Source: Phycisphaerales bacterium
GTDB taxonomy: Bacteria > Planctomycetota > Phycisphaerae > Phycisphaerales > SM1A02
Length of the DNA stretch: 64,000 nt
Assembly: GCA_029242715.1 (NCBI GenBank)
Contig: JAQWTL010000020.1
Location: 1 to 64,000 of the forward strand
Direction: 5' to 3'
Program-made: the position numbers and the translations under genes
Part shown: in pieces, positions 1 to 64,000 of the stretch
Layout of the letters: each line of letters starts with the position of its first letter
Position numbering within the stretch: position 1 is the first letter of the stretch
The notes under the pieces: model-generated
Told to the model about the DNA's origin: nothing
What the model saw: the letters and a program-made list of their open reading frames with translations, nothing else
Database searches by the model: none

Positions 1-1183
1 TATTCCACACTTCTCCAATCCTGACGTCCTGTATCAAGGCGTGCCAACTGGATTTGATATCGGATCCGATGCAGAAGCCAATAACTATCTTGCTTTTCTG
101 GCGACAGCTCCAATACTTGCCAATTACAGATGTAGCGGTGATTGCAATGACAATGGCATTGAAGACTCCATCGAAATAGCAGATGGAACGGCAGAAGACT
201 GTGACGAAAATGGAATTCCCGATACTTGTCAAGTAGATTTCGATAACGATGGAATCATTGATGCGTGCGAATCAGAGCGGGTTCCAATACGTGTTCCAGA
301 AGACACGCCCAGCATTCATTCTGCAATCGCATTGTCCGAATCTGGCGCGCATGAAATCATCGTTGGCCCAGGAACATGGCTTGGAGAAGTCAGGACGCTC
401 TCAAAGAGCAGCGTCATCAGGGGATCACTTGGACCTGAATACACGAGTATTGATGCAGGCTCCAGTCTAAGAGCAATGCGAATCTTCGGAAGCAGCACTC
501 CGGAAACAATTGTCTCCGATCTCACGCTGACTGGCGGGAATGTGACGGGAGATGGCGGGGGATTATTGATTGATTTTGCCAACCCTACCATTCGAAACTG
601 CTACTTCATCAACAACAACGCGAGTTATGCCGGTGGCGGATTAAGGATTACGTCAGGCTACCCCCTTATAGACGACTGTCAATTTAACGGCAACGCAGCC
701 TTATATGGAGGTGGAATCAGTTCCTGGAGCGGACTACCGGTCATCAGGAACTGCCGTTTTACAGGCAATACCTCAATCAGCGGAGGGCATGGAGGAGGCT
801 ACTCAAGTTGGGACAGTCCTGCCATTTTTGAATCTTGTATTTTTCAAGACAACATATGTGTCACTGGTACTGGTGGTGCCATCTTCACGAACTCGAATCC
901 AAACTATCTCATTGAAGTAAGTGACACTCGTTTCTGTGAAAATGAGCCTGACGACATCAACAGTTCTACCTGGCAGGACAATGGGGGCAATATATTTGGA
1001 ACGTTCTGCCCTGATTGTCTTGGAGATGCCACTGGAGATTTCGTTGTAAACGTCAACGACGTGCTCTACCTCATCTCCGCCTGGAACACCGCCGATCCCA
1101 ACGCCGACTTCGACGGCGACGGCCTGGTCGACGCCGATGATGTGCTCATCCTGCTGATCTACTTCGGGGAACCCTGCCCATAG
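1..1183 (+). CDS. Secreted metalloprotease with beta-helix and dockerin-like tail (3' part)
   Basis: The frame is open from base 2 with no start codon at its head, so the gene begins upstream; the GTG at 41 is internal. The first codons read IPHFSNPDVLYQG followed by PTG and, later, ANN and ILANYR. That is the typical end of a secreted reprolysin-like zinc metalloprotease domain; the HExxH site would lie outside the window. Next come calcium-type repeats of the form DxDxNGI/DxDNDGI with paired cysteines. A right-handed beta-helix follows, with recurrent GGG.. and NC.F..N units (about codons 180-320). The C-terminus is a dockerin-like doublet (DATGDFVVNVNDVL and DFDGDGLVDADDVL). The protein is probably exported and calcium-dependent. 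Protease plus beta-helix plus dockerin-like is an unusual order. The protease call is moderate because only its tail is visible. Confidence 0.7.
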   Translation, partial: IPHFSNPDVLYQGVPTGFDIGSDAEANNYLAFLATAPILANYRCSGDCNDNGIEDSIEIADGTAEDCDENGIPDTCQVDFDNDGIIDACESERVPIRVPEDTPSIHSAIALSESGAHEIIVGPGTWLGEVRTLSKSSVIRGSLGPEYTSIDAGSSLRAMRIFGSSTPETIVSDLTLTGGNVTGDGGGLLIDFANPTIRNCYFINNNASYAGGGLRITSGYPLIDDCQFNGNAALYGGGISSWSGLPVIRNCRFTGNTSISGGHGGGYSSWDSPAIFESCIFQDNICVTGTGGAIFTNSNPNYLIEVSDTRFCENEPDDINSSTWQDNGGNIFGTFCPDCLGDATGDFVVNVNDVLYLISAWNTADPNADFDGDGLVDADDVLILLIYFGEPCP

Positions 1184-1294
1184 TCTCCTCCCCCACTGTG
1201 GCGCCCACTGTGGCGCGCACCCGGTTCTGGAGGGGAAAGTGAGAGACTCTGGGGGAACAGCCGAGAAAACAAAGCCCCCTGACGCGCACCAGAA

Positions 1295-1368
1295 CGCGGG
1301 TACCAGGATTCGAACCTGGAACCTTCGGTTTCGTAGACCGATGCTCTATCCAATTGAGCTATACCCGC
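1295..1368 (-). tRNA. tRNA-Arg (anticodon ACG)
   Basis: The minus strand folds into a complete cloverleaf. The acceptor GCGGGTA pairs with TACCCGC, the D arm is GCTC/GAGC, the anticodon stem is TCGGT/ACCGA with loop CTACGAA, and the T arm is CCAGG/CCTGG with TTCGAAT. The anticodon is ACG, which is read after A34-to-I editing. The discriminator is G at 1295. No CCA is encoded. Confidence 0.95.
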
Positions 1369-1606
1369 GGGGTATGGGCCGTTGGGATCAACGGCAGACG
1401 GGGCAGGGTATCAGGCACTGGGGGTGGGCCACAAGCGGTGATGTGGCATGGGCTTGAGAAGAGGATGAGGGTGGGGAAAACCAGCCTTGAGAGCCCTATA
1501 ACACGAGTTTGAGGGGGTCAGGGGTTGATCCAAGGATCACGATCTGCCATACTGATCGACTTGGAATTTCCGGTGGCCAGAAGCCCCCGGCTTGGAGATC
1601 AGTGTC

Positions 1607-1885
1607 GTGCCCAATACGCTCGCCAGGAAGAAGCAGATTCGCCAGGATGACAATCGCCGCGCACGCAATCGTTGGCGCAAGCGAATCATCAAGGACAACG
1701 TCGATACGTTCATGGCTGCTGTGCAGTCCGAGGACGTGCCGGCTGCACAGGCTGCCTTCAAGGAATGCCAGAAGCAGTACGACCGCATCTCTACGACAAG
1801 CGCCATTCACCGTAACAAGGCGGCTCGCTCCAAGAGCCGACTCTCACGGCGGCTTCGCGATCTTCAACAGAAGCTCGCAGGCTAG
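1607..1885 (+). CDS. rpsT: 30S ribosomal protein S20
   Basis: A 92-residue, very basic protein with the S20 pattern: an N-terminal ARKKQIRQDDNRRARNRWRKR, a central helix, and a C-terminal IHRNKAARSKSRLSRRL. S20 binds 16S rRNA early in small-subunit assembly. I chose the GTG at 1607 over the in-frame TTG at 1592. A GGAG lies nine bases upstream of 1607, and the protein then begins PNTLARKKQ, as S20 proteins do. It is monocistronic and is followed by a rho-independent terminator at 2031-2063. Confidence 0.93.
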   Translation: MPNTLARKKQIRQDDNRRARNRWRKRIIKDNVDTFMAAVQSEDVPAAQAAFKECQKQYDRISTTSAIHRNKAARSKSRLSRRLRDLQQKLAG

Positions 1886-2030
1886 GGAAACATCGGGGTA
1901 AGTTTCGACAACCAGATTTTATTCCCCTTGGGCGCCAACCCTCCTCCCCGGCGCCGAGGGGAAGCTATTCGGCTGATACCGGGTGGTGGGCTCTTCTCTT
2001 TTTCCCTCTCCCCACCATTCGCAGCCAATT

Positions 2031-2063
2031 ACGGAGTCGATTACTCGATCGGCTCCGTTTTTT
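2031..2063 (+). terminator. Rho-independent terminator after rpsT
   Basis: An 11-bp stem (2031-2041 with 2048-2058, one T-G wobble) and a 6-nt loop are followed directly by a T run at 2058-2063. It lies 145 bases after the rpsT stop and just before the CPBP protease gene. Confidence 0.85.
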
Positions 2064-2131
2064 CATGGGTTCAGCAGGCAGGCCACGGATCAATGCAATA
2101 AATCAATGCGATAATCGGATAACGGTTTCAC

Positions 2132-2893
2132 ATGGCACAACAGACATCATCACGATTGCATCCACCGCTTGGCCCGCCGGCCCGTGGGCGAGGTGACTCG
2201 TACTGGGAAGAATCACATCGACCCTGGGCGATCCTGCTGGTGCTGCTGCCACTGATCATCGCCTGTGAAATCGGGCTGGCAACATGGCCGGATAACCTGC
2301 CGGCCGTACAGGTGACTGCCCACCGCCGACTGCTGGATGTTTTCAGCTCGCTGGCCCTGCCCCCTCCCGTGCTCCTGGCATTTGGTGGCATCGTGACCAT
2401 TGTGGTGCTGCTGGTGTGGCAATCCTTCTCAAGAGCACCCTGGCGAGCACGACCTCAGACCTTGGGATGGATGTACATCGAAGGGGCCGCGATGGCCCTG
2501 CCACTGTTCGTGATGAGCCGATTGCTGCTGGCCACACCGTTGGCGGCTGGCACCGAACTGCTTGAAACCCTTCCGTGGGTACAGCGTGTGGTTCTGAGCA
2601 TCGCAGCGGGACTGTATGAAGAACTGCTGTTCCGAATGGCCTTGATCGCCTTCATCCATGCCATCCTGGTGGATATTGCCGGCATGAAACATGCCGCTGG
2701 ACTGGCCATTGCGGTCATCGTTTCAGCAGCAGCCTTCACGTGGTATCACGACCCGGCACAGATGAGTTCAGTGGGAATCGTCTTTACCTCACTGGCCGGG
2801 CTGTACCTGGGCTTCGTATACGTCGCACGTGGGTTCGGTATCGTCGTGATCGCGCACGTGATCTATGACGTGATCGTGATGCTCCGGACCTGA
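2132..2893 (+). CDS. CPBP family intramembrane metalloprotease
   Basis: A 253-residue multi-pass membrane protein. It carries the CPBP (Abi/CAAX-like) glutamate motif EELLFR at residues 163-168. A WYHD follows at about 205-207, and the last helix has H242 and D246 (AHVIYD). In the family these Glu and His residues form the intramembrane protease site. Bacterial members are linked to protein maturation or bacteriocin immunity, but the substrate here is unknown. About seven hydrophobic segments run from residue 33 to the end. The ATG at 2132 is the first start in frame. The gene stands alone and ends seven bases from the convergent oxidoreductase gene. Confidence 0.85.
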   Translation: MAQQTSSRLHPPLGPPARGRGDSYWEESHRPWAILLVLLPLIIACEIGLATWPDNLPAVQVTAHRRLLDVFSSLALPPPVLLAFGGIVTIVVLLVWQSFSRAPWRARPQTLGWMYIEGAAMALPLFVMSRLLLATPLAAGTELLETLPWVQRVVLSIAAGLYEELLFRMALIAFIHAILVDIAGMKHAAGLAIAVIVSAAAFTWYHDPAQMSSVGIVFTSLAGLYLGFVYVARGFGIVVIAHVIYDVIVMLRT

Positions 2894-2899
2894 ACGTGA

Positions 2900-3988
2900 T
2901 CAGGCGTTGACTGACTCGCCAACCTGGATGGACGCCCCTGCGGCAACCGAGGCATACATCGCCTCAAGAACACGCTGAACATCCCGACCATGCTCGGCAG
3001 ATGGCTCCGGGCTTGTTGCACTCGTGCAGTTGGATGCGAATTTCTCATGCTGACGCTTGAAGGCGGTCCCCCACCCTTCGCCCTCGGCAACCTTGTGGGT
3101 CACCTCGACCTGCTCACCATCCATCTCGGTACCGATGAGAAGATGATCGCCCCAGATATCAAAGTGCATCGCCCCCTGCTCACCGAAAAGCGTCACGCCA
3201 TCGGGCAAGGTTCCATCAGGAAGATGAGAGGCCCAGGCCATCTCCAGAGAGATCGAGAGGCCATTGGCACAGCGAAGCTGAACCGAAGCGCCATCCTCGA
3301 CATCAAATGTACCTTTGGGATCCGGCGGACCAGCCCACATGTTGGTGAAGCGATATTCATAGAGTGGCAAACCGAAGATGCTGGTCGCTACCGCATTGGC
3401 CGTAACCACATCAGGTCGGCCAGTCATGTGCAACACGAGGTCGACCAGGTGAGGACCCAGATCGATCATCACGCCCCCACCGGACTTTTCACGAGTGGTG
3501 AACCAACGACCCAGACCGGGAATCCCACGTCGGCGATACATCGCCGCCCGTGCGTGGTAGATGCGACCGAGGCGGCCGGATTCGATGAACCGCATGGCGG
3601 CCTGGACGGTGGCCGCGAATCGACAGACGAAACCGACCTGCAGGAGACGATCCGCTGCATCGCGAGCAGCGATCACATCCTCACATTCCTGTACCGACAT
3701 CGCCATGGGCTTCTCAAGAAGCACATGCTTGCCAGCCGCCAGGGCTCGACAGGCCATGGGAGCATGAAGGCAGTTGGGAAGGGCAACGACGACCGTATCC
3801 ACGTCATCACGGGCCAGCATGGCATCGACATCGGTCATGGGCTCCGCCCCCCAGGGCTTGGCCGCTTCCGCGGCCCGCTCGGCGTCCAGGTCACAGAGGA
3901 CCCGGGCGGCGTGACCCGCATCGCTGGCTGCCTGGGCATGGACCTGCCCGATTCCCCCTGATCCGATGATGCCCAACTTGATGGTCAT
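2900..3988 (-). CDS. Gfo/Idh/MocA family NAD(P)-dependent oxidoreductase
   Basis: A 362-residue enzyme with an N-terminal Rossmann fold (GSGGIG at 9-14), the EKP motif at 92-94 that provides the catalytic lysine, and GGVMIDLGPHLVD around 171-183 with the conserved Asp and His. Family members oxidise or reduce sugars, inositols and related alcohols with NAD(P). The substrate cannot be read from sequence. The ATG at 3988 is preceded by AAGGGAG at a good distance; the upstream extension of the frame has no homologous content. It is divergent from the DadA-like gene, 70 bases apart, and the two may share a control region. Confidence 0.88.
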   Translation of the reverse strand: MTIKLGIIGSGGIGQVHAQAASDAGHAARVLCDLDAERAAEAAKPWGAEPMTDVDAMLARDDVDTVVVALPNCLHAPMACRALAAGKHVLLEKPMAMSVQECEDVIAARDAADRLLQVGFVCRFAATVQAAMRFIESGRLGRIYHARAAMYRRRGIPGLGRWFTTREKSGGGVMIDLGPHLVDLVLHMTGRPDVVTANAVATSIFGLPLYEYRFTNMWAGPPDPKGTFDVEDGASVQLRCANGLSISLEMAWASHLPDGTLPDGVTLFGEQGAMHFDIWGDHLLIGTEMDGEQVEVTHKVAEGEGWGTAFKRQHEKFASNCTSATSPEPSAEHGRDVQRVLEAMYASVAAGASIQVGESVNA

Positions 3989-4058
3989 GGCCGGTCTCCC
4001 TTGAAGTCCCCACCTTAGCAGGCCCCCGGAGGTGTAGCATGCCGCACCGAGGCCAACC

Positions 4059-5294
4059 TTGAGCAAACGGATCATCATCATCGGTGGAGGCATCATCGGG
4101 CTGCTCAGCAGCCGCGAATTGCTTCGTCGAGGCCACGAGGTCACCCTCCTGGAAGGTGGAAACCTCCGCGGCTCTGCTTCCAGCGGCAATGCCGGCGTGA
4201 TCTCGCCGGGCCATCCCCCCATCCCCACGCCCGATGTCGCCAACCGGGCCTTGAAGATGATGTTGGATCGTCGCAGTCCTTTATACATACCACCTCGACC
4301 CAGTTTGTCCCTGCTCAACTGGCTGCTGGCCTTCCGCAAAGCATGCCGGCCCTCCCATTACAAGATGGTCAGTGATGTGCTCGACCGCTTCTCGATGCGA
4401 AGCCGTGAACTCTTCGACCCGCTTCTGAAGGAAATACCCTCAGCTCTTGAAGCCTCCGGTTTCTGGGAACTGGTCCGGACACCCGAAGGCCTCCATCATC
4501 TGGTGACTGAACGCGATCGACTGGAGAAGGCCGGATTCGATGTTGAACTGAAGGAAGGCGATGATCTGCACGCCGAGGTCGGTGGCTGGGATCAAACCGT
4601 TCGAGCTGGACTGGTCCATCGACTGGGCATTGTCGCACGTCCCGATGAACTTCTGCTTCACCTGGCAGAACGCATGCAGGCAGAGGGTGGAACCCTGCGC
4701 ACCGCCAGCAAGGTGAGTCGAATTCATAGAGATGGCCAACGATTTGATTCGGTTGAACTCGAATCGAGTGAACGTATCGAGGGCGATACGCTTCTGGTCA
4801 CCGCAGGCATCTGGACAACCCGGTTCGCAAGCGATCTTGATATTCGAATTCCGATGCAGGCCGCCAAGGGCTACCACGTCATGCTCGAGATGGAACGACC
4901 ACCGGACTGTGCCGCCGTACTCCAGGAAGCCTGTGTCGTGGTCAATCCGATGGGCACGCACGTCCGGCTGGCTGGCACCCTGGAACTCTCGGGAATCAAT
5001 GACCGCATGGTGCGCCGCCGATTGGACATGCTTGCAGAGGCGACCCGCGCCTACCTCTCGCGTATCGAGCAAGCCAAGCGTGTTTCGGAATGGAATGGCC
5101 TGAGACCCTGTACGGCCGATGGCCTCCCGGCTATTGGACAGGTACCCGGTCTGGGTAATGCCTTCGTCGCAACAGGACATGCGATGATGGGCGTGACGCT
5201 TGGACCTGGTACCGCCGAACTGGTCGCCGATTGCATCGATGGTCGATCAATACCCGACTGGGCCAGGCCCATGGACATCGCCAGATATCGATGA
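4059..5294 (+). CDS. FAD-dependent amine/amino-acid oxidoreductase (DadA-like)
   Basis: A 411-residue DAO-fold flavoprotein. It starts with the dinucleotide motif IIGGGIIGL and the acidic strand end LLEGG. It then has SGNAGVISPG, typical of D-amino-acid dehydrogenase DadA and D-hydroxyproline dehydrogenase. The C-terminal GLRPCTADGLPAIG and GHAMMGVTLGPGTA motifs bind FAD. It would oxidise a D-amino or cyclic imino acid and feed electrons to the respiratory chain or to oxygen. The start is TTG at 4059, with GAGG at 4049-4052. It is convergent with the lysine 6-dehydrogenase-like gene. A 7-bp hairpin at 5293-5310 covers both stop codons. Confidence 0.85.
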   Translation: MSKRIIIIGGGIIGLLSSRELLRRGHEVTLLEGGNLRGSASSGNAGVISPGHPPIPTPDVANRALKMMLDRRSPLYIPPRPSLSLLNWLLAFRKACRPSHYKMVSDVLDRFSMRSRELFDPLLKEIPSALEASGFWELVRTPEGLHHLVTERDRLEKAGFDVELKEGDDLHAEVGGWDQTVRAGLVHRLGIVARPDELLLHLAERMQAEGGTLRTASKVSRIHRDGQRFDSVELESSERIEGDTLLVTAGIWTTRFASDLDIRIPMQAAKGYHVMLEMERPPDCAAVLQEACVVVNPMGTHVRLAGTLELSGINDRMVRRRLDMLAEATRAYLSRIEQAKRVSEWNGLRPCTADGLPAIGQVPGLGNAFVATGHAMMGVTLGPGTAELVADCIDGRSIPDWARPMDIARYR

Positions 5295-5308
5295 ACAGGC
5301 CTTCCTGT

Positions 5309-6454
5309 TCAGAGCGCCTGCTGTGTAGTCCGGTAGGTCACGCCACGTGACTCCAGACCATCCAGAAGTTTCTGAACGATGTCATCACGAGCAGCGACGC
5401 GTTCAAGTGAATAGGCGCCCGGCTCGCTGATCGTTCCGTCCTCGATCATGCGAGCACAGATCGTGCACGGGAATGCCGTCGTTCTGGCCATGCTGGTCTG
5501 GTCTGCCTGGGGGTTGTAGTAATCCAGGAGATCCCAGGTCAAACGAGTCGGCACACCGGCAAGATCGCCCTCACCTGTCACACGCATCACGGTGAGATCG
5601 GCTTCCCCCTGCTCATAGGACCAGACCTTGAAAAGCTGATGGCATGTGACATCGCGTGGCACGACCCGGTTGCCATTGACCTCGATGGCTTCCTCATCGA
5701 AGAGACCGGTTTCACGAACAGCCAGGGCCAGATCACGATGCCCCGGCCATCGCATCGTGCGTTCACGCATGTTGGGAACGTCGATCGTGTCGGCCAGGCT
5801 TCGCAGGCCATCTGTATTGAAGGCTTCCAGGGTGCCCAGTTCCTCGAATTCAAGAAGCTCTGGCTCACTCAACGCTTCCTTGATGACCATGCGACCATTC
5901 TCGATGACACGAGAAGGCCTGAGATATTCCTCAACCACGTCGTAGGGACTGAAGCCGGCCTTGTAGTTCCATGGGGGCTTGGGATCACGGGGAATACCAC
6001 CAACCGCGATATCGATGGCACGACATGGATCGAGCTTGTGAGCGGCCAGACCTGCAAGCAGGTTGCTCATGCCAGGCGCCACACCACAGTCAAAGAGCGC
6101 GACGACCCCGGCATCGATGGCCCGTTGATCCTGATCCCAGCCGTCCTCGGGCATGAATGAGATGTCACAGAACGGCTTGCCGAGTTCGATCATGGCCCCC
6201 AGCGTGGCGTAACCGAATCGACTGGGCAAGGCGCCCAGAACGATGCCGAAATCCTCAACGGCTTCCTTGACGACTTCCGGATTGCCGCAATCTGCTTCGA
6301 TCGTCCTGACGGCGCCGCCGGTTCGCTCGGCAACTCGTGCCAGGCGTTCGGCAGACACGTCAACGATGGCGACCTCGCGACCATCATCCGCGATGAGATC
6401 CTCGGCCATGACACTGCCGACCATGCCGGCTCCCAGGACAACCATCGATTCCAT
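5309..6454 (-). CDS. Saccharopine dehydrogenase family protein, probable lysine 6-dehydrogenase
   Basis: A 381-residue protein with a Rossmann start (VVLGAGMVGS) and the saccharopine-dehydrogenase fold. The motifs DCGVAPGMSNLLAG, VGGIP, LEAFNTDG, RWPGH and SMARTTAFP, together with the length, match bacterial lysine 6-dehydrogenase better than the fungal saccharopine reductases. That enzyme oxidatively deaminates the epsilon amine of lysine with NAD(P), giving piperideine-6-carboxylate. An ALDH7-type dehydrogenase for the next step lies at 48690-50237. The ATG at 6454 has AAGGAG eight bases upstream. Family assignment is firm and the substrate is an inference. Confidence 0.82.
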   Translation of the reverse strand: MESMVVLGAGMVGSVMAEDLIADDGREVAIVDVSAERLARVAERTGGAVRTIEADCGNPEVVKEAVEDFGIVLGALPSRFGYATLGAMIELGKPFCDISFMPEDGWDQDQRAIDAGVVALFDCGVAPGMSNLLAGLAAHKLDPCRAIDIAVGGIPRDPKPPWNYKAGFSPYDVVEEYLRPSRVIENGRMVIKEALSEPELLEFEELGTLEAFNTDGLRSLADTIDVPNMRERTMRWPGHRDLALAVRETGLFDEEAIEVNGNRVVPRDVTCHQLFKVWSYEQGEADLTVMRVTGEGDLAGVPTRLTWDLLDYYNPQADQTSMARTTAFPCTICARMIEDGTISEPGAYSLERVAARDDIVQKLLDGLESRGVTYRTTQQAL

Positions 6455-6586
6455 CAGGGCAACTCCTTGGTATCAGTAGCAACCATTTTCCTGGAAGGCG
6501 CAGCCCACACAGGAAGAGGCACAGTATGACGATTTACAAGGAAGTTGGCGAGTGAAGCGTCCAGGACTCCGCTCCGCCGTTGCCGA

Positions 6587-7975
6587 TCAGAGCTCCGGGG
6601 CAAACAAACGAACCACGGATTCCCAGGCACGATGCCCTCGGCTGACCGCACGGGCACCTTCCTTGCAAGGATCCATGAGCCTGCTGTTCCAATCCGCGAT
6701 CGCCTTGATGTTTACCTTGTCGTAGACCGCGAGCATGACCTCGAAGTTCAGGAAGAGACTTCGGCGATCAGTGTTCATTGAACCTACCAAGGCCCAGGCG
6801 TCATCCACAATGATCGTCTTGGAGTGGAACATTCCGCCGGTATATCGAATGATCCGCCCTCCCCAATCATGAATCTCCCGTACCGATGGGCCACGGGCAA
6901 TATCCGCAAGCTTCTGATTGGAGACATCCGGAAGGATGATCCGGAGATCCACACCTCGTCGTGCTGCCAGCGCAAGGGCATGCGTCAGGGCTTCATCCGG
7001 AACAAAATAAGGCGTCGTGACCCAGACACGCTCACGGGCTTCATAGATGGAGGTGACCACGGCGTTGTAGAGCACATCACCTGGAACATCGACACCTGAT
7101 GGAATGACATGCACCAGGCTCTCGCCCGCGTCCGTGATCATGGGACCCGCTTCACCAGGCGGCAATTGGCCACTGGCGAAATGCCAGTCACTTCGGAAGA
7201 TATCGAAGTAACTGCGGACCGCAGGTCCCTGAAGATGGAAGTTGATGTCTACCCAGCGATCCGGTACTTCCGTAGGTCCCAGATACTCCGCACCGATGTT
7301 GCTTCCACCGGCAATGACCTTCTTGCGATCAAAGATGGCGATCTTTCGATGATTTCTCGTATCTCCCGAGCCACTCTTGGGCGAATGAAAGAATGGAATG
7401 AACCAGGCGACCTCTCCGCCAGCCTCCACCAATGGCGCCATGAACTTCTTCTTGGTGGAATGCGATCCGAAGGAATCAATAAGAACGCGAACCTGGACAC
7501 CACTGCGAGCTTTCTCAACAAGCAGATCTCTGAGACGAGTTCCGGTGTCATCCATATGGAAGACATAGGTCTCCATCTCGATGCTCTGAGTGGCTGACTC
7601 AACCAGATGAGCAAAGCAGTTCCAGGTCGAGACACCATCCGGGAGAAGTTCAAATCGATTGCCACCGGACAACTGGGGCATGCCCATGCCCTCCAGCAGG
7701 TTCTGCAGGGAATGCCCCACACCATGAACACCAGTGGATCCGGTTTCAAACCTGGAGAGATTGAGCATGCCCTTGGCATGAATCGTCTTGTCGATGCGGC
7801 GGGTGCCCAGCAGCAGAAACAAGGGCAGCCCGATGTACGGTGCAAGAACTATGAGAATGACCCACATGAAGGTGTGGGTCCGCCGCCTGGGATTCCGAAC
7901 CAGCAAAAGCAGGCCTATACCGCCAAGCAGGCCCCCCAGGACGAGCAAGAGATGAAGCCAGAGAAAATAAAGCAT
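6587..7975 (-). CDS. cls: Cardiolipin synthase-like phospholipase D family protein
   Basis: A membrane enzyme of 462 residues. Two N-terminal transmembrane segments (about 5-28 and 36-58) precede a linker and two PLD domains. The HxKxxxxD motifs are H209/K211/D216 (HRKIAIFD) and H384/K386/D391 (HSKTIIVD). Such enzymes join two phosphatidylglycerols, or a PG and another phospholipid, to make cardiolipin at the inner membrane. The ATG at 7975 gives the standard length; the in-frame TTG at 7981 is an alternative start. The gene is monocistronic and divergent from the ECF sigma gene across a 456-base gap. Confidence 0.9.
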   Translation of the reverse strand: MLYFLWLHLLLVLGGLLGGIGLLLLVRNPRRRTHTFMWVILIVLAPYIGLPLFLLLGTRRIDKTIHAKGMLNLSRFETGSTGVHGVGHSLQNLLEGMGMPQLSGGNRFELLPDGVSTWNCFAHLVESATQSIEMETYVFHMDDTGTRLRDLLVEKARSGVQVRVLIDSFGSHSTKKKFMAPLVEAGGEVAWFIPFFHSPKSGSGDTRNHRKIAIFDRKKVIAGGSNIGAEYLGPTEVPDRWVDINFHLQGPAVRSYFDIFRSDWHFASGQLPPGEAGPMITDAGESLVHVIPSGVDVPGDVLYNAVVTSIYEARERVWVTTPYFVPDEALTHALALAARRGVDLRIILPDVSNQKLADIARGPSVREIHDWGGRIIRYTGGMFHSKTIIVDDAWALVGSMNTDRRSLFLNFEVMLAVYDKVNIKAIADWNSRLMDPCKEGARAVSRGHRAWESVVRLFAPEL

Positions 7976-8431
7976 GGTCAATCAGCCCTGAAGGGGCTCT
8001 AAAGGCCACTATCAGACCTATTAGCAGAACCCTGAGATTTCTCGTTTATCGGCACACACACCCCTCTGAGCACCATAGTCGGTGGTGAAGAGTACTTGGT
8101 GTTCTCTTCATTGGATCAATCCGGATCCAGGAGCCCCGATGGACCGAATGGAATTGATGACGGTCATGATGCGAATTACGCGAAAGCCCGTGTTGCCAAA
8201 GGCATTATCTCTACGGCTCGACCCTGGGCGTGCAGGGTTCTGGCCTCCCAACCGGCAGCAATCGTCATTCGAATGACCTGAAAGTCGGTCCGGGAGATTT
8301 ACACGCGGTCTCCCCGCAATGCTGCGGGCAGACCATTGTCTTGACGCCCCCGCCAAGAGCGCGGAGGCGCCCTCAACCCTGCGGCCTTGCTTCGACCAGG
8401 ACATGTCGAAGGCTGCCCATCTCGAGGAGCT
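7976..8431. other. Intergenic region between cls and ECF sigma gene
   Basis: This 456-base gap should hold the divergent promoters. No convincing coding frame is seen. The one structure that stands out is a hairpin at 8307-8334 (GGTCT/AGACC and CCCGCA/TGCGGG with one C-C mismatch), about 100 bases ahead of the sigma factor start. It lacks a T run and may be a leader structure. Confidence 0.4.
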
Positions 8432-8968
8432 ATGCTCGTGCCTTCCCAACCTAGCCGTGCCAACATCGTGCTCGATCTGTTTGAGCTTTATTACCACCGG
8501 GTCTATTGCTTCTCAAGGCGTTCACTTCCAGCAGATGCTGCCGAGGACATCGCCCAGGAAGTCTTCACTCGCCTGCTGAAATTGGAGCGGTTGCCGGAAC
8601 TGACGGTCAGTGTTTCTTACCTGATCAAAATCGCAGACAACCTCATCAAGCGGCGGTACAACAAGAATCAGCGATTCAACCGCTTTCTGGAATGTGCCGA
8701 AGATCTGGCCCCAACGACAGTGGGACGCAAGGCTCCCGTGGTTGAAGTGGACCGGGATGAACTGGATCGTCATCTCGCTCACCTGAGCCCACGAGAAGCT
8801 GATGCCGTACGACTGGTGATCTGTGAAGGACTCAGCTACCAGGAAGCTGCTGCGTCCATGGGGGTTCCCGTCTCCACAGTCAACAACTGGAAGTACAGAG
8901 GATTGCAGAAGCTGAAGGACAAGTACACGGATACCACCGGCGAGCAGCCACATCTGGCCGCATCCTGA
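8432..8968 (+). CDS. ECF-type RNA polymerase sigma factor
   Basis: A 178-residue sigma-70 family protein with only regions 2 and 4. Region 2 runs through LFELYYHRVY, the AEDIAQEVFTRLL core and YLIKIADNLIKRR. Region 4 has LSPREADAVRLVI and the recognition helix SYQEAAASMGVPVSTVNNW. It directs RNA polymerase to a regulon that cannot be read here. The ATG at 8432 is chosen because GAGGAG sits at 8424-8429; the upstream extension of the frame is not sigma-like. No anti-sigma gene is adjacent, so it may be controlled by expression. A strong terminator follows at 9120-9153. Confidence 0.88.
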   Translation: MLVPSQPSRANIVLDLFELYYHRVYCFSRRSLPADAAEDIAQEVFTRLLKLERLPELTVSVSYLIKIADNLIKRRYNKNQRFNRFLECAEDLAPTTVGRKAPVVEVDRDELDRHLAHLSPREADAVRLVICEGLSYQEAAASMGVPVSTVNNWKYRGLQKLKDKYTDTTGEQPHLAAS

Positions 8969-9119
8969 ATTCGGACATCCAGGCTCCACTGGACTCTCGA
9001 GGTTCCGAATCTGACAGGACTCCCGGATCGCTTATCCCCTTCCCCTCCCTCTCCGCGACCCGGTGACGGATTCAATCCCCAGGCCTGTCCTCTCCGCCTG
9101 AAATCGGAACCAAGTATCA

Positions 9120-9153
9120 CCAGCCGGCCCCTTCACGGGGCCGGCTGGCTTTT
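9120..9153 (+). terminator. Rho-independent terminator after ECF sigma gene
   Basis: A perfect 12-bp GC-rich stem (9120-9131 with 9137-9148, CCAGCCGGCCCC and complement), a 5-nt loop, and then CTTTT. It lies 151 bases after the sigma factor stop. Confidence 0.85.
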
Positions 9154-9364
9154 CATTACTTGGCTCCCGCGACCTGCCAAATCCACAAAAAACCCCCTTC
9201 AGGGGCTCCATGACAAGATAGAAGGCCTGAAAACAGGATCCTACTGGTCGACTTCACACGATCCTCGGATAGACTCGGGGGTGATGTACGGGGGGTCGTA
9301 CAGCCCGGCCGGGGCCAGGATGCTGCTCCCGGGAAAATAGATGAAGAAAGAGGAGTCCTCAAAG

Positions 9365-12106
9365 ATGCAATCTGCACCGACCTGTGTGGCCATTCTCGGC
9401 CTCGCCTCCGTCGCTTTCGGCGGGAGCAATACGTTGATGGATCAGATCGGGCCCAATGACGGGTCTGAGATGGGTACGAATACACTCGCTAGCCAGTTCT
9501 TCGAGGCTTCATTCTCGGTATATGACATTGCCGCAGTTGATGACTTTGAAACCACCCAGGGCGCAACAGTCGCCTCAGTAGCCGCGGTTATCAGTGGCTG
9601 GAATGGCTACGTCGATTTCGATGGCACCCAGGGCGCACGCGTGTCCTTCTGGGACAGCATCGATGCAGCAGGTGTCAGCCTTGAAGGCAATGTCTGCTAC
9701 CTTGACTTCGCCAGCTCAGATCTTGATCTGGATCCCACATGGGGCGGTGCCGCTCCTTCAGCCCTTGTACAAGCCACTGTTTCATCAGGCGAGTGCACCC
9801 TGGGCGTAGGAACCCAATTCGTCAGCTTCATTCCTATCAATGAATTCGGTACCAACGGTCAGACCGGCCTGTTGACATCCAATCTCGGTAACTTCGAGTG
9901 CTGGCAGGCCAACCCCAATGGCGGGTTTGGCTTTGGCCCCTATCAGGTGTCAGGCAACAACGCTGCTCTGCGTGTACTCAGCGGAAGCGGCGATCCTTGC
10001 GATGACCCGTTGCCCACTCCATGCCCTGCGGATGTCAGTGGACCAGCCGGAGTACCCGACGGCGAGGTCAGTGTTGATGACCTTCTGACCGTGATCGGCA
10101 CCTATCTGCAGGTTGGCGACGGCACCTTCCGCCCACAGGGCGATTGTTACCCACTTCCAAATGGTGACTGCACTGTCGATGTCGATGACGTCCTTGAAGT
10201 CATCAACAGCTACGGAGGAATCTGCGAAGACCTCGGTGCCTGCTGCTTCGGAAATGGTGATTGCAATGAAGACGAGACCATCACACTGTGCGAAAACTCC
10301 GGTGGCATCTGGCTCGGCGCAAACTCCACCTGTGATGATTGTCAGAGCGGCGCCTGCTGCCTGGGTGATGGCACCTGCCTGAACCTCGTTTCTGATGGTT
10401 GCCTGGAACTTGGTGGCAACTATCTGGGCGATGATGCAGCCTGTCTTGATTGCCCGACACTCCCAGCCAATAACGGCTGCAGTGGTGCTCTTGATGTTGG
10501 TGCTGGCGGCTCGGTCGCCTTCGACAACTCCGCAGCAACCACGACTGGTGATGTCATCGATCCATGTGGCGAGGCTCCTGCCCGCCAGATCTATCAGGAT
10601 CTCTGGTTCAGCATCACCGCCACGGTTGATGGAACACTCACCGTGAGCACCTGCGATGCCACAGCAATGGATACGGTCATTGCCGTCTATGACGGTTGCG
10701 GTGGCCAGGTCCTGGGCTGCAATGATGATGGTGTCGATTGTGCCGACTTCACATCACTGCTTGAGATCAGCGGCGTGTCCTCCACAGATACGCTGATCGT
10801 CCGCATCGGCTCCTATGCATGGGGCGATACGGCATCCTTCAATGCGATCATCGAGGTCACTCCAGAAGTCGTCGGCGCCTGCTGTGTCAGCAACACCGAC
10901 TGCTTCGATCTTCTGCCAGCTGAATGCACGGACTTTGGTGGCATCTATCAGGGTGCCGATACCGACTGTGGAACCACCAGCTGCGGCTGGGCAGGTTGTC
11001 AGTCAGGCGACATCCCCGAGGGCGTCCCCTGCCAGGAAGACACCGATGCTGCTGGGGCCAATGCTGATCCCAATGGTGGCTTGAACGTGGACCCACCTTC
11101 ATTTGGATCCATCAATGTGGATGAAACCATCTGCGGCTCCGCCTCGACGTTCACCTGCTTCGGATGCGGCACTGATGGCGCTGATGCCACCTACCGTGAT
11201 ACGGACTGGTACGTCTTCCCCAATCTGGATGGCGGCACCTACACCGTGACCTGTGGCGGCGAAGGCCCGCTGCTGTTCGGTATGGTTGATCTGAATGCTG
11301 GGTCATTTGTTGCCACAGGTACCTCCGAGTCCTTCGGTGAAGGTTCCTTTGAAGTCACACTACCTGCAGGCAACGACTACTGCGTCTGGGTAGCCCATGA
11401 CTTCAATGTGGACATCAACACACCATGCAACGCCGGACTGGATGAATACTCCGTGACACTTGAAGGTGCCGCGGCACCTCCAGCCGCCTGCTGCCTGGGT
11501 ACCGACTGCGTCGGTGATGAAACACCTGCTGATTGTGCAAGCCTCGGCGGCACCTACGTATCAGGTGAATCATGTGCAGCTGGCTACCAGTGCCCCGCAG
11601 CCTATGAGCCATGCCAGACAGGCATTGCCCAGGATCCACTCCAGCCCACAGACACGTGGACTGCTGGAACCAGCGATTCTTCACCTGGCTACGTTCGTTA
11701 CGAAGACATTCCTTCAACGACGATCTCTTCAGTCCGTGTGTATGGCCTGACGCTGTTCTACGATGGTGGTTGGGGCACCTGCACCAACACGGACATGGTC
11801 TTCGACGTGGGCGTCTACGAAGCAGATCCGAGTACTGGCTTCCCAACAAACGTGGTCGAAGAAGTCGACGTACTTGCGGATCAGGTGGCCATGGACCTGA
11901 TCTACGCTGGGGCCTACCCGCTCAAGCGATTCGACTTGGAAATGGTTAGTCCAGCCGGTGACCTGCTGAAGGTCAACTCCGTATCACCTGACTGCTGGTT
12001 CCTGTGGATGTCTTCCACACCTGCGGGCGGTGGTTCAAGTGTCCTGTCCGTAAACGGGGCCTTTGAACTCGGTGATTTCGACCTCAACTACTGCATCACT
12101 CCGTGA
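9365..12106 (+). CDS. Large Cys-rich secreted protein with ACC repeats and dockerin-like module
   Basis: A 913-residue exported protein. A signal peptide covers residues 1-20 (VAILGLASVAFGG). After an unknown N-terminal domain there is an internal dockerin-like doublet (GEVSVDDLLTVIGTYL and CTVDVDDVLEVINSYG, about 212-290). Four copies of a short motif starting ACC then appear (ACCFGNGDC, ACCLGDGTC, ACCVSNTDC, ACCLGTDC), each followed by a C..GG.Y/W pattern. Between them lie two domains resembling bacterial pre-peptidase C-terminal domains (about 375-505 and 545-705). No catalytic motif is visible, so a structural, adhesive or binding role is likely. I prefer the ATG at 9365, which has GAGGAG upstream and opens directly into the signal peptide; 9341 is the alternative. 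A terminator follows. Confidence 0.75.
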   Translation: MQSAPTCVAILGLASVAFGGSNTLMDQIGPNDGSEMGTNTLASQFFEASFSVYDIAAVDDFETTQGATVASVAAVISGWNGYVDFDGTQGARVSFWDSIDAAGVSLEGNVCYLDFASSDLDLDPTWGGAAPSALVQATVSSGECTLGVGTQFVSFIPINEFGTNGQTGLLTSNLGNFECWQANPNGGFGFGPYQVSGNNAALRVLSGSGDPCDDPLPTPCPADVSGPAGVPDGEVSVDDLLTVIGTYLQVGDGTFRPQGDCYPLPNGDCTVDVDDVLEVINSYGGICEDLGACCFGNGDCNEDETITLCENSGGIWLGANSTCDDCQSGACCLGDGTCLNLVSDGCLELGGNYLGDDAACLDCPTLPANNGCSGALDVGAGGSVAFDNSAATTTGDVIDPCGEAPARQIYQDLWFSITATVDGTLTVSTCDATAMDTVIAVYDGCGGQVLGCNDDGVDCADFTSLLEISGVSSTDTLIVRIGSYAWGDTASFNAIIEVTPEVVGACCVSNTDCFDLLPAECTDFGGIYQGADTDCGTTSCGWAGCQSGDIPEGVPCQEDTDAAGANADPNGGLNVDPPSFGSINVDETICGSASTFTCFGCGTDGADATYRDTDWYVFPNLDGGTYTVTCGGEGPLLFGMVDLNAGSFVATGTSESFGEGSFEVTLPAGNDYCVWVAHDFNVDINTPCNAGLDEYSVTLEGAAAPPAACCLGTDCVGDETPADCASLGGTYVSGESCAAGYQCPAAYEPCQTGIAQDPLQPTDTWTAGTSDSSPGYVRYEDIPSTTISSVRVYGLTLFYDGGWGTCTNTDMVFDVGVYEADPSTGFPTNVVEEVDVLADQVAMDLIYAGAYPLKRFDLEMVSPAGDLLKVNSVSPDCWFLWMSSTPAGGGSSVLSVNGAFELGDFDLNYCITP

Positions 12107-12136
12107 TGCCTGAGGCTTGAACCCAGAGATGACAAC

Positions 12137-12169
12137 GCCCCCCGGTCCTTGTGGCCGGGGGGCTTTTTT
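12137..12169 (+). terminator. Rho-independent terminator after Cys-rich secreted protein
   Basis: A perfect 9-bp stem (12137-12145 with 12155-12163, GCCCCCCGG and complement) and a 9-nt loop are followed by six Ts. It lies 31 bases after the stop codon and eight bases from the end of convergent recQ. Confidence 0.93.
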
Positions 12170-12177
12170 ATGCGCCA

Positions 12178-14079
12178 TCAGTCAAGATCGATGTCACGAT
12201 CACCATCATCACAATGGGACTCGATGACTTCCAGAAAGACCGGTGCGTAGGACTGCAGCTTCGCATCGCCGATTCCGTGCAGCATCCTCATCGTTCGAAG
12301 CCCGGACGGGCGATGCTTCGCCATGGCCTTGAGCGTACGGTCGGAGAACACGACATACGCGGGAACATCCTGTTCATTCGCGACCGACTTTCGCTTCTGC
12401 TTGAGCTTCTCAAGCAGATCAGCATCAACCCCTTCTTCCAGTTCCGCCTGCGACACGGATCGCCCCGTACGTCTGGGTTTCGGCGGACGCATCAATTCGA
12501 TCTCGATATCACCCCGCATCACCGCTGACGACTGTTCACTGAAGACGATGATCGGGCGATCATCACGTGTTCGCTCGAGGTAGCCATGATCGATCATCTG
12601 ATGAATCAGATGAACCACTTCCTTCTTGTGGAACCTCTTCAACAGACCCCAGGTCGACAATTCATGGTGTCGCCATCGGAGCACACTCTGCGCCTCACTG
12701 CCACAGAGCACCTCCGAAAGATGCCCCACACCGAAATTCTGTTTGACCCGGGCGACACAAGACAGAATCATGCGGGCCACATCCCGTCCATCTGGCAGCA
12801 ACTCGATCTCGTCAAGACAGACATCGCACGCCTTGCAGGAACCCCGGTCCCAGTCGCCACCGAAGTACCTCACGATGGACTGGTGCCGACATCTCATGCC
12901 GGAAGCCATCCGGTTCATGTCTTCAAGCAATTCATCCTTGGCTTGAAAATCCTCACGCAGGGCGTCGACATCTCCGCCTTCCGCCACAGCTTCTTCAAAG
13001 GAACGAGTCGCCAGCCGACGCCAACGGTCCACATCCGCATAGGAATGGAACAGGACGCAGTCGGCGGGTTCTCCATCTCGTCCCGCCCTGCCGGTCTCCT
13101 GCTGGTAATGCTCGATCGATCGCGGCATCGAGGCGTGAATGACCGCCCGGATGTTGCTGCGGTCGATACCCATTCCGAAAGCCACCGTCGCGACGACGAT
13201 ATTGACCTCCTCACGCGCAAACTGGGTCTGCACCCGGTCTCGCTCGCGTGAAGACAAGCCGGCGTGGTAGTACTTGGCCGTCATCCCCTCCTTGCACAGT
13301 CGCGATGCGATCTGCTCGGTGTCCTTGCGGCTCAACGCATAGACGATCACACCTTGCCCGTCATGCCGTCGGACTTCTTCGACCAGTTGATCACGCCCGC
13401 CTTCACGACGCCTGATCCGAAGGGTGAGATTGGGACGATCGAAATTCCCCACCAGGATGGATGGATCGGAAAGTACAAGCGCCTCGAGAATATCCTGCCG
13501 CACCTGAGGTGTGGCCGTTGCCGTACAGGCATGGAAGGATGCCTCGGGAAAGATGCCGCGAAGATCTGCAAGCCGTCGATATTCCGGACGGAAATCATGC
13601 CCCCAATGACTGATGCAATGCGCTTCGTCAATTGCAAAGGCGCGAACGCCAATCGTACGAAGTAACCCATTCAGCGAACCACCCACCAGCAACTCCGGAG
13701 ACACGTAGAGCAATTTTGTCTGGCGTGACTGGATCTGCTGACGATTGTGATGACGTGTCTGTTCATCCTGTCCGCTGTGCAATGAGACGGCAGGAACGCC
13801 GTTGGCGACGAGTCCGTCGACCTGATCCTTCATCAGCGAAATCAGAGGACTGGCCACCACAGTCAATCCCTCGAGCAGCAATGAGGGAAGTTGATAGGTC
13901 AGACTCTTACCTCCACCGGTAGGCATGACAAGCAGCGAATCACGAGCACGAAGATTGGCTTCGATTGCATCCTGCTGAAGTGGACGCAGGGCATCGAAAC
14001 CCCAGATCTCCTTCAGAACATGAGCAATCCGCGAAGACCAATCTTCCTCAGATTGCCGATCTTCCACTCCGGTGTTCAT
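12178..14079 (-). CDS. recQ: ATP-dependent DNA helicase RecQ
   Basis: A 633-residue RecQ helicase with all usual parts. Motif 0 and Walker A (LRPLQQDAI, MPTGGGKS) come first, then the DEAH box (AIDEAHCISHWGHDF), motif VI (QETGRAGRDG), the zinc-binding segment CRHQ..SCKACDVC, a winged-helix RQC domain, and a C-terminal HRDC domain (about 545-625). It unwinds DNA 3'-5' in recombination and fork repair. The ATG at 14079 lies five bases beyond the stop of the transglutaminase gene, so it is probably co-transcribed as the last gene of the minus-strand string. The HRDC end was checked and is complete. Confidence 0.95.
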   Translation of the reverse strand: MNTGVEDRQSEEDWSSRIAHVLKEIWGFDALRPLQQDAIEANLRARDSLLVMPTGGGKSLTYQLPSLLLEGLTVVASPLISLMKDQVDGLVANGVPAVSLHSGQDEQTRHHNRQQIQSRQTKLLYVSPELLVGGSLNGLLRTIGVRAFAIDEAHCISHWGHDFRPEYRRLADLRGIFPEASFHACTATATPQVRQDILEALVLSDPSILVGNFDRPNLTLRIRRREGGRDQLVEEVRRHDGQGVIVYALSRKDTEQIASRLCKEGMTAKYYHAGLSSRERDRVQTQFAREEVNIVVATVAFGMGIDRSNIRAVIHASMPRSIEHYQQETGRAGRDGEPADCVLFHSYADVDRWRRLATRSFEEAVAEGGDVDALREDFQAKDELLEDMNRMASGMRCRHQSIVRYFGGDWDRGSCKACDVCLDEIELLPDGRDVARMILSCVARVKQNFGVGHLSEVLCGSEAQSVLRWRHHELSTWGLLKRFHKKEVVHLIHQMIDHGYLERTRDDRPIIVFSEQSSAVMRGDIEIELMRPPKPRRTGRSVSQAELEEGVDADLLEKLKQKRKSVANEQDVPAYVVFSDRTLKAMAKHRPSGLRTMRMLHGIGDAKLQSYAPVFLEVIESHCDDGDRDIDLD

Positions 14080-14084
14080 TACTG

Positions 14085-15053
14085 CTATTGCTGCTGTTGT
14101 TGCTGTTGTTCGGAAGCTGCGTCGCTGCCTGGAAGATCCGTTCTCGAAACCCGATCCGGAGCCTCTGCATAGACGGGTAGATCCACGAGCATGTCATCGA
14201 CAACCTTCCGACGGTCAGGCCTGTGTCCTGGAGATGTCCGGACTTCAATTTCCAGGGATTCTGAAGCCGCCCCCTGGTAGATGCCACGGTTGGGTGGAAC
14301 ATCCCGATAGGAACGCCCATACCCGACGGTCACATAGGTTTCTTCTGGAACCAGTCCATGAGTCGGATCATAGGGTTGCCACCCATGTGTGGGTGACCAG
14401 TACTCGATCCAGGCATGACTCTGGGATGGCGTTTCCTTCTCTCGCTCAACATGCAGATAGCCACTGACATAACGAGCAGGAATGCCTGTCAAACGCAGCA
14501 GACCAAGCGCCACATGAGCAAAATCCTGACAGACGCCGCAACCACCAACCAGAAGTGCATCCGTTGTCGAATGGGCATCGGTGACATTGGAGCGATATTC
14601 GAATCGGTCAGGCAGGCCCTTGCCGACGATCTCCACGGCTTCTCCGATCGTGCCGACCTTGGAGAGGCCCATGTCGGCATGAAGCGCTCGAAGTGGCTCA
14701 TCATCCATGATGGGATCCGCAATCTGCAGAAAGTCCCAGAGATCCATCGAGTCCTGCAAGCCCTTGATCGGATCATCTACGAGTCCCGGAAGGACCACAT
14801 TCGGCGTCGTTTCAATCAGAGAACGAGCGAAGATCTCGATGCGTTCGTGGTAATCCGTAATGGAAAACCAATGAGCTGCATTCCCCAGCCAATCTTCATG
14901 TCGTGTCACACGAGTTGATGGCCCGACCAAGAGGGAGAAGTCCAGGAGAACCTGGCCCGACTGCGTCCTGGGTTCGACGCGGATGTCCATATGGGACTCG
15001 CGAATGAACCCGCTGTATCGGAAATGAAGTCGATGTTCGATCTGAAGCAGCAA
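14085..15053 (-). CDS. Transglutaminase-like protease-fold protein with polyglutamine tail
   Basis: A 322-residue protein of the bacterial transglutaminase-like family. The N-terminal strand-rich domain is followed by a catalytic core with C175 (GCGVCQDFAH), H213 (SHAWIEYW) and D229 (YDPTHG). It is usually encoded beside alpha-E and cyclic-permuted ATP-grasp proteins, as here, and is thought to act as a peptidase or amide-forming partner. The likely start is TTG at 15053, nine bases after the alpha-E stop. The C-terminus ends in seven consecutive glutamines (14088-14108), which is not typical of the family. Confidence 0.85.
   Translation of the reverse strand: MLLQIEHRLHFRYSGFIRESHMDIRVEPRTQSGQVLLDFSLLVGPSTRVTRHEDWLGNAAHWFSITDYHERIEIFARSLIETTPNVVLPGLVDDPIKGLQDSMDLWDFLQIADPIMDDEPLRALHADMGLSKVGTIGEAVEIVGKGLPDRFEYRSNVTDAHSTTDALLVGGCGVCQDFAHVALGLLRLTGIPARYVSGYLHVEREKETPSQSHAWIEYWSPTHGWQPYDPTHGLVPEETYVTVGYGRSYRDVPPNRGIYQGAASESLEIEVRTSPGHRPDRRKVVDDMLVDLPVYAEAPDRVSRTDLPGSDAASEQQQQQQQ
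14088..14108 (-). repeat. Polyglutamine codon tract (CAG/CAA x7)
   Basis: Seven glutamine codons of mixed CAA and CAG stand directly before the TAG stop of the transglutaminase-like gene. The run is in frame and makes a homopolymeric tail. Slipped-strand change in number would alter only the tail length. Confidence 0.85.
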
Positions 15054-15062
15054 GGTGTTTTC

Positions 15063-16028
15063 TCAGGTCGTGAAATACTGATGTGAAAGAACGTCATTAA
15101 CTTCGGTCACCGAGGCAACCAACTCAGAACATACCGCTTCGAGGTCATCGAGTGCCATGAGGTCATTTTCCTCATAGCGAAGACGCGCTGAGAGACGCCC
15201 GATGAGACGGGCTGCCTCCGACATCCCCGTTCCCGCTTCCAGAACACTGATAGCCTGCTCCATGCGCCCAAGACAGACACGAACGGAGTGCGGAGTGTGC
15301 TCATCAAACAGAAGGAAACGGGCGACACGGGATGGTTCGAGACTGGCGCCATAGACACGGCGATAGTTTTCCAGCGATGCGAGGGTTCGAAGGACTCCCC
15401 GGATCCGGGCATGGTGCACTGGAATATCGATATCGGCAGGATGCTCTAGAAGGATCGGCAGCCTGTGCTGGATGACAAGAAGCCCGCGGTACATGCGTTC
15501 AAACATCATGCCCATCGTGAGGAAGAGCCAGGCCTCATCCCGGATAAATGCCCGGTCAATGGCACCGCTGATGCCATAGACCTCTCGCATGACACGGCTC
15601 ACGACATAATCGGGAGCCGACTGGCGTGAACCAGCTGAGCGGACATCCACATCAAGTTGAAGCCAGCATTCATTGATCATTTCAAAGACTTCGCGCGTGA
15701 GATATTCACGCACTGCGCGAGCATTTTCTCTGGCCCTTCGAATGGAAGACGCCACGGACAGGTCATTACCCGGACCCACCAGGTATGTCCAGAGATAGGA
15801 GAGGCTGACCTCATCTACATCATCACCTTCTACGATCGGAGCAATGGAACCCGGATAGATGTTTCCCAACTGTCGCCAGAACTGGCACGCCAGTTCCGGA
15901 GAGAGTCCACGCAATTCCACCGTCAGTTGTTCCCCGACCTGGAGCATCCGACAGATCTCGGCAGAACGCTCGACGTACCGCCCCATCCAGTAGATGTTCT
16001 CTGCAGCACGGGAAAGCATGCCTCTCAT
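15063..16028 (-). CDS. Alpha-E domain protein (DUF403)
   Basis: A 321-residue all-helical protein. It begins MLSRAAENIYWMGRYVERSA after a three-residue lead, the hallmark of the alpha-E family. The conserved pair DEAWLFLTMGMMFERM and a C-terminal helix bundle follow. The family almost always sits next to the cyclic-permuted ATP-grasp and transglutaminase-like genes and is predicted to assist their peptide-ligation chemistry; its biochemical role is not settled. Its ATG overlaps the ATP-grasp stop by four bases (ATGA), so the two are translationally coupled. Confidence 0.9.
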   Translation of the reverse strand: MRGMLSRAAENIYWMGRYVERSAEICRMLQVGEQLTVELRGLSPELACQFWRQLGNIYPGSIAPIVEGDDVDEVSLSYLWTYLVGPGNDLSVASSIRRARENARAVREYLTREVFEMINECWLQLDVDVRSAGSRQSAPDYVVSRVMREVYGISGAIDRAFIRDEAWLFLTMGMMFERMYRGLLVIQHRLPILLEHPADIDIPVHHARIRGVLRTLASLENYRRVYGASLEPSRVARFLLFDEHTPHSVRVCLGRMEQAISVLEAGTGMSEAARLIGRLSARLRYEENDLMALDDLEAVCSELVASVTEVNDVLSHQYFTT

Positions 16029-17503
16029 GACTTGGACTCCCCGGGAAGCTCAGCGAGGATCCACGTGTCCTTGCTGCCTCCGCCCTGTGAGGAGTTCACG
16101 ACATAGGAACCTTCCTCGAGCGCAACTCGAGTCAATCCCCCAGGCAGAACCCGGATATGTTCGCCACACAACGCAAAGGGCCGGAGATCCACCCGCCGGG
16201 GTGCAAACTTTCCATCGACATACGTCGGATGGGAAGAGAACTCGACCAGTGGCTGGGCGATGTAGGCCTCGGGCGCGGCATCAAATGCTTCACGGAAGGT
16301 GCTGATCTCTTTCTTGGAAGCAGTGGGACCAACGAGCATTCCATAACCACCGGCGCCACCTGCCAGCTTCACAACCAGATCCGACAGGTTCTCACGGATA
16401 TAGACGGCCTCTTGAGGTCGCCGACCAACCCAGGTCTTGATCTGCGGAAGCAGAATGTCTTCGTCAAGGTAGTACTTCACCAGGTCGGGAACCCAGGGGT
16501 AGATCGCCTTGTCATCTGCAACGCCGGCACCGGGCGCATTGGCGATTGTCACATTGCCTGCCTGCCAGGCATGAATCAATCCCGGTACACCCAACATGCT
16601 GCTTGGATCGAATACGACCGGATCGATGTATTCATCATCAATTCTTCTGTAGATCACATCGACACGTTGCTTGCCCCGAGTCGTCCGCATGTAGACCTGA
16701 TCATCCTCGACAATGAGATCACGGCCTTCTACCAGTGGGACACCCATTTCGCGGGCCAGGAATGAATGTTCAAAGTAGGCCGCGTTGTAGACCCCGGGGG
16801 TCAAGACGGCAACTGTCGGATTCTCGCGCCCTCTTGGTGCCGTGAAGCGAAGCGTATCAAGCAGGAGGTTCGGATACTGCTCAACTGGACGAACGCCGTA
16901 CCGGCTGAAAAGCTCAGGGAAGACTCTTGAGAGCAGATTACGATTCTCAAGCACATAGGACACGCCGCTGGGACAGCGGCAGTTGTCCTCAAGAACAAGG
17001 AACCCGCCCTTGTCATCCCGAAGCAGATCCGTGCCGACGATGTGCGTGTAGATTCCATGACGCGGACGCGTACCGATCAACTCACGCCGAAAATCCCCTT
17101 GCTCAAATACGAGGTCATGTGGGATGACCCCATCACGAAGGCACTTCTGGTCGGAGTAGATGTCCGCGAGAAAGAGGTTGATGGTCTCCAGGCGTTGAAC
17201 GAGTCCGGCTTCCACCGCGTGCCATTCGGATCCGGAGATCACGCGGGGCACGAAATCGAATGGAAAGACCCGCTCGACCCCTTCCTCCTGCCCATAGACA
17301 GTGAACGTAATGCCCTGGTTGACCAGAGATACTTGCTGCAACTGCTCCCGACGGTCAATCTCATCACCGTCGAATTGACCAAGTGCCGAGATGATGTTGT
17401 CGTAGAAATCCCTCGGCGCATTGTCAGCTGTCAACGCCTCGTCATAGCCATTCTTTGCAGCATGCCATTCCATGGAGGCTTCAAGTGTAACCGTCGCACG
17501 CAA
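16025..17503 (-). CDS. Circularly permuted ATP-grasp protein (DUF404/DUF407)
   Basis: A 492-residue protein of the circularly permuted type 2 ATP-grasp group. Recognisable segments are RVFPFDFVPRVI, DLVFEQGDFRREL, LEDNCRCPSGVSYVLENR, AVLTPGVYNAAYFEH, LVEGRDLIVED and VVKLAGGAGGYGMLVGP. Known work predicts these enzymes to form peptide or amide bonds with ATP, together with alpha-E and transglutaminase-like partners; the substrate is not known. The frame opens at TTG 17503; the ATG at 17473 (MEWHAAKNGYD) is an equally good start. The gene lies 21 bases after the metal permease stop. Confidence 0.9.
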   Translation of the reverse strand: MRATVTLEASMEWHAAKNGYDEALTADNAPRDFYDNIISALGQFDGDEIDRREQLQQVSLVNQGITFTVYGQEEGVERVFPFDFVPRVISGSEWHAVEAGLVQRLETINLFLADIYSDQKCLRDGVIPHDLVFEQGDFRRELIGTRPRHGIYTHIVGTDLLRDDKGGFLVLEDNCRCPSGVSYVLENRNLLSRVFPELFSRYGVRPVEQYPNLLLDTLRFTAPRGRENPTVAVLTPGVYNAAYFEHSFLAREMGVPLVEGRDLIVEDDQVYMRTTRGKQRVDVIYRRIDDEYIDPVVFDPSSMLGVPGLIHAWQAGNVTIANAPGAGVADDKAIYPWVPDLVKYYLDEDILLPQIKTWVGRRPQEAVYIRENLSDLVVKLAGGAGGYGMLVGPTASKKEISTFREAFDAAPEAYIAQPLVEFSSHPTYVDGKFAPRRVDLRPFALCGEHIRVLPGGLTRVALEEGSYVVNSSQGGGSKDTWILAELPGESKS

Positions 17504-17524
17504 GCCCTGCCCGCACAGGTCCGG

Positions 17525-18886
17525 TCAATCACCAGGAGGGCTGGCAGCAGCTCCGTCTTCGCCCTCGGAATCCCCGGCTGGGATCGGACGGCCATGAGGA
17601 TCCTGTGAAACGGAACCCGTCTGGATCTCCAGTTCCGCACGCATCCTCTCATCCGTGACATGCTCCAATCGCATGGCCTGTCCGTGAACATGATCTGCCG
17701 CAAGATCCGCCTGTCGCCACAGCCATGTTTCCCACAACCGATGGGATCGGACAACCTCCACAGCCCTGGCTCGACCAGCATCACTCAGCTTCCACACACT
17801 TCCCTCTCGATAGACAAGCCTGCGACGTTTCAAGCTGACGATTGCCAAGCGGGAAGCAAGTGGTCCGGCATCAGCAAGGCTCGTCAGTGTTTGACGAATG
17901 TTGTGAACCGACATCGACTCGCCTCGTTCCTCGAAACGGAACAGAAACCCCAGAACATCTTCAGAGACAATGCGAACCCGAAGCCGAATTCTGTGAATGG
18001 CAAGGACAAGCAGGCCATGCCGAGGGGCCAGCACCCAGGCCAGTGCGAAGAGTACTCCGGCTGCCACCGCCATCATCCCGGATGTTGATGTGTCCTCCAC
18101 ATCACTTGAAAACCAACTGGGAACGGTAATCGCTGAAATATGCCCAAGCCCTGCCCCAATGACTCCAACGATCACCGCCAATACGAGCACTATGGACAAC
18201 CGATCACTGATGAGCCGTGCCGTTGCTGCAGGAATGACCAGCAAGGAAACCACCAGGATGCTGCCGACAACCTCGAAACACGCGACACATGTTGCCGCTG
18301 TCATGACCATCAAAACCTGATTCATCAGGCCTGAATGAATTCCAGTCGACCTGGCCATGTCTGGATCAAAGGAACTGATCACCATCTCCTTGTAGAACAA
18401 GAGGATGATGACGAGGTTGATCAGGCAGACGACAAGGAGCACCGGAAAAGCCCTGGGAACCTCCATCCCAAGGAACATGACCGTATCGAGCGGCGCCAAT
18501 TCGATTGCTCCATACAGCACGCAATTTGGATCGAGATCAACGTGATCAGCAGCCTGGACGATCATGACCAGGCCCAATGCAAACAGCGAGGTGAAAACGA
18601 CCCCCATTGCGGCGCCTCGCTCAAGCCGCCCCATGCGATGCAGAAACTGGGTGAGAACCGCAGTCACGATGCCTGCAATGGCGGCCCCCAGAAACATCCA
18701 GACGTTATCGCGTGTGCCACTCACGAAGAATCCCAGAGCAATCCCCGGGAGCACCGCATGGGAAATCGCATCACCCATCATCCCCATGCCTCTGAGCACA
18801 AGAAAGGTGCCGGGCAATACACAAGCGATGGCGGCCAGAGCCCCCAATACGATGATCCAGTCATCCAACCCGTTCATCCAGCTCAT
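17525..18886 (-). CDS. troD: Mn/Zn ABC transporter permease fused to DtxR/MntR-like domain (second permease)
   Basis: A 453-residue fusion. Residues 1-295 are an ABC-3 family permease with eight to nine hydrophobic helices, beginning with GALAAIACVLPGTFLVLRG. A winged-helix segment follows (RQTLTSLADAGP to SDAGRAR), and then the DtxR-type dimerisation and metal-binding region. That region has SHRLWETWL, ADHVHGQ and MRLEH, matching the His/Glu and EH ligand positions of DtxR and MntR. The C-terminus is a polar tail. Ordinary TroC/TroD permeases end near 300 residues. Its ATG overlaps the first permease stop by four bases. It is predicted to carry Mn or Zn across the inner membrane with the neighbouring subunits. 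Confidence 0.88.
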   Translation of the reverse strand: MSWMNGLDDWIIVLGALAAIACVLPGTFLVLRGMGMMGDAISHAVLPGIALGFFVSGTRDNVWMFLGAAIAGIVTAVLTQFLHRMGRLERGAAMGVVFTSLFALGLVMIVQAADHVDLDPNCVLYGAIELAPLDTVMFLGMEVPRAFPVLLVVCLINLVIILLFYKEMVISSFDPDMARSTGIHSGLMNQVLMVMTAATCVACFEVVGSILVVSLLVIPAATARLISDRLSIVLVLAVIVGVIGAGLGHISAITVPSWFSSDVEDTSTSGMMAVAAGVLFALAWVLAPRHGLLVLAIHRIRLRVRIVSEDVLGFLFRFEERGESMSVHNIRQTLTSLADAGPLASRLAIVSLKRRRLVYREGSVWKLSDAGRARAVEVVRSHRLWETWLWRQADLAADHVHGQAMRLEHVTDERMRAELEIQTGSVSQDPHGRPIPAGDSEGEDGAAASPPGD

Positions 18887-20187
18887 GGTGAAGCCTCACC
18901 AAGAACATGTGGGCTTGAAGGCAGGCTGCCCTCAGGCCCCAATGCCGCCTCGAGTTCCTGCACGAGTTCAACACCAAGAACATGCTCAATCTCGTCGGCA
19001 TCACGATCAACATGTGTAGGGGCGATATCTGCATGACGAATAAGGAACAATTCCCAGAGTCTGTGATTACGAACAACCACTTGAGCAGCCTCTTGGCCGG
19101 TTTCTGTCAGGACAACCTCTTCACCATGGGCACTTTCAATCTCCCCACGACTTCGAGCCTTGCGAAGCAGCCGATCAACCTCACGTTGCGTCCATCGTCG
19201 TCGCTTCAGAAGATCACCGCGGCAAACCTTGCCACTCGTCTCCTCACATTCCCAGATTGCACGGAGGATGTGCTGACGATTCGTTCGGTGTCGAATACCC
19301 CTGGCCCGGATGAGCCGAACCAATAAGCCTCGGCGACTGCCCAGAACAAGGCTGAGCATGAAAATGGCAGAAGCAGAGAGCACGATCACTGCTCCGGCTG
19401 GCATTCGAGGCACCAAGGCACTGATGGTGACCCCGAACCAGGCACTTGCCGCACCAAGCAATGAGGAGATGACCATCATGATCACCAGTCGATCTGTCCA
19501 GTAGCGTGCCGCTGCAGCCGGAATGATCAGGAAGGCCAGTACAAGGATGAGGCCAACTGCCTGCAGGCCAATCACCGTCACCGCAGTACCAAGCAGGAGC
19601 AAGGCAAGATCCAGGGTAGTGACAGGCCAGCCCTGGCTGCCTGCAAAATGATCATCGAAGCAAAGCAGGCGGAACTCCTTGTAGAGCGCCGCTGAGATCA
19701 GGATGACGATGATGGCAGCAATACCGATTCCGATGGCATCTGCCTGGACCATTGAGGCTGTCTTGCCATAAATGATCGATTCCAAGCCTGCCTGGTTGCC
19801 GTTGGGCAGATCCTGAATCACACCCAACAAAGCGATCCCGAGACCAAAGGCCGCACTCATCACAATGGCCATGGCCGCGTCATCGCGAAGCATCGTCGTT
19901 CGCTTGATCAGGAGAACCAACGCCGCAGCCAACACCCCGGCTATGGCTGCTCCGAGGAGAAGTCCAATCGACCAGCGGCCCGTACCACCCATCATCACCA
20001 TCAGGAGAAAGGCCACCCCAACCCCCGGAAGCGTGGCATGACTGATGACATCACCGACCAGAGCACGCTTGCGCAAGAGCAACAGAGAGCCAACAGAACC
20101 AGCGGCAATCCCCAGCAGAACCGTGCCAATCACGACCAATCTTGTGTTGTAATCCTGAAGAAGCAGGACCCGCCAGAAGGTGTCCAT
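18883..20187 (-). CDS. troC: Mn/Zn ABC transporter permease fused to DtxR/MntR-like domain (first permease)
   Basis: A 434-residue protein. Residues 1-290 are an ABC-3 permease (VVIGTVLLGIAAGSVGSLLLLRKRALVGDVISH). It is followed by a winged helix (QHILRAIWECEETSG, RRRWTQREVDRLL) and a DtxR-type metal domain (NHRLWELFLIRHADIAPTHV, ADEIEHVL). The spacing D-E-I-E-H matches the MntR ligand pattern E-G-I-E-H. This is the same architecture as the next gene, so the two are paralogous fusions. It follows the ATPase stop by three bases. What the sensing domain does on a permease is unknown; DNA binding, metal storage or feedback on transport are possible. Confidence 0.88.
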   Translation of the reverse strand: MDTFWRVLLLQDYNTRLVVIGTVLLGIAAGSVGSLLLLRKRALVGDVISHATLPGVGVAFLLMVMMGGTGRWSIGLLLGAAIAGVLAAALVLLIKRTTMLRDDAAMAIVMSAAFGLGIALLGVIQDLPNGNQAGLESIIYGKTASMVQADAIGIGIAAIIVILISAALYKEFRLLCFDDHFAGSQGWPVTTLDLALLLLGTAVTVIGLQAVGLILVLAFLIIPAAAARYWTDRLVIMMVISSLLGAASAWFGVTISALVPRMPAGAVIVLSASAIFMLSLVLGSRRGLLVRLIRARGIRHRTNRQHILRAIWECEETSGKVCRGDLLKRRRWTQREVDRLLRKARSRGEIESAHGEEVVLTETGQEAAQVVVRNHRLWELFLIRHADIAPTHVDRDADEIEHVLGVELVQELEAALGPEGSLPSSPHVLGEASP

Positions 20188-20190
20188 GCC

Positions 20191-21018
20191 CTACCCCTCT
20201 TCCTCACCTCGGTGGGCCCGTCCAAGGGCCATGGCTGCCTGGTCCAGCAGCGTCAAGCGACCACCATAGGTGCGGCGCAGGTTCTCAATCGTGAATGTGT
20301 CCTCGATCGAACCCGCAGCGACGACACGCATGTTCAGCATCACCACCCAGTCAAAGGACTCTTGGACAGTCTGCAAATCATGGTGAACACAGATCACCGT
20401 TCGCCCCTGGCTCCTGAGTTCACGAAGCGCCGAAAGAATCGCCTGCTCGGTCGATGCATCCACCGATGCAAAGGGTTCATCCATGAGATAGAGATCTGCA
20501 TCCTGTACCAGAGCACGGGCCAGAAAAACGCGTTGCTGTTGACCACCTGAAAGTTGGCTGATCTGTCGACCAGCGAGATCTGCCAGATCGACTCGCTCCA
20601 GGGCTTCCATGGCTGCAGACCTTTGGCGACGGCCAACGGGTCGGCACCAGCCCAATCTCCTGTAGGTTCCCATGGCAACCACATCCAGAGCGTTCACCGG
20701 AAAATCCCAATCAACCGATTCACGCTGTGGAACGTAGGCAACACGACCTCTTTGCCGACTGATCGATTCACCCCAGAACTGCACCTCTCCGGAGATACGA
20801 GGCACGAGATCCAGACAGGCTTTCAGCAAGGTGCTCTTGCCGGCACCATTGGGACCAATGATGCACGCCAGTTGTCCCTCGGGAACATCCAGATCAACAT
20901 CCCAGAGGACCGGCTTGCGGTGATAGGCCACTGTCATGTCATGGATCGACAAAGGTGCAGTTGCATCATGCTCGCTGCCTGGAACCACTGGAACACTGGA
21001 TGCATTGGTTGCCATCAT
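20191..21018 (-). CDS. troB: Mn/Zn ABC transporter ATP-binding protein
   Basis: A 275-residue ABC ATPase with Walker [11 protein letters not shown]-loop region [13 protein letters not shown], signature LSGGQQQR, Walker B LYLMDEPF and the H-loop HHD. The DWDFP after the Q-loop is characteristic of metal-type (family 9 partner) ATPases such as TroB, ZnuC and MntB. It powers uptake through the two permeases downstream. It begins six bases after the solute-binding protein stop and ends three bases before the first permease, so it is in the middle of an operon. Confidence 0.93.
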
Positions 21019-21024
21019 GACAGC

Positions 21025-22032
21025 TCACGGATGAACAGGGTTGCCAATGGAACCCGGCTGCATCTCGTTCTCCTGCTTGTCCTCATTCCAGCGACCACCC
21101 AAAGCGTCTGTCACAGTACGAGCGTTGTGCTCGATCATGCCGACGTAGGTCCCTTCCCGTGTTCCGGGCTTACCCATAGCATCTGAGAAGAGTTCGCCAC
21201 CGATCACGACCTGGTGTCCACGTGCCTGCGCACCCTCGATGAGGGCCTGTATGTTTTTCCGTGGCACACTCGACTCGATGAAGACGGCTGGGATTCGACG
21301 TTCGACCAGAAACTCGACCAGTTCGTTGAGATCGGACAAACCCGCTTCAGACTCCGTCGAGATGCCCTGAATGCCACGCACTTCGATTCCATATGCACGA
21401 CCGAAATATCGAAAGGCATCATGAGCGGTTACCAGTACCCGCTGGTTCTCCGGAATGGACTTGATCATGGTGGCCACGGAGACATGCAATTCCAACATCG
21501 ACTCCATGGATCTCCGTGCGTTGGCTCGGTAAATCGTGCATCCATCTGGATCGATGTTGCAGAGAACAGTGGCAACCTGATCAAGTGTTGATGCCCATGT
21601 CTGCACATCCATCCAGACATGTGGATCAGGGTGGCCAGTTACCGACTCGTCCTCCAGAAGCAGTTCAGGAGAAAGCTCCGCCGTAACGGCATGAACCTCC
21701 CGACCACGGTCCCGGGCCTTGGAGAAGACATTACCCATGCGGCCCTCGAGCATGAGACCGTTGTAGAACACCGCATCCGCAGTGAGGATTCTGCGCACAT
21801 CCGAAGCCTTGGGTTTGTAGAGATGGGGATCAACCCCCTCCCCCATGATGCTCACGACCCTGGCACGATTCCCGGCCACGGCACGCACGAGATCCGCCAC
21901 CATCCCGGTGGTCGCCACGACGGATAGTTGAGGACCAACAGCCTCAGCAGGTGGATCCCCGCTGGGGCTGCCAAACATCCCGGCCAGGGACAGGTGGACT
22001 GCGATCAATTTGTAACATAGGCTACAAATCAT
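21025..22032 (-). CDS. troA: TroA-like Mn/Zn solute-binding lipoprotein-less periplasmic protein
   Basis: A cluster-9 metal-binding protein of about 335 residues. The ligand set is visible: H70 (GVDPHLYK), H138 (DPHVWMD), H204 (VTAHDAFRYF) and D284 (ELFSDAMG). The three His and one Asp, and the text around them, match Treponema TroA closely, which binds both Zn and Mn. A signal-like hydrophobic start (KLIAVHLSLAG) precedes the mature part. The ATG at 22032 lies inside the dyad operator 22011-22047, so the true start may be this ATG or the TTG at 22008, perhaps leaderless. It is the first gene of the transporter operon, divergent from mntR. Confidence 0.88.
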   Translation of the reverse strand: MICSLCYKLIAVHLSLAGMFGSPSGDPPAEAVGPQLSVVATTGMVADLVRAVAGNRARVVSIMGEGVDPHLYKPKASDVRRILTADAVFYNGLMLEGRMGNVFSKARDRGREVHAVTAELSPELLLEDESVTGHPDPHVWMDVQTWASTLDQVATVLCNIDPDGCTIYRANARRSMESMLELHVSVATMIKSIPENQRVLVTAHDAFRYFGRAYGIEVRGIQGISTESEAGLSDLNELVEFLVERRIPAVFIESSVPRKNIQALIEGAQARGHQVVIGGELFSDAMGKPGTREGTYVGMIEHNARTVTDALGGRWNEDKQENEMQPGSIGNPVHP

Positions 22033-22047
22033 GTAGCGTATGTTACA
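22011..22047. promoter_or_regulatory. Dyad operator between troA and mntR (MntR-type site)
   Basis: TGTAACATAGGCTACA (22011-22026) and TGTAGCGTATGTTACA (22032-22047) are inverted copies that match at 15 of 16 positions across a 5-base centre. Each copy is also an imperfect palindrome itself. The block lies between the divergent regulator and transporter genes, and TATGTT in both directions could be a -10 element. Binding by the adjacent MntR-type protein when metal is bound is inferred, not shown. Confidence 0.75.
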
Positions 22048-22084
22048 CTTCTCCCAGATCACCGTCAACCATGGATCCCGTGAA

Positions 22085-22498
22085 ATGAGCCGCCTCGCCA
22101 ATCAATTCGCCAAGACCCGTACTGATCACGCCTCAGAAACTGCTGAGGATTACGTGGAAGCGATTGATGACATCCTTGCCCAGCAGGATTCCTGCCGCGT
22201 CAAGGACCTCGCGGAACGGATGGAGGTCAGCCATGTCACAGTCACCAGGATCCTGCAACGACTGACCAATGAGGGTCTCGTTGCCAAGGAACCCTATGGG
22301 CCAGTCAGCCTCACCACTGCTGGCAGACGAATGGCAAAGGCCTCCAGGCAACGCCACGAGTTGCTCCTGGAATTCCTGCTGTCACTGGGTGTTCCCGAAG
22401 CTGATGCCATTCGTGATACTGAAGGAATGGAACACCACGTCTCGGAATCAACCCTCAGGTGCATGCGACGCTACCTGGACAAGATTGCCAGCAGCTGA
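22085..22498 (+). CDS. mntR: MntR-type metal-dependent transcriptional regulator (DtxR family)
   Basis: A 137-residue DtxR/MntR protein. An N-terminal winged helix (RVKDLAERMEVSHVTVTRILQRL) precedes the dimerisation helices. The MntR ligand positions are seen: D22 and E25 (ETAEDYVEAI), H91 (RHELLLEF), and E113, E116 and H117 (DTEGMEHH). The EGMEHH is the same as in manganese-type MntR, not the Cys of iron-type DtxR. No SH3-like C-terminal domain is present. I chose ATG 22085; the upstream codons overlap the operator. It probably represses the divergent transporter operon when manganese is sufficient. Confidence 0.9.
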   Translation: MSRLANQFAKTRTDHASETAEDYVEAIDDILAQQDSCRVKDLAERMEVSHVTVTRILQRLTNEGLVAKEPYGPVSLTTAGRRMAKASRQRHELLLEFLLSLGVPEADAIRDTEGMEHHVSESTLRCMRRYLDKIASS

Positions 22499-22664
22499 AA
22501 ACCCTGTCTGCCTGTCCCTGGCTTTCCTGTCAGAAAAAACATGCCATCTGTGAGATTGGACCGTTTCAGACGCATACCTATTGGCGGGGGATTCACTGCC
22601 GATACGGAATTTGCAACCCCTCGCCCATATCAAGGCGGCTGCCGCCTGGAAACGAGGTCGAACC

Positions 22665-24374
22665 ATGAAACGGGAAACAACAACTATCCTGCGCGCCCTG
22701 ACAGCCATCTGGCTTGGCTCCATGCCTGGCCTTCTCGCTGCAGCCGAATGTGCACCAGGAGAAATCGAGGATTGTTTCGGGAACTGTTCGCCAGCGGACT
22801 GGCTGGGCGACGGACTCTGCGATGACGGAACCTGGAGTCACAACAACAACAAGATCTATCTGAACTGTCAGGGCTGGAACATGGACAGCGGCGACTGCGC
22901 CAATGATCCGTATCTTCCCGTCTCCGGAATGCCGGTTCCGTCAATGGCTGCACTGGATATTGAAATCCTCAACATCATGCATGCAGATGATGTGCAGGCC
23001 GGTGCCGTTGGCGTCATGAAGAATGGCGTCGTGGTCTACCAGCGATTCTTTGGCTGGCAGGACCAGGCCAAGACCCAACCCCTGCCACCGGAAACCATGA
23101 TGCGGATTGCTTCGGTGACAAAGCCGCAGACCGCCGCATGCATCCGCACACTCATTGCTGATGGCACCATCAATCTGACGGACAACGTCTTCAATGTCGG
23201 CCAGCCTGGTGGTGGCCTGCTGAACATCGCTCCGTTCAATGGACTGGGCGATACCCGTCTGGCCAACGTCACTGTCGAGCACTGTCTACGACACCGAGGT
23301 GGCTGGAACCGAAATACGACATTTGGCGTCGGCGATCTCACTTACAAGGAAATCGAAATCAAGCAGGATTACAACCAGGATGCACCACCAACACGAACGC
23401 AACTGGTTTCCTGGATTCTCAGTCAACCTCTACAGCACAACCCAGGATCACAATTCGCATATTCCAACATTGGATTCCTGGTACTTGGGCTGATCATCGA
23501 TCAATACACCGGGAAGCGTCCGGCTGAATTCCTCCACGAACGGGTGCTGGCCCCGGTAGGCGTTCTACCGGAAGAGGTCGAACTTGGTCGGACCTTCCCG
23601 GTTGATCGAAATCCCAACGAGCCGTGGTATGACAATCAGGGTTCAACTTCACCCAACGTCTACGCCTCACTGGATGATCTCCAGAACGATCCCGAAGGGT
23701 CGAAGGTGCCTTCACCAGATGGCGGATGGAATATGGAAGCCCGAGTGGGTCAGGGCGGACTGATCGCCACACCACGAGCCCTTCTTCATTTCCTGGACAA
23801 TTACCAGGTTGCCGGAACCAACATTGGTGTTCCACGCAACAAGGCCAGTGAAAGCACCAGCTGGAACTTCGTGCATACTGGTGCACTGAGCAAAGGAACC
23901 AATTCCATTGCACACCAATGGGGTGATGGCTACTGCTTCGTAGCACTCTTCAACAGAAACAAGATCGGCGGAACGGATTACTCCGTACAGGCCCGTGATG
24001 CGTTCAGGACACTCCTGAGCAGCGGCGCCATCTCTGTCCCACCCTGCCCCCCAAATTACATCAAGGACTGCAATGACAATTGCGTGCCTGCAATCTGGTG
24101 GGGTGACGGCAACTGCGATGACGACACCTGGTTCGGTGGTATCGAAATCGATTTCAACTGCATGGCACTTCAATATGACCTGGGCGACTGCACGCCCTGC
24201 CTCGGAGACCTCAACAACGACGGACAAGTCGGAGTCGATGATCTCCTGAGCATCATCGACGGATTTGGAATGTGCAGTGACCCCAGCAACTGCCCTGCAG
24301 ACCTTGATGGAGACGGCTTTGTCACCGTTGATGACCTTCTGGCAGCCATCATTGGATACGGGGCCTGCCCCTGA
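22665..24374 (+). CDS. Secreted serine beta-lactamase-like hydrolase with LNR-like modules and dockerin-like tail
   Basis: A 569-residue exported enzyme. The signal peptide is residues 1-27. A first Cys-rich LNR-like module (DCFGNC..WLGDGLCDDG..LNC..DSGDC) covers 28-78. The catalytic domain (about 95-455) has the class C/esterase signature S150-x-x-K153 (SVTK), Y266-S-N268 and HTG at 404-406. It may be a D-aminopeptidase, esterase or penicillin-binding-type hydrolase. A second LNR-like module (461-509) and a dockerin-like doublet (513-566) close it. ATG 22665 has GAGG seven bases upstream. The substrate is not clear. Confidence 0.85.
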   Translation: MKRETTTILRALTAIWLGSMPGLLAAAECAPGEIEDCFGNCSPADWLGDGLCDDGTWSHNNNKIYLNCQGWNMDSGDCANDPYLPVSGMPVPSMAALDIEILNIMHADDVQAGAVGVMKNGVVVYQRFFGWQDQAKTQPLPPETMMRIASVTKPQTAACIRTLIADGTINLTDNVFNVGQPGGGLLNIAPFNGLGDTRLANVTVEHCLRHRGGWNRNTTFGVGDLTYKEIEIKQDYNQDAPPTRTQLVSWILSQPLQHNPGSQFAYSNIGFLVLGLIIDQYTGKRPAEFLHERVLAPVGVLPEEVELGRTFPVDRNPNEPWYDNQGSTSPNVYASLDDLQNDPEGSKVPSPDGGWNMEARVGQGGLIATPRALLHFLDNYQVAGTNIGVPRNKASESTSWNFVHTGALSKGTNSIAHQWGDGYCFVALFNRNKIGGTDYSVQARDAFRTLLSSGAISVPPCPPNYIKDCNDNCVPAIWWGDGNCDDDTWFGGIEIDFNCMALQYDLGDCTPCLGDLNNDGQVGVDDLLSIIDGFGMCSDPSNCPADLDGDGFVTVDDLLAAIIGYGACP

Positions 24375-24455
24375 AGAGGCCTCCCACATCCCGTCGCTCC
24401 ACATCCTCCCCCTCCAACCGCCCCACACAGGCGGCAGGGGCAACGGGCCAGGACC

Positions 24456-24494
24456 AACGATGCCTCCAGCCTGACGCCGGCTGGAGGCATCGTT
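24456..24494 (+). terminator. Long hairpin after beta-lactamase-like gene
   Basis: A perfect 16-bp stem (24456-24471 with 24479-24494) with a 7-nt loop lies 81 bases after the stop at 24374. The T run is short, so it may be a weak terminator, or a stabilising hairpin before the bidirectional terminator-like structure at 24550-24585. Confidence 0.55.
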
Positions 24495-24549
24495 CTGAAG
24501 GCAAATAAGGCCCTGGGAGAACCCTGGAAGCGAATTGAAGAAAAAAAAC

Positions 24550-24585
24550 AGACCTGGCGCGCAGATGGCCCTGCCCAGGTCTTTC
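24550..24585. terminator. Bidirectional terminator-like hairpin
   Basis: AGACCTGG pairs with CCAGGTCT (24550-24557 with 24575-24582). The plus side is followed by TTCTT, and the minus side by a run of eight Ts after TG (24541-24548 read in reverse). No minus-strand gene to the right needs it, so it may limit antisense transcription. Confidence 0.5.
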
Positions 24586-24778
24586 TTCACTGAAGGCGGT
24601 CACAAGACTCCAAAGGGGCCACCTTCGATACTCCTCTCCATTCTCTCCATGCACCGAGGACCAGGCGAAGCCCATACAAGGGCTCCGCCTGGCTCTCGTT
24701 ACGCCTGAATTCACTTCTAGGCCCTTGATTGGTCATGTCCCCCGGAACACAATGGAAGTCCATTCAGGAGATCACACC

Positions 24779-26869
24779 ATGACGTGCCATCGAATCGCCC
24801 TGTTGTCAGGCTTGGTCTTGTTCGCTCTGTCTGCCGTGACCTCCGCCCAAGTGGCCGGAGTACGGCCATTGCCGATTCCCATCCAGACGAACAGTGGCAC
24901 CTTGACCAATCAGGCCAAGGACACCCAAACGCTCTTCCATCATCTCGTGACTGTTCCAGAGGCCTCCTCCCTGCAAATTCGCTTCGGGCGCACCAAGCTT
25001 CCGAATGGTTGCTTCCTGAGGATGACCTCCCTGGCCGACGGTGCGGTCCAGCACCACCGCGCTGAAACGCTGCGGCAATGGCAAGGCGCATCCGCCTGGT
25101 TCAATGGTCACAGCGTTCTGGTTGAACTGGTCGCGGAACCTGGCACCAGCCCAACCCATGTGACCATAGACGAAGCCCGCATCCTGCGTGCCGATCCAAG
25201 TGAGCGAAGCATCTGTGGCAGCTATGACGATCGCGTTCTCAGCGAAGATCCAAGGTGCGGTCGAGTATTTCCGATTGGTTGCACTGGCTGGATCATCGAT
25301 GATCCGAATCACACCTTTATCACCGCCGGACATTGCGCAGAGGATGATGGCGATATCGAAGTCATGCAGTTCAACGTTCCCCTGAGTGATGAGACTGGTA
25401 ACTGGCAGCACCCCGGACCAGAGGACCAGTACCCCCTCGACCCGGAATCGCTCCAGATGAACTATGTCACCCTTGGAGAGGACTGGGCGTATTTCGGATG
25501 TTTCCCAAACACGGAGACCGGCTTGACACCCTACGAAGCCCAGGGCGCGTTTTACGAATTGGCGGACAATGCACCAGCACTCGACAACCGCACCATCACC
25601 ATCACCGGATATGGCAGCGTGAGCAGTCCGGTCGATCCCAGTTGGAACCTCGTCCAGAAGACGCACAGCGGTCCCTATGCCTATAGCGAGGGAGCGATCA
25701 TTGGCTACACGACCGATACCAGTGGTGGCAACAGTGGCTCGGCAGTGCTCGATGAAAAAACAGGCCTGGCCATCGGCATCCATACCAATGGCGGCTGCGA
25801 AAGCGAGGGGCATAACTTCGGTTGTGCTATTCAAAACCCTGGACTCCAGAACGCCCTGGACAATCCCCTGGGGGTTTGCAGACCCAATATCGTTGCCTTT
25901 GACTTTCCCGACGGTCGCCCCGAGTCGGTCCTGCCTGAGACCCCGGTCGAAATGCGATTCACCGTCATGGCCGTCGACGAAAATCCTCTACCAGACACGA
26001 TCGCCGTCATCATGGGAATCGATGGTGATGACCAGGAACTCTCCGTGACGGCATTGGGGAACGACATGTACAAGGTTGTAATCCCGGCCTTGGAGTGCGA
26101 ACAGGATGTGGACTTCTACATAGAGGCCCAAGGCGATGCGGGAGGCATGGCCTACCACCCCTTCGGGGCACCCGATGATCGACACGGATTGGTCGTGGGA
26201 ACCATCACAAGCGAAGTCATTCTGGACGTGTCCTTTGAATCAGGGATCCCATCTGACTGGTCGGCCACCGGCCTCTGGCACGCCAGCGACACATCATGTG
26301 CACCGGGCCCCAGTTGCGATGGTTATGGCGTGGTCTACTACGGATTGGATAGCAGTTGTACGTTCAACAGTGGATCAACAAACGCTGGTGCACTCTCTTC
26401 ACCTGCCATGCCCATGGTGATTGATGGAGGACCGCTGGAACTCACGTACTGCTCAACGCTCCAGACCGAAGACGACTCTGGCTGGGACATCGTGCAGGTC
26501 CTGGTGAACGGCGTGGTCGTTGATGAGGTCGATGAATCACCCGACTGGGAAGAACGAAGCGTAATGATCGATTCGATCTCCGGGGATACCGTCGTCGTAA
26601 GCTTTGCCTTCGACACCGTGGACAACATCTTGAACGACTACACGGGCTGGCACATCGACAATGTGAGGCTCATTGCTCCGGACATCGATTGTGATCCCGA
26701 TACCCCTTGCCCCGGAGATGCCGATGGCAGCGGTGCGGTGGAGGCCAATGACATTCTTCTGGTCATTGCCAACTGGGGGAACCCGGGTGGCCCTGGCGAT
26801 GTCAACAACGACGGTAATGTCGACGCCAACGACATCCTCCTGGTGATCGGTTACTGGGGTCCCTGCTAG
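24779..26869 (+). CDS. Secreted trypsin-like serine protease with dockerin-like tail
   Basis: A 696-residue protein with a signal peptide ending near TSAQ (residue 24). The S1-type catalytic triad is H185 (TAGHC), D235 (EDWAYF) and S319 (SGGNSGS); paired cysteines surround the histidine. Downstream is a beta-rich region containing two patterns, DVSFESGIPSDW (a jelly-roll/MAM-like module) and GWHIDNVRL. A dockerin-like doublet (DADGSGAVEANDILLVI, DVNNDGNVDANDILLVI) ends the protein. It probably acts outside the outer membrane. ATG 24779 has AGGAG eight bases upstream. The stop overlaps the stop of the convergent Nudix gene in a shared CTAG. Confidence 0.9.
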   Translation: MTCHRIALLSGLVLFALSAVTSAQVAGVRPLPIPIQTNSGTLTNQAKDTQTLFHHLVTVPEASSLQIRFGRTKLPNGCFLRMTSLADGAVQHHRAETLRQWQGASAWFNGHSVLVELVAEPGTSPTHVTIDEARILRADPSERSICGSYDDRVLSEDPRCGRVFPIGCTGWIIDDPNHTFITAGHCAEDDGDIEVMQFNVPLSDETGNWQHPGPEDQYPLDPESLQMNYVTLGEDWAYFGCFPNTETGLTPYEAQGAFYELADNAPALDNRTITITGYGSVSSPVDPSWNLVQKTHSGPYAYSEGAIIGYTTDTSGGNSGSAVLDEKTGLAIGIHTNGGCESEGHNFGCAIQNPGLQNALDNPLGVCRPNIVAFDFPDGRPESVLPETPVEMRFTVMAVDENPLPDTIAVIMGIDGDDQELSVTALGNDMYKVVIPALECEQDVDFYIEAQGDAGGMAYHPFGAPDDRHGLVVGTITSEVILDVSFESGIPSDWSATGLWHASDTSCAPGPSCDGYGVVYYGLDSSCTFNSGSTNAGALSSPAMPMVIDGGPLELTYCSTLQTEDDSGWDIVQVLVNGVVVDEVDESPDWEERSVMIDSISGDTVVVSFAFDTVDNILNDYTGWHIDNVRLIAPDIDCDPDTPCPGDADGSGAVEANDILLVIANWGNPGGPGDVNNDGNVDANDILLVIGYWGPC

Positions 26870-27735
26870 CTGCCGGACCGAAGCATGAATCCGCTCTGTA
26901 AAGAGCTCTTCATTCCAGCCACGAGACTGGCATGGTCAGGGTGGGTCGAGTTGATTCGATCGCTCCGGATCAGGTAATCAATGACAGCAAGCGCCGAGTT
27001 GTACTTGAACTCGTCGGTTTCCCGCACCATGTCGGCCACCTCCTCGATGGGATGAAGCTGGAACGACTCCACCTCCCCATCGACAGCATGAGGCGTGAAA
27101 TCGGCAGGAAGCTCCAGGTCATACAGATACATCGCGTGACGCCGCAGACCTGTGGGGACTTCCATCACATAGGTCATGACACCAACCGGATCAGCCTGCC
27201 TTGCCAGCTCCCGTGACATGCCGGCTTCTTCGCCACATTCCTTGATGACGTTCTCTTCCTGCATGATGCCAACTGGCCAACCACCAGCAACCATGTTGTC
27301 CAGTTGACCTGGGAAGGTCATCTTGGTCCTTGATCGACGCGCAATCCACATGTGGTCGCCAACGAGTCCGTTGAGATGAAATCCCGTTGCGATGATCCCG
27401 AAGGCCTCCACAGCACTACGTTCGATCGACATCAGAGGCCGATCACCCGGGTCCTGAACAACGCCGTACTGCTCCCCGACCGCTCTGCCAATCAGACCTT
27501 CGGTCCGAAGTAACTCGAGCACGGAATCAACCGCTTCGGTCCTTGCCCCTGGTTCTTTCAAGTCCTCACTCAGGGCAATATGGTCATCCTCTACCCGAAA
27601 GACTTCGGAATAACCGCGGAGCACCTCCACCAATGCAGGCCGGAGAAACCCCACAACCACCTTCTCAATCAAGAAAGGCAGGAAACCATTCAGATCATGA
27701 TGCGTAGCCGTCAGGACACGATCGAGGTAGGACAT
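26866..27735 (-). CDS. Nudix hydrolase, DUF4743-like
   Basis: A 289-residue Nudix protein with a DUF4743-type N-terminal half (HDLNGFLPFLIEK..GFLRP) and a Nudix box read as GGWPVGIMQEENVIKECGEEAGM-like across residues 145-170, with the KECGEEAG core. It resembles the Nudix domain of fungal thiamine-pyrophosphokinase-type proteins. Substrate hydrolysis of an oxidised thiamine diphosphate or related diphosphate is possible but inferred. It is convergent with the serine protease, and the two genes share CTAG as overlapping stops. No strong RBS precedes ATG 27735. Confidence 0.8.
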   Translation of the reverse strand: MSYLDRVLTATHHDLNGFLPFLIEKVVVGFLRPALVEVLRGYSEVFRVEDDHIALSEDLKEPGARTEAVDSVLELLRTEGLIGRAVGEQYGVVQDPGDRPLMSIERSAVEAFGIIATGFHLNGLVGDHMWIARRSRTKMTFPGQLDNMVAGGWPVGIMQEENVIKECGEEAGMSRELARQADPVGVMTYVMEVPTGLRRHAMYLYDLELPADFTPHAVDGEVESFQLHPIEEVADMVRETDEFKYNSALAVIDYLIRSDRINSTHPDHASLVAGMKSSLQSGFMLRSGS

Positions 27736-27807
27736 ATTGGGTCATGTTAGGCCGCCAGATCACTGAGAGAACAGTTCCTGTGCACTTGAAAGTAGAATTG
27801 CAAGAAG

Positions 27808-28704
27808 ATGTCACGGCATAATTTGCTCAATACCGCCCTCCGATTGCTCACAGTGCTTGTCGCAAGCCTCGTGATCGTCATGCTGGCAGGAACATCTCCG
27901 CCGATCACGCCAGAAAAAATATCCGGGATCGATCGCTACTTACAGTTTGATGATTTCATTTTTTGCGGTGCACAACCAAAAAACGAACTCGCTTTGGACG
28001 AACTCAAAAAGCGAGGCATCAAGACAATCATCTGCGTTGACGGCACACAACCTCAGGTTGCTGCGATTCAGGAACGCGAGATGAATGTCATGCATGTTCC
28101 TCTGGGCTATGGCATCACCACATCTGAACAACGCATGCAACTCGCTGCCGCGCTCCATTTGGCAGGACATGAGTCTCCCATCTACATTCATTGCCATCAT
28201 GGATATCACCGTTCTGGCGCCGCAGCTGCCATCGCAAGTATTGCCACCGGCCGGCTTACACATCAACAGGCACTGGATCGCATGAAGCGATCAGGGACAT
28301 CCCCCGCTTATCACGGACTCTGGAAGTCAGTTCGTGACACGAAAAGACTTGAACTCCATGTGATTGAAGCACTGAAGCCCCCACCAACAGCCTTGCCTGC
28401 CATGGGTATGGTCGCATCCATGTTGAAAGCAGAGGAATTGATGGATCAACTCGATCCGGCAAAGCCTGAAAAATGGGAAGCTCAGGATGCCGCCCAACTG
28501 GCCGATGTGTTCAGGCAACTTCGACAGAACGCCATGATCGAGTCTTCTCCTGCCAGCTTTGCCTCTCAAATGACGCATACGTTCGAACTGGCGAATGCAC
28601 TGGAAACCCGTCTTGCTTCAAAGAACAAACATGATGATCTCATGGCCATCAGAAATCGGCTGGCCATGAGCTGCCAGGCCTGCCATGCCTCTCACCGCAA
28701 TTGA
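27808..28704 (+). CDS. Exported tyrosine/dual-specificity phosphatase fused to cytochrome c-type haem motif
   Basis: A 298-residue protein with one N-terminal membrane or signal segment (10-28). The first half is a Cys-phosphatase fold with the P-loop H128-C129-xxxxx-R135-S136 (HCHHGYHRSG). The second half (about 195-298) is helical and ends with a CxxCH haem-binding motif, C289-QA-C292-H293, five residues before the end. This position is typical of cytochrome c'/c556-type domains. The general-acid Asp of dual-specificity enzymes is not obvious. A periplasmic, haem-linked phosphatase is inferred. The gene stands alone between convergent and divergent neighbours. Confidence 0.82.
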   Translation: MSRHNLLNTALRLLTVLVASLVIVMLAGTSPPITPEKISGIDRYLQFDDFIFCGAQPKNELALDELKKRGIKTIICVDGTQPQVAAIQEREMNVMHVPLGYGITTSEQRMQLAAALHLAGHESPIYIHCHHGYHRSGAAAAIASIATGRLTHQQALDRMKRSGTSPAYHGLWKSVRDTKRLELHVIEALKPPPTALPAMGMVASMLKAEELMDQLDPAKPEKWEAQDAAQLADVFRQLRQNAMIESSPASFASQMTHTFELANALETRLASKNKHDDLMAIRNRLAMSCQACHASHRN

Positions 28705-28808
28705 GAGTTTTTCATTATTGATCTGACTGATACACATCCATTTCAGACAGCAAGTCTTTGATACCGATCAGAGCCGACACTACAAACAGACGATGATCCA
28801 GCCCGTGG

Positions 28809-31793
28809 TCAGGGAGCACAATCCCCGTTGTCGAAGTCAAGCGGTTCACAGTTGAAGTCGATCCAGAAGCCGTTGTATTCGTAGTCACCATCATCGCAGA
28901 AGCCATCCCCGAGCCATGTGGCCGGCGCACAGTTCCCATTGCAGTCCGGGATCTCGCTTTCAAAGCAGTCCACACAATCGCCACCATCAAATCCGAACTC
29001 AACACAGTTGAAGTCGATCCCGAAGGTGCTGGTACCATCATCGCAGAAGCCGTCACCGAGCCAGAGTTCCGGAGCACAGTGGTCATTGCAGTCCGTGATC
29101 TCACCCGCCGCACAACCCTGGCAGTCACCCCAGCGTGAGAGCACAAACAAGAGATCCTGAATATCCGTATGCCAGTTGCTGTCGAAGTCGCTGTCACATG
29201 GATCCCCACCACTGCACTCACCCCAGTAGCTGACGATCTTCAGAAGGTCGTCGATATCGACATCGTTATCAAAGTCCAGGTCACCAAGACACTCACAACT
29301 GTCCAGGATGCCGTTGTCATTGATGTCGACATCAGCACCTATTTGTTCTCCGACCAGAATTTCCCAGAGATCCATCGTGCCATTGGAGTCGCAATCCTCT
29401 TCGCAGGATGTTGAAAATGGCAGGAACGCCCCGTCGAGGTCCAGGCATTGGGCCTGGGTCCGATTGGATTCGCAAAATGGGTCACCTGTAGAGCCTTCAA
29501 AGATGCAGGCGCCGCCCATCGGATCCGCTTGCACCATCAAGTGAAGTGCTTTTCGGACAGCTTGCCGGAACAACACCGTGTCTTTCCCAGCCGGGATGTA
29601 AGCACCATTCGACCACTGGGCCAAGGTCTCGGCTTGCTGCTGGAGAACCGTTGGCTCGTAGGTCGGCACGCCTGAATCGTCAAATGTAGGAACCTCATCG
29701 TCAACAGCATCCAGAATGAATATATGAGGAGTCTTCCCAATGGGAAGATTCGGTGCAACATTCAAGTCATGTATGACATCTGATTCACCTGCCGCATTAT
29801 TTGGCGCAGGCAATGGATAGTTCGGCTCATGATCGCTGTCATGGAACGGCGCATCCGTCATCATGATGATCGCAGCAGTGTGAGATGGTTCCCAATCCAG
29901 TTGGTAGGGAATCATCTCGCCTTGACTCGGCAAGTGAACACCATCCTGGTTCCAATCACGACCTTCGCCTGTAATGATCTGGTGCAGAACCTCGTACTGA
30001 CACTCCGGATGGTCTCCACCATTGAAGATCTGCAGACCCGCGATCCAATCTTTGATTCTCTGCGGATTTCGGGTGAAGTTTTCTAACACGAAGTACACGT
30101 TGTCAAATTCTGCACCCCAGGGTGCCCATGGAAAATCAACAAAGAAAATGAGAGCATGACGTGCCCGTGGGTACCATTCCTCGATGTCATCGAGAGCCCC
30201 CAGAACTTGCTCGCTCATGTTCTCCAGATCGTCCTCATAACTTCCCGACACATCGAACGTCCACACGATGTCAAGCCCAGTCGGAATCACTTCATCCTGT
30301 GGCGGCTCTGGCGCAGTCACGACCGCTGTCATGAAACCTTCAGGCGACGGTGGCCAGGCATCGGAAAAATCCCTGATTTCAATCCCGATATCCACGCCAT
30401 CCCATCGGAGTGAATGCGGCGTCGAATCTGCAGCAAATCTGGGACTCGCATCTTGCCATCCCCACCAGGCGCAAATGCAGGGTTCTTGATTGTTCCCGAG
30501 ATTACAGGAGCCGTCGGCTTCTTCTACGTGAACCAGGGAATGCAGCGGTCCTATACCGGAGCAGTTGGGAACCCTGTTATTACTTTTTCGTTCATCGATG
30601 TGGTAGATCGCGATGCCCTGACCGTTGATCCCTTCGAATGGTGCCAAGTTCAGCCGATACTCCAGGAGAAAGTATTCCGTGCCAGTCACGTTCAAATCGA
30701 TCTTGAAGATTCTGTAGGAGTTATTCACAGCAGGAAATTCAACCAACATTTCGTTCAAACCATTGAGTCGTGTCACCTCAACCCAACCGAGCTTGAGCTT
30801 GCACCAAGCGCTCAGGTTCTTCAGAGGAGCTGAACTGCTCATGAGGCAGAACATGCCAGTGCCCCGCCACGGATCGTCGTCCTCATCTGCATGTTGTTCA
30901 ACATCGTAGAGATCCGGTAGCCCAAGACAATGACCTATTTCATGGGCACAAGTCCCCAGTCGGATTTCCACATCTCCGAATAATCCTACGCATGATTGCG
31001 TGCAACCTTTACCAATTTTGATCGAACCGCCATTGGCCGACTGATCGCCTGTCACGAATCCTTCTGGAGGAAATGCTGCGCTCGCATCCCAGGCATGAGC
31101 AAAGATGTTGTCAAGATCACTCCCATATGGCTCAGGCGTGAACAGCATCATGCTGTCGACACGACCATCGTCATCTCCAGAATTGGGAATGCCATCAGGC
31201 CCGTCATTGTCATAGCGACCAAAATCAATCTGACCATCAAGCATTGGGATCAGGTCGCTCAGAAGCAGTTCACGAGATTCTGCCCCCCAGCCCCGACTTT
31301 CATTCTCATAGTAGAGGTCCGTATTCGGCAACGCCTCCACGATATAGATCTCGGGAATGATTTCGAAGACGCCGTTCGACATCTCAAGGTAATAGGATCG
31401 CAATGATTCGTTTGGCGGTTCTGCACCAAGTACTTGCTGCAGTGCTTCTTGAACACCGTCCGGAAGCGCAACATTGGAATACCCAAATGCAACGACCGGA
31501 ATCCGGTACGTACCTTGAACCGGCTGCGAGTTGTAAATTTCACCTTGCCATGACCGAGAAGCACCCCGTCGACTCCAACCATCAGGACGCGCGATCGCCG
31601 GATGTTCCGGCAACTCCGCGGCGGAGATCAATCCTAATTGAACAGGTGCCATGCGGAGACACGTCATGGGTTCACAACCAGCACACCCATCATCATCTTT
31701 CGGTGGCAATGCAGCAGCAGAAACCACATGTGGCAGCAAGGCCAAACCAAGACCAGCCACGATCCCACTGCGCGTCAATCCCCACATAGTCAT
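28809..31793 (-). CDS. Secreted M6-type metalloprotease with integrin-like VWA, dockerin-like and LNR-like modules
   Basis: A 994-residue exported multi-domain protein. After a signal peptide comes an immune-inhibitor-A (M6) type protease with H284-E285-xx-H288 (HEIGHCLGLPDLYD). Next is a VWA domain with the MIDAS motif DVSGS (D514) and an FNGGDHPE segment reminiscent of integrin beta. A Cys-rich ACIFEGSTGDPFC motif, a dockerin-like doublet (about 820-885) and two LNR-like modules (about 893-994) follow. The start is ATG 31793, with GAGGAGAG just upstream. It probably cleaves proteins outside the cell; the VWA part may bind matrix or partner protein through a metal. Convergent with the phosphatase fusion. 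Confidence 0.85.
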   Translation of the reverse strand: MTMWGLTRSGIVAGLGLALLPHVVSAAALPPKDDDGCAGCEPMTCLRMAPVQLGLISAAELPEHPAIARPDGWSRRGASRSWQGEIYNSQPVQGTYRIPVVAFGYSNVALPDGVQEALQQVLGAEPPNESLRSYYLEMSNGVFEIIPEIYIVEALPNTDLYYENESRGWGAESRELLLSDLIPMLDGQIDFGRYDNDGPDGIPNSGDDDGRVDSMMLFTPEPYGSDLDNIFAHAWDASAAFPPEGFVTGDQSANGGSIKIGKGCTQSCVGLFGDVEIRLGTCAHEIGHCLGLPDLYDVEQHADEDDDPWRGTGMFCLMSSSAPLKNLSAWCKLKLGWVEVTRLNGLNEMLVEFPAVNNSYRIFKIDLNVTGTEYFLLEYRLNLAPFEGINGQGIAIYHIDERKSNNRVPNCSGIGPLHSLVHVEEADGSCNLGNNQEPCICAWWGWQDASPRFAADSTPHSLRWDGVDIGIEIRDFSDAWPPSPEGFMTAVVTAPEPPQDEVIPTGLDIVWTFDVSGSYEDDLENMSEQVLGALDDIEEWYPRARHALIFFVDFPWAPWGAEFDNVYFVLENFTRNPQRIKDWIAGLQIFNGGDHPECQYEVLHQIITGEGRDWNQDGVHLPSQGEMIPYQLDWEPSHTAAIIMMTDAPFHDSDHEPNYPLPAPNNAAGESDVIHDLNVAPNLPIGKTPHIFILDAVDDEVPTFDDSGVPTYEPTVLQQQAETLAQWSNGAYIPAGKDTVLFRQAVRKALHLMVQADPMGGACIFEGSTGDPFCESNRTQAQCLDLDGAFLPFSTSCEEDCDSNGTMDLWEILVGEQIGADVDINDNGILDSCECLGDLDFDNDVDIDDLLKIVSYWGECSGGDPCDSDFDSNWHTDIQDLLFVLSRWGDCQGCAAGEITDCNDHCAPELWLGDGFCDDGTSTFGIDFNCVEFGFDGGDCVDCFESEIPDCNGNCAPATWLGDGFCDDGDYEYNGFWIDFNCEPLDFDNGDCAP

Positions 31794-32028
31794 GCTTCTC
31801 TCCTCTGGGACAGGTCCCAATACCTCCATTGTGGGGGTTGCCAATTCCAGATCAAGAACTGCATGACAACTCTGTCAGGTTGATGCTGCCAAGCAGCCTG
31901 GAAGGCCCTGGAAGAGGTGTTATTGGCCCGTGATGAGCAGTACCGGAGCGTGGATTGGTCCCCAGGGCACCAAGTTCCTTCCAAGGCTCAAATGGCATTT
32001 GGCCTGTGTTCCGATGATCCAGGCCAAA

Positions 32029-32102
32029 TCGGGGTGACTGGATTCGAACCAGTGACCTCTTCGTCCCGAACGAAGTGCGCCACCAAGCTGCGCTACACCT
32101 CG
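32029..32102 (-). tRNA. tRNA-Pro (anticodon CGG)
   Basis: The minus strand gives a full cloverleaf with acceptor CGAGGTG/CACCCCG, anticodon stem CTTCG/CGAAG around TTCGGGA, and T loop TTCGAAT. Anticodon CGG reads CCG. Acceptor position 3 is A facing C70, a mismatch. The discriminator is A. It sits 37 bases after tRNA-Tyr on the same strand. Confidence 0.93.
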
Positions 32103-32139
32103 TATTTGACTAAACACAACCCCTACAAGGGCTTAGCAA

Positions 32140-32222
32140 TGGGCGCGGGAGGATTCGAACCTCCGAAGGCGTACGCCAACAGGTTTACAGCCTGTCCCCT
32201 TTGGCCACTTGGGTACACGCCC
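32140..32222 (-). tRNA. tRNA-Tyr (anticodon GTA)
   Basis: A class II tRNA with a long variable arm. The acceptor is GGGCGTG/CGCGCCC (one T-G wobble), the anticodon stem ACAGG/CCTGT around CTGTAAA with GTA, and the T loop TTCGAAT. No CCA is encoded. It is upstream of tRNA-Pro, probably in one transcript. Confidence 0.94.
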
Positions 32223-32582
32223 GGCATACCGGAACGGTGGAGGGTACCCAAGAGAGGATGCCTGGGCAAGGACCTCATTGAAGGAAGTTCGGTGCGACCT
32301 CCCCGAGGCCAGAAGAAGCCTCGTGAGGCTCCAGTGAAAAAAATCGTGAGAAGTGAACAAACTTTCGATTCTGCCTGAACGATACGCCAGGCCCGCCATT
32401 GCGCAAATCCTGCCGATTCTCGACGCAAATCGACTGCCACGTCACCTTTGAATACTAATCTTCAAAGTCACCTTTGTCCGATGGTTTGAACGGCTTCGAG
32501 GGCCACTGTTACGACCCTCGATTTAGTCGCCTGCACCGCACCACGGATGGCCGCGGGCAGCATCAGACCTCATCGAGGAGAC
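32223..32582. other. Leader region with repeat motif before small membrane gene
   Basis: This 360-base gap has no convincing coding frame. It holds two direct copies of GTCACCTTTG (32441-32450 and 32467-32476) flanking an inverted pair CTTTGAA/TTCAAAG (32446-32452, 32461-32467). The position, 107 to 142 bases ahead of the start, suits an operator. Confidence 0.4.
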
Positions 32583-32834
32583 ATGGACGTTATGAACAGT
32601 ATCAATGTCGTAAAGGGATGGATTCGAGAATTCATCGATCTGGCTCTGCTCTTCATCGCCGTCGGCGTCGTTGTGCAGATCATCTTTGGCCCTGATGTCA
32701 CTTACTTCTCCGACATCACTGCAAACCTGATGGCTTTCATCGGTGAACTTGGTAACGGCGGATTCGTCGGCCTGATCGCCCTGTTCGTCATCGTTTGGGT
32801 GTTCACCAAGGGTGGGCAGACTCAACACAACTGA
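32583..32834 (+). CDS. Small two-helix membrane protein
   Basis: An 83-residue protein (80 if it starts at the second ATG, 32592) with two hydrophobic segments, around residues 15-37 (IDLALLFIAVGVVVQIIFG) and 57-76 (GFVGLIALFVIVWVF). The overall plan and the charged short ends recall small channel or holin-like proteins, or the MscL membrane core, but I do not recognise the family. GAGGAG is close upstream. It has its own leader with repeats and a strong terminator, so it is probably well expressed. Neighbours are tRNA genes and give no clue. Confidence 0.6.
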   Translation: MDVMNSINVVKGWIREFIDLALLFIAVGVVVQIIFGPDVTYFSDITANLMAFIGELGNGGFVGLIALFVIVWVFTKGGQTQHN

Positions 32835-32856
32835 GTCAACTGACAACTGAATGATG

Positions 32857-32896
32857 CAACCCGCTCATGCTGATGCATGAGCGGGTTGTCTTTTTG
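32857..32896 (+). terminator. Rho-independent terminator after small membrane gene
   Basis: A perfect 14-bp stem (32857-32870 with 32875-32888) and a 4-nt loop are followed by TCTTTTT. It begins 22 bases after the stop. Confidence 0.93.
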
Positions 32897-32897
32897 C

Positions 32898-33628
32898 CAA
32901 TGAGTTCTTGCTGACAGTCTGTTCAACAGATCTTTGAATAGCAGCAGAATTCAATGAAATCAAACCACATACTGCGGGAAGTTGACTGATCGTGGTACCT
33001 TGCACACACAGGAAGCAACCTGGCGTACAGCAAGAAGACCATGAGCTTGCACGCTTGCTTGCAACCGTATTGTTGAACATGGGGGGGATACACCTGGGGG
33101 GTGGGCAGGATTTCCTGCTCACGCATGGCGGTTGTTCCTTGTTCATACCGTCAATCAAGAGCGTGAGCGCACGAGTAGCGTCTTGATAGCGTTGGAGACA
33201 TAGAAGTCCATGGCGCAAGTCCCCCGGTCAATTGCAGACACAACTGGATACTCGATCGTCATTACGCTTTCAGCGATTTGCAGAGAAGCCATTGGATGTT
33301 TGCCCTGCAAGCCGATCGCATCGAGCGGTCTCGACGTACTACGTGTATTCAAAGTAACCAGCCACAACTGGATCAAATGGTTAACGACACGTCCACATGA
33401 ACATGGACAGCGGAACAAGGGCGCTCAGTATTCGGAACCGGTCCACTTCAGCCGCCTGACTGCGACTGGTACCAATGCCGTCCTGGAATTTGCCCCCCCC
33501 GCCCCGGCATATGCCGGGGCATGATTGGCGTGGCCCGGTCGTCATCTGACGGCCGGGTCCCGCTCTTTTTTATTGCGTACGTGGAGGGGCATGCTGCAAG
33601 GCCCCAAGGCCTCGACTCCGCCTCGAAA
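32898..33628. other. Gene-poor region with palindrome and hairpin
   Basis: About 730 bases hold no frame with a recognisable protein, signal peptide or convincing start. At 33501-33520 there is a perfect 20-bp palindrome centred on CATATG. At 33534-33557 a 10-bp stem-loop with one G-T pair is followed, after seven bases, by a T run (33565-33571). The rest shows no pattern I can name. Confidence 0.4.
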
Positions 33629-33701
33629 AGCCACCGACCGGAATCGAACCGGTAACCTCCAGATTACAAATCAGGTGCTCTGCCAATTGAGCTACGGTGG
33701 C
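33629..33701 (-). tRNA. tRNA-Thr (anticodon TGT)
   Basis: The minus strand gives acceptor GCCACCG/CGGTGGC, D stem GCTC/GAGC, anticodon stem CCTGA/TCTGG (ending in an A-T and G-C set with loop TTTGTAA) and T stem ACCGG/CCGGT. The anticodon is TGT and the discriminator T. Confidence 0.9.
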
Positions 33702-33910
33702 GTGGCAGGGGAGCGTACGACTCAAGGGGCCTGCTGACAACCACGGGGCTGCCAGGAAACCAACTTGGCCCTCACACACCCCCCTCAGACATCACTAAAC
33801 GCCGATTTGGCCTGTTCCCGCCCTCCAAACGAACTCTCCATGCCTCCACTTGATACTGGTCACTAAGCGTCCTGGCCACAGGACTCATATGTACACACGG
33901 AGACTGAATC

Positions 33911-36094
33911 ATGGATCCGCTGGCTCTCAAGAAGTTGGCTCGCCTGTCATTGACACCCCTTGTAACCGCAGTCTTCGGACTGCCGGCTGCTGGTGCCGCT
34001 GAAGATCTTCTCAACAATGGTTCCTTTGAAGACGGCCTCACTGGATGGACAACCAGTGGCCAGGTGGAACTCACAAACGGCTGGGAAGGTCAACAAGCCA
34101 TCAAACTGCTGCCAACCGCCTCCATCACTGCAGAAGTTTCTCAGACAATCAATGGATTGCAGCCTCGAACTCGCTACACGATCGCTGCACGCGTCAGAAC
34201 TGATCAGCACCTGGCGCCGCCCATCCTGGGACTTCGTAACGGTCCCCAGATCAGCAAGGCATCGGGCTGGGTTGCTATCGATGAAGAAGATCGATGGGTA
34301 GAGCGCCGATTTGAAGTCTTCACCAACGACAATCAGACCTCCCTTGATGTGTACCTGCAAGCCTGGAAGACAGATCTCGGCGCAGAAATCTTGTTCGACG
34401 CTGTCCGCGTCTACAAAGGCCGAGTCGAACCACCAACGGCAGATCCTGGTGATCCACCCTTTACAGGAGCACCTGCATTCTCCACAACACCTGCTTCCGG
34501 TGAGAACATCGTTCTCAACGGTGATCTCTCAAATGAAACAGGGGATCCCTGGCAGCTGGGTATCGAGGCATCCATCGAAACGATTGACGGGCTCCCAGCC
34601 ATCCAGTTGGTATCCACTGAAGACACCTCCCGAGCTACACAAGTCCCTGGACTGGCACTTCCGCCAAATCGTTCATGGACGATTACTGCTGAAGTAAAGG
34701 TGGACCCTGGTGTGATATCCAATATCTACCTCACAGGAACCAATGAATTCTTTGCCAATGTCGCGATATCCAATACCGACTGGCAGACCATCTCCTTACC
34801 GTTCACGACCAAGGATCAATGGATCGGCAACGTGAAAATGACACTTGAAAACTGGAAGAACCAGCCAGGCGCCGCCTGGTTCCGGAACATCCACTGGGAA
34901 GCCAATGGTGAAGAGTGGTCACCCACAACGGACGAGATACCGGTTCCACAGGCAAACATCCTGGAGGACGACTTCACCAATGGCCTGAGCATGGAAGACT
35001 GGCTGATATCAACCAAGGGTTGGGGTGGCGACAATGGTGGCGTAAGCCCACTGAATGTTTCCATTGTTGATGACATCGACAACGGCAAATCCATCAAGGC
35101 CTTGCGGCTTCAGGCCAATGGCGATCTCTATGACGGTGACATCGAACACAATGGTCGTAAGACACGTGTCGGCTCCGCAATTGCCACGAGGCAGTACTTT
35201 GCTTCTGGTCGCTATGTGGTACGCGCCAAGGTGGCTCCTGAACTTGGCGCAGTCACGGCTTTCTGGCCCTTCCACTACATCGATTACCAGAAGGGTGAAG
35301 CTGGCTACTGGCATGAGCCAAATCCTCGACGGAACACCGAAATCGACTGGGAATTCCCGACCGACCTGATGGGTACAGGCGAGGCACAAGCCGATGAATA
35401 CGGACTAGATCCCTCCAACATCGCGTTCACGAATGCCCGCACGAACAGTTGGGGTGGCCAGTTCGGCGGTGAGGGCGGCGAACACAAGGGACGCCGTGTG
35501 CTTCATGACTCTGCAGGCAACATGATCGATCTTGCACAAGACAGCAAGAATGGCATTTACCACGACTACACCATCGAATGGCACAGTGGATCGGATCTTG
35601 GCGATGATGGCGATACACGTGATGAAGTCGGCTGTGTCCGCTGGTACTTCGATGATGTCCTGATCGACGAACTGCTTGATGTTGAATTCGGACAGGGCAA
35701 CGTCCCCTTCCGGGGTGCCCGCTTCTGGATCGGCGTCTGGTTTGCGGCGTCTGGCTATGGAGACGAAGTTGGCTGGGGCGGCACGCCCGACTTTGATACC
35801 ACCGCGCTGCACATCGCATCGGTGCATATCGAGCCCTTCATGGAATCCCGTGATACCTGGGCACGGGAAACCGTCCCCAACATCGAATGGGCCATGCCTG
35901 ACACCTATCCCACTGACACCGAAACACCACCATGCCCATCGGACCTGAATGGTGATGGCCAAGTGGAAACAAATGATCTCCTGGCTCTGCTTGCGAACTG
36001 GGGGACACCAGATGGTGATGTCAATGGCGATGACAACACCGACGTCTCAGACGTACTTGCCATCATTTCCGCCTGGGGCGACTGCCCCAACTAG
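33911..36094 (+). CDS. Secreted GH16 family glucanase-like enzyme with two CBM-like domains and dockerin-like tail
   Basis: A 727-residue protein with a signal peptide (about 1-30). Two carbohydrate-binding-like domains follow (NNGSFEDGLTGW.. and VLNGDLSNETGDPWQL..), about 33-175 and 195-350. The GH16 catalytic domain (about 355-660) has the nucleophile/acid motif E477-I-D479-W-E481 (EIDWEF). GH16 enzymes hydrolyse beta-1,3-glucans, agars or carrageenans; the exact substrate is not evident. A dockerin-like doublet (DLNGDGQVETNDLLALL and DVNGDDNTDVSDVLAII) ends it. GGAGACTGA lies before ATG 33911. It is convergent with the M12-like protease, 19 bases away. Confidence 0.9.
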   Translation: MDPLALKKLARLSLTPLVTAVFGLPAAGAAEDLLNNGSFEDGLTGWTTSGQVELTNGWEGQQAIKLLPTASITAEVSQTINGLQPRTRYTIAARVRTDQHLAPPILGLRNGPQISKASGWVAIDEEDRWVERRFEVFTNDNQTSLDVYLQAWKTDLGAEILFDAVRVYKGRVEPPTADPGDPPFTGAPAFSTTPASGENIVLNGDLSNETGDPWQLGIEASIETIDGLPAIQLVSTEDTSRATQVPGLALPPNRSWTITAEVKVDPGVISNIYLTGTNEFFANVAISNTDWQTISLPFTTKDQWIGNVKMTLENWKNQPGAAWFRNIHWEANGEEWSPTTDEIPVPQANILEDDFTNGLSMEDWLISTKGWGGDNGGVSPLNVSIVDDIDNGKSIKALRLQANGDLYDGDIEHNGRKTRVGSAIATRQYFASGRYVVRAKVAPELGAVTAFWPFHYIDYQKGEAGYWHEPNPRRNTEIDWEFPTDLMGTGEAQADEYGLDPSNIAFTNARTNSWGGQFGGEGGEHKGRRVLHDSAGNMIDLAQDSKNGIYHDYTIEWHSGSDLGDDGDTRDEVGCVRWYFDDVLIDELLDVEFGQGNVPFRGARFWIGVWFAASGYGDEVGWGGTPDFDTTALHIASVHIEPFMESRDTWARETVPNIEWAMPDTYPTDTETPPCPSDLNGDGQVETNDLLALLANWGTPDGDVNGDDNTDVSDVLAIISAWGDCPN

Positions 36095-36113
36095 ATTTGA
36101 AGCGGGGCTGGAC

Positions 36114-38231
36114 TCAGCAGTTTTCATTCCAGACCGAAAGAACCAGCAGAAGGTCATTGGTTTCAACGAATCCGGATCCATCGACATCCTCGGGGCAACC
36201 CTCGCAACCCCAGTTGTCAATGATTCCCAGGACATCTGATACGTCAATGACGAGATCACCATTGGTATCTCCGGGACAATCAGACGTCTCATAGGACCAG
36301 TTACTGGCTGGAATGACCTGCTTGCCGATACCTGGCCCCTGCCAGCGAACGATCAAGCCTGCACCCCCACCACGCTCGAAGAACTCGACACGAATGGCAT
36401 GGGTACCAGCCAGCAGTCCGATTTCACCAGAACGTTCCTGCATGCCGTGAAGTCCGTCATTGTCGACAACTTCGACATCACCGATATAGAGCTTCGAACC
36501 ATCGTCCGACTCGGTATGGAGTGTCCAGTAGCCGCTGGCTGGAACATCGATGTAGCCTTCGAAGACGGCACCGACATCATCACTCAAACCACTGTTGATG
36601 AATTCCCCACCGGTACTGGCGAACTCAATGAGATCCACGACGTCATCGTCAAACGGCTCCAGCGTGCTGAAGTCGGGAAGCTCAGAGAGCGCAGGCAAGT
36701 CGTAGTAACCCACACTGGCACCTGGCACTGGAGAGATGACTGAATCAGGTGCCCTCAGGGTGGCGACATCAACCGTCACGACGGCAGAATCGCCCATAGT
36801 CAACAGGTAGCTGAAACTGTCCAGACCACCAAAGCCTGTAGCCGGCTGGTAGCGAAGAAGATCCGTTCCATCTACGACCTCGATGGTTCCGCCTTCCAAA
36901 GAAAAGGCATCGAAGGTGTCAATGACCGGAATGAAGGTGCCATCACAACCGGTCAACCGATCGTTGGCCAGCACATCGATATCAATGGCTTCACCTGGAA
37001 GTGTCACGACCGCATCATCCAGAGCGGTCCCGGCCTCCACGACCTGAAGATCGCAGCCAGGCTCAAGACCTTCCATGTACGAAAGCATCGCACCCTGAAC
37101 AAGCGGATGAAAACCGAGCTCTATATTGGAAATTCCACCTGAGCATGTATGGCAATAGGACATGATCGTGCCATTTTCTGCACCTGTGCAATCACCATTT
37201 CCGCAATTGTCGATTGGAGGCGTATAGCCATCGTGCGTATGCAGCGTTCCGTGGTTATGGCCAAGTTCGTGAGCCATGACGACCAGATCCCAGTTGCTGC
37301 CCACATTGTCCTGCAGTGGATACGGAAAATACCCTTCGATATAGCCTGAAACTCCGTAGCCATAATTCTGATTGCACAGAACACTCACATAGGCCACCCC
37401 GCCGTATGGCAGGTTCGTTCGTCCCGTAATGATGTGTGCAATTGTCCGGTCAATCCCGGTCATCTGACTGTTCCAATGATTTCTGAACTGGTCCAGCATG
37501 TCTGTGGAACTGTCCGGGTCATATGGATCGATGTCTTCACCCCAGGTTCGGAGGAAGGTGATCGAGTAACGAAGGTTGATGTCGTCCTGATAGATTTCGC
37601 TCACACCACCAGTCAACGTGACTGCATATGTTGCTGCTGCATCAGCATCCCCGTCGTAAAGCCGCTGGGCAAACTCCCAGTCCGTCTCGATGGCGATCTG
37701 TGTAACGCGGCAAGGGTCTGGATCTGTATCAATTCCTCGAAAGGCCGTCGCATCAACAGGCCGAGGCGGCAGACCATCAACGGTGCGAATCTCGCAGGCA
37801 GGAACTTCAAGAACATGCTCAGGCATGGAAGCGGTATCGAAAATCTCAAATGGATGTTTCCCACCCGGCCCGGTGCCCATCAAGAACATGCCTTCACTGC
37901 ACTGGATGTACCCCTCCGTGAAGTGGCGGGAGATCGCCATGAAGAAACGACTGTCTGGATCGCCCTTCACCCGGCCCCTCCATAACTGGAGTCCACCAAG
38001 ATCTGCCGGGCGTGTACCGGTGCTGTCCTGAACGATTACTTCTGCGCCCTCTGCCAGAACTTCAAATCGCTCCAGATCCAACTCCAGTTGAGCCCCTCCT
38101 GGCAATGCCAGACTGGATTGCAATGACTGGGCATCGGACTGCTTCAGAATCTCGCGAAGATGTGACGGCGAAGCTTCAGGGGCAACAGGAGCCACCAGGA
38201 TGATGGTGGCCAGGGCGGTCGTGAACAGCAT
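36114..38231 (-). CDS. Secreted reprolysin-like metalloprotease with PA14 domain and dockerin-like tail
   Basis: A 705-residue protein with a signal peptide, a propeptide-like region, and a zinc site H321-E-xx-H325-xxxxx-H331 (HELGHNHGTLH) of the M12B/reprolysin-like type, with the downstream Met-turn region (GTIMSYCHTC). About residues 500-625 form a PA14-like domain (FEGYIDVPASGYWTLHTESDDGSKLYI). A dockerin-like doublet (DTNGDLVIDVSDVLGII, DVDGSGFVETNDLLLVL) is at the C-terminus. It probably digests proteins and binds glycans. The AGGAGAGG before ATG 38231 fixes the start. Confidence 0.88.
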   Translation of the reverse strand: MLFTTALATIILVAPVAPEASPSHLREILKQSDAQSLQSSLALPGGAQLELDLERFEVLAEGAEVIVQDSTGTRPADLGGLQLWRGRVKGDPDSRFFMAISRHFTEGYIQCSEGMFLMGTGPGGKHPFEIFDTASMPEHVLEVPACEIRTVDGLPPRPVDATAFRGIDTDPDPCRVTQIAIETDWEFAQRLYDGDADAAATYAVTLTGGVSEIYQDDINLRYSITFLRTWGEDIDPYDPDSSTDMLDQFRNHWNSQMTGIDRTIAHIITGRTNLPYGGVAYVSVLCNQNYGYGVSGYIEGYFPYPLQDNVGSNWDLVVMAHELGHNHGTLHTHDGYTPPIDNCGNGDCTGAENGTIMSYCHTCSGGISNIELGFHPLVQGAMLSYMEGLEPGCDLQVVEAGTALDDAVVTLPGEAIDIDVLANDRLTGCDGTFIPVIDTFDAFSLEGGTIEVVDGTDLLRYQPATGFGGLDSFSYLLTMGDSAVVTVDVATLRAPDSVISPVPGASVGYYDLPALSELPDFSTLEPFDDDVVDLIEFASTGGEFINSGLSDDVGAVFEGYIDVPASGYWTLHTESDDGSKLYIGDVEVVDNDGLHGMQERSGEIGLLAGTHAIRVEFFERGGGAGLIVRWQGPGIGKQVIPASNWSYETSDCPGDTNGDLVIDVSDVLGIIDNWGCEGCPEDVDGSGFVETNDLLLVLSVWNENC

Positions 38232-38341
38232 GGAAATCCTCTCCTCAAGAAGACCGATTCTCGGTCAGTCCCCTATTTGAATAGTGCGCCAAGAACTCGG
38301 CAAGTCAAAGTCCGAAAATCCCGGCTTTTAGATAGCCAAAA

Positions 38342-40294
38342 TCAGTTTTTAAGGCCAGAAGAGCGGTGAAGTGCCACTGCAAGGAGGGTCACATCGGCTG
38401 GTGTGACCCCCGCCAGACGGCTTGCCTGCCCCAGAGTGGCTGGCCTGAACTTCTCCAAGGCTTCTGCTGCCTCTGCCCTCAGACCGCTTGTGCGGGCCGC
38501 CAGAGACGGATCCGGAATGCCACGTCGATCGATGTCACTGCGACGAGCGACCTGAGCTCGCTGGCGCCTTACATAGCCCTCGTAACGCGCGTCGATCATG
38601 ACACGCCCCACAAGATCTCGATCGAAATCTCCTGGCAACCTGGACAGGATGTCGTCAATAGTGACCTCTGGCCGTCGCATGTAATCTCGAAGGGTTCGTC
38701 CTCCGCTGACATGCATCGAGCCCGTCAGGGCATGAAGTTGCTCCAGACTATCCCGGCGACTGCACCAGGCCCCCCACCTGACATCACAGGCCAGCCCCCA
38801 TGTACGCGCCATTGGCGTCAGTCTTGCATCCGCATTGTCGGCACGTAGCAAAAGCCTGTGCTCGGCTCGGCTGGTGAACATGCGATATGGCTCACGCGGT
38901 GTCTTGGTCACTAAATCATCCAGCATCACACCGATATAGGCTTCGTCACGGGCCAGACGCACCAACGATGCACCCTTGACCATTCGAGCAGCATTCAATC
39001 CGGCCAGAAGGCCCTGCCCCGCTGCTTCCTCATAACCACTGGTTCCATTGATCTGACCAGCCAGGAACAATCCCTCCAGGCGTTTGGTCATGGTGGTTGA
39101 GTCGAGTTGGTGCGGCCAGACCATGTCGTACTCGACTGCATAGCCATGGCGGAAGATCTCCGCTCTGGAGCAACCAGGCATCGCACGCACCATCTGTTCC
39201 TGGATCTCTGCTGGCAGGGACGTACTGATGCCATTGCAGTAGATCTCATCGGTATGAAGAGATTCAGGCTCCAGGAAGACATGATGCTGTTCACGATCAT
39301 GAAATCGAACAACCTTGTCCTCGATCGATGGGCAGTAGCGTGGGCCATGCTCAGCCTCGATCTCTCCGTTGTACATGGGTGCCAGATGAAGATTCTGGCG
39401 AATCAACTCGTGCATACCCGGTGTTGTATGTGTCAGCCGGCAGGAAACCTGCGGAAGTACCGGGAAGTGAGCTGTCGGCAAGGTGGCAACAGGAAGATCA
39501 CTGAAGGCGACCGGTTCTGCATCTGCATCCTGACCTGGCATGTCATCCCAGTCCAGGCTGCCACGGCGAAGTCGTGGCGGAGTACCTGTCTTGAGTCGTC
39601 CAAGTTCAAAGCCGAGTCCACGAAGCGTGTCGGACATGGTCGAAGCTGCTGGCTCATTGACTCGGCCACCCGGCGTTCGGTGCTCACCCGTATGCATCAG
39701 GCCTCGCATGAAGGTGCCAGTCGTCAGAACGACGGCGCGAGAATGCAGTTGAACCGGATCTGAAACACGATCCGTATCCAGGGGGCACGACGGCCAGATC
39801 GGATCCGGCAGTACTTCAGCCCAACTCGTACCGGGATCCATACGTGGCTGTACCTGCCCTGCTCCGGCAGGCAATCGAACGCCTGCGATACGATCGTCCT
39901 CGAGAATGAAGGAATCAACAGTTGCTGCGATCACATGTATGTTTGAACGCGTGGCGATCAGTCGCTGGACTTCTGCTGCGTAGAGATAACGATCTGCCTG
40001 GGCTCTGGGCCCTCTGACGGCGGGCCCCCTTGAGGTATTGAGCATGCGGAACATGATGCCCGTCGCATCAATCGCACGGCCCATCAAACCACCCATCGCA
40101 TCAACTTCTCGAACCATCTGACCCTTGGCAAGCCCCCCGATCGCCGGGTTGCAGCTCATGGCCGCCATTCGATCCGGCCGCATGGTCACCAAGGCAACAT
40201 GTCCGTTTTCACCGAGCGCCTGCGAAGCCGCCCAAGCGGCTTCAACACCCGCATGCCCACCACCAATCACGATGACGTCATAGTCGAAACGCAT
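38342..40294 (-). CDS. mnmG: tRNA uridine-5-carboxymethylaminomethyl(34) synthesis protein MnmG
   Basis: A 650-residue GidA/MnmG flavoprotein. It begins DYDVIVIGGGHAGVEAA (FAD site), then has SCNPAIGGLAKGQMVREVDAMGG, GTFMRGLMHTGE and the Cys-containing segment HRTPGGRVNEPAA, with the helical C-terminal domain. With MnmE it makes the 5-carboxymethylaminomethyl modification of wobble uridine in tRNA. ATG 40294 gives the standard N-terminus; the longer frame to 40351 would run into korB. It follows korB by 13 bases, an unusual partner. Confidence 0.96.
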   Translation of the reverse strand: MRFDYDVIVIGGGHAGVEAAWAASQALGENGHVALVTMRPDRMAAMSCNPAIGGLAKGQMVREVDAMGGLMGRAIDATGIMFRMLNTSRGPAVRGPRAQADRYLYAAEVQRLIATRSNIHVIAATVDSFILEDDRIAGVRLPAGAGQVQPRMDPGTSWAEVLPDPIWPSCPLDTDRVSDPVQLHSRAVVLTTGTFMRGLMHTGEHRTPGGRVNEPAASTMSDTLRGLGFELGRLKTGTPPRLRRGSLDWDDMPGQDADAEPVAFSDLPVATLPTAHFPVLPQVSCRLTHTTPGMHELIRQNLHLAPMYNGEIEAEHGPRYCPSIEDKVVRFHDREQHHVFLEPESLHTDEIYCNGISTSLPAEIQEQMVRAMPGCSRAEIFRHGYAVEYDMVWPHQLDSTTMTKRLEGLFLAGQINGTSGYEEAAGQGLLAGLNAARMVKGASLVRLARDEAYIGVMLDDLVTKTPREPYRMFTSRAEHRLLLRADNADARLTPMARTWGLACDVRWGAWCSRRDSLEQLHALTGSMHVSGGRTLRDYMRRPEVTIDDILSRLPGDFDRDLVGRVMIDARYEGYVRRQRAQVARRSDIDRRGIPDPSLAARTSGLRAEAAEALEKFRPATLGQASRLAGVTPADVTLLAVALHRSSGLKN

Positions 40295-40307
40295 CTGATC
40301 AAGATCC

Positions 40308-41354
40308 TCAGGTGATCGTCCAGGTTTGACGACCCTTGACGAGTTCATCAAGCGTGGCGTCAGGCTTCTTCTCCGCAGCTTGTTTCATCTGCTCTCGAGA
40401 TGCTGACTCGTAACTTGGACGCTCGGAGTCGACGAAGATCACACCCATCGGTTCCGGGAAAACCGGCTGGTACATGTGAGAGAGAATGGAGGCCTGAACT
40501 CGATTGGTCTCATCATGAACCATCAAGTCATCTTCGGTGAGGCCATCTTTCCCGATCTTGACGATCTCGGGCATTCCACCAACCACTCGAATGCCCTTGT
40601 CCCGCTCCGCACCAAACACCAATGGTTTGCCATGCTCAAGAAGAACAGTGGTCTCCGGCCGGCTGTCCTTCTGAGACGCGTAGAACCAGGCCTTGTGATT
40701 GAAGATGTTGCAGTCCTGATAGACCTCTATGAAAGCCATGCCCTGATGCGAGGCTCCACGAGTCATGATTGCCTCAAGGAACTTGGCATCGATGTCAAGC
40801 CCTCGTGCAACGAATGTACACTCAGCTGCCAATGCCAACGCGATTGGATTGATGGGCGTATCAAGAGATCCCATTGGCGTCGACTTGGTGATCTTGCCTT
40901 TTTCGCTGGTGGGCGAATACTGACCCTTGGTCAAGCCATAGATCCGGTTGTTCAGAAGAATCAAATTGATACCGACATTCCGACGCATGCTGTGGATCAG
41001 GTGATTACCACCGATCGACAGCAGGTCGCCGTCGCCTGACACCAACCACACATCGAGCTCCGGGTTGGCCAACTTGATACCAGTCGCAAAGGCAGGCGCG
41101 CGTCCATGGATCGAGTGAAGCCCATAGGTCTCCATGTAATAAGGGAACCTGGCAGCACAGCCGATACCGGAAACAAAGACATAATCTTCCTTGCGTCGAC
41201 CAAGCTTCGGCAAGGTCTTGCGTACCGCAGCCAGGACCGCATAATCACCACAACCAGGACACCAGCGGACATCCTGATCTGTCGTGAAATCCTTGGCCTT
41301 GTAGACGGGAAGCTCTGTGGTCGCTGCGCCGTTTGATGGAGCTTCTGTGGTCAT
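40308..41354 (-). CDS. korB: 2-oxoacid:ferredoxin oxidoreductase, beta subunit
   Basis: A 348-residue thiamine-diphosphate-binding subunit. RWCPGCGDYAVL begins the conserved part; the ThDP/Mg site is GDGDLLSIGGNHLIHSMRRN with LLNNRIYGLTKGQYSPTS. With KorA it oxidises 2-oxoglutarate (or another 2-oxoacid) to the acyl-CoA and passes electrons to ferredoxin. ATG 41354 overlaps the korA stop by four bases. The enzyme pair may serve the TCA cycle under low oxygen, but substrate preference cannot be decided. Confidence 0.92.
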   Translation of the reverse strand: MTTEAPSNGAATTELPVYKAKDFTTDQDVRWCPGCGDYAVLAAVRKTLPKLGRRKEDYVFVSGIGCAARFPYYMETYGLHSIHGRAPAFATGIKLANPELDVWLVSGDGDLLSIGGNHLIHSMRRNVGINLILLNNRIYGLTKGQYSPTSEKGKITKSTPMGSLDTPINPIALALAAECTFVARGLDIDAKFLEAIMTRGASHQGMAFIEVYQDCNIFNHKAWFYASQKDSRPETTVLLEHGKPLVFGAERDKGIRVVGGMPEIVKIGKDGLTEDDLMVHDETNRVQASILSHMYQPVFPEPMGVIFVDSERPSYESASREQMKQAAEKKPDATLDELVKGRQTWTIT

Positions 41355-43249
41355 GATGCACTCCCCTGCATGTGTTGGCGAATGCAATCCGCAAGTTCCT
41401 TGGACTGGAAGCTCCGCCCTTTCAATTCATTGATGCCGATCACATCCTTCATGTAACGGCCACGAATCAGGGAGGACAACTGACCAAGATTGATCTCTGG
41501 AATGATGACCTGCTGATAACGATCAAGGATCTCCCCGAGGTTTCCGGGGAATGGGTTCATGTGACGCAGATGGGCAAAGGCTGGACCGTCGCCCTCTGCT
41601 TCCAGCAAGGCAATTGCCGAGGCAATTGCCCCACTCGTACCTCCCCAGCCCAATACGAGTGTCGAAGAGTCAGTGTTTCCCTTGACCTCAAGTGGCGGAA
41701 TGACCTGCACAGCAGCATCAACCTTGGCCTGCCTTACTCTGGTCATCGCATCGTGATTCTCACCGTCATAGCAGACGTTGCCGGTACCCACTTCCTTCTC
41801 AAGACCACCGATGCGGTGCTCGAGACCAGGTGTGCCGGGCTTGACCCATGGGCGTGCATGCGTTTCCTCATCGCGAAGATATGGCATGAAACCTTCATCG
41901 GAATTGGTCGTTGTTGGATGAGTAATCGTGATCGGTTCATAACTTGAAATGTCAGGCACACACCATGGCTCAGCGCCATTGGCTATGCCACCATCGGTCA
42001 GGAGAATGACCGGGCACATCTGTCTCACCGCAAGCCTGACGGCCTCGATTGCAGAATCAAAGCAGTCTGAAGGACTCGCTGCAGCGATCACGATCACAGG
42101 AGCCTCGCCGGAACGGCCATACATCGCCTGAAGCAAGTCGGCCTGCTCTGTCTTGGTCGGCATGCCAGTGGCAGGACCTGCACGCTGTACGTCAACGATG
42201 ACCAACGGAAGTTCCAGCATGGTTGCGAGGCCCATGCCCTCACCCTTCAGGGCCAAGCCTGGACCCGAGGTTCCCGTCACACCAATATTGCCCGCAAAGC
42301 TGGCTCCGATTGCCGCACATACTGCAGCGATCTCATCCTCAGCCTGGAAAGTCTGAACACCGTAATGCTTCAGGCCAGAAAGCCCGTGCAGAAGATCACT
42401 GGCCGGAGTAATCGGATAGCCGGCATAGAGCAGTTCCGTATTCGCAAGCCTTCCTGCTGCCGCAAGCCCGATGACCAAAGCCTCGTTACCGCTGATCTTG
42501 CGATAGACACCTGGTTTCAATGGTGCGGGGCCAACGGTGTAACGAGAGGGGAACATCTCTGCGGTTTCACCGAAGTGGTAACCCGCTTTCAGTGCTCGAA
42601 CATTGATCTCCGCAACCTTGGGCAGACCTTTCTTGTCCCTGAAATATCCTTCAAGGTGCTGGATCGTGTTATCCAAGGGTCGCTGGTAGAGCCAATAGGC
42701 GATTCCCAACGCGTACATGTTTCGACAACGGTCGACGTCCTTGGCCCCCATGTCCGACTCTGCCAGGGATTCACGTGTCAATCGACTGATCGGAACCTTG
42801 TAGAGCTGGTAACGGCGAGCCAATTCATCGTCATCAAGCGGATTTTCATCCTCTGCATAACCCGCCTTCTTCAAGTTGACCTTGGTGAATTCATCTTCAT
42901 TGACTATGACGATTCCACCAGGCTCCACATCACTGATGTTCACCTTGAAAGCAGCAGGGTTCATGCTGACCAGCGCATTGATTGCATCACCCGGCGTAAA
43001 GATGTTGTGGCTGGCGAATTGGATCTGAAAACCAGAGACACCAAATGTCGTGCCACGGGGTGCTCGGATCTCTGCTGGAAAATCCGGGAAGGTGGCAAAG
43101 TCATTTCCAACGACTGCAGCGGTGTTGGTGAACTCACCGCCAGTCAACTGCATCCCGTCTCCCGAATCGCCACAGAAGCGAATCGCCACGGAATCCAATG
43201 GGATCGCGGGATCCCCTGATTTCTCTTTCGAAGTAGTCGTCGCTGTCAC
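41351..43249 (-). CDS. korA: 2-oxoacid:ferredoxin oxidoreductase, fused gamma-alpha subunit
   Basis: A 632-residue fusion of the gamma domain (RFCGDSGDGMQLTGG at about 24-40, up to about 200) and the alpha domain (GNEALVIGLAAAG.., AGYPITPASDLLHGLS, PTKTEQADLLQAMYG). Such a fusion is usual in this enzyme group. I place the start at GTG 43249, with AGGA eight bases upstream, because the longer frame up to 43537 overlaps the beta-helix gene and carries no oxidoreductase sequence. It is the first gene of the korA-korB-mnmG set. Confidence 0.9.
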   Translation of the reverse strand: MTATTTSKEKSGDPAIPLDSVAIRFCGDSGDGMQLTGGEFTNTAAVVGNDFATFPDFPAEIRAPRGTTFGVSGFQIQFASHNIFTPGDAINALVSMNPAAFKVNISDVEPGGIVIVNEDEFTKVNLKKAGYAEDENPLDDDELARRYQLYKVPISRLTRESLAESDMGAKDVDRCRNMYALGIAYWLYQRPLDNTIQHLEGYFRDKKGLPKVAEINVRALKAGYHFGETAEMFPSRYTVGPAPLKPGVYRKISGNEALVIGLAAAGRLANTELLYAGYPITPASDLLHGLSGLKHYGVQTFQAEDEIAAVCAAIGASFAGNIGVTGTSGPGLALKGEGMGLATMLELPLVIVDVQRAGPATGMPTKTEQADLLQAMYGRSGEAPVIVIAAASPSDCFDSAIEAVRLAVRQMCPVILLTDGGIANGAEPWCVPDISSYEPITITHPTTTNSDEGFMPYLRDEETHARPWVKPGTPGLEHRIGGLEKEVGTGNVCYDGENHDAMTRVRQAKVDAAVQVIPPLEVKGNTDSSTLVLGWGGTSGAIASAIALLEAEGDGPAFAHLRHMNPFPGNLGEILDRYQQVIIPEINLGQLSSLIRGRYMKDVIGINELKGRSFQSKELADCIRQHMQGSAS

Positions 43250-43349
43250 GGTTGATTCCTGACGAGTATGAGGCCAGAAGGGGGCCGATTTGCCTCCCTT
43301 AGAATCAATCCATTTTAGGGGAAACAAGCCTCGATTTGTGCCCTCTGGC

Positions 43350-44468
43350 CTACCTTCGGCTGCCCCAACTGCCCAGCAGGATCGCCATGTCACGCACATC
43401 GACCCGCCCATCCTCGTTGAGATCACCGCTGGCACGTCGAGAATCCTCCTCAGGAGGCTCCTCCTCATCACATCTCGTGTCAGGCCCAGCCCAGTTTCCC
43501 GTGCCTTCCCGGCAGTCCGACTGGGTTGCCAGAACACAGCGATCCCCGATGAAGCAGGCTCCCAGCGGATCCGCCTGGTTGATCATGCGCCCACTTCCGG
43601 CCACATCGTCATTCGGGGTCAGAAACTCATTCCCCGAGCCAATACGCCCGCGGCTCCGCCAGCCGTGATAGGCCGCTCCACCCTTGTACGCACCGATGTT
43701 GTTCAGGAACACCGAATCGCTCACCGTCGTGGCGCTGTCATAGTCATACAGCCCCCCTCCATTGAACGAAGCCCGGTTATCCGTAAAGCGACAATTCTTC
43801 ACCGTAGTGGTGCTTCGATTGTCACTGAAGATCCCGCCTCCACCAAAGTTCGCGTTGTTCTGGGAAAACTCACATTCCATGAACGACAGTGTTGAACGAT
43901 TGGCAAAGACACCCCCACCTTTTTCAGCGGAATTAGAGGCAAATGTGCAGTTTCGAAACTGACTGTTGCTGTTGCTGGCATAGACGCCGCCGCCGTTGTA
44001 GGAAACTCTGTTTAAAACAAACTGGCAGTTGATCAGTGTCGGCGAAGCATTCAGAAGCAGCATTCCACCGCCTACTCGCGAGCGTTCGCCATACCTTTCC
44101 ACATCCCCGCTCCCTCGCCTGATGACCAATCCTTCAATTCGCGTATAAGCCCCTTCACCTGATGTGCAGTTGATGAGGCTGCCCGTGACTCCCTCACCCT
44201 CAAGCACAGCAGGTTCAGGACCACGACTCTTCAGGACGATTGATTTGCCCTTCAGGTTGATCGATTCGAAATATTGGCCGGGTGCGACCGAAATGATGTC
44301 CCCATTGCTGCTGGCATCAATGGCCACCTGAATGGTGTCATATTTTTCGGGGACCTGGCGATTCTCCGCCCAGGCCTGCCCCACAGCCATCAGGCACACC
44401 AGGAGGGTGGCCAGAAATCCCCTGCAAGGGGTCAGGAGACGGGATGGAGGGCTTACAGGGGTGTGCAT
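43350..44468 (-). CDS. Secreted beta-helix repeat protein with single dockerin-like tail
   Basis: A 372-residue protein with a signal peptide to AWA (34). From about residue 60 to 290 it has polymorphic-membrane-protein-type repeats, seen as GGGVYAS, GGGVFAN, GGGIFSD, GGGLYDY, each followed by a N.C.F/C.F...NA unit, typical of right-handed parallel beta-helices. A Cys-rich piece (GACFIGDRCVLATQSDC) and one dockerin-like unit (SGDLNEDGRVDVRDMAILLGSW) close it. No active-site residues are identified; binding or pectate-like function is possible. No Shine-Dalgarno is obvious at ATG 44468. Confidence 0.8.
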   Translation of the reverse strand: MHTPVSPPSRLLTPCRGFLATLLVCLMAVGQAWAENRQVPEKYDTIQVAIDASSNGDIISVAPGQYFESINLKGKSIVLKSRGPEPAVLEGEGVTGSLINCTSGEGAYTRIEGLVIRRGSGDVERYGERSRVGGGMLLLNASPTLINCQFVLNRVSYNGGGVYASNSNSQFRNCTFASNSAEKGGGVFANRSTLSFMECEFSQNNANFGGGGIFSDNRSTTTVKNCRFTDNRASFNGGGLYDYDSATTVSDSVFLNNIGAYKGGAAYHGWRSRGRIGSGNEFLTPNDDVAGSGRMINQADPLGACFIGDRCVLATQSDCREGTGNWAGPDTRCDEEEPPEEDSRRASGDLNEDGRVDVRDMAILLGSWGSRR

Positions 44469-44614
44469 CGCAGGATTACCGGGAGGTTAAGTAGGAAAAT
44501 CGGTTCCAACAATGCCCAAGGGGCCAGGATCCGGCAGAAGAGATCCAGGCAGGGACCGCTTGGCCCAGGACCGGACGAATGATAGGATAGGCGGCTCGGC
44601 ACAGGAAGGTACCC

Positions 44615-44932
44615 ATGTCCCCAGACACGATTGTTCCCAACTCGACCATGACGTTCACCGTCACTGAATCGCCCACACGGACTGCCACGACCAAGACCAT
44701 TGAACGGTTGATGGGCATGCAGACACATATCCAACGGGGGCGTTCCAAACTGGCCACCAGGCGTCGGCTCAAGGACAACGTGACTTATGTTCGTGCAGGT
44801 CGCCCCTGGGTCAACCGCAAGCGGCTGACCAAACTGGCCCGTGCTGAGAAAGGCGCGACCTTCTCCATCCACGTCACACCTCAGATCGTTGATGATCTTC
44901 GAAGTGTTGCCTCGTGGCTGGAAACGGCCTGA
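44615..44932 (+). CDS. Small basic protein of unknown function
   Basis: A 105-residue protein rich in Arg, Lys and Thr, with a central RSKLATRRRLKDNVTYVRA basic stretch and a more ordinary C-terminal helix (PQIVDDLRSVASWLE). The frame has a good AGGAAGG five bases before ATG 44615. I do not recognise it. The basic middle suggests RNA or DNA binding, a ribosome-associated role being one guess. It is convergent with the Nudix gene; only 13 bases separate them. Confidence 0.5.
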   Translation: MSPDTIVPNSTMTFTVTESPTRTATTKTIERLMGMQTHIQRGRSKLATRRRLKDNVTYVRAGRPWVNRKRLTKLARAEKGATFSIHVTPQIVDDLRSVASWLETA

Positions 44933-44945
44933 TCTCCAAGCCTGC

Positions 44946-45611
44946 CTAAATACTGCCAGAAGCACCACTGCCCACAAGGCTGGTCATTCGCTGCGCAATG
45001 GGCGTCAGAGGCTCGGGCAGTGAATCGAGCTTGCACCACTTGAGGTCGTCATATTCACTCGATCCAATCGGAGTGGCATCTGGTTTCAAATCGATGAGGT
45101 GTACAACCTCCCAGGAATAGGCCTGAGGATCGTACGCCACGGCAATTGGCAGCGGAGGACGACCGGCTTCACAGAATGTTTCTTCCTGGAGTTCCTCCAG
45201 GATTGTCTCGGACGGATTCTGACCTGGCTGAACGGATCCCCCGGGCACGAATTCCCATTGTCGTGGGTAGTACATCACCCAGTCCGCACGGAGTCCCAGC
45301 AACATCTGCTGTTGCCACATCGTGATGGCCTTGGCCCCCAGTGTTCTGACGCCACAATCCAGCCCCCTCGACTGCACCGCGTAATAGCGATAGGCACAAG
45401 GTGAAACATGAATGCTCACCCCCCCTGCACCGTTTCGATGAACACCTAGAACATGAAGCACTTCCCCGTCGAATGCACGGGGATTCAACTTGACGATGGA
45501 CTCCCAACACGCATCGACTTCTTCCCGGTCGATTCCTTCAGGAACCCATGGTGTTTCCATGGGGATCACAACCGGCGGCCTTCGAATCGGGATCAGTCTG
45601 TCCACTTCCAT
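44946..45611 (-). CDS. Nudix hydrolase
   Basis: A 221-residue protein with a Nudix box, GGSVQPGQNPSETILEELQEET, read as G-x5-E-x7-(R/L)E-L-x-E-E across about residues 128-150. The flanking region EFVPGGSV and a C-terminal EYDDLKW fit the fold. It would hydrolyse a nucleoside diphosphate linked to another moiety; the substrate is not known. ATG 45611 with GGAG six bases upstream is preferred over ATG 45635. Confidence 0.82.
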   Translation of the reverse strand: MEVDRLIPIRRPPVVIPMETPWVPEGIDREEVDACWESIVKLNPRAFDGEVLHVLGVHRNGAGGVSIHVSPCAYRYYAVQSRGLDCGVRTLGAKAITMWQQQMLLGLRADWVMYYPRQWEFVPGGSVQPGQNPSETILEELQEETFCEAGRPPLPIAVAYDPQAYSWEVVHLIDLKPDATPIGSSEYDDLKWCKLDSLPEPLTPIAQRMTSLVGSGASGSI

Positions 45612-45782
45612 CGATTGCTCCAGAAGCACACGCACTCAGAAAACAGGTCGTCATTCGCCTGCCCAAAAATGATCATAGAGGCTTCAGGCTGAAGCATTCC
45701 GTCCAAAAGAGAAGGGCCGCTACAATGAAATTCACGCCCCAACAGGCCATGCAGTTGGGGCAACATCAGGGGATGCGTTGCG

Positions 45783-47492
45783 ATGCCACAGATTGAAGTC
45801 AAGTCACCCCAGGGACAACGTCGCTATGAACTGCCCAAGAGCGGTTTGACAATCGGTCGTGCCGATGACAACAAGCTTGTCCTTCAGGATGATCGTGCCA
45901 GCCGACACCATTGCGTGATCGAACCTCATGGTGGCGATTATCTGGTCCGCGACCTCAATTCTCGAAACGGAACAAAGCTCAACAATACTTCGTTGAGTGA
46001 CGCCACTACCCTTGGAAACGGCGATGTTGTCCGTATCGGCCAGACAAATATCACGTTCATCGATCCCGAAGCAACGATGAAACTCAGCGGCCCGGCCCAG
46101 AAAACAAAAGGTGCCAACCCTCCGGCTGCTCGCCATACCCTCGATCTCGATGTCCGTGCCGAGACCAAGAAGAAGCAAGGCAAGGCACCAAGCTGGGAAG
46201 AACAGCTCAATGAGGTCATCAAGATTGGAGAAGATCGCGGGTTCACAGAAGCAGAGATTTCCCTGGTCGACAACCGTGGCGAAGTCGTTCACAGAGCCCA
46301 GTCGGATCATCTTCAACTCGGTACTGACAAGGAAGATGCCGAAGGCACCAGAGCCTTCCGCAAACTGCTGTACACCGCCTTCCGTACACGAGCCACAGAC
46401 ATCCACATCGAGCCACGTGTCCAGCTGTGCGTGGCCAGAATGCGTGTTGACGGGACCATGGTGTCCGCAGTCGAATTCTCCCCGGTGATCTTCAAGCGGA
46501 TCCTGGGCATCGTGAAGATCCTCTGCCAGATTGAAACCAGCCAGAAGAATCAGGTGCAGGACGGCCACTTCTCCGTGGCCATTCGGGAACGCCGAGTCGA
46601 CTACCGAGTCAGCCTCACGCCGTCCGTGAATGGACAGAAACTCGTCATCCGAGTTCTGGACTCATCCAACAGCCCCGGACGATTGCATGAGCTTGGCCTC
46701 AAGCCGTGGATGTACGAGAAGATTCGTTCACTTGCCATCAGAGATGCCGGCCTGATTCTGGCCTGCGGACCAACCGGTTCGGGCAAGACAACGACCCTCT
46801 ACACCTGCCTCCGGGAAATTGATGTTGATCAGCGCAATGCCATCACCATTGAGGACCCCGTTGAGTACTACCTGGAAGGCTGCACTCAGATACCCATCGA
46901 TCATGGCCAGGGCACGACCTTCCATAGCGTGCTCCGTTCCGTGCTCCGACAGGACCCCGATGTCATCTTCGTCGGCGAGGTCCGGGACATCGAGACAGCA
47001 ACCGTTGCCATGCAGGCTTCCATGACCGGACACCTCGTCTACACGACGATCCATGCCAAGGACACGATCGGTGCCATCTTCCGTCTTCTGGACCTGGGCA
47101 TCGATCCCCCGCTCCTGGCCAACGCCTTGAATCTCATTGTGGCCCAGCGACTCATTCGCCTTTTGTGCCCCCATTGCCGCAAATCCATTACTCCGACACC
47201 AACACAGACATTGCGCATGGGCCAGAGGCTTGGCGGGCTGTCAGAGATCTACATCCCGCAAAGTTGTCCAAGTTGCCTTTCGACGGGTTACCACGGGCGA
47301 CGAGCGCTCTTTGAACTGCTGGAAATCACCGACAGCATTCGTGACACGATCATGAAAACCCCGACCATCAAGGGCATCCGCGAATTGGCTCAACAAGGCC
47401 TCTTCACCACCCTTGAGGATTTCGGCTTCGAGATTGTTGCTGAAGGAATCACCAGTTACGAAGAAATCGAACGGGTTTCATCTGCCGAGTAG
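45783..47492 (+). CDS. FHA domain fused to GspE/PilB-type secretion ATPase
   Basis: A 569-residue protein. Residues 1-95 form an FHA domain with the phosphothreonine-binding R26 (GRADDN), S40, H42 and N62 (LNSRNGT). A linker leads to a GspE/PilB ATPase, with Walker A GPTGSGKTTT (about 328-337), Walker B-like DPDVIFVGEVRD, His box TGHLVYTTIHAKD and a zinc-binding CPHC..CPSC pair (about 462-500). It would power assembly of a type IV pilus or type II secretion pseudopilus. No other pilus genes are adjacent. Phosphorylation-dependent docking through the FHA part is inferred. Confidence 0.88.
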   Translation: MPQIEVKSPQGQRRYELPKSGLTIGRADDNKLVLQDDRASRHHCVIEPHGGDYLVRDLNSRNGTKLNNTSLSDATTLGNGDVVRIGQTNITFIDPEATMKLSGPAQKTKGANPPAARHTLDLDVRAETKKKQGKAPSWEEQLNEVIKIGEDRGFTEAEISLVDNRGEVVHRAQSDHLQLGTDKEDAEGTRAFRKLLYTAFRTRATDIHIEPRVQLCVARMRVDGTMVSAVEFSPVIFKRILGIVKILCQIETSQKNQVQDGHFSVAIRERRVDYRVSLTPSVNGQKLVIRVLDSSNSPGRLHELGLKPWMYEKIRSLAIRDAGLILACGPTGSGKTTTLYTCLREIDVDQRNAITIEDPVEYYLEGCTQIPIDHGQGTTFHSVLRSVLRQDPDVIFVGEVRDIETATVAMQASMTGHLVYTTIHAKDTIGAIFRLLDLGIDPPLLANALNLIVAQRLIRLLCPHCRKSITPTPTQTLRMGQRLGGLSEIYIPQSCPSCLSTGYHGRRALFELLEITDSIRDTIMKTPTIKGIRELAQQGLFTTLEDFGFEIVAEGITSYEEIERVSSAE

Positions 47493-47509
47493 ACGGCACT
47501 TGCAGTAGC

Positions 47510-48637
47510 TCATTGAACTGGTCGGCCTACCAGGCCCTGCACTCCTGGTTGGAAGTAGCCGTCGTAGTACCAATGGTGATTCCAAGCAGCATCGTGTCCT
47601 GCGATCGCAGAGACATCATCGTCATACAGGACTATGGATGAGGTGTGCTTGTATTTAACTGCGTTGGCGCCGGTCGCTGCTGGCGGCACCGTTGGGACCG
47701 GATCAGGCATGTTCACGATACGCCAGAGCTCCAGATCGCCCGACTTGATCGCCTCATCAGCAATCGCCGCTGATGCAGGCGAGAAGGTACGTGGCTGACC
47801 AAACGTCATGGCATGTACGGAATAGGGCATGCCCGCGGCCTTTGATCTTTGGTACAGGTCCAGTGCAGCAGTTCCCGTCATGGCCCCCCCTAGAGAATGG
47901 CCTCCGACCATGACTCTCTTGGGCTCATACATCTCTATCGCCTTAATCACGGCGTCTTGGCAGAAGAGATATGCCGTGCCAAATCCGAAAGCGACATCAA
48001 ACTCACCTGAGATCTTTCGATAGGACTCGCCACGTGTATCCAGATACCACTCGAAGGGCGTTTGCGTTCCGCGAAAGACCACGAGAAGTGTCTTTGTTTC
48101 TGAAATCCACCAGATGCCGCCATAGAGTCGGTCTGGTTGACCGCCAATAGATCTTGGCATCCACATGACATCTACCAACTTTGCATCGGAATAGTTTGGA
48201 TTTCGTTTCACGACGGCATCCAACTGCTCCATGGCATCAGGTGTTGCCGGTGGATTTGCATAGAGCTTGATGGGTGGCTGGCCGTCAGACGCCGGCTCAG
48301 GCTGAGCTGCTACGACTATGGCTCGCACCAGATTCATCAAGGTGCGACCTGTTGCCAAATCATATTGACCTGAATTGCCTGTGTTCAGTGAAAACGCAAC
48401 TGTCGTGTCATACGTCACCGGGGGAAATTCCAAGGCACAACGGCATACCGCAGGCGCCGGACTCCCTGCACAGGGATCAAAGTTCTCAACCAATTCGTTG
48501 ATGATCCGCCCAGGATCGGCAAGTTCGGATGCCTTGATGTCAAAGGCATGCGCTGGAAAGCTGCAGGCGACAACAATCAGTCCAAGAAGGCTTACAAGAG
48601 ACGGGACATGAGCAACGGTGTCACTTTTGATGATCAT
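47510..48637 (-). CDS. Exported class 3 lipase-like protein
   Basis: A 375-residue alpha/beta hydrolase with a signal peptide (1-31). The nucleophile elbow is G246-H-S248-L-G (GHSLGGA), D312 (NMPDPVPTVPP) is the likely acid, and a histidine at 348 or 354-355 the base. The TKTLLVVFRGTQTPFEW segment is typical of Lipase_3. It would split acylglycerols or related esters outside the cell. The start at ATG 48637 lacks a strong RBS. It is convergent with the FHA-GspE gene and runs in the same direction as the ALDH7 gene. Confidence 0.88.
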   Translation of the reverse strand: MIIKSDTVAHVPSLVSLLGLIVVACSFPAHAFDIKASELADPGRIINELVENFDPCAGSPAPAVCRCALEFPPVTYDTTVAFSLNTGNSGQYDLATGRTLMNLVRAIVVAAQPEPASDGQPPIKLYANPPATPDAMEQLDAVVKRNPNYSDAKLVDVMWMPRSIGGQPDRLYGGIWWISETKTLLVVFRGTQTPFEWYLDTRGESYRKISGEFDVAFGFGTAYLFCQDAVIKAIEMYEPKRVMVGGHSLGGAMTGTAALDLYQRSKAAGMPYSVHAMTFGQPRTFSPASAAIADEAIKSGDLELWRIVNMPDPVPTVPPAATGANAVKYKHTSSIVLYDDDVSAIAGHDAAWNHHWYYDGYFQPGVQGLVGRPVQ

Positions 48638-48689
48638 TCAGGAATGATACAAAAAAAAATCGAGACATTTATGCCTGTCGACAACGAGT

Positions 48690-50237
48690 TCAACCGAACT
48701 CGATGCCCTGAGCCAGAGGCAGATCATCTCCCCAGTTCAGCGTGCACGTCTGTCGCCTCATGTACTGTCGCCATGAATCCGAACCGGATTCACGACCACC
48801 ACCAGTATCCTTCTCTCCACCGAATGCGCCACCGATCTCCGCACCACTCGTACCGATATTGACATTTGCGATGCCACAATCGGAACCCTCATGGGAAAGG
48901 AATCGTTCTGCTTCACGCATGGAGTCGGTGAAGATCGCGCTGGAGAGCCCCTGGTCAACACTGTTCTGAGCGTCGACGGCATCTTCCAGGTTCTCGTACT
49001 CGAAGATGTAGAGGACAGGCGCGAATGTCTCCTCGCGGGCAATTTCAGGATCCTTGCCGGCAGGGACACGCACGATTGTCGGGGTCACGTAATGACCAGC
49101 GGAATCCGTGTACTTGTCGATTCCCTCGGTGCCACCACAGAGAACCTGGCATCCTTCATCGGCTGCTCTTGTGATGGCCTTCCGCATGCCATCAACAGAA
49201 TGTGCATTGATAAGTGGACCAACAAGCGTGCTGCTGTCCATCGGATCCCCGACTGGAACCTGCCCATAGGCCGTCACCAGTCGATCCGTTACCTCATCCA
49301 CGACACTGCTGTGGCAGAAAAGACGCCGTGTCGATGTGCATCGCTGACCCGCCGTTCCAACGGCTCCAAACACGACGCCTCGAAGAACCAGGTCAAGATC
49401 GGCACTTGGAGTAATGATGATCGCGTTGTTTCCACCAAGTTCAAGAAGACTCTTGCCAAGTCGCTTGGCGACCTGGGTGCCCACATGGCGGCCCATTCGA
49501 CAGGAGCCTGTGGCACTGATCAGAGGCAGGCGACGATCCGCGATCATGGTCTCGCCGACTTCATCATCACTGCCGAGGATCAGACCGAAGACGTCACAGG
49601 GGTCACCTTCCTCTGGCTGGAAGATGTCCTGCTCACGCATGACACGATGCGCAATGTTGTTCATCGCTATCGCACAGAGCGGCGTTACAAGGCTTGGCTT
49701 CCAGATCATGGTGTTGCCACAGACTGCTGCAAGCATGGCATTCCATGCCCAGACGGCTACCGGGAAATTGAATGCCGTAATGATGCCGATGGTTCCAAGT
49801 GGATGCCATTGCTCATACATTCGATGCTGAGGGCGTTCAGACATCATGGTCAGACCATAGAGCTGTCTTGAGAGTCCGACTGAGAAGTCGGCGATATCAA
49901 TGCACTCGATCACTTCGCCGATGCCCTCGGGCAGAATCTTGCCCATCTCCATGGTGACCAAGGTGCCGAGCTCCTGCTCATGCTCGCGGAAAGCGTTGCC
50001 AATACGGCGGACGATTTCACCACGCTTGGGGGCAGGCAACTGCCGCCAGGCCTTCTGGACAAGCTGAGTACGCTTGACCAGGGCCTCGTAGTCAGAAGCC
50101 GACTGGAGCCGAACGGCACCCAGGGCCTCGCCTGTGGCTGGATTGGTGGAGACCACACAGCCCTCACCAGCGGTAGCTGGGTCAACGAGCAGCGGGTGTT
50201 CAATGAGCGACGCGAATGGAAGGGTTTGAACGTTCAT
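48690..50237 (-). CDS. ALDH7-type aldehyde dehydrogenase (aminoadipate-semialdehyde dehydrogenase-like)
   Basis: A 515-residue NAD(P)-dependent dehydrogenase with E266 (ELGGN) and the nucleophile C300 (GQRCTSTRR). The ending GGAFGGEKDTGGGRESGSDSW and INIGTSGAEIGG-like text are the antiquitin/ALDH7 signature. In lysine degradation these enzymes oxidise 2-aminoadipate-6-semialdehyde (from piperideine-6-carboxylate) to 2-aminoadipate. The lysine 6-dehydrogenase-like gene at 5309-6454 would make that substrate. It is divergent from the CoA-transferase subunit gene, 78 bases apart. Confidence 0.88.
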   Translation of the reverse strand: MNVQTLPFASLIEHPLLVDPATAGEGCVVSTNPATGEALGAVRLQSASDYEALVKRTQLVQKAWRQLPAPKRGEIVRRIGNAFREHEQELGTLVTMEMGKILPEGIGEVIECIDIADFSVGLSRQLYGLTMMSERPQHRMYEQWHPLGTIGIITAFNFPVAVWAWNAMLAAVCGNTMIWKPSLVTPLCAIAMNNIAHRVMREQDIFQPEEGDPCDVFGLILGSDDEVGETMIADRRLPLISATGSCRMGRHVGTQVAKRLGKSLLELGGNNAIIITPSADLDLVLRGVVFGAVGTAGQRCTSTRRLFCHSSVVDEVTDRLVTAYGQVPVGDPMDSSTLVGPLINAHSVDGMRKAITRAADEGCQVLCGGTEGIDKYTDSAGHYVTPTIVRVPAGKDPEIAREETFAPVLYIFEYENLEDAVDAQNSVDQGLSSAIFTDSMREAERFLSHEGSDCGIANVNIGTSGAEIGGAFGGEKDTGGGRESGSDSWRQYMRRQTCTLNWGDDLPLAQGIEFG

Positions 50238-50315
50238 CCCGGGATTGTATCGACACCGGGGGCATGACTGGAAGGTCCTCCTCGATTAACATCCCTAACT
50301 GCAGGAGGCCCTCGC

Positions 50316-50978
50316 ATGCCGCTGGATCGCAATGGAATCGCCCGTCGTGCCGCTCAGGAACTGGAAGACGGTTTCTACGTCAACCTGGGCATCGGCATGC
50401 CCACCCTGGTCGCCAACCATGTGCCTGAGAACATGACTGTCTGGCTCCAGTCTGAAAATGGCCTGCTGGGCATGGGTCCCTTCCCCACCGAGGACCAGGT
50501 GGACCCCGACCTCATCAATGCCGGAAAACAGACCGTCACGGCTGTACAAGGTGCCAGCTACTTCTCCAGTGCTGATTCCTTCGCGATGATCCGAGGGGGA
50601 CATATCAACCTGGCAATCCTCGGGGCCATGGAAATTTCCCAGGAAGGTGATATCGCCAACTGGATGATTCCTGGAAAACTCGTGAAGGGAATGGGCGGAG
50701 CCATGGATCTGGTCGCCGGAACCAGAAGAGTCGTGGTCATGATGGACCACTGCAACAAGAAGGGGCAGCCCAAACTGATCCCTGCCTGCACCCTCCCACT
50801 GACCGGTGTCCGCTGCATCGACATGATCATCACGGACCTGTGTGTCCTCGAGATGAACCGTGAGAAGCGTCGATTCGAACTCACTGAGCTTGCACCAGAT
50901 GTCACGGTCGAAGAAGTCCTTGAGAAGACGACTGCCGAAATCCTCGTCGAACGGGAACCTGCTTCGATACCGGCCTGA
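50316..50978 (+). CDS. scoB: 3-oxoacid CoA-transferase subunit B
   Basis: A 220-residue family I CoA-transferase B subunit. The motif QSENGLLGMGPFP carries the catalytic E47, and GYVNLGIGMPT and HINLAILGAMEI (with L-type variants) are typical. It would transfer CoA between succinyl-CoA and acetoacetate with an A subunit. GGAGG precedes ATG 50316. No scoA is found next to it: the window has only this half. Confidence 0.9.
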   Translation: MPLDRNGIARRAAQELEDGFYVNLGIGMPTLVANHVPENMTVWLQSENGLLGMGPFPTEDQVDPDLINAGKQTVTAVQGASYFSSADSFAMIRGGHINLAILGAMEISQEGDIANWMIPGKLVKGMGGAMDLVAGTRRVVVMMDHCNKKGQPKLIPACTLPLTGVRCIDMIITDLCVLEMNREKRRFELTELAPDVTVEEVLEKTTAEILVEREPASIPA

Positions 50979-51004
50979 TCCAGACGTCCGTGCCAGAGTT
51001 GCTG

Positions 51005-51040
51005 AAAAAACAGGCGGCGATCTCTGTGGACCGCCGCCTG
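51005..51040 (-). terminator. Rho-independent terminator ending the flagellar operon
   Basis: On the minus strand a perfect 9-bp stem (51040-51032 with 51019-51011, CAGGCGGCG and complement) and a 12-nt loop are followed by six Ts (51010-51005). It lies 28 bases past the fliA stop. Confidence 0.9.
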
Positions 51041-51067
51041 GCTTCAACTTGATTCAGTTGGGATGAC

Positions 51068-51922
51068 TCAGAATTCCTTTGACCGATGCTGCATCTGCGC
51101 CTTGAGCCTTGCAAGTATGGACGAATGCATCTGGCTGACGCGTGACTCGGACAAGTCGAGTGTGATGCCGATTTCCTTCATGGTCATCTCCTCGTAGTAG
51201 TAGAGGATGATGATCAGTCGCTCAGCTCGCGTGAGCCCCTTGGTCAGCAGCAACTTCAGATCATCGCGCTGCAGTCTGGAGACAGGATTCTCCTGGCGAC
51301 GATCGCGGACGACATCGATTTCTCGCACGTCCTTGCTTGAATCGGTCTCGAACCACTTCCGGTTGAGCGAGACGACGCCGACTGGCCGTGCATCACGGCA
51401 GATCTTCTTGTATTCGTCAGAATCAACATCCAGACGTTTACTGATCTCTTTGTCGGTAGCCTTGCGACCGAGTTGCATCTCGAGCTGCTTGCTGGCTCGG
51501 TCAACCTTTGCTGTTCGTGATCGAACCAACCGAGGCACCCAGTCCATGGCACGAAGTTCATCGAAGATGGCACCACGTATTCGCTGGGTGCAGTACGTCT
51601 CAAACTTGACGCCACGTTCGATGTCATAAGCATCAATGGCATCCATGAGCCCGAAGAGTCCGGAGGACATCAGGTCCTCCACTTCGACTTCAGCAGGAAG
51701 ACGTGTGTGCATCCGCTCGGCGGTGTATCGCACAAGGGGTAAGAAGTTCTCCATCAGGAAGTTCCGGATCCCCTCAGTGGGTGCATCGCGGTACATGCGC
51801 CAAACCTCTTCGATCGGTCGATCTCCAAGATCTGCAGTCGCATTTGATGGCACAGGTTCAACAGCCAGGGGCCGCTTCCTGTTGGATGAATCAATAGATG
51901 TACGTTCAGTAAGCCTCGGCAT
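51068..51922 (-). CDS. fliA: Flagellar sigma factor FliA (sigma-28)
   Basis: A 284-residue sigma-28 type factor. Region 2 has MENFLPLVRYTAERM, EVEDLMSSGLFGLMDAIDAYD and KFETYCTQRIRGAIFDELRAMDWVPR, typical of FliA/WhiG. Region 3 and region 4 (LTRAERLIIILYYYEEMTMKEIGITLDLSESRVSQMHSS) follow. It turns on late flagellar genes. ATG 51922 has AGGAG upstream; the frame extends further but without sigma sequence. Its place at the end of the operon is common. Confidence 0.93.
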   Translation of the reverse strand: MPRLTERTSIDSSNRKRPLAVEPVPSNATADLGDRPIEEVWRMYRDAPTEGIRNFLMENFLPLVRYTAERMHTRLPAEVEVEDLMSSGLFGLMDAIDAYDIERGVKFETYCTQRIRGAIFDELRAMDWVPRLVRSRTAKVDRASKQLEMQLGRKATDKEISKRLDVDSDEYKKICRDARPVGVVSLNRKWFETDSSKDVREIDVVRDRRQENPVSRLQRDDLKLLLTKGLTRAERLIIILYYYEEMTMKEIGITLDLSESRVSQMHSSILARLKAQMQHRSKEF

Positions 51923-52077
51923 CGGTCCGCTCCTTGACCCTATCGCCGGTATTGAGCAGTCCCCCCGCGGGTGCTCAAACATGTGTGTCTTCGGATCAGA
52001 ACTCGTCCGTGAGTGCCTTCCGACAGTTTCGAATATAACAAACGACAGTGTCTTCACACAAGAAAGAGTCCCCTTGT

Positions 52078-52425
52078 CTAGGCAGCTTCTCGATGTTCTT
52101 GTGCTTCTTCCATGGATTCTTCAGCCTGAAGCGAATCGTCGGATTCACCGCTCAAGCCCAAATCTTCTGCACAATCCGACCTTGGATCGGCATGAACTGC
52201 GCGTTTTACGAGCCAACCGGCCGTAAAACCACCTAGCCAGCAGATTGCCATGGCAAACAGACCTCGAAGCAGGATGGTCCATGGATCGTTATCGGCCCAT
52301 AGTCCTGCCACGATGGCCAGGACCAAGGCGCTCATGCCCGCCAACCCACCCAATAAGGCTGGAAATGGTCCCCAATGAGGATCCTGACCACCAGATCCCT
52401 GCTTGTTTGTATCCCCTTGAACCAT
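52078..52425 (-). CDS. Membrane protein of unknown function in flagellar operon
   Basis: A 115-residue protein (139 if it starts at GTG 52497, which would overlap flhG by 31 bases). Two hydrophobic segments (LLGGLAGMSALVLAIVAGLW and LRGLFAMAICWLGGFTAGWL) lie between a short polar start and an acidic C-terminal tail. I do not recognise a family. It sits between flhG and fliA with the same direction, so a flagellar role is likely; a gene of this kind here is not part of the standard set. Confidence 0.6.
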   Translation of the reverse strand: MVQGDTNKQGSGGQDPHWGPFPALLGGLAGMSALVLAIVAGLWADNDPWTILLRGLFAMAICWLGGFTAGWLVKRAVHADPRSDCAEDLGLSGESDDSLQAEESMEEAQEHREAA

Positions 52426-52466
52426 AAAGGTTTCTGCTCCATCCTCAGACCGTGAAACGGGCTGAC

Positions 52467-53351
52467 TCAGCTGTTGGCATGCCTTGAAGAGATCCACTGC
52501 ACCAACCGGCCAAGAAAGCCACCTCGATCCTGCGAATTGCGTGCCGGGCAGCCCCCCAATCGCTCCGCAAGACGCCGAATGGCCCGACTGGCAGCCGAGG
52601 ATGGTTCTGTAATGACGAAGGGCAGACGAGCCCTGACAGCCCTTCGGACGGCATCGTCCCGCGGGATGACACCAGCCAGCGGAAGCCCGAAGCCCAGGAA
52701 TTCACGACAGGCTCGATCCATTCGTCGGTGAACCTCCCGGGCCTCCTCATCGCTGTCAGCAGCATTGACCAGGAGATCAGGAGTCTGCCCTGGGGCGTGG
52801 CGACGGATGCTCTTGATAAAGGAGTAGGCATCCGTGATTGAAGTGGGCTCAGGCATCGCTACCACCATCAGGGCATCCGCTGCTGAAGCAAAGCCCATCA
52901 CGTCTGCACCTATCCCTGCGGCTACATCAATCAGCAGAACATCCGACTCTGCCTCGAGTTGAGCCAGTTGAATCAGCAGGTCCTCTCGTCGATCAGTCGA
53001 CAGGGCTGCCAGATCCCCCCCATTGGATGCGCCAGGTATCAATTCAAATCCACCAGGACCGGTGAGCATGATGTCCTGAAGTGATCGCTCTCCCTTGATC
53101 ACAGACTCCAGGGTCTCATGAGGATCAAGCCCACAAAGAACATCGGCATTGGCCGTACCGAGATCTGCATCAAGCACAATGGTACGGAGCCCCTGCTGAG
53201 CCAGGGACGTTGCCAAATTCACCGTGACGTTGGTCTTGCCAACTCCACCCTTTCCAGAAGCAATGGCTACGGCAAGCGACAGCTTCTGGCCACCAGAACG
53301 ACACTTGGATTCGGACGACTTGTCCGAACCCTGAACCATCTGCCGGAGCAT
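52467..53351 (-). CDS. flhG: MinD/ParA-type ATPase FlhG
   Basis: A 294-residue MinD-like ATPase. A deviant Walker A SGKGGVGKTNVTVNLA, DADLGTANADVLCGLD, LLIDVAAGIGADV and the C-terminal region identify FlhG. With FlhF it sets the number and place of flagella. The N-terminal MLRQMVQGSDK carries a DQATMLR-type helix used to bind FlhF. ATG 53351 starts 10 bases past the flhF stop; the longer frame overlaps flhF. Confidence 0.93.
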   Translation of the reverse strand: MLRQMVQGSDKSSESKCRSGGQKLSLAVAIASGKGGVGKTNVTVNLATSLAQQGLRTIVLDADLGTANADVLCGLDPHETLESVIKGERSLQDIMLTGPGGFELIPGASNGGDLAALSTDRREDLLIQLAQLEAESDVLLIDVAAGIGADVMGFASAADALMVVAMPEPTSITDAYSFIKSIRRHAPGQTPDLLVNAADSDEEAREVHRRMDRACREFLGFGLPLAGVIPRDDAVRRAVRARLPFVITEPSSAASRAIRRLAERLGGCPARNSQDRGGFLGRLVQWISSRHANS

Positions 53352-53361
53352 GGTCGCCTGA

Positions 53362-54702
53362 TCATGGATCAACTGGAAAACTCCGAAGGGCTCCGCCGAT
53401 ATTGGTGCCACGAAGCGCCAGGCTTGCCAGGTGATCACCTGAAGCCGGCTCAATGTCTGCCGGAACTTCCTGGCCTGTGGTGACAAAGCTCAATTCTCGT
53501 CCAATGCGATGCAGAACATCCACGAGCATGCCGAAACTGACCGCTTCATCCAGCTTCGTCAACACGATCCGGTCAACACCCAATGGCAGGAATGCTTCAG
53601 CTTCACGAAGGAGAACCTGCTCGCCCGCCGTGCCCGAGAGCACCAGATGCGTCTGATGAGGTGATGCGGCCTTGAGAAAACGACTCAACTCATCAAGTCG
53701 CCCCTCATCACGCTGACTACGGCCAGGCGTGTCAATGATGATCACATCCACGTCCTGAATGCTGTCAATAAGTTCCTTGATCTGACCTGGATGATCGGCC
53801 ACATGCAGTGGCATCCCGAGGATCTCTGCATACGTACGCAATTGTGCAACTGCTGCGACTCGATAGGTGTCGCAGGTCACCAACGCGACCCGTCCTCCAC
53901 GATGCAACCTGCAAGTTGCAGCAATCTTGGCTGTAGTCGTTGTCTTGCCAACTCCTGTAGGCCCAACCATGGCAATGACCAGTGGCCCATTCAAAGGTGG
54001 TTCCGGCAATGGCGTATTGGCTGTCGGTACGAATTGGGAGAGGTGGTGGATGACCCGTTCACGGACATGCTTGCGGTCACCGAATTGTCCGCCCAACTCC
54101 TGAGACGCTGATTCGATGACCCGAGTTGCGAGTTCTCTTGAGACTTCCGCGGAAATCAAGTCCACGTACCAGGCAACCATCTCTTCTGGAATACCGTCCG
54201 GGACCGTGGACTCGGGCATTTTCATCGATTGCTGGCGAAGAACCTGACCGACCAGATCACGCAACTCGCCGATTTCACTTCGAACAGCATCCGCTTGCAC
54301 CGGACCAGGCTTTGGTTCATCAACCGAATCGGCTTCTAATCGTTCAAGCATCGCCCGGGCCATGCGCCTTGTGGCCTCCCGATCTGGCGGCACATCCGGA
54401 ACGTGTCGATTCGGAACATCCACGATCGGCAATTGCGGCTTGTCCTCGACTTGTGGCGGTGTGCTGGTTGATGGAGCCTGCTGTGGCTCGGGTTCCGAGG
54501 AGAAAGCCGGCTGCTCACGAGCAGCACGAACGTCCGCTGCCGTTGCCGCATGAACTTCGACAAGCGTGGCGCCAAGCCAACCCCAGAAACCTGTTCTTCG
54601 AACGGTCCTTGTCTCCAGGATGACCGCATCACGACCGAGATCACGACGCAGACCTTCAACGGCCTGACTCATGGTATTTGCACGGTAGATCTTGCTGTTC
54701 AC
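53362..54702 (-). CDS. flhF: Flagellar SRP-type GTPase FlhF
   Basis: A 446-residue protein. A B domain with long linker precedes the NG domain: GPTGVGKTTTTAKIAA (G1), DTYRVAAVAQLRTYAE, DTPGRSQRDEGRL (G3) and TKLDEA (G4). It places the flagellum at the cell pole. The start is GTG 54702, where AGGAGG lies eight bases upstream; the upstream extension is not conserved. The variable linker (proline- and glutamine-rich) is usual. Confidence 0.93.
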   Translation of the reverse strand: MNSKIYRANTMSQAVEGLRRDLGRDAVILETRTVRRTGFWGWLGATLVEVHAATAADVRAAREQPAFSSEPEPQQAPSTSTPPQVEDKPQLPIVDVPNRHVPDVPPDREATRRMARAMLERLEADSVDEPKPGPVQADAVRSEIGELRDLVGQVLRQQSMKMPESTVPDGIPEEMVAWYVDLISAEVSRELATRVIESASQELGGQFGDRKHVRERVIHHLSQFVPTANTPLPEPPLNGPLVIAMVGPTGVGKTTTTAKIAATCRLHRGGRVALVTCDTYRVAAVAQLRTYAEILGMPLHVADHPGQIKELIDSIQDVDVIIIDTPGRSQRDEGRLDELSRFLKAASPHQTHLVLSGTAGEQVLLREAEAFLPLGVDRIVLTKLDEAVSFGMLVDVLHRIGRELSFVTTGQEVPADIEPASGDHLASLALRGTNIGGALRSFPVDP

Positions 54703-54754
54703 GCTCGAGCCCTCCTTGGCCCTCTCTGGTCGCCCGATCAATACGGACGAATGT

Positions 54755-56908
54755 TCAAGCAGCTCCCATCGGCACGGCCTGCTCGATGTTCATTCTGACG
54801 AGTCCCAGAGACTCGACGTCAATACCCTTCTCGATCTCGTTGTAGGCCAGCACGACAATACCCGGAATGCGACTCTCGAGAATCTGCCAGAGCTGAGCTC
54901 GAACAGTCGGTGATGTGATCACAACTGGATGATACCCGCGGCCCAGCAGGCTCTCGACAGTCGAGGCGACCGAGGAGACCAGGACCTGGATGGTCGAGGG
55001 CGGCATGGTCAGGGTCGTCCCCACTGGTCCACGCTCAATATGCCCCGCCAGTTGTTCCTCGACTTCTGGATCCAGCGTGACACAGTAAATGCGTAACTGG
55101 CCCTCTTCGTCAGTTCTGGCCTGCTGCTGGGAGATGGTTCTTCGCAGCGCATTCCGTACATATTCGGTCAGCACGGCAGGATCCCTGCTCTGTGGTGCCC
55201 AGTCACCCATTGTTTCAAGAATTGTCTCAAGGTCACGCACCGGCACCCGCTCCCTGAGCAGGTTATGCAGAACCCGCTGGACTTCAGCTGGTTTCACAAT
55301 GGCTGGAACCGTTTCCTCCACCAGTTTGGGTGAAATGTTCTTCAACTGATCAATCAACCGGCAGACTTCCTCGCGGGAAACAAGATCTGCAGCATGCTCG
55401 CGAACGAGTTCCGTGAAATGCGTTGCCATGACACTGGAGGCATTCACGATCGTGTAGTGAAGCATCTCGGCCCGGGCCTGGCCCTCCGGATGAATCCATG
55501 TCACATCAAGGCCGAATGCAGGCTCTCGACCATTCACGCCTTCCAGAAGCTCGGTGGCATCGCCAGAATTCATTGCCATGACCAAGTCCGGATAGACGAC
55601 TCCACCGGCAAGCAAGGCCCCTCGAAGTCGAATCTGATACCGATTTGAATCGAGCTGAACGTTGTCCCGTATCCGGACCGGTGGAACAACGACCCCAAGC
55701 TCAACGGCCAATTGCCGGCGCACGGCAGCAATCCTGTCAAGAAGATCTCCTCCACGCCCCGCGTCAACAAGCGGGACCAGTCCATATCCGATCTCGATTT
55801 CAAGAACATCCACCGCAACAAGATCCTCGGCCTTGGCCTCTGCAGATTGCTGTGGCTCGGACTGCTGGGCCTGGATCTGAGTTTCTCTTCGCGTGGTTTC
55901 AAATCGATATCTCTGCACCGCCCAACCAATGGTTCCAATGATGATCGCTGATACCAGCAACGGGATTGTGGGAAGCGGTGTCATGGCCAGTACCGCAAGA
56001 AAACCGGATACCAGATAGAGCGCCCTGGGCTGGGAAGCCAACTGGCGAGGGACTTCCTCTCCAATTGTTTCTCTGTCACCCGTCCGTGCAACGATCAGCC
56101 CTGCTGCGATGGCAATGATGAACGCCGGAATCTGACTGGCAAGTCCGTCGCCGATCGTGAGCGTCGTGAAAACGGAAACCGTTTCACTGAAATCCCAGTT
56201 CTTCATGAACAGCCCGATCGCAATTCCACCCAGGATGTTCACGATCGTGATGATGACACCCGCGATGGCATCGCCGCGGACGAACTTGCTGGCACCATCC
56301 ATTGCTCCGTAGAAGTCTGCTTCCTCGGTCACGTTATCTCGACGGGTCCTGGCCTCTTTCTCATCGATCAGGCCCGCCGACAGATCCGCGTCAATGGCCA
56401 TCTGCTTGCCCGGCATCGCATCCAGCGTGAAGCGGGCAGCCACTTCGCTCATCCGTGTCGCGCCCTTGGTGATGACGACGAACTGAACCACCACCAGGAT
56501 GATGAAGATGATGATGCCCACCACGATCGATGAACCCACCACGAAGGTGCCGAATGATTCGATCACGCGACCGGCTACCAGCATGGCGCCTTCCGGCGAT
56601 GCCGAGTCGGCATTGAGAATCAATCTGGTTGAAGCCACGTTGAGGACCAGCCGCATGAGCGTGACACCAAGCAGAATCGCTGGAAATGCGCTGAAGTCCA
56701 GAGCCCGTCTCATGTAGACGGTCGTCAGCAGGATGATGGCAGCCAGTGCGATGTTCGTCGCCAGCAGGATGTCCAGCAGAACCGGGGAAAGTGGTACTAC
56801 AAGAACACCAAGAAGCATCAGGATGGCCAATGGAACCAGCATGTGCCGCCAGCGGCCGACATGTTCCGCCAAGCTCATGATGTTCGAGTTGTTCGGAATC
56901 GAACTCAT
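54755..56908 (-). CDS. flhA: Flagellar export protein FlhA
   Basis: A 717-residue inner-membrane export gate. Eight hydrophobic helices (residues 20-330) include the FHIPEP motif (RMSEVAARFTLDAMPGKQMA with IDADL). A cytoplasmic domain runs from about 345 to the end. It is part of the type III export channel and docks chaperone-substrate complexes. The ATG overlaps the flhB stop by four bases. Confidence 0.96.
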   Translation of the reverse strand: MSSIPNNSNIMSLAEHVGRWRHMLVPLAILMLLGVLVVPLSPVLLDILLATNIALAAIILLTTVYMRRALDFSAFPAILLGVTLMRLVLNVASTRLILNADSASPEGAMLVAGRVIESFGTFVVGSSIVVGIIIFIILVVVQFVVITKGATRMSEVAARFTLDAMPGKQMAIDADLSAGLIDEKEARTRRDNVTEEADFYGAMDGASKFVRGDAIAGVIITIVNILGGIAIGLFMKNWDFSETVSVFTTLTIGDGLASQIPAFIIAIAAGLIVARTGDRETIGEEVPRQLASQPRALYLVSGFLAVLAMTPLPTIPLLVSAIIIGTIGWAVQRYRFETTRRETQIQAQQSEPQQSAEAKAEDLVAVDVLEIEIGYGLVPLVDAGRGGDLLDRIAAVRRQLAVELGVVVPPVRIRDNVQLDSNRYQIRLRGALLAGGVVYPDLVMAMNSGDATELLEGVNGREPAFGLDVTWIHPEGQARAEMLHYTIVNASSVMATHFTELVREHAADLVSREEVCRLIDQLKNISPKLVEETVPAIVKPAEVQRVLHNLLRERVPVRDLETILETMGDWAPQSRDPAVLTEYVRNALRRTISQQQARTDEEGQLRIYCVTLDPEVEEQLAGHIERGPVGTTLTMPPSTIQVLVSSVASTVESLLGRGYHPVVITSPTVRAQLWQILESRIPGIVVLAYNEIEKGIDVESLGLVRMNIEQAVPMGAA

Positions 56909-58011
56909 ACTGGAAGGGCCTCGTTCTCGGTCATGTCATCCTGTGGACTCAGTTCATCATTGACACGCTGTACGTACGCAAGAACCTCGGCAACGGCGCG
57001 GTAGAACGATGTGGGAATCGGCTGGTTCACTTCAACTTCACGATGCAGTGCGCGAGCCAGTGGCGGCCGTTCGACAATTGGCACTTCATGTCGATACGCC
57101 AGTTGTCGTATCCGCAGGGCGAGATGATCAAGTCCCTTGGCGATCACCATCGGCGCTCGCATCGTTTCCGGGTCATATGCAATTGCAATCGAGACATGCT
57201 GCGGGTTGGTTACGATCACGTCAGCACGGGGAACGGCTGCAGAAACACGTTGCATCGCAAGCTGTTGCTGAAGACGGAGTCTCCGTTTGCGATGTTCCGG
57301 ATCCCCTTCGGCCTCCTTCATGTCATCACGAACCTGTTGACGGGTCATGCGAAGGTCGCGGCGGCGGCGTAATCGCTGCCAGGCATAATCCAGGATGCCC
57401 AGCAGAAGCAGAACCGCGACTGTCCGAAGTGCCAGATCAAGCATCATCACTCCGATGAATTGCGCCCCTGCAATCATCGAAAGTCCTGGCAGACCCAGAA
57501 GTGGTTCCTGATACTGGATCATTGTCAGGACTGCGACAGACAGGACGATCAGGACCTTCAACGCATCCAACGACACCTTGACCAGTCCGGATGGTCCAAG
57601 GATTCGCTTGAACCCCTGCAGAGGATCCAGACGTTCCGGTTTCAGCCTGATCGCCTTGGTCGAAAAGAGAAAACCCACCTGGACGATCTGGGCCAGCCAT
57701 GTACCAGCAAGAACAAGGAGAAGAAACGGCAGGAGTCCACGAAGCGTGGACCAACCGACCTGCGCCAAGGCATGCCAGGCATTCTCCGGCGCCATTGAAT
57801 CATCCATCGCGGAAAGATCCAGGAGGCGACGCAGCATGGCCTGCCCTTCTCCGAAGATGAAGCTCATCATGCCCCAGGCAATCAGGGTCGCCAAGCCAAG
57901 GGCCAATGCACTGGTGAGGTCCTGGCTGCGCGCAACATTGCCTTCTTCGCGAGCCTCGCGAAGCCTTCGCGGCGTTGCTTCTTCCGTTCGTTCGCCCAGG
58001 TCCTCAGCCAT
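56905..58011 (-). CDS. flhB: Flagellar export switch protein FlhB
   Basis: A 368-residue protein with four transmembrane helices and a cytoplasmic domain. The self-cleavage site reads N269-P270-Q271-H272 where most FlhB proteins have NPTH; the flanking VTNPQHVSIAIAYDPE is otherwise typical. It selects rod/hook versus filament export. ATG 58011 lies two bases after the fliR stop, with GGAG just upstream; the first residues (AEDLGERTEEATPRRL) are typical. Confidence 0.93.
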   Translation of the reverse strand: MAEDLGERTEEATPRRLREAREEGNVARSQDLTSALALGLATLIAWGMMSFIFGEGQAMLRRLLDLSAMDDSMAPENAWHALAQVGWSTLRGLLPFLLLVLAGTWLAQIVQVGFLFSTKAIRLKPERLDPLQGFKRILGPSGLVKVSLDALKVLIVLSVAVLTMIQYQEPLLGLPGLSMIAGAQFIGVMMLDLALRTVAVLLLLGILDYAWQRLRRRRDLRMTRQQVRDDMKEAEGDPEHRKRRLRLQQQLAMQRVSAAVPRADVIVTNPQHVSIAIAYDPETMRAPMVIAKGLDHLALRIRQLAYRHEVPIVERPPLARALHREVEVNQPIPTSFYRAVAEVLAYVQRVNDELSPQDDMTENEALPV

Positions 58012-58013
58012 GG

Positions 58014-58811
58014 CTACTCCACAGGGGCTACCGCATGACCGGCAGCCCATCCTCTCAACATTCCAAAGAGATCATCCAGCGCTTCAAGACCCACGGATTC
58101 GATGACCGTCATTCCCGCAAACATCACGAGGAATCCCAGAATCAACCGAAGCGGGAAGCCCAGGCTGAGGATGTTCAGTTGTGGCACGGTCCGAGAGACA
58201 TACCCCAACGCAATACTCTGCAGAAAAAGAATCGCCAGCACTGGAGCGGCTACTCGAAGGGAAATCTCGAATGCGGAGAGCAGCATTCCAAGCATCAGTG
58301 CCAGTACACCTTCACCGAAAGCCATGGCTGCTGCAGGAACGTTCGTGAACGTGTGCAGGAGCGATTCGAACATGATGTCAAGGCCACTCATCGAGAGAAA
58401 GATGACCAGGGCGACGAAGTAGTAGAGTTGGCCTACCAGGTCCGCATCATCCTCAACGTTCGGATCGTAGAAGGTGGCAAATCCAAGCCCCATCTGCTGG
58501 CCTGCGAGTTGACCACCAACACGCATGGCCATCAATGGAAGCGTGGCCAACAGTCCGATCGCCACACCCACCAGTATCTCCATCGCGACAAGTGGAACCA
58601 GAGTCCAGAGACCACCACCTGACTGCAGCATCGGAACCAGTCCAAGTGACAGCAGCACCGGGTAGACGGCAAATCCGATCACGAAGGCCAGCAGAATTCG
58701 AACACGAACCGGTACAGCACGGGAGGAAAGCACGGGGGCGAAGACCATCAACCCGCCAATCCTGAAGATCACCAGCATCAGTCCCGGGATGTGTTCGGCA
58801 ATCGAAGTCAT
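58014..58811 (-). CDS. fliR: Flagellar export protein FliR
   Basis: A 265-residue membrane protein with six or so hydrophobic helices, opening IPGLMLVIFRIGGLMVFAPV, as FliR does. It forms the export gate core with FliP and FliQ. It starts 15 bases after fliQ and is followed directly by flhB. Confidence 0.93.
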   Translation of the reverse strand: MTSIAEHIPGLMLVIFRIGGLMVFAPVLSSRAVPVRVRILLAFVIGFAVYPVLLSLGLVPMLQSGGGLWTLVPLVAMEILVGVAIGLLATLPLMAMRVGGQLAGQQMGLGFATFYDPNVEDDADLVGQLYYFVALVIFLSMSGLDIMFESLLHTFTNVPAAAMAFGEGVLALMLGMLLSAFEISLRVAAPVLAILFLQSIALGYVSRTVPQLNILSLGFPLRLILGFLVMFAGMTVIESVGLEALDDLFGMLRGWAAGHAVAPVE

Positions 58812-58826
58812 CTGTACGCTCCGCGA

Positions 58827-59078
58827 TCAAGGCGCGGTAAACATCTCCACGGCAAAGTCCGAGATCTGGGCCACCATCCACGCCAGAAGCAGGATCGAGG
58901 CCAGGAGCATGGCGATGATCTTGGGAACGAAACTCAGTGTCTGCTCCTGAACCTGCGTAACAGCCTGAACGAGGCTCACGACCAGACCGACGATGAGACC
59001 GACGCCCAGCACGGGTGTCGCCAGCAACAACGTGTAGTAAAGCGCAATGCGGACAGCATCAATGGCATCACCAGTCAT
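58827..59078 (-). CDS. fliQ: Flagellar export protein FliQ
   Basis: An 83-residue two-helix protein (VRIALYYTLLLATPVLGVGLIVGLVVSLVQAVTQVQEQTLSFVPK). ATG 59078 has GGAG upstream and gives the standard length. FliQ is a gate component. Confidence 0.94.
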   Translation of the reverse strand: MTGDAIDAVRIALYYTLLLATPVLGVGLIVGLVVSLVQAVTQVQEQTLSFVPKIIAMLLASILLLAWMVAQISDFAVEMFTAP

Positions 59079-59103
59079 CTTGCCCACTCCAGATATCGCC
59101 TCG

Positions 59104-59973
59104 TCATGGCCCGGCTCCCGAAAGTGTCCCGACAACATTCTGGATGGCTTCTGGCTGGTAGATCCCGGTCATCAGAGAGCCCACAAGCAGAGTCCAGCCA
59201 TCCACGAGGACAAACAGAAGGATCTTGAATGGCAACGAGATCAGCACCGGCGGCAACATCAGCATCCCCATGGAGACGAGCATGCTTGCAATCACCAGAT
59301 CAATCACAAGGAACGGGAGAAAAACACGGAAGCCCACCAGAAAGGCCACTTTCAGTTCACTGAGTATGAATGCCGGGATCAACGTGACCATGTCAACATC
59401 TGAACGATCCAATGAAGATGGATCAGAGGTGTCGACTCCCCGGTAGTTGAGCATCATGTAGACACCCGACCAGTTCCCGGTCGCTTCGATCTGCGAGAAC
59501 ATGTAGTCCCTCAGTGGCTGCTTGGTTCGTTGCCAGGCTTCGTCATAGCTGGTGATTTCACCCTCTGCATAAGGCTTGATTCCATTCGTGTACATCGCAT
59601 TCAACGTGGGCGCCATGACCACGAAGGTGATGAACAGGCTCAACCCGATGATCACCTGGGTCGGCGGAAGTCCTTGGGTCCCCAGTGCCTGACGAAGCAG
59701 GCCCAGGACGATGACGATTCGTGTGAAACAGGTGCAAAGCAGAAGGATCGAAGGCGCCAACGCGAGAACCGTCAGCAGAACCAGGATGTTGAGCGTGGTC
59801 GACAACTGACCATCCAGACCAGGCACGACATCAGAGACGTCCTCAAGGATCTCGATGGGATTCAGAGTCGGTGGCGATGTTGGTGACTCCGGTGACAACT
59901 GGCCAATCGCGACCATGGGCATCGCCAACAGACTCATCGTCACGATGATGATCGACCAATGGCAACGCTTCAC
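59104..59973 (-). CDS. fliP: Flagellar export protein FliP
   Basis: A 289-residue protein with a signal-peptide-like start and four helices, including LLLCTCFTRIVIVLGLLRQALGTQ and IPAFILSELKVAFLVGF. It forms the export pore with FliQ and FliR. The start is GTG 59973, which overlaps the fliO stop as GTGA and has GAGG six bases upstream. The TTG at 59988 is less likely. Confidence 0.94.
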   Translation of the reverse strand: MKRCHWSIIIVTMSLLAMPMVAIGQLSPESPTSPPTLNPIEILEDVSDVVPGLDGQLSTTLNILVLLTVLALAPSILLLCTCFTRIVIVLGLLRQALGTQGLPPTQVIIGLSLFITFVVMAPTLNAMYTNGIKPYAEGEITSYDEAWQRTKQPLRDYMFSQIEATGNWSGVYMMLNYRGVDTSDPSSLDRSDVDMVTLIPAFILSELKVAFLVGFRVFLPFLVIDLVIASMLVSMGMLMLPPVLISLPFKILLFVLVDGWTLLVGSLMTGIYQPEAIQNVVGTLSGAGP

Positions 59974-60638
59974 GAGGCGCCTCGCCAACCAGGCAGACGC
60001 AGGCCGCGACGCATGCGATGATCACCCTGAGCACGAGAAGATCTGGTCAAGTCCACGACTTGATCGTCTGACGCTGCCGCTGCTTCTGCCAAGGCCTGCT
60101 GGAATTCTGTACCTGATGCATGGCTTTCACCACCGTCCATCACTGCCCTCAACTGGGCGACCTCTGCAGGATCAGTGATCTCACTGAGCGTTCGCATGCC
60201 GGCACTTCCCTGGTGAGCCACGATGATGCGTTGGCCGACCTGCAGAAGAACAACCTGCTGACCACGTGCAACCGGATACCGACCATGTATCTGGACGACA
60301 CCGGAAGGACGCCGAGCGGAAGGCATCCCCCCAAGCCGCTTCAGTACCAATCTCAGCCCGAACAACAGGGCGACAACACCAAGCAACGCTCCACCGACTC
60401 GCACGAATTCCATGACATCCGGCAGGTATCCACCAGCCGACGCCGTGTCTCCGACGCCTGCCTGTGTCGAGCTACCCCCCAATGGCAATCGCTCACGATC
60501 TGGAAGCGTGATCTCCGCCTGCTGCAGGTCATCAGCCTGAACAGCATCCACCCCCCAAGCCATGTTCGGCAAAAGGAAAAGTGCACTGACCATCAAGACA
60601 AGAAGAGAACGGTAGATCTGAGGTGCGGTTGGTGCCAT
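59970..60638 (-). CDS. fliO: Flagellar protein FliO
   Basis: A protein of about 222 residues with a signal peptide (LLVLMVSALFLLPNMAWG), a second hydrophobic stretch (FVRVGGALLGVVALLFGLRLVLKRL) and a soluble FliO domain (HGRYPVARGQQVVLLQVGQRIIV). It helps FliP assembly. I chose ATG 60638 with GGAG upstream; ATG 60662 is an alternative. It sits in the order fliN-fliO-fliP. Sequence is poorly conserved in this family, so context supports the call. Confidence 0.8.
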   Translation of the reverse strand: MAPTAPQIYRSLLVLMVSALFLLPNMAWGVDAVQADDLQQAEITLPDRERLPLGGSSTQAGVGDTASAGGYLPDVMEFVRVGGALLGVVALLFGLRLVLKRLGGMPSARRPSGVVQIHGRYPVARGQQVVLLQVGQRIIVAHQGSAGMRTLSEITDPAEVAQLRAVMDGGESHASGTEFQQALAEAAAASDDQVVDLTRSSRAQGDHRMRRGLRLPGWRGAS

Positions 60639-60690
60639 CCTGGCTCCGCGGGCTGAATCCATTCAGCCCTTCATGAAGAAGATTTTCAGT

Positions 60691-61209
60691 TCAGGTGATA
60701 TTGGAATCCAGGAACTGCTGATCTCCGGTTGAAAGTATTTCGCTGATCCGTATGCAGAAAGTGTCATCAAGGACAAGCACCTCACCCCTGGCTACGGGCC
60801 TGCCGTTGACCAGAATGTCGACTGGATCACCAGCGGCCTTGTCCAGTTCCACGACTGCACCGGACTGCAAGTTGAGAACATCCTCGACAAACATCCGTGT
60901 TCGACCAAGCTCGACAGTCATGGCCAGATGCACATCCGAGAGCATGGAGAGATCCCCTCCATTGGAGGAGGCCATCACCGGCCCATCCAGCTCTGGAGAT
61001 GAGAGTCCCTGGGCATTTCTTTGAGCTGCAGACATCCTCAGGCGATCTGCTGCTTCCTGAACCTGCTGCATCGCCTGGGAGGCCATGGCCTCGGCCCCTT
61101 CAGTCGGGGTCGCCATCGAGCCATTAGTGCCGGAAGTCATCGGCACTTCTTGCGCATCATCATTGCGTTCCGGGGCTTCTTGTGATCGTGGATTCGTGTG
61201 CTCAGCCAT
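60691..61209 (-). CDS. fliN: Flagellar motor switch protein FliN
   Basis: A 172-residue protein. The N-terminal half is low-complexity and acidic; the C-terminal SpoA domain (MTVELGRTRMFVEDVLNLQSG, DILVNGRPVARGEVLVLDD) is that of FliN. It forms the C-ring and takes part in rotation switching. ATG 61209 has GGAGG seven bases upstream. FliM is not next to it. Confidence 0.92.
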   Translation of the reverse strand: MAEHTNPRSQEAPERNDDAQEVPMTSGTNGSMATPTEGAEAMASQAMQQVQEAADRLRMSAAQRNAQGLSSPELDGPVMASSNGGDLSMLSDVHLAMTVELGRTRMFVEDVLNLQSGAVVELDKAAGDPVDILVNGRPVARGEVLVLDDTFCIRISEILSTGDQQFLDSNIT

Positions 61210-61396
61210 CCTGGCGCCTCCGCACGTCTCGTGGCTTTTCAGGGTCGCTCGGGGCAGGACCTCCATGTCCATTCAACCGTCCGGACTGACCCTGGCCAAA
61301 CAATCGCAGCCAACAATGCGCTACGACAGCCTGCCAACTCCCCTCATCGGCCCTCCGGGGACGATTTCTGGAGAATGGAGCTCTAGTGCGATTTAC

Positions 61397-61960
61397 TCAT
61401 TCTGCCGGGAAGCCCGTTCCAGAAATCAGAATGACTTCACGAACCACTGGTTGACCTGTACTTGCTTCACGTCCCAGGAACTCCAACATCTGATCCTGGA
61501 TGCGACGGGTCAGTGTCTGAAGGAAGGGCTCGTCAAGATGCGCAGGATCTGCCGATCGCCAGAGATGGAAGATGGACGCACGGTATTCATGTCCATGCCG
61601 GGTGATCTGCTCACGAATCCAAGAGGCCCTGGAAGTGGACGCCTTCAGGACGACTTGCACGTCATAGACACGGGTAATCCCGGTTTGCTTGTTCTGCAAT
61701 CGGTTGTCCAGAAGTGGGATCTCGACCAGTATCTCGCCTGAAGAAGAATCTGCAAGTGCGAGATCATCTGCGACCACTCCCTTCGGAGTACCCATGATCA
61801 TCATCAGCCCCAAAGCAGCAGCAACCTGCAAGGTCGCCGTTGCCAGAGCCAGAAAAACGCCCCATCGACGGCGGCCAGAAGGCGGTGAAACCGGTTGCCC
61901 GACAGTCATCTCATCGTTCATATTGAGGTCCCCCCCGGGACATCCCGGATTCGTTGTCAT
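61397..61960 (-). CDS. fliL: FliL-like flagellar protein
   Basis: A 187-residue protein with one transmembrane helix (about 33-56) and a periplasmic domain with YDVQVVLKASTSR and a QDQMLEFLG..REVILIS end, similar to FliL. FliL supports stator function. Its ATG overlaps the motB stop by four bases. Family conservation is low; order (motA-motB-this gene-fliN) supports the call. Confidence 0.7.
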   Translation of the reverse strand: MTTNPGCPGGDLNMNDEMTVGQPVSPPSGRRRWGVFLALATATLQVAAALGLMMIMGTPKGVVADDLALADSSSGEILVEIPLLDNRLQNKQTGITRVYDVQVVLKASTSRASWIREQITRHGHEYRASIFHLWRSADPAHLDEPFLQTLTRRIQDQMLEFLGREASTGQPVVREVILISGTGFPAE

Positions 61961-62757
61961 CGGATGGTCTCCTGCAGAGCAATCCGGTCTGCAGTTGATT
62001 CCATGGCTGTTTCCATTGCTGGTTCCATGGCTGGTTCCATGGCTGGTTCCAGCAGATCCTCAGTGAGGACGATGTCCACTCGTCGATGATCCGCCAGCTC
62101 AGATTCTCGGTAGGCCCGTGCGTTGATGGGCTCGCGGGTGCCGACAGCTTCCAGCCGGAAGAGACGGTCTTCGATGCCTTCCTCCACGAGGATGGCTCGA
62201 ACCGCCATGGCCCGGTGGAAGCTCAACTCATCGAGATTCTGCCACGGTGAGTTGGGTGACAGGTACTTGTTGGCAGCGTGTCCGCGAACGACGATTCGAT
62301 TTCGCCGGCCTGCAAGGAGCGGCGCCAGTTCAATGACCGCCTGCTGCCCACCTGGTGTCAGCGAAGCAGAGCCTGGACCGAACATGGCCGGTCCCCCCAG
62401 AGTGAACTGGAGACCGGCAGGCACGCTCTGGACACGAGCCTGGGGACCACTTGGCCCCTGATCCTTCACGTGGCTTCTGTTGGGCTCAACTTCATCGCGT
62501 CGAGCCGTAACCGTATCCAACGCCTGGATCATGCTCTGCAAGGGAACATCATCCGTTGGAAGAATACCCACCTGTCCAGTGAAGCCGAAGGCGGTCTTGA
62601 CCGCATTGGCAACACGTTGATACTCACGATCCCGCTTCAGCTCAGAGAACATCTGCAGCAGAATGAAGAAACACAACAACAGTGCCATCATGTCTGCAAA
62701 GGTGATGGTCCAGGCAGGAGCGCCCTCGCGTCGGGATGATCGGCTACGCGTGATCAT
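61957..62757 (-). CDS. motB: Flagellar stator protein MotB
   Basis: A 266-residue protein with one transmembrane helix carrying the proton-relay Asp (WTITFADMMALLLCFFILL) and a C-terminal OmpA/peptidoglycan-binding domain (VVRGHAANK, ADHRRVDIV). The last 30 residues have a repeated EPAM unit (repeat at 62001-62048), which is unusual. It anchors the stator to peptidoglycan. Its ATG overlaps the motA stop by four bases. Confidence 0.93.
   Translation of the reverse strand: MITRSRSSRREGAPAWTITFADMMALLLCFFILLQMFSELKRDREYQRVANAVKTAFGFTGQVGILPTDDVPLQSMIQALDTVTARRDEVEPNRSHVKDQGPSGPQARVQSVPAGLQFTLGGPAMFGPGSASLTPGGQQAVIELAPLLAGRRNRIVVRGHAANKYLSPNSPWQNLDELSFHRAMAVRAILVEEGIEDRLFRLEAVGTREPINARAYRESELADHRRVDIVLTEDLLEPAMEPAMEPAMETAMESTADRIALQETIR
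62001..62048 (-). repeat. Four tandem 12-bp repeats in motB
   Basis: The units are CCATGGCTGTTT, CCATTGCTGGTT and two copies of CCATGGCTGGTT. They encode EPAMEPAMEPAMETAM near the MotB C-terminus. The period is a multiple of three, so changes in copy number keep the frame. Confidence 0.9.
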
Positions 62758-63530
62758 GCTGCTTGGCTCAGAATTTCCTGTGCACGCGACCTGGGCGGAA
62801 GGAACGTTCGCAATTTCGAGTCGACATGTCTCGGGTTGTCACCCGCCTGGATACCCAGCACGCCCTGAATGGCCATTGACCTCACAAGAACTTCCTCGGA
62901 AGTGCGTGCTGACAACTTGTCTGCCAACGGCAGGAACACGAGGTTGGCCAGCAAGGCGCCATAGAGGGTTGTCAGCAGGGCCGCGGCCATGCCAGCACCA
63001 ATAGCGGAGGGATCCTCCATATTGGCGAGCATCGCCACCAGTCCGATGACGGTTCCGATCATGCCGAAGGCAGGGGCATACTTCCCCAACTGTTCAAACA
63101 TGCTTCGCCCGGCTTCATGCCGTTCGACGAGAACCTCAAGTTCCGTTTCAAGGACCGAGCGAATGGTCTCCGGATCGGTCCCGTCAATGGCCAGTTGCAC
63201 CCCACGCACAAGGAAGGGGTCGTCAATTTCGTTCAAAGCACCTTCCAAGGCGAGTACGCCTTCACGACGTGCCAGCTCTGAAAGAGTCACGAGTCGGGCA
63301 ATCTGCTCCTGAGGACTCACGCCACGATGCATCAATGCCTTCAGACTCACCTTGTGGACGGCGAAGATTCGCCGAATCGGTGCTGAAACCAGGGTTGCTG
63401 CCCCAGCACCTCCCACAACGATCAGCAAGGCAACTGGGTCTACATAGGCACCGAACGATCCGCCCAGTACCAGAGCAACGACCACGCAGCCAGCGCCTAA
63501 AAAGAGTCCTGTAATAGTGGATAGATCCAC
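62754..63530 (-). CDS. motA: Flagellar stator protein MotA
   Basis: A 258-residue protein with four helices, including PVALLIVVGGAGAATLVSAP and the YAPAFGMIGTVIGLVAML region with the conserved proline. With MotB it conducts ions to drive rotation. I chose GTG 63530 (MDLSTITGLFLGAG), preceded by GGAGG at eight bases; this is the usual MotA start. The ATG at 63545 has no better support. It is the first gene of the operon. Confidence 0.92.
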   Translation of the reverse strand: MDLSTITGLFLGAGCVVVALVLGGSFGAYVDPVALLIVVGGAGAATLVSAPIRRIFAVHKVSLKALMHRGVSPQEQIARLVTLSELARREGVLALEGALNEIDDPFLVRGVQLAIDGTDPETIRSVLETELEVLVERHEAGRSMFEQLGKYAPAFGMIGTVIGLVAMLANMEDPSAIGAGMAAALLTTLYGALLANLVFLPLADKLSARTSEEVLVRSMAIQGVLGIQAGDNPRHVDSKLRTFLPPRSRAQEILSQAA

Positions 63531-63691
63531 GGGATTCGCCTCCATCTCTCGGACCGGGGGAACCTGGCCTCCTTGGCAGCTTGCCTCGGGTCTTTCGGCC
63601 AGGGTTCTCGCATCGGCGGGCCAGAGAGGCGACTTGAGCAAGATGAGCGAGTCCCCGGCCGAAGACCATCAACACACGTTCCTTGGGTACC

Positions 63692-64000
63692 ATGCGGGCC
63701 ATGCTGATCCGTTCCTGCAGAGTCCTTTCCTGGCAACTGATTGCCCTCCTGGTCCTTCTGACCACAGCCCCAAGCTTTGCGCAGAATGACTACAAACTGG
63801 ATGACGCCGATAACTGGCAGCTTGTAGGCCAGCCAGATCCCGGCACTCCAGAGGGCGCCCTCGCACGAGCCCGAGAACTTCTGGCCCAGGGACAGGCCGA
63901 CCGCGCGTACAACATGGTGAACCGATGGCTGGAGCGAAATCCGGATTCGGCTTTGGCAGCAGATGCCTACCTCCTTCGAGGTGACGCTCTGGTTGCGATG
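63692..64000 (+). CDS. Secreted TPR-like protein (5' part)
   Basis: The frame is open from ATG 63692 to the window end, so the 3' end lies outside. A signal peptide ends near APSFAQ. The rest has a TPR-like helix repeat (GALARARELLAQGQADRAYNMVNRWLERNPDSALAADAYLLRGDALV), resembling BamD-type or tetratricopeptide cell-envelope proteins. ATG 63701 is an in-frame alternative. It is divergent from motA. The function is not clear from this part. Confidence 0.65.
   Translation, partial: MRAMLIRSCRVLSWQLIALLVLLTTAPSFAQNDYKLDDADNWQLVGQPDPGTPEGALARARELLAQGQADRAYNMVNRWLERNPDSALAADAYLLRGDALVAM

Follow-up and report, generated by a model that had tools for sequence, protein, structure and literature searches.

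The locus described here lies in a window of 64,000 nucleotides, the whole stretch of DNA that was analysed, and raises the question of why both permeases of a metal ABC importer should end in a domain of the DtxR family when a separate MntR-type repressor is encoded beside them. Members of the DtxR family are known as repressors that bind DNA, and feedback inhibition is known in the ABC importers of methionine and of molybdate.

Two permeases with DtxR-like extensions

In operon order P2 is the first permease gene and P1 the second, the two genes overlapping (Table 1), and their neighbours match PF00005 (ATPase) and PF01297 (binding protein). Binding protein, ATPase and permeases make up the gene set in common with ABC-3 importers of the PsaBC, MntABCD and TroABCD type. 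Both chains were recognised by the ABC-3 profile PF00950 (P2, E 2.4e-55, 188.3 bits; P1, E 1.8e-43, 149.4 bits; cut-off 20.1), and their permease cores align with PsaBC chain 7kyp_F (Z 30.9 for P1 and 33.7 for P2). The solved PsaBC permease chains have 258 and 290 residues, whereas P1 and P2 carry about 150 more at the C-terminus, starting near residue 290 in each.

Table 1. Features of the importer locus (window coordinates)
Feature	Position	Strand	Basis
P1, ABC-3 metal permease with C-terminal DtxR-like domain, 453 aa	17525..18886	-	profiles, AlphaFold2 model
P1 metal-binding/dimerisation domain PF02742, residues 369-436	17579..17782	-	profile, alignments
P1 residues 292-320, predicted unbroken helix from membrane end into alpha-1 of DtxR-like domain	17927..18013	-	DSSP of model
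P2, ABC-3 metal permease with C-terminal DtxR-like domain, 434 aa	18883..20187	-	profiles, AlphaFold2 model
P2 metal-binding/dimerisation domain PF02742, residues 361-417	18937..19107	-	profile, alignments
P2 residues 288-318, predicted unbroken helix into alpha-1 of DtxR-like domain	19234..19326	-	AlphaFold2 model
ATPase subunit, 275 aa	20191..21018	-	best NCBIfam match manganese MntA, below its cut-off
Solute-binding protein, ZnuA family PF01297	21025..22101	-	Pfam/NCBIfam profiles
Two-box palindromic operator-like site	22011..22047	.	sequence pattern
Free MntR-type repressor, divergent	22040..22498	+	profiles, alignment

The initial annotation had proposed that both extensions are DtxR/MntR-like, and this was borne out by the Pfam profile Fe_dep_repr_C, which matches well above its curated cut-off of 27 (P1, E 9.5e-18, 64.4 bits; P2, E 8.3e-15, 55.0 bits), as well as by the AlphaFold2 models, both of which contain the winged-helix fold and align with DtxR: residues 303-441 of P1 with 2qq9 (Z 17.3, rmsd 2.4, 135 aligned) and residues 299-429 of P2 with 1g3y (Z 13.6, rmsd 2.4, 123 aligned). 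The P2 model is weak exactly at the metal loop (pLDDT <50 at 399-402), and its best DtxR-family match in Foldseek reached E 2.1e-3. PF02742 was found in 17/17 P2-type and 16/16 P1-type fused proteins scanned, and no FeoA domain was among the Pfam matches of these same 17 and 16 proteins. In the genome (46 contigs, 96.7% complete), Fe_dep_repr_C has three matches in all at E up to 0.01, namely P1, P2 and the free MntR, and P1 and P2 are the only ABC-3 permeases at E up to 0.001.

Both permeases are fused in 45 of 62 complete homologous operons, one is fused in 12 and none in 5, in a sample collected by similarity and not at random. Since the identical joined reading frame recurs in those 45 operons, an annotation error is ruled out, and the double fusion is not a matter of chance. 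The junction between membrane part and sensor is nearly fixed in length: the linker, measured from the end of the profile match so that its start depends on the profile, has 16 residues in 44/47 P1-type proteins and 17 in the other 3, and 15 residues in 53/61 P2-type proteins, 16 in 7 and 18 in 1 (sets as they stood before the reassignment of one sequence, L115). Both AlphaFold2 models predict this junction as a single helix without a loose stretch.

Metal-binding and DNA-reading halves of the domains

The motifs HRLWE and then RLEH or EIEH stand where the initial annotation had placed them, and in alignments they fall on the ligand segments of DtxR/SloR-type repressors with solved structures. 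The PF02742 domain contains H382, E386, H399, H401, M405, E408 and H409 in P1, and H375, E379, H392, D394, D396, D398, E401 and H402 in P2. Conservation was counted in MntR numbering over 48 P1-type and 59 P2-type sequences, after near-copies more than 90% alike had been thinned, L115 (a cut contig) had been moved from P2-type to P1-type, L092 and L115 from DtxR-type to MntR-type, and four Feo-linked rows had been removed from the free DtxR-type set. On this count position 77 is H in 47/48 P1-type and 59/59 P2-type sequences, position 81 (DtxR E83) is E in 47/48 and 56/59, and E102 and H103 are invariant (48/48 and 59/59). Position 95 (DtxR H98) is H in 47/48 P1-type sequences and either D (50) or H (9) in the 59 of P2-type; position 8 is D in 47/48 P1-type sequences and H (43), N (12) or D (4) in P2-type. 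P1 D310, which sits at MntR D8, is invariant in alignment A2, and P2 H306 is aligned with DtxR residue 10, that is, at DtxR M10/MntR D8 (alignments A1 and A2 hold rows from related loci only, the P2 rows of L007 and L021, which contain X, being omitted).

A generic winged helix without conserved ligands, a reading named beforehand, is ruled out by the near-invariance of these positions in homologues. The claim of a metal sensor inside the permeases is supported by fold, profile and ligand positions, at the level of sequences and models. The sites are nevertheless not the standard ones, because E11, a ligand in MntR, is lost (G/A in 46/48 P1-type; R/K in 51/59 and E in 8/59 P2-type), position 99 is variable in P1-type sequences (E 24, M 15 and others, n=48) and DtxR H98 is replaced by D in 50/59 P2-type sequences.

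Two roles other than sensing bear on these residues. The domains might take the ion at the cytoplasmic exit and pass it on or store it, with no gating, and the conserved His/Asp-rich metal segment of P2 (HVDRDADEIEH) would suit such a relay or buffer, as would the histidine at position 93, conserved in the fused domains (45/48 P1-type, 56/59 P2-type) and mostly missing from free regulators (2/34 MntR-type, 0/21 DtxR-type). However, a whole DtxR dimerisation fold on a near-fixed helix to the membrane suits a switch better, and unfused permeases recur in the permease tree, so that we hold this role to be unlikely. Alternatively, the domains could merely hold the two permease subunits together, as a dimerisation fold on both partners would allow; but pure assembly gives the metal ligands no reason to stay nearly invariant and must contend with the 12 operons with one fused permease and the 5 with none, which makes it very improbable.

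The DNA-reading half behaves differently from the metal-binding half. PF01325 was found in 0/17 P2-type and 0/16 P1-type proteins at E up to 0.01, as against 15/15 free regulators used as control, and the conservation of the recognition helix is 0.30 and 0.26 in the two fused types, compared with 0.65 in free MntR-type and 0.64 in free DtxR-type regulators. Within the genus, the HTH is 33% and 45% identical in the fused copies and 85% in free MntR, whereas the metal segments are alike in all of them (82% and 91% fused, 92% free MntR), in a comparison whose species pairs share lineages and are thus not independent. When the free neighbours are of DtxR-type and not MntR-type, the metal segment too is less alike in the fused copies, and that comparison therefore cannot separate sensing from DNA reading. 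On these alignments the DNA-reading half of the fused domains is decayed, and since the ligands are conserved and the DNA-reading helix is not, the sensor is suggested to switch the importer itself and not a gene.

The MntR-type gene reported nearby was recovered by the NCBIfam MntR model PRK11050 (162.1 bits; cut-off 153), and a free regulator is present within the stretch read in 49/62 operons. The operator-like site consists of the boxes TGTAACATAGGCTACA at 22011-22026 and TGTAGCGTATGTTACA at 22032-22047, 21 bp apart. These are the sole matches with 0 mismatches in the genome to a pattern that was derived from the site itself; allowing up to 3 mismatches, the window holds 4 matches where 2.5 are expected, which is no excess. 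The site is largely kept in six aligned same-genus sequences and is probably bound by MntR. Read from the sequence, the ATG at 22085 is the likelier start of MntR, as the listed one falls inside box 2; likewise, the listed start of the solute-binding protein lies upstream of the operator, and translation more likely begins at TTG 22008 or at a codon downstream of it.

These data bear on two further possibilities, both of which give the fused domains a gene to act on. In the chlamydial protein YtgCR (CT069), the DtxR-like domain is reported to be cleaved off YtgC and to act as an iron-dependent repressor at the ytg promoter (PMC5599777). Expression of YtgCR in E. coli also yields the cleavage product, so that no special host-species protease is needed there (PMC7755916). 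A cleaved, soluble, metal-dependent repressor is nonetheless rather unlikely at the present locus: the DNA-binding profile is absent from 33/33 fused proteins scanned and the recognition helix drifts within the genus, a free MntR whose helix is conserved already stands beside a two-box site, and the junction is near-fixed in length and predicted as a single helix with no loose stretch. A repressor acting on the operon from the membrane could draw on the winged helix present in both models, which is Arg-rich (mean net charge of residues 25-50, +4.2 and +4.5 in fused domains, +1.4 and +1.6 in free regulators) and could touch DNA. Against it stand the decayed recognition helix, the lack of PF01325 in the 33 proteins and the free MntR adjoining its two-box site, and we give it hardly any credence. 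On the same grounds, DNA binding as the main role of the fused domains is disfavoured.

Distribution and history of the fusion

Among the matches listed for the phylum of the window, Planctomycetota, at least 95 of 294 genomes have a fused match (one that extends at least as far as query position 400), at least 37 have two, not always in the same operon, and 13 have unfused matches only. In the phylum Verrucomicrobia, 26/194 genomes have a match at E 1e-70, which spans the full length in 25. At six loci outside the class of the window, P1 retains the winged helix alone and lacks the metal domain, so that two complete metal domains are not available for pairing in every case.

In the permease tree, unfused proteins are scattered among fused ones, with 13 state changes, and are best read as losses of the domain, although fragmented genes in draft assemblies may account for some of them (L024, L124, L125). 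Read in this manner, they suggest that the domain is dispensable for transport. In the domain tree, a quick one in which 91/169 inner branches are weak, 58 free regulators and the B. subtilis MntR and SloR fragments fall on one side of a branch with support 98 that includes no fused domain. P1-type domains form a single group (support 88), and P2-type domains a group of 57 (support 95) with three outside it (L122, L127, L128). Recent capture of the neighbouring regulator is ruled out by this tree, the free regulators standing apart from all fused domains.

Four Feo-linked domains are also placed outside the free set. In fact, a relative of the DtxR-like domain, joined to FeoA, directly adjoins FeoB in 4/4 loci examined, and has thus a second transporter partner. 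The DtxR-FeoA architecture is that of PgMntR from Porphyromonas gingivalis, a DtxR protein that carries twin FeoA domains, which is not described as fused to an ABC permease in the sections of the paper drawn on here (PMC4805248).

A proposed gate on the importer and its precedents

The initial annotation had offered either direct gating of transport or DNA binding from the membrane. The former fits better with the near-fixed one-helix junction, the decayed recognition helix and the free MntR with its own operator, and the latter is disfavoured. Our preferred reading, in which we place moderate confidence, is that the fused domains are a metal-operated gate on a Mn-type importer, with transcription left to the separate MntR. 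P2 and P1 would be paired as permease subunits in a heterodimeric ABC importer of Mn(II) type, or possibly of Zn(II) or Fe(II), and the DtxR-type domain on the cytoplasmic end of each would have been converted from DNA-binding regulator to transporter gate. When metal is plentiful in the cytoplasm, it would occupy the conserved His/Glu/Asp sites, and the two domains, adjacent below the membrane, would alter their pairing or docking. The helix running from the last membrane helix into sensor alpha-1 would relay this change to the permease or to the ATPases and import would be slowed, amounting to feedback inhibition by cytoplasmic metal, while transcriptional control would rest with the adjacent MntR and its two-box operator.

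Gating of this kind would work like MetNI and ModABC, importers that are halted when their substrate is bound by a cytoplasmic domain that dimerises (PMC10710835). The likeness is one of function, as their domain is of another fold and sits on the ATPase, whereas here it sits on the permeases; in the 275-aa ATPase all Pfam matches are of ATPase type, and a C-terminal regulatory domain of the MetNI/ModABC kind was not among them. The fused domains share with MntR, DtxR, IdeR and SloR a fold made up of winged helix and dimerisation domain, as well as the majority of the metal ligand positions, but unlike these regulators they are part of a permease chain, their recognition helix is unconserved, PF01325 does not recognise them and E11 is lost.

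The closest precedent is YtgCR, an ABC permease and a C-terminal DtxR-like domain in one chain, as in P2, the first permease gene here. It belongs to the chlamydial system ytgABCD, with YtgA as binding protein, YtgB as ATPase and YtgC and YtgD as permeases (PMC5599777, PMC7755916). In the passages of these papers used here, the fusion is described for a single permease, whose domain acts as a cleaved repressor. The present operon differs in that the fusion extends to both permeases, the DNA-reading helix lacks conservation and a free MntR is encoded next to a two-box site. What is new with respect to this precedent is the fusion of both permease subunits together with a separate free regulator. 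In the non-subscription literature, judged by titles and the beginnings of abstracts and over part of the longer lists, no permease-DtxR fusions were found outside Chlamydia.

In a wider and more tentative reading, to which we give somewhat less than even credence, a DtxR-fold sensor would have passed from DNA to a transporter, each permease bearing one half of a DtxR-like pair that would close below the membrane on metal binding and shut off import. The arrangement would be old and widespread in Planctomycetota and present also in Verrucomicrobiota, and the chlamydial repressor YtgR would be a former transporter gate released again at a later stage. If gating is true, a protein-level brake is built into Mn/Fe/Zn uptake, with the sensor halves being part of the two pore subunits. 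Moreover, if the domains gate import, the fused importer provides an account of where the iron repressor YtgR of Chlamydia came from that can be put to the test.

Architecture of the operon and predicted fold of its permeases

The window carries a four-gene metal-import operon on its minus strand (see the table), in which the two permeases, P2 (first permease gene) and P1 (second), match the ABC-3 family and, C-terminally to it, Fe_dep_repr_C, the metal-binding and dimerization domain of DtxR/MntR repressors. The profile search thus bore out the initial annotation, which had assigned a DtxR/MntR-like sensor to both C-termini and had rightly placed a free MntR-type protein in the region. In the genome assembly, neither further ABC-3 permeases nor any Fe_dep_repr_C proteins other than P1, P2 and the free MntR were found. 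Since the ATPase scored highest with MntA (below that family's cut-off) and the regulator passes the MntR cut-off, but the binding protein scored highest with the zinc family AztC (every match being below its cut-off), the family scores suggest manganese as the likely imported metal, zinc being possible too.

Features of the metal-import region in the window
Feature	Position	Strand	Remarks
Downstream region	12178-17503		Presumed RecQ-like helicase; cluster resembling transglutaminase-like, alpha-E and ATP-grasp-like proteins (named by eye)
Permease P1	17525-18886	-	453 aa; ABC-3, then Fe_dep_repr_C
Permease P2	18883-20187	-	434 aa; ABC-3, then Fe_dep_repr_C
ATPase	20191-21018	-	Operon member
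Solute-binding protein	21025-22101	-	Operon member
Palindromic box	22011-22026		Between mntR and binding-protein gene
Palindromic box	22032-22047		21 bp from the other box
MntR-type repressor	22040-22498	+	Divergent to operon; passes MntR equivalog cut-off

The AlphaFold2 models (mean pLDDT 82.0 for P1 and 81.0 for P2) combine membrane domains resembling the PsaBC permease 7kyp_F (Z 30.9 and 33.7, respectively) with a DtxR-like fold, residues 303-441 of P1 aligning with DtxR 2qq9 (Z 17.3, rmsd 2.4, 135 aligned) and 299-429 of P2 with DtxR 1g3y (Z 13.6, rmsd 2.4, 123 aligned). Foldseek matched the DtxR-like part clearly in P1 (8pvt, E 1.4e-5) and weakly in P2 (SloR, E 2.1e-3), where confidence in the modelled metal loop is low (pLDDT <50 at 399-402).

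Metal-binding and DNA-reading halves of the fused domains

C-terminal domains were gathered from 19 draft-genome loci, 60 stretches from 58 genomes and the window, duplicates being removed, and the alignment (48 P1-type and 59 P2-type domains) was numbered by B. subtilis MntR. H77, a Glu at 81, E102 and H103 are nearly invariant in both types. In the P1 type, D8 and the histidine at DtxR position 98 each occur in 47/48, while P2-type domains have H (43), N (12) or D (4) at position 8 and D (50) or H (9) at DtxR position 98. A His at 93 is present in 45/48 P1-type and 56/59 P2-type domains but in few free regulators (2/34 MntR-type and 0/21 DtxR-type), and MntR E11 has been lost from most domains of both types. 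Because of these near-invariant and subunit-specific residues, the ligand positions are, at the level of the alignment, conserved with a pattern proper to each subunit; the metal-ligand pattern noticed initially, for which conservation in homologues had been set as the test, is therefore retained.

As for the DNA-reading half, mean conservation of the recognition helix is 0.30 in P1-type and 0.26 in P2-type domains; in the same alignment, free regulators from these loci reach 0.65 (MntR-type) and 0.64 (DtxR-type). Among six same-genus genomes, identity in the HTH segment is 33% for P1, 45% for P2 and 85% for free MntR, the metal segment giving 82%, 91% and 92%. In paired comparisons, the fused HTH was less alike than that of the MntR-type neighbour in 406/406 (P1) and 396/406 (P2) species pairs, the metal segment shifting little (-0.05 and +0.09). 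The same held against DtxR-type neighbours in 20/21 and 125/136 pairs, a comparison which does not discriminate, since the fused metal segment is less alike there too (-0.20 and -0.15). Moreover, the Pfam DtxR DNA-binding domain was detected in 0/17 and 0/16 of the fused proteins scanned and in 15/15 free regulators. The fused winged helix is Arg-rich despite its decayed recognition helix.

An R-x-W(-S/T) motif, which may mark a contact surface on the transporter, is common to P2-type proteins in the would-be DNA-reading region (R-R-W-T at residues 330-333 of the window's P2; W in 46/59), and a similar GW(S/N) occurs in P1 of four homologous loci (L138-L140 and L143).

Distribution and history of the fusion

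Among 62 complete operons, a non-random sample picked by similarity to P1/P2, both permeases are fused in 45, one in 12 and none in 5, and a free regulator lies inside the stretch read in 49. At least 95 of 294 genomes of the window's phylum hold one or more fused matches and at least 37 hold two. The fusion is also present in the phylum to which a record labelled Verrucomicrobia belongs, at full length in 25/194 genomes, and in draft genomes bearing the titles Myxococcales (L018) and Alphaproteobacteria (L023). Free regulators separate from fused domains in the sensor-domain tree (support 98), and both subunit clades of the permease-domain tree contain fused forms; the 13 state changes there are best interpreted as losses of the fusion scattered over the tree. 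In six loci from other classes of the phylum (L138-L143), P1 bears a winged helix of about 80-90 residues without the metal domain, and P2 bears both.

A related sensor may also serve a ferrous-iron transporter: proteins with a DtxR-like HRLWE domain and FeoA adjoin FeoB genes in loci L132 (4607-5692), L133 (2744-3766), L134 (5240-6304) and L137 (4664-5809), the L132 protein matching P1 from residue 268, with an N-terminal stretch resembling the last membrane helix of ABC permeases.

Transcriptional control, linker and proposed gating

Across the 3.2-Mb genome, TGTANCATNNGCTACA has no zero-mismatch matches other than these two boxes; when as many as two mismatches were allowed, there were 22 and 10 matches, fewer than the 44 and 46 obtained with the reversed pattern as a control. 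Both are largely kept in six aligned same-genus sequences and, given their location, the mechanically called starts of mntR and the binding-protein gene are probably too far upstream. We infer that MntR binds this site, so that transcriptional control could be explained without the fused domains.

In the models, a single continuous helix (P1 292-320, P2 288-318) is predicted to run from where the last membrane helix ends into the first sensor helix. The linker, taken as the distance between the permease profile's end and position 8, is 16 residues long in 44/47 P1-type proteins (17 in the other 3) and 15 in 53/61 P2-type proteins (16 in 7, 18 in 1), unlike the span between positions 8 and 77, which is variable (54-80 and 63-97 residues, respectively). 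Such a near-constant helical junction fits mechanical coupling and does not speak for a loose tether open to cleavage. Release of a repressor by cleavage therefore seems unlikely here, although it has a precedent: according to PMC5599777 and PMC7755916, Chlamydia YtgCR is a permease-DtxR fusion whose cleaved C-terminal part is a metal-dependent repressor. The fusion as such is thus already known; compared with YtgCR as described there, what is new is that both subunits are fused, that a conserved metal site is decoupled from a decayed DNA-reading helix, that a free MntR and a two-box site coexist with the fusions, and the breadth across Planctomycetota and Verrucomicrobiota. The literature search gave no publication on these features among the matches listed.

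A metal relay, the other chief rival, is also rather improbable. We lean towards the fused domains being a metal-responsive gate on the importer, the steps observed being the architecture, the kept ligand positions, the lost DNA-reading signature, the near-constant linker and a separately encoded MntR next to the conserved two-box site. The P1 and P2 domains would bind metal (presumed, as is its identity) and pair with each other, and the importer would then be inhibited. According to PMC10710835, methionine and molybdate ABC importers are inhibited by their substrates; a like effect is proposed here, the difference being that it would be exerted through a DtxR-type domain on the permeases.
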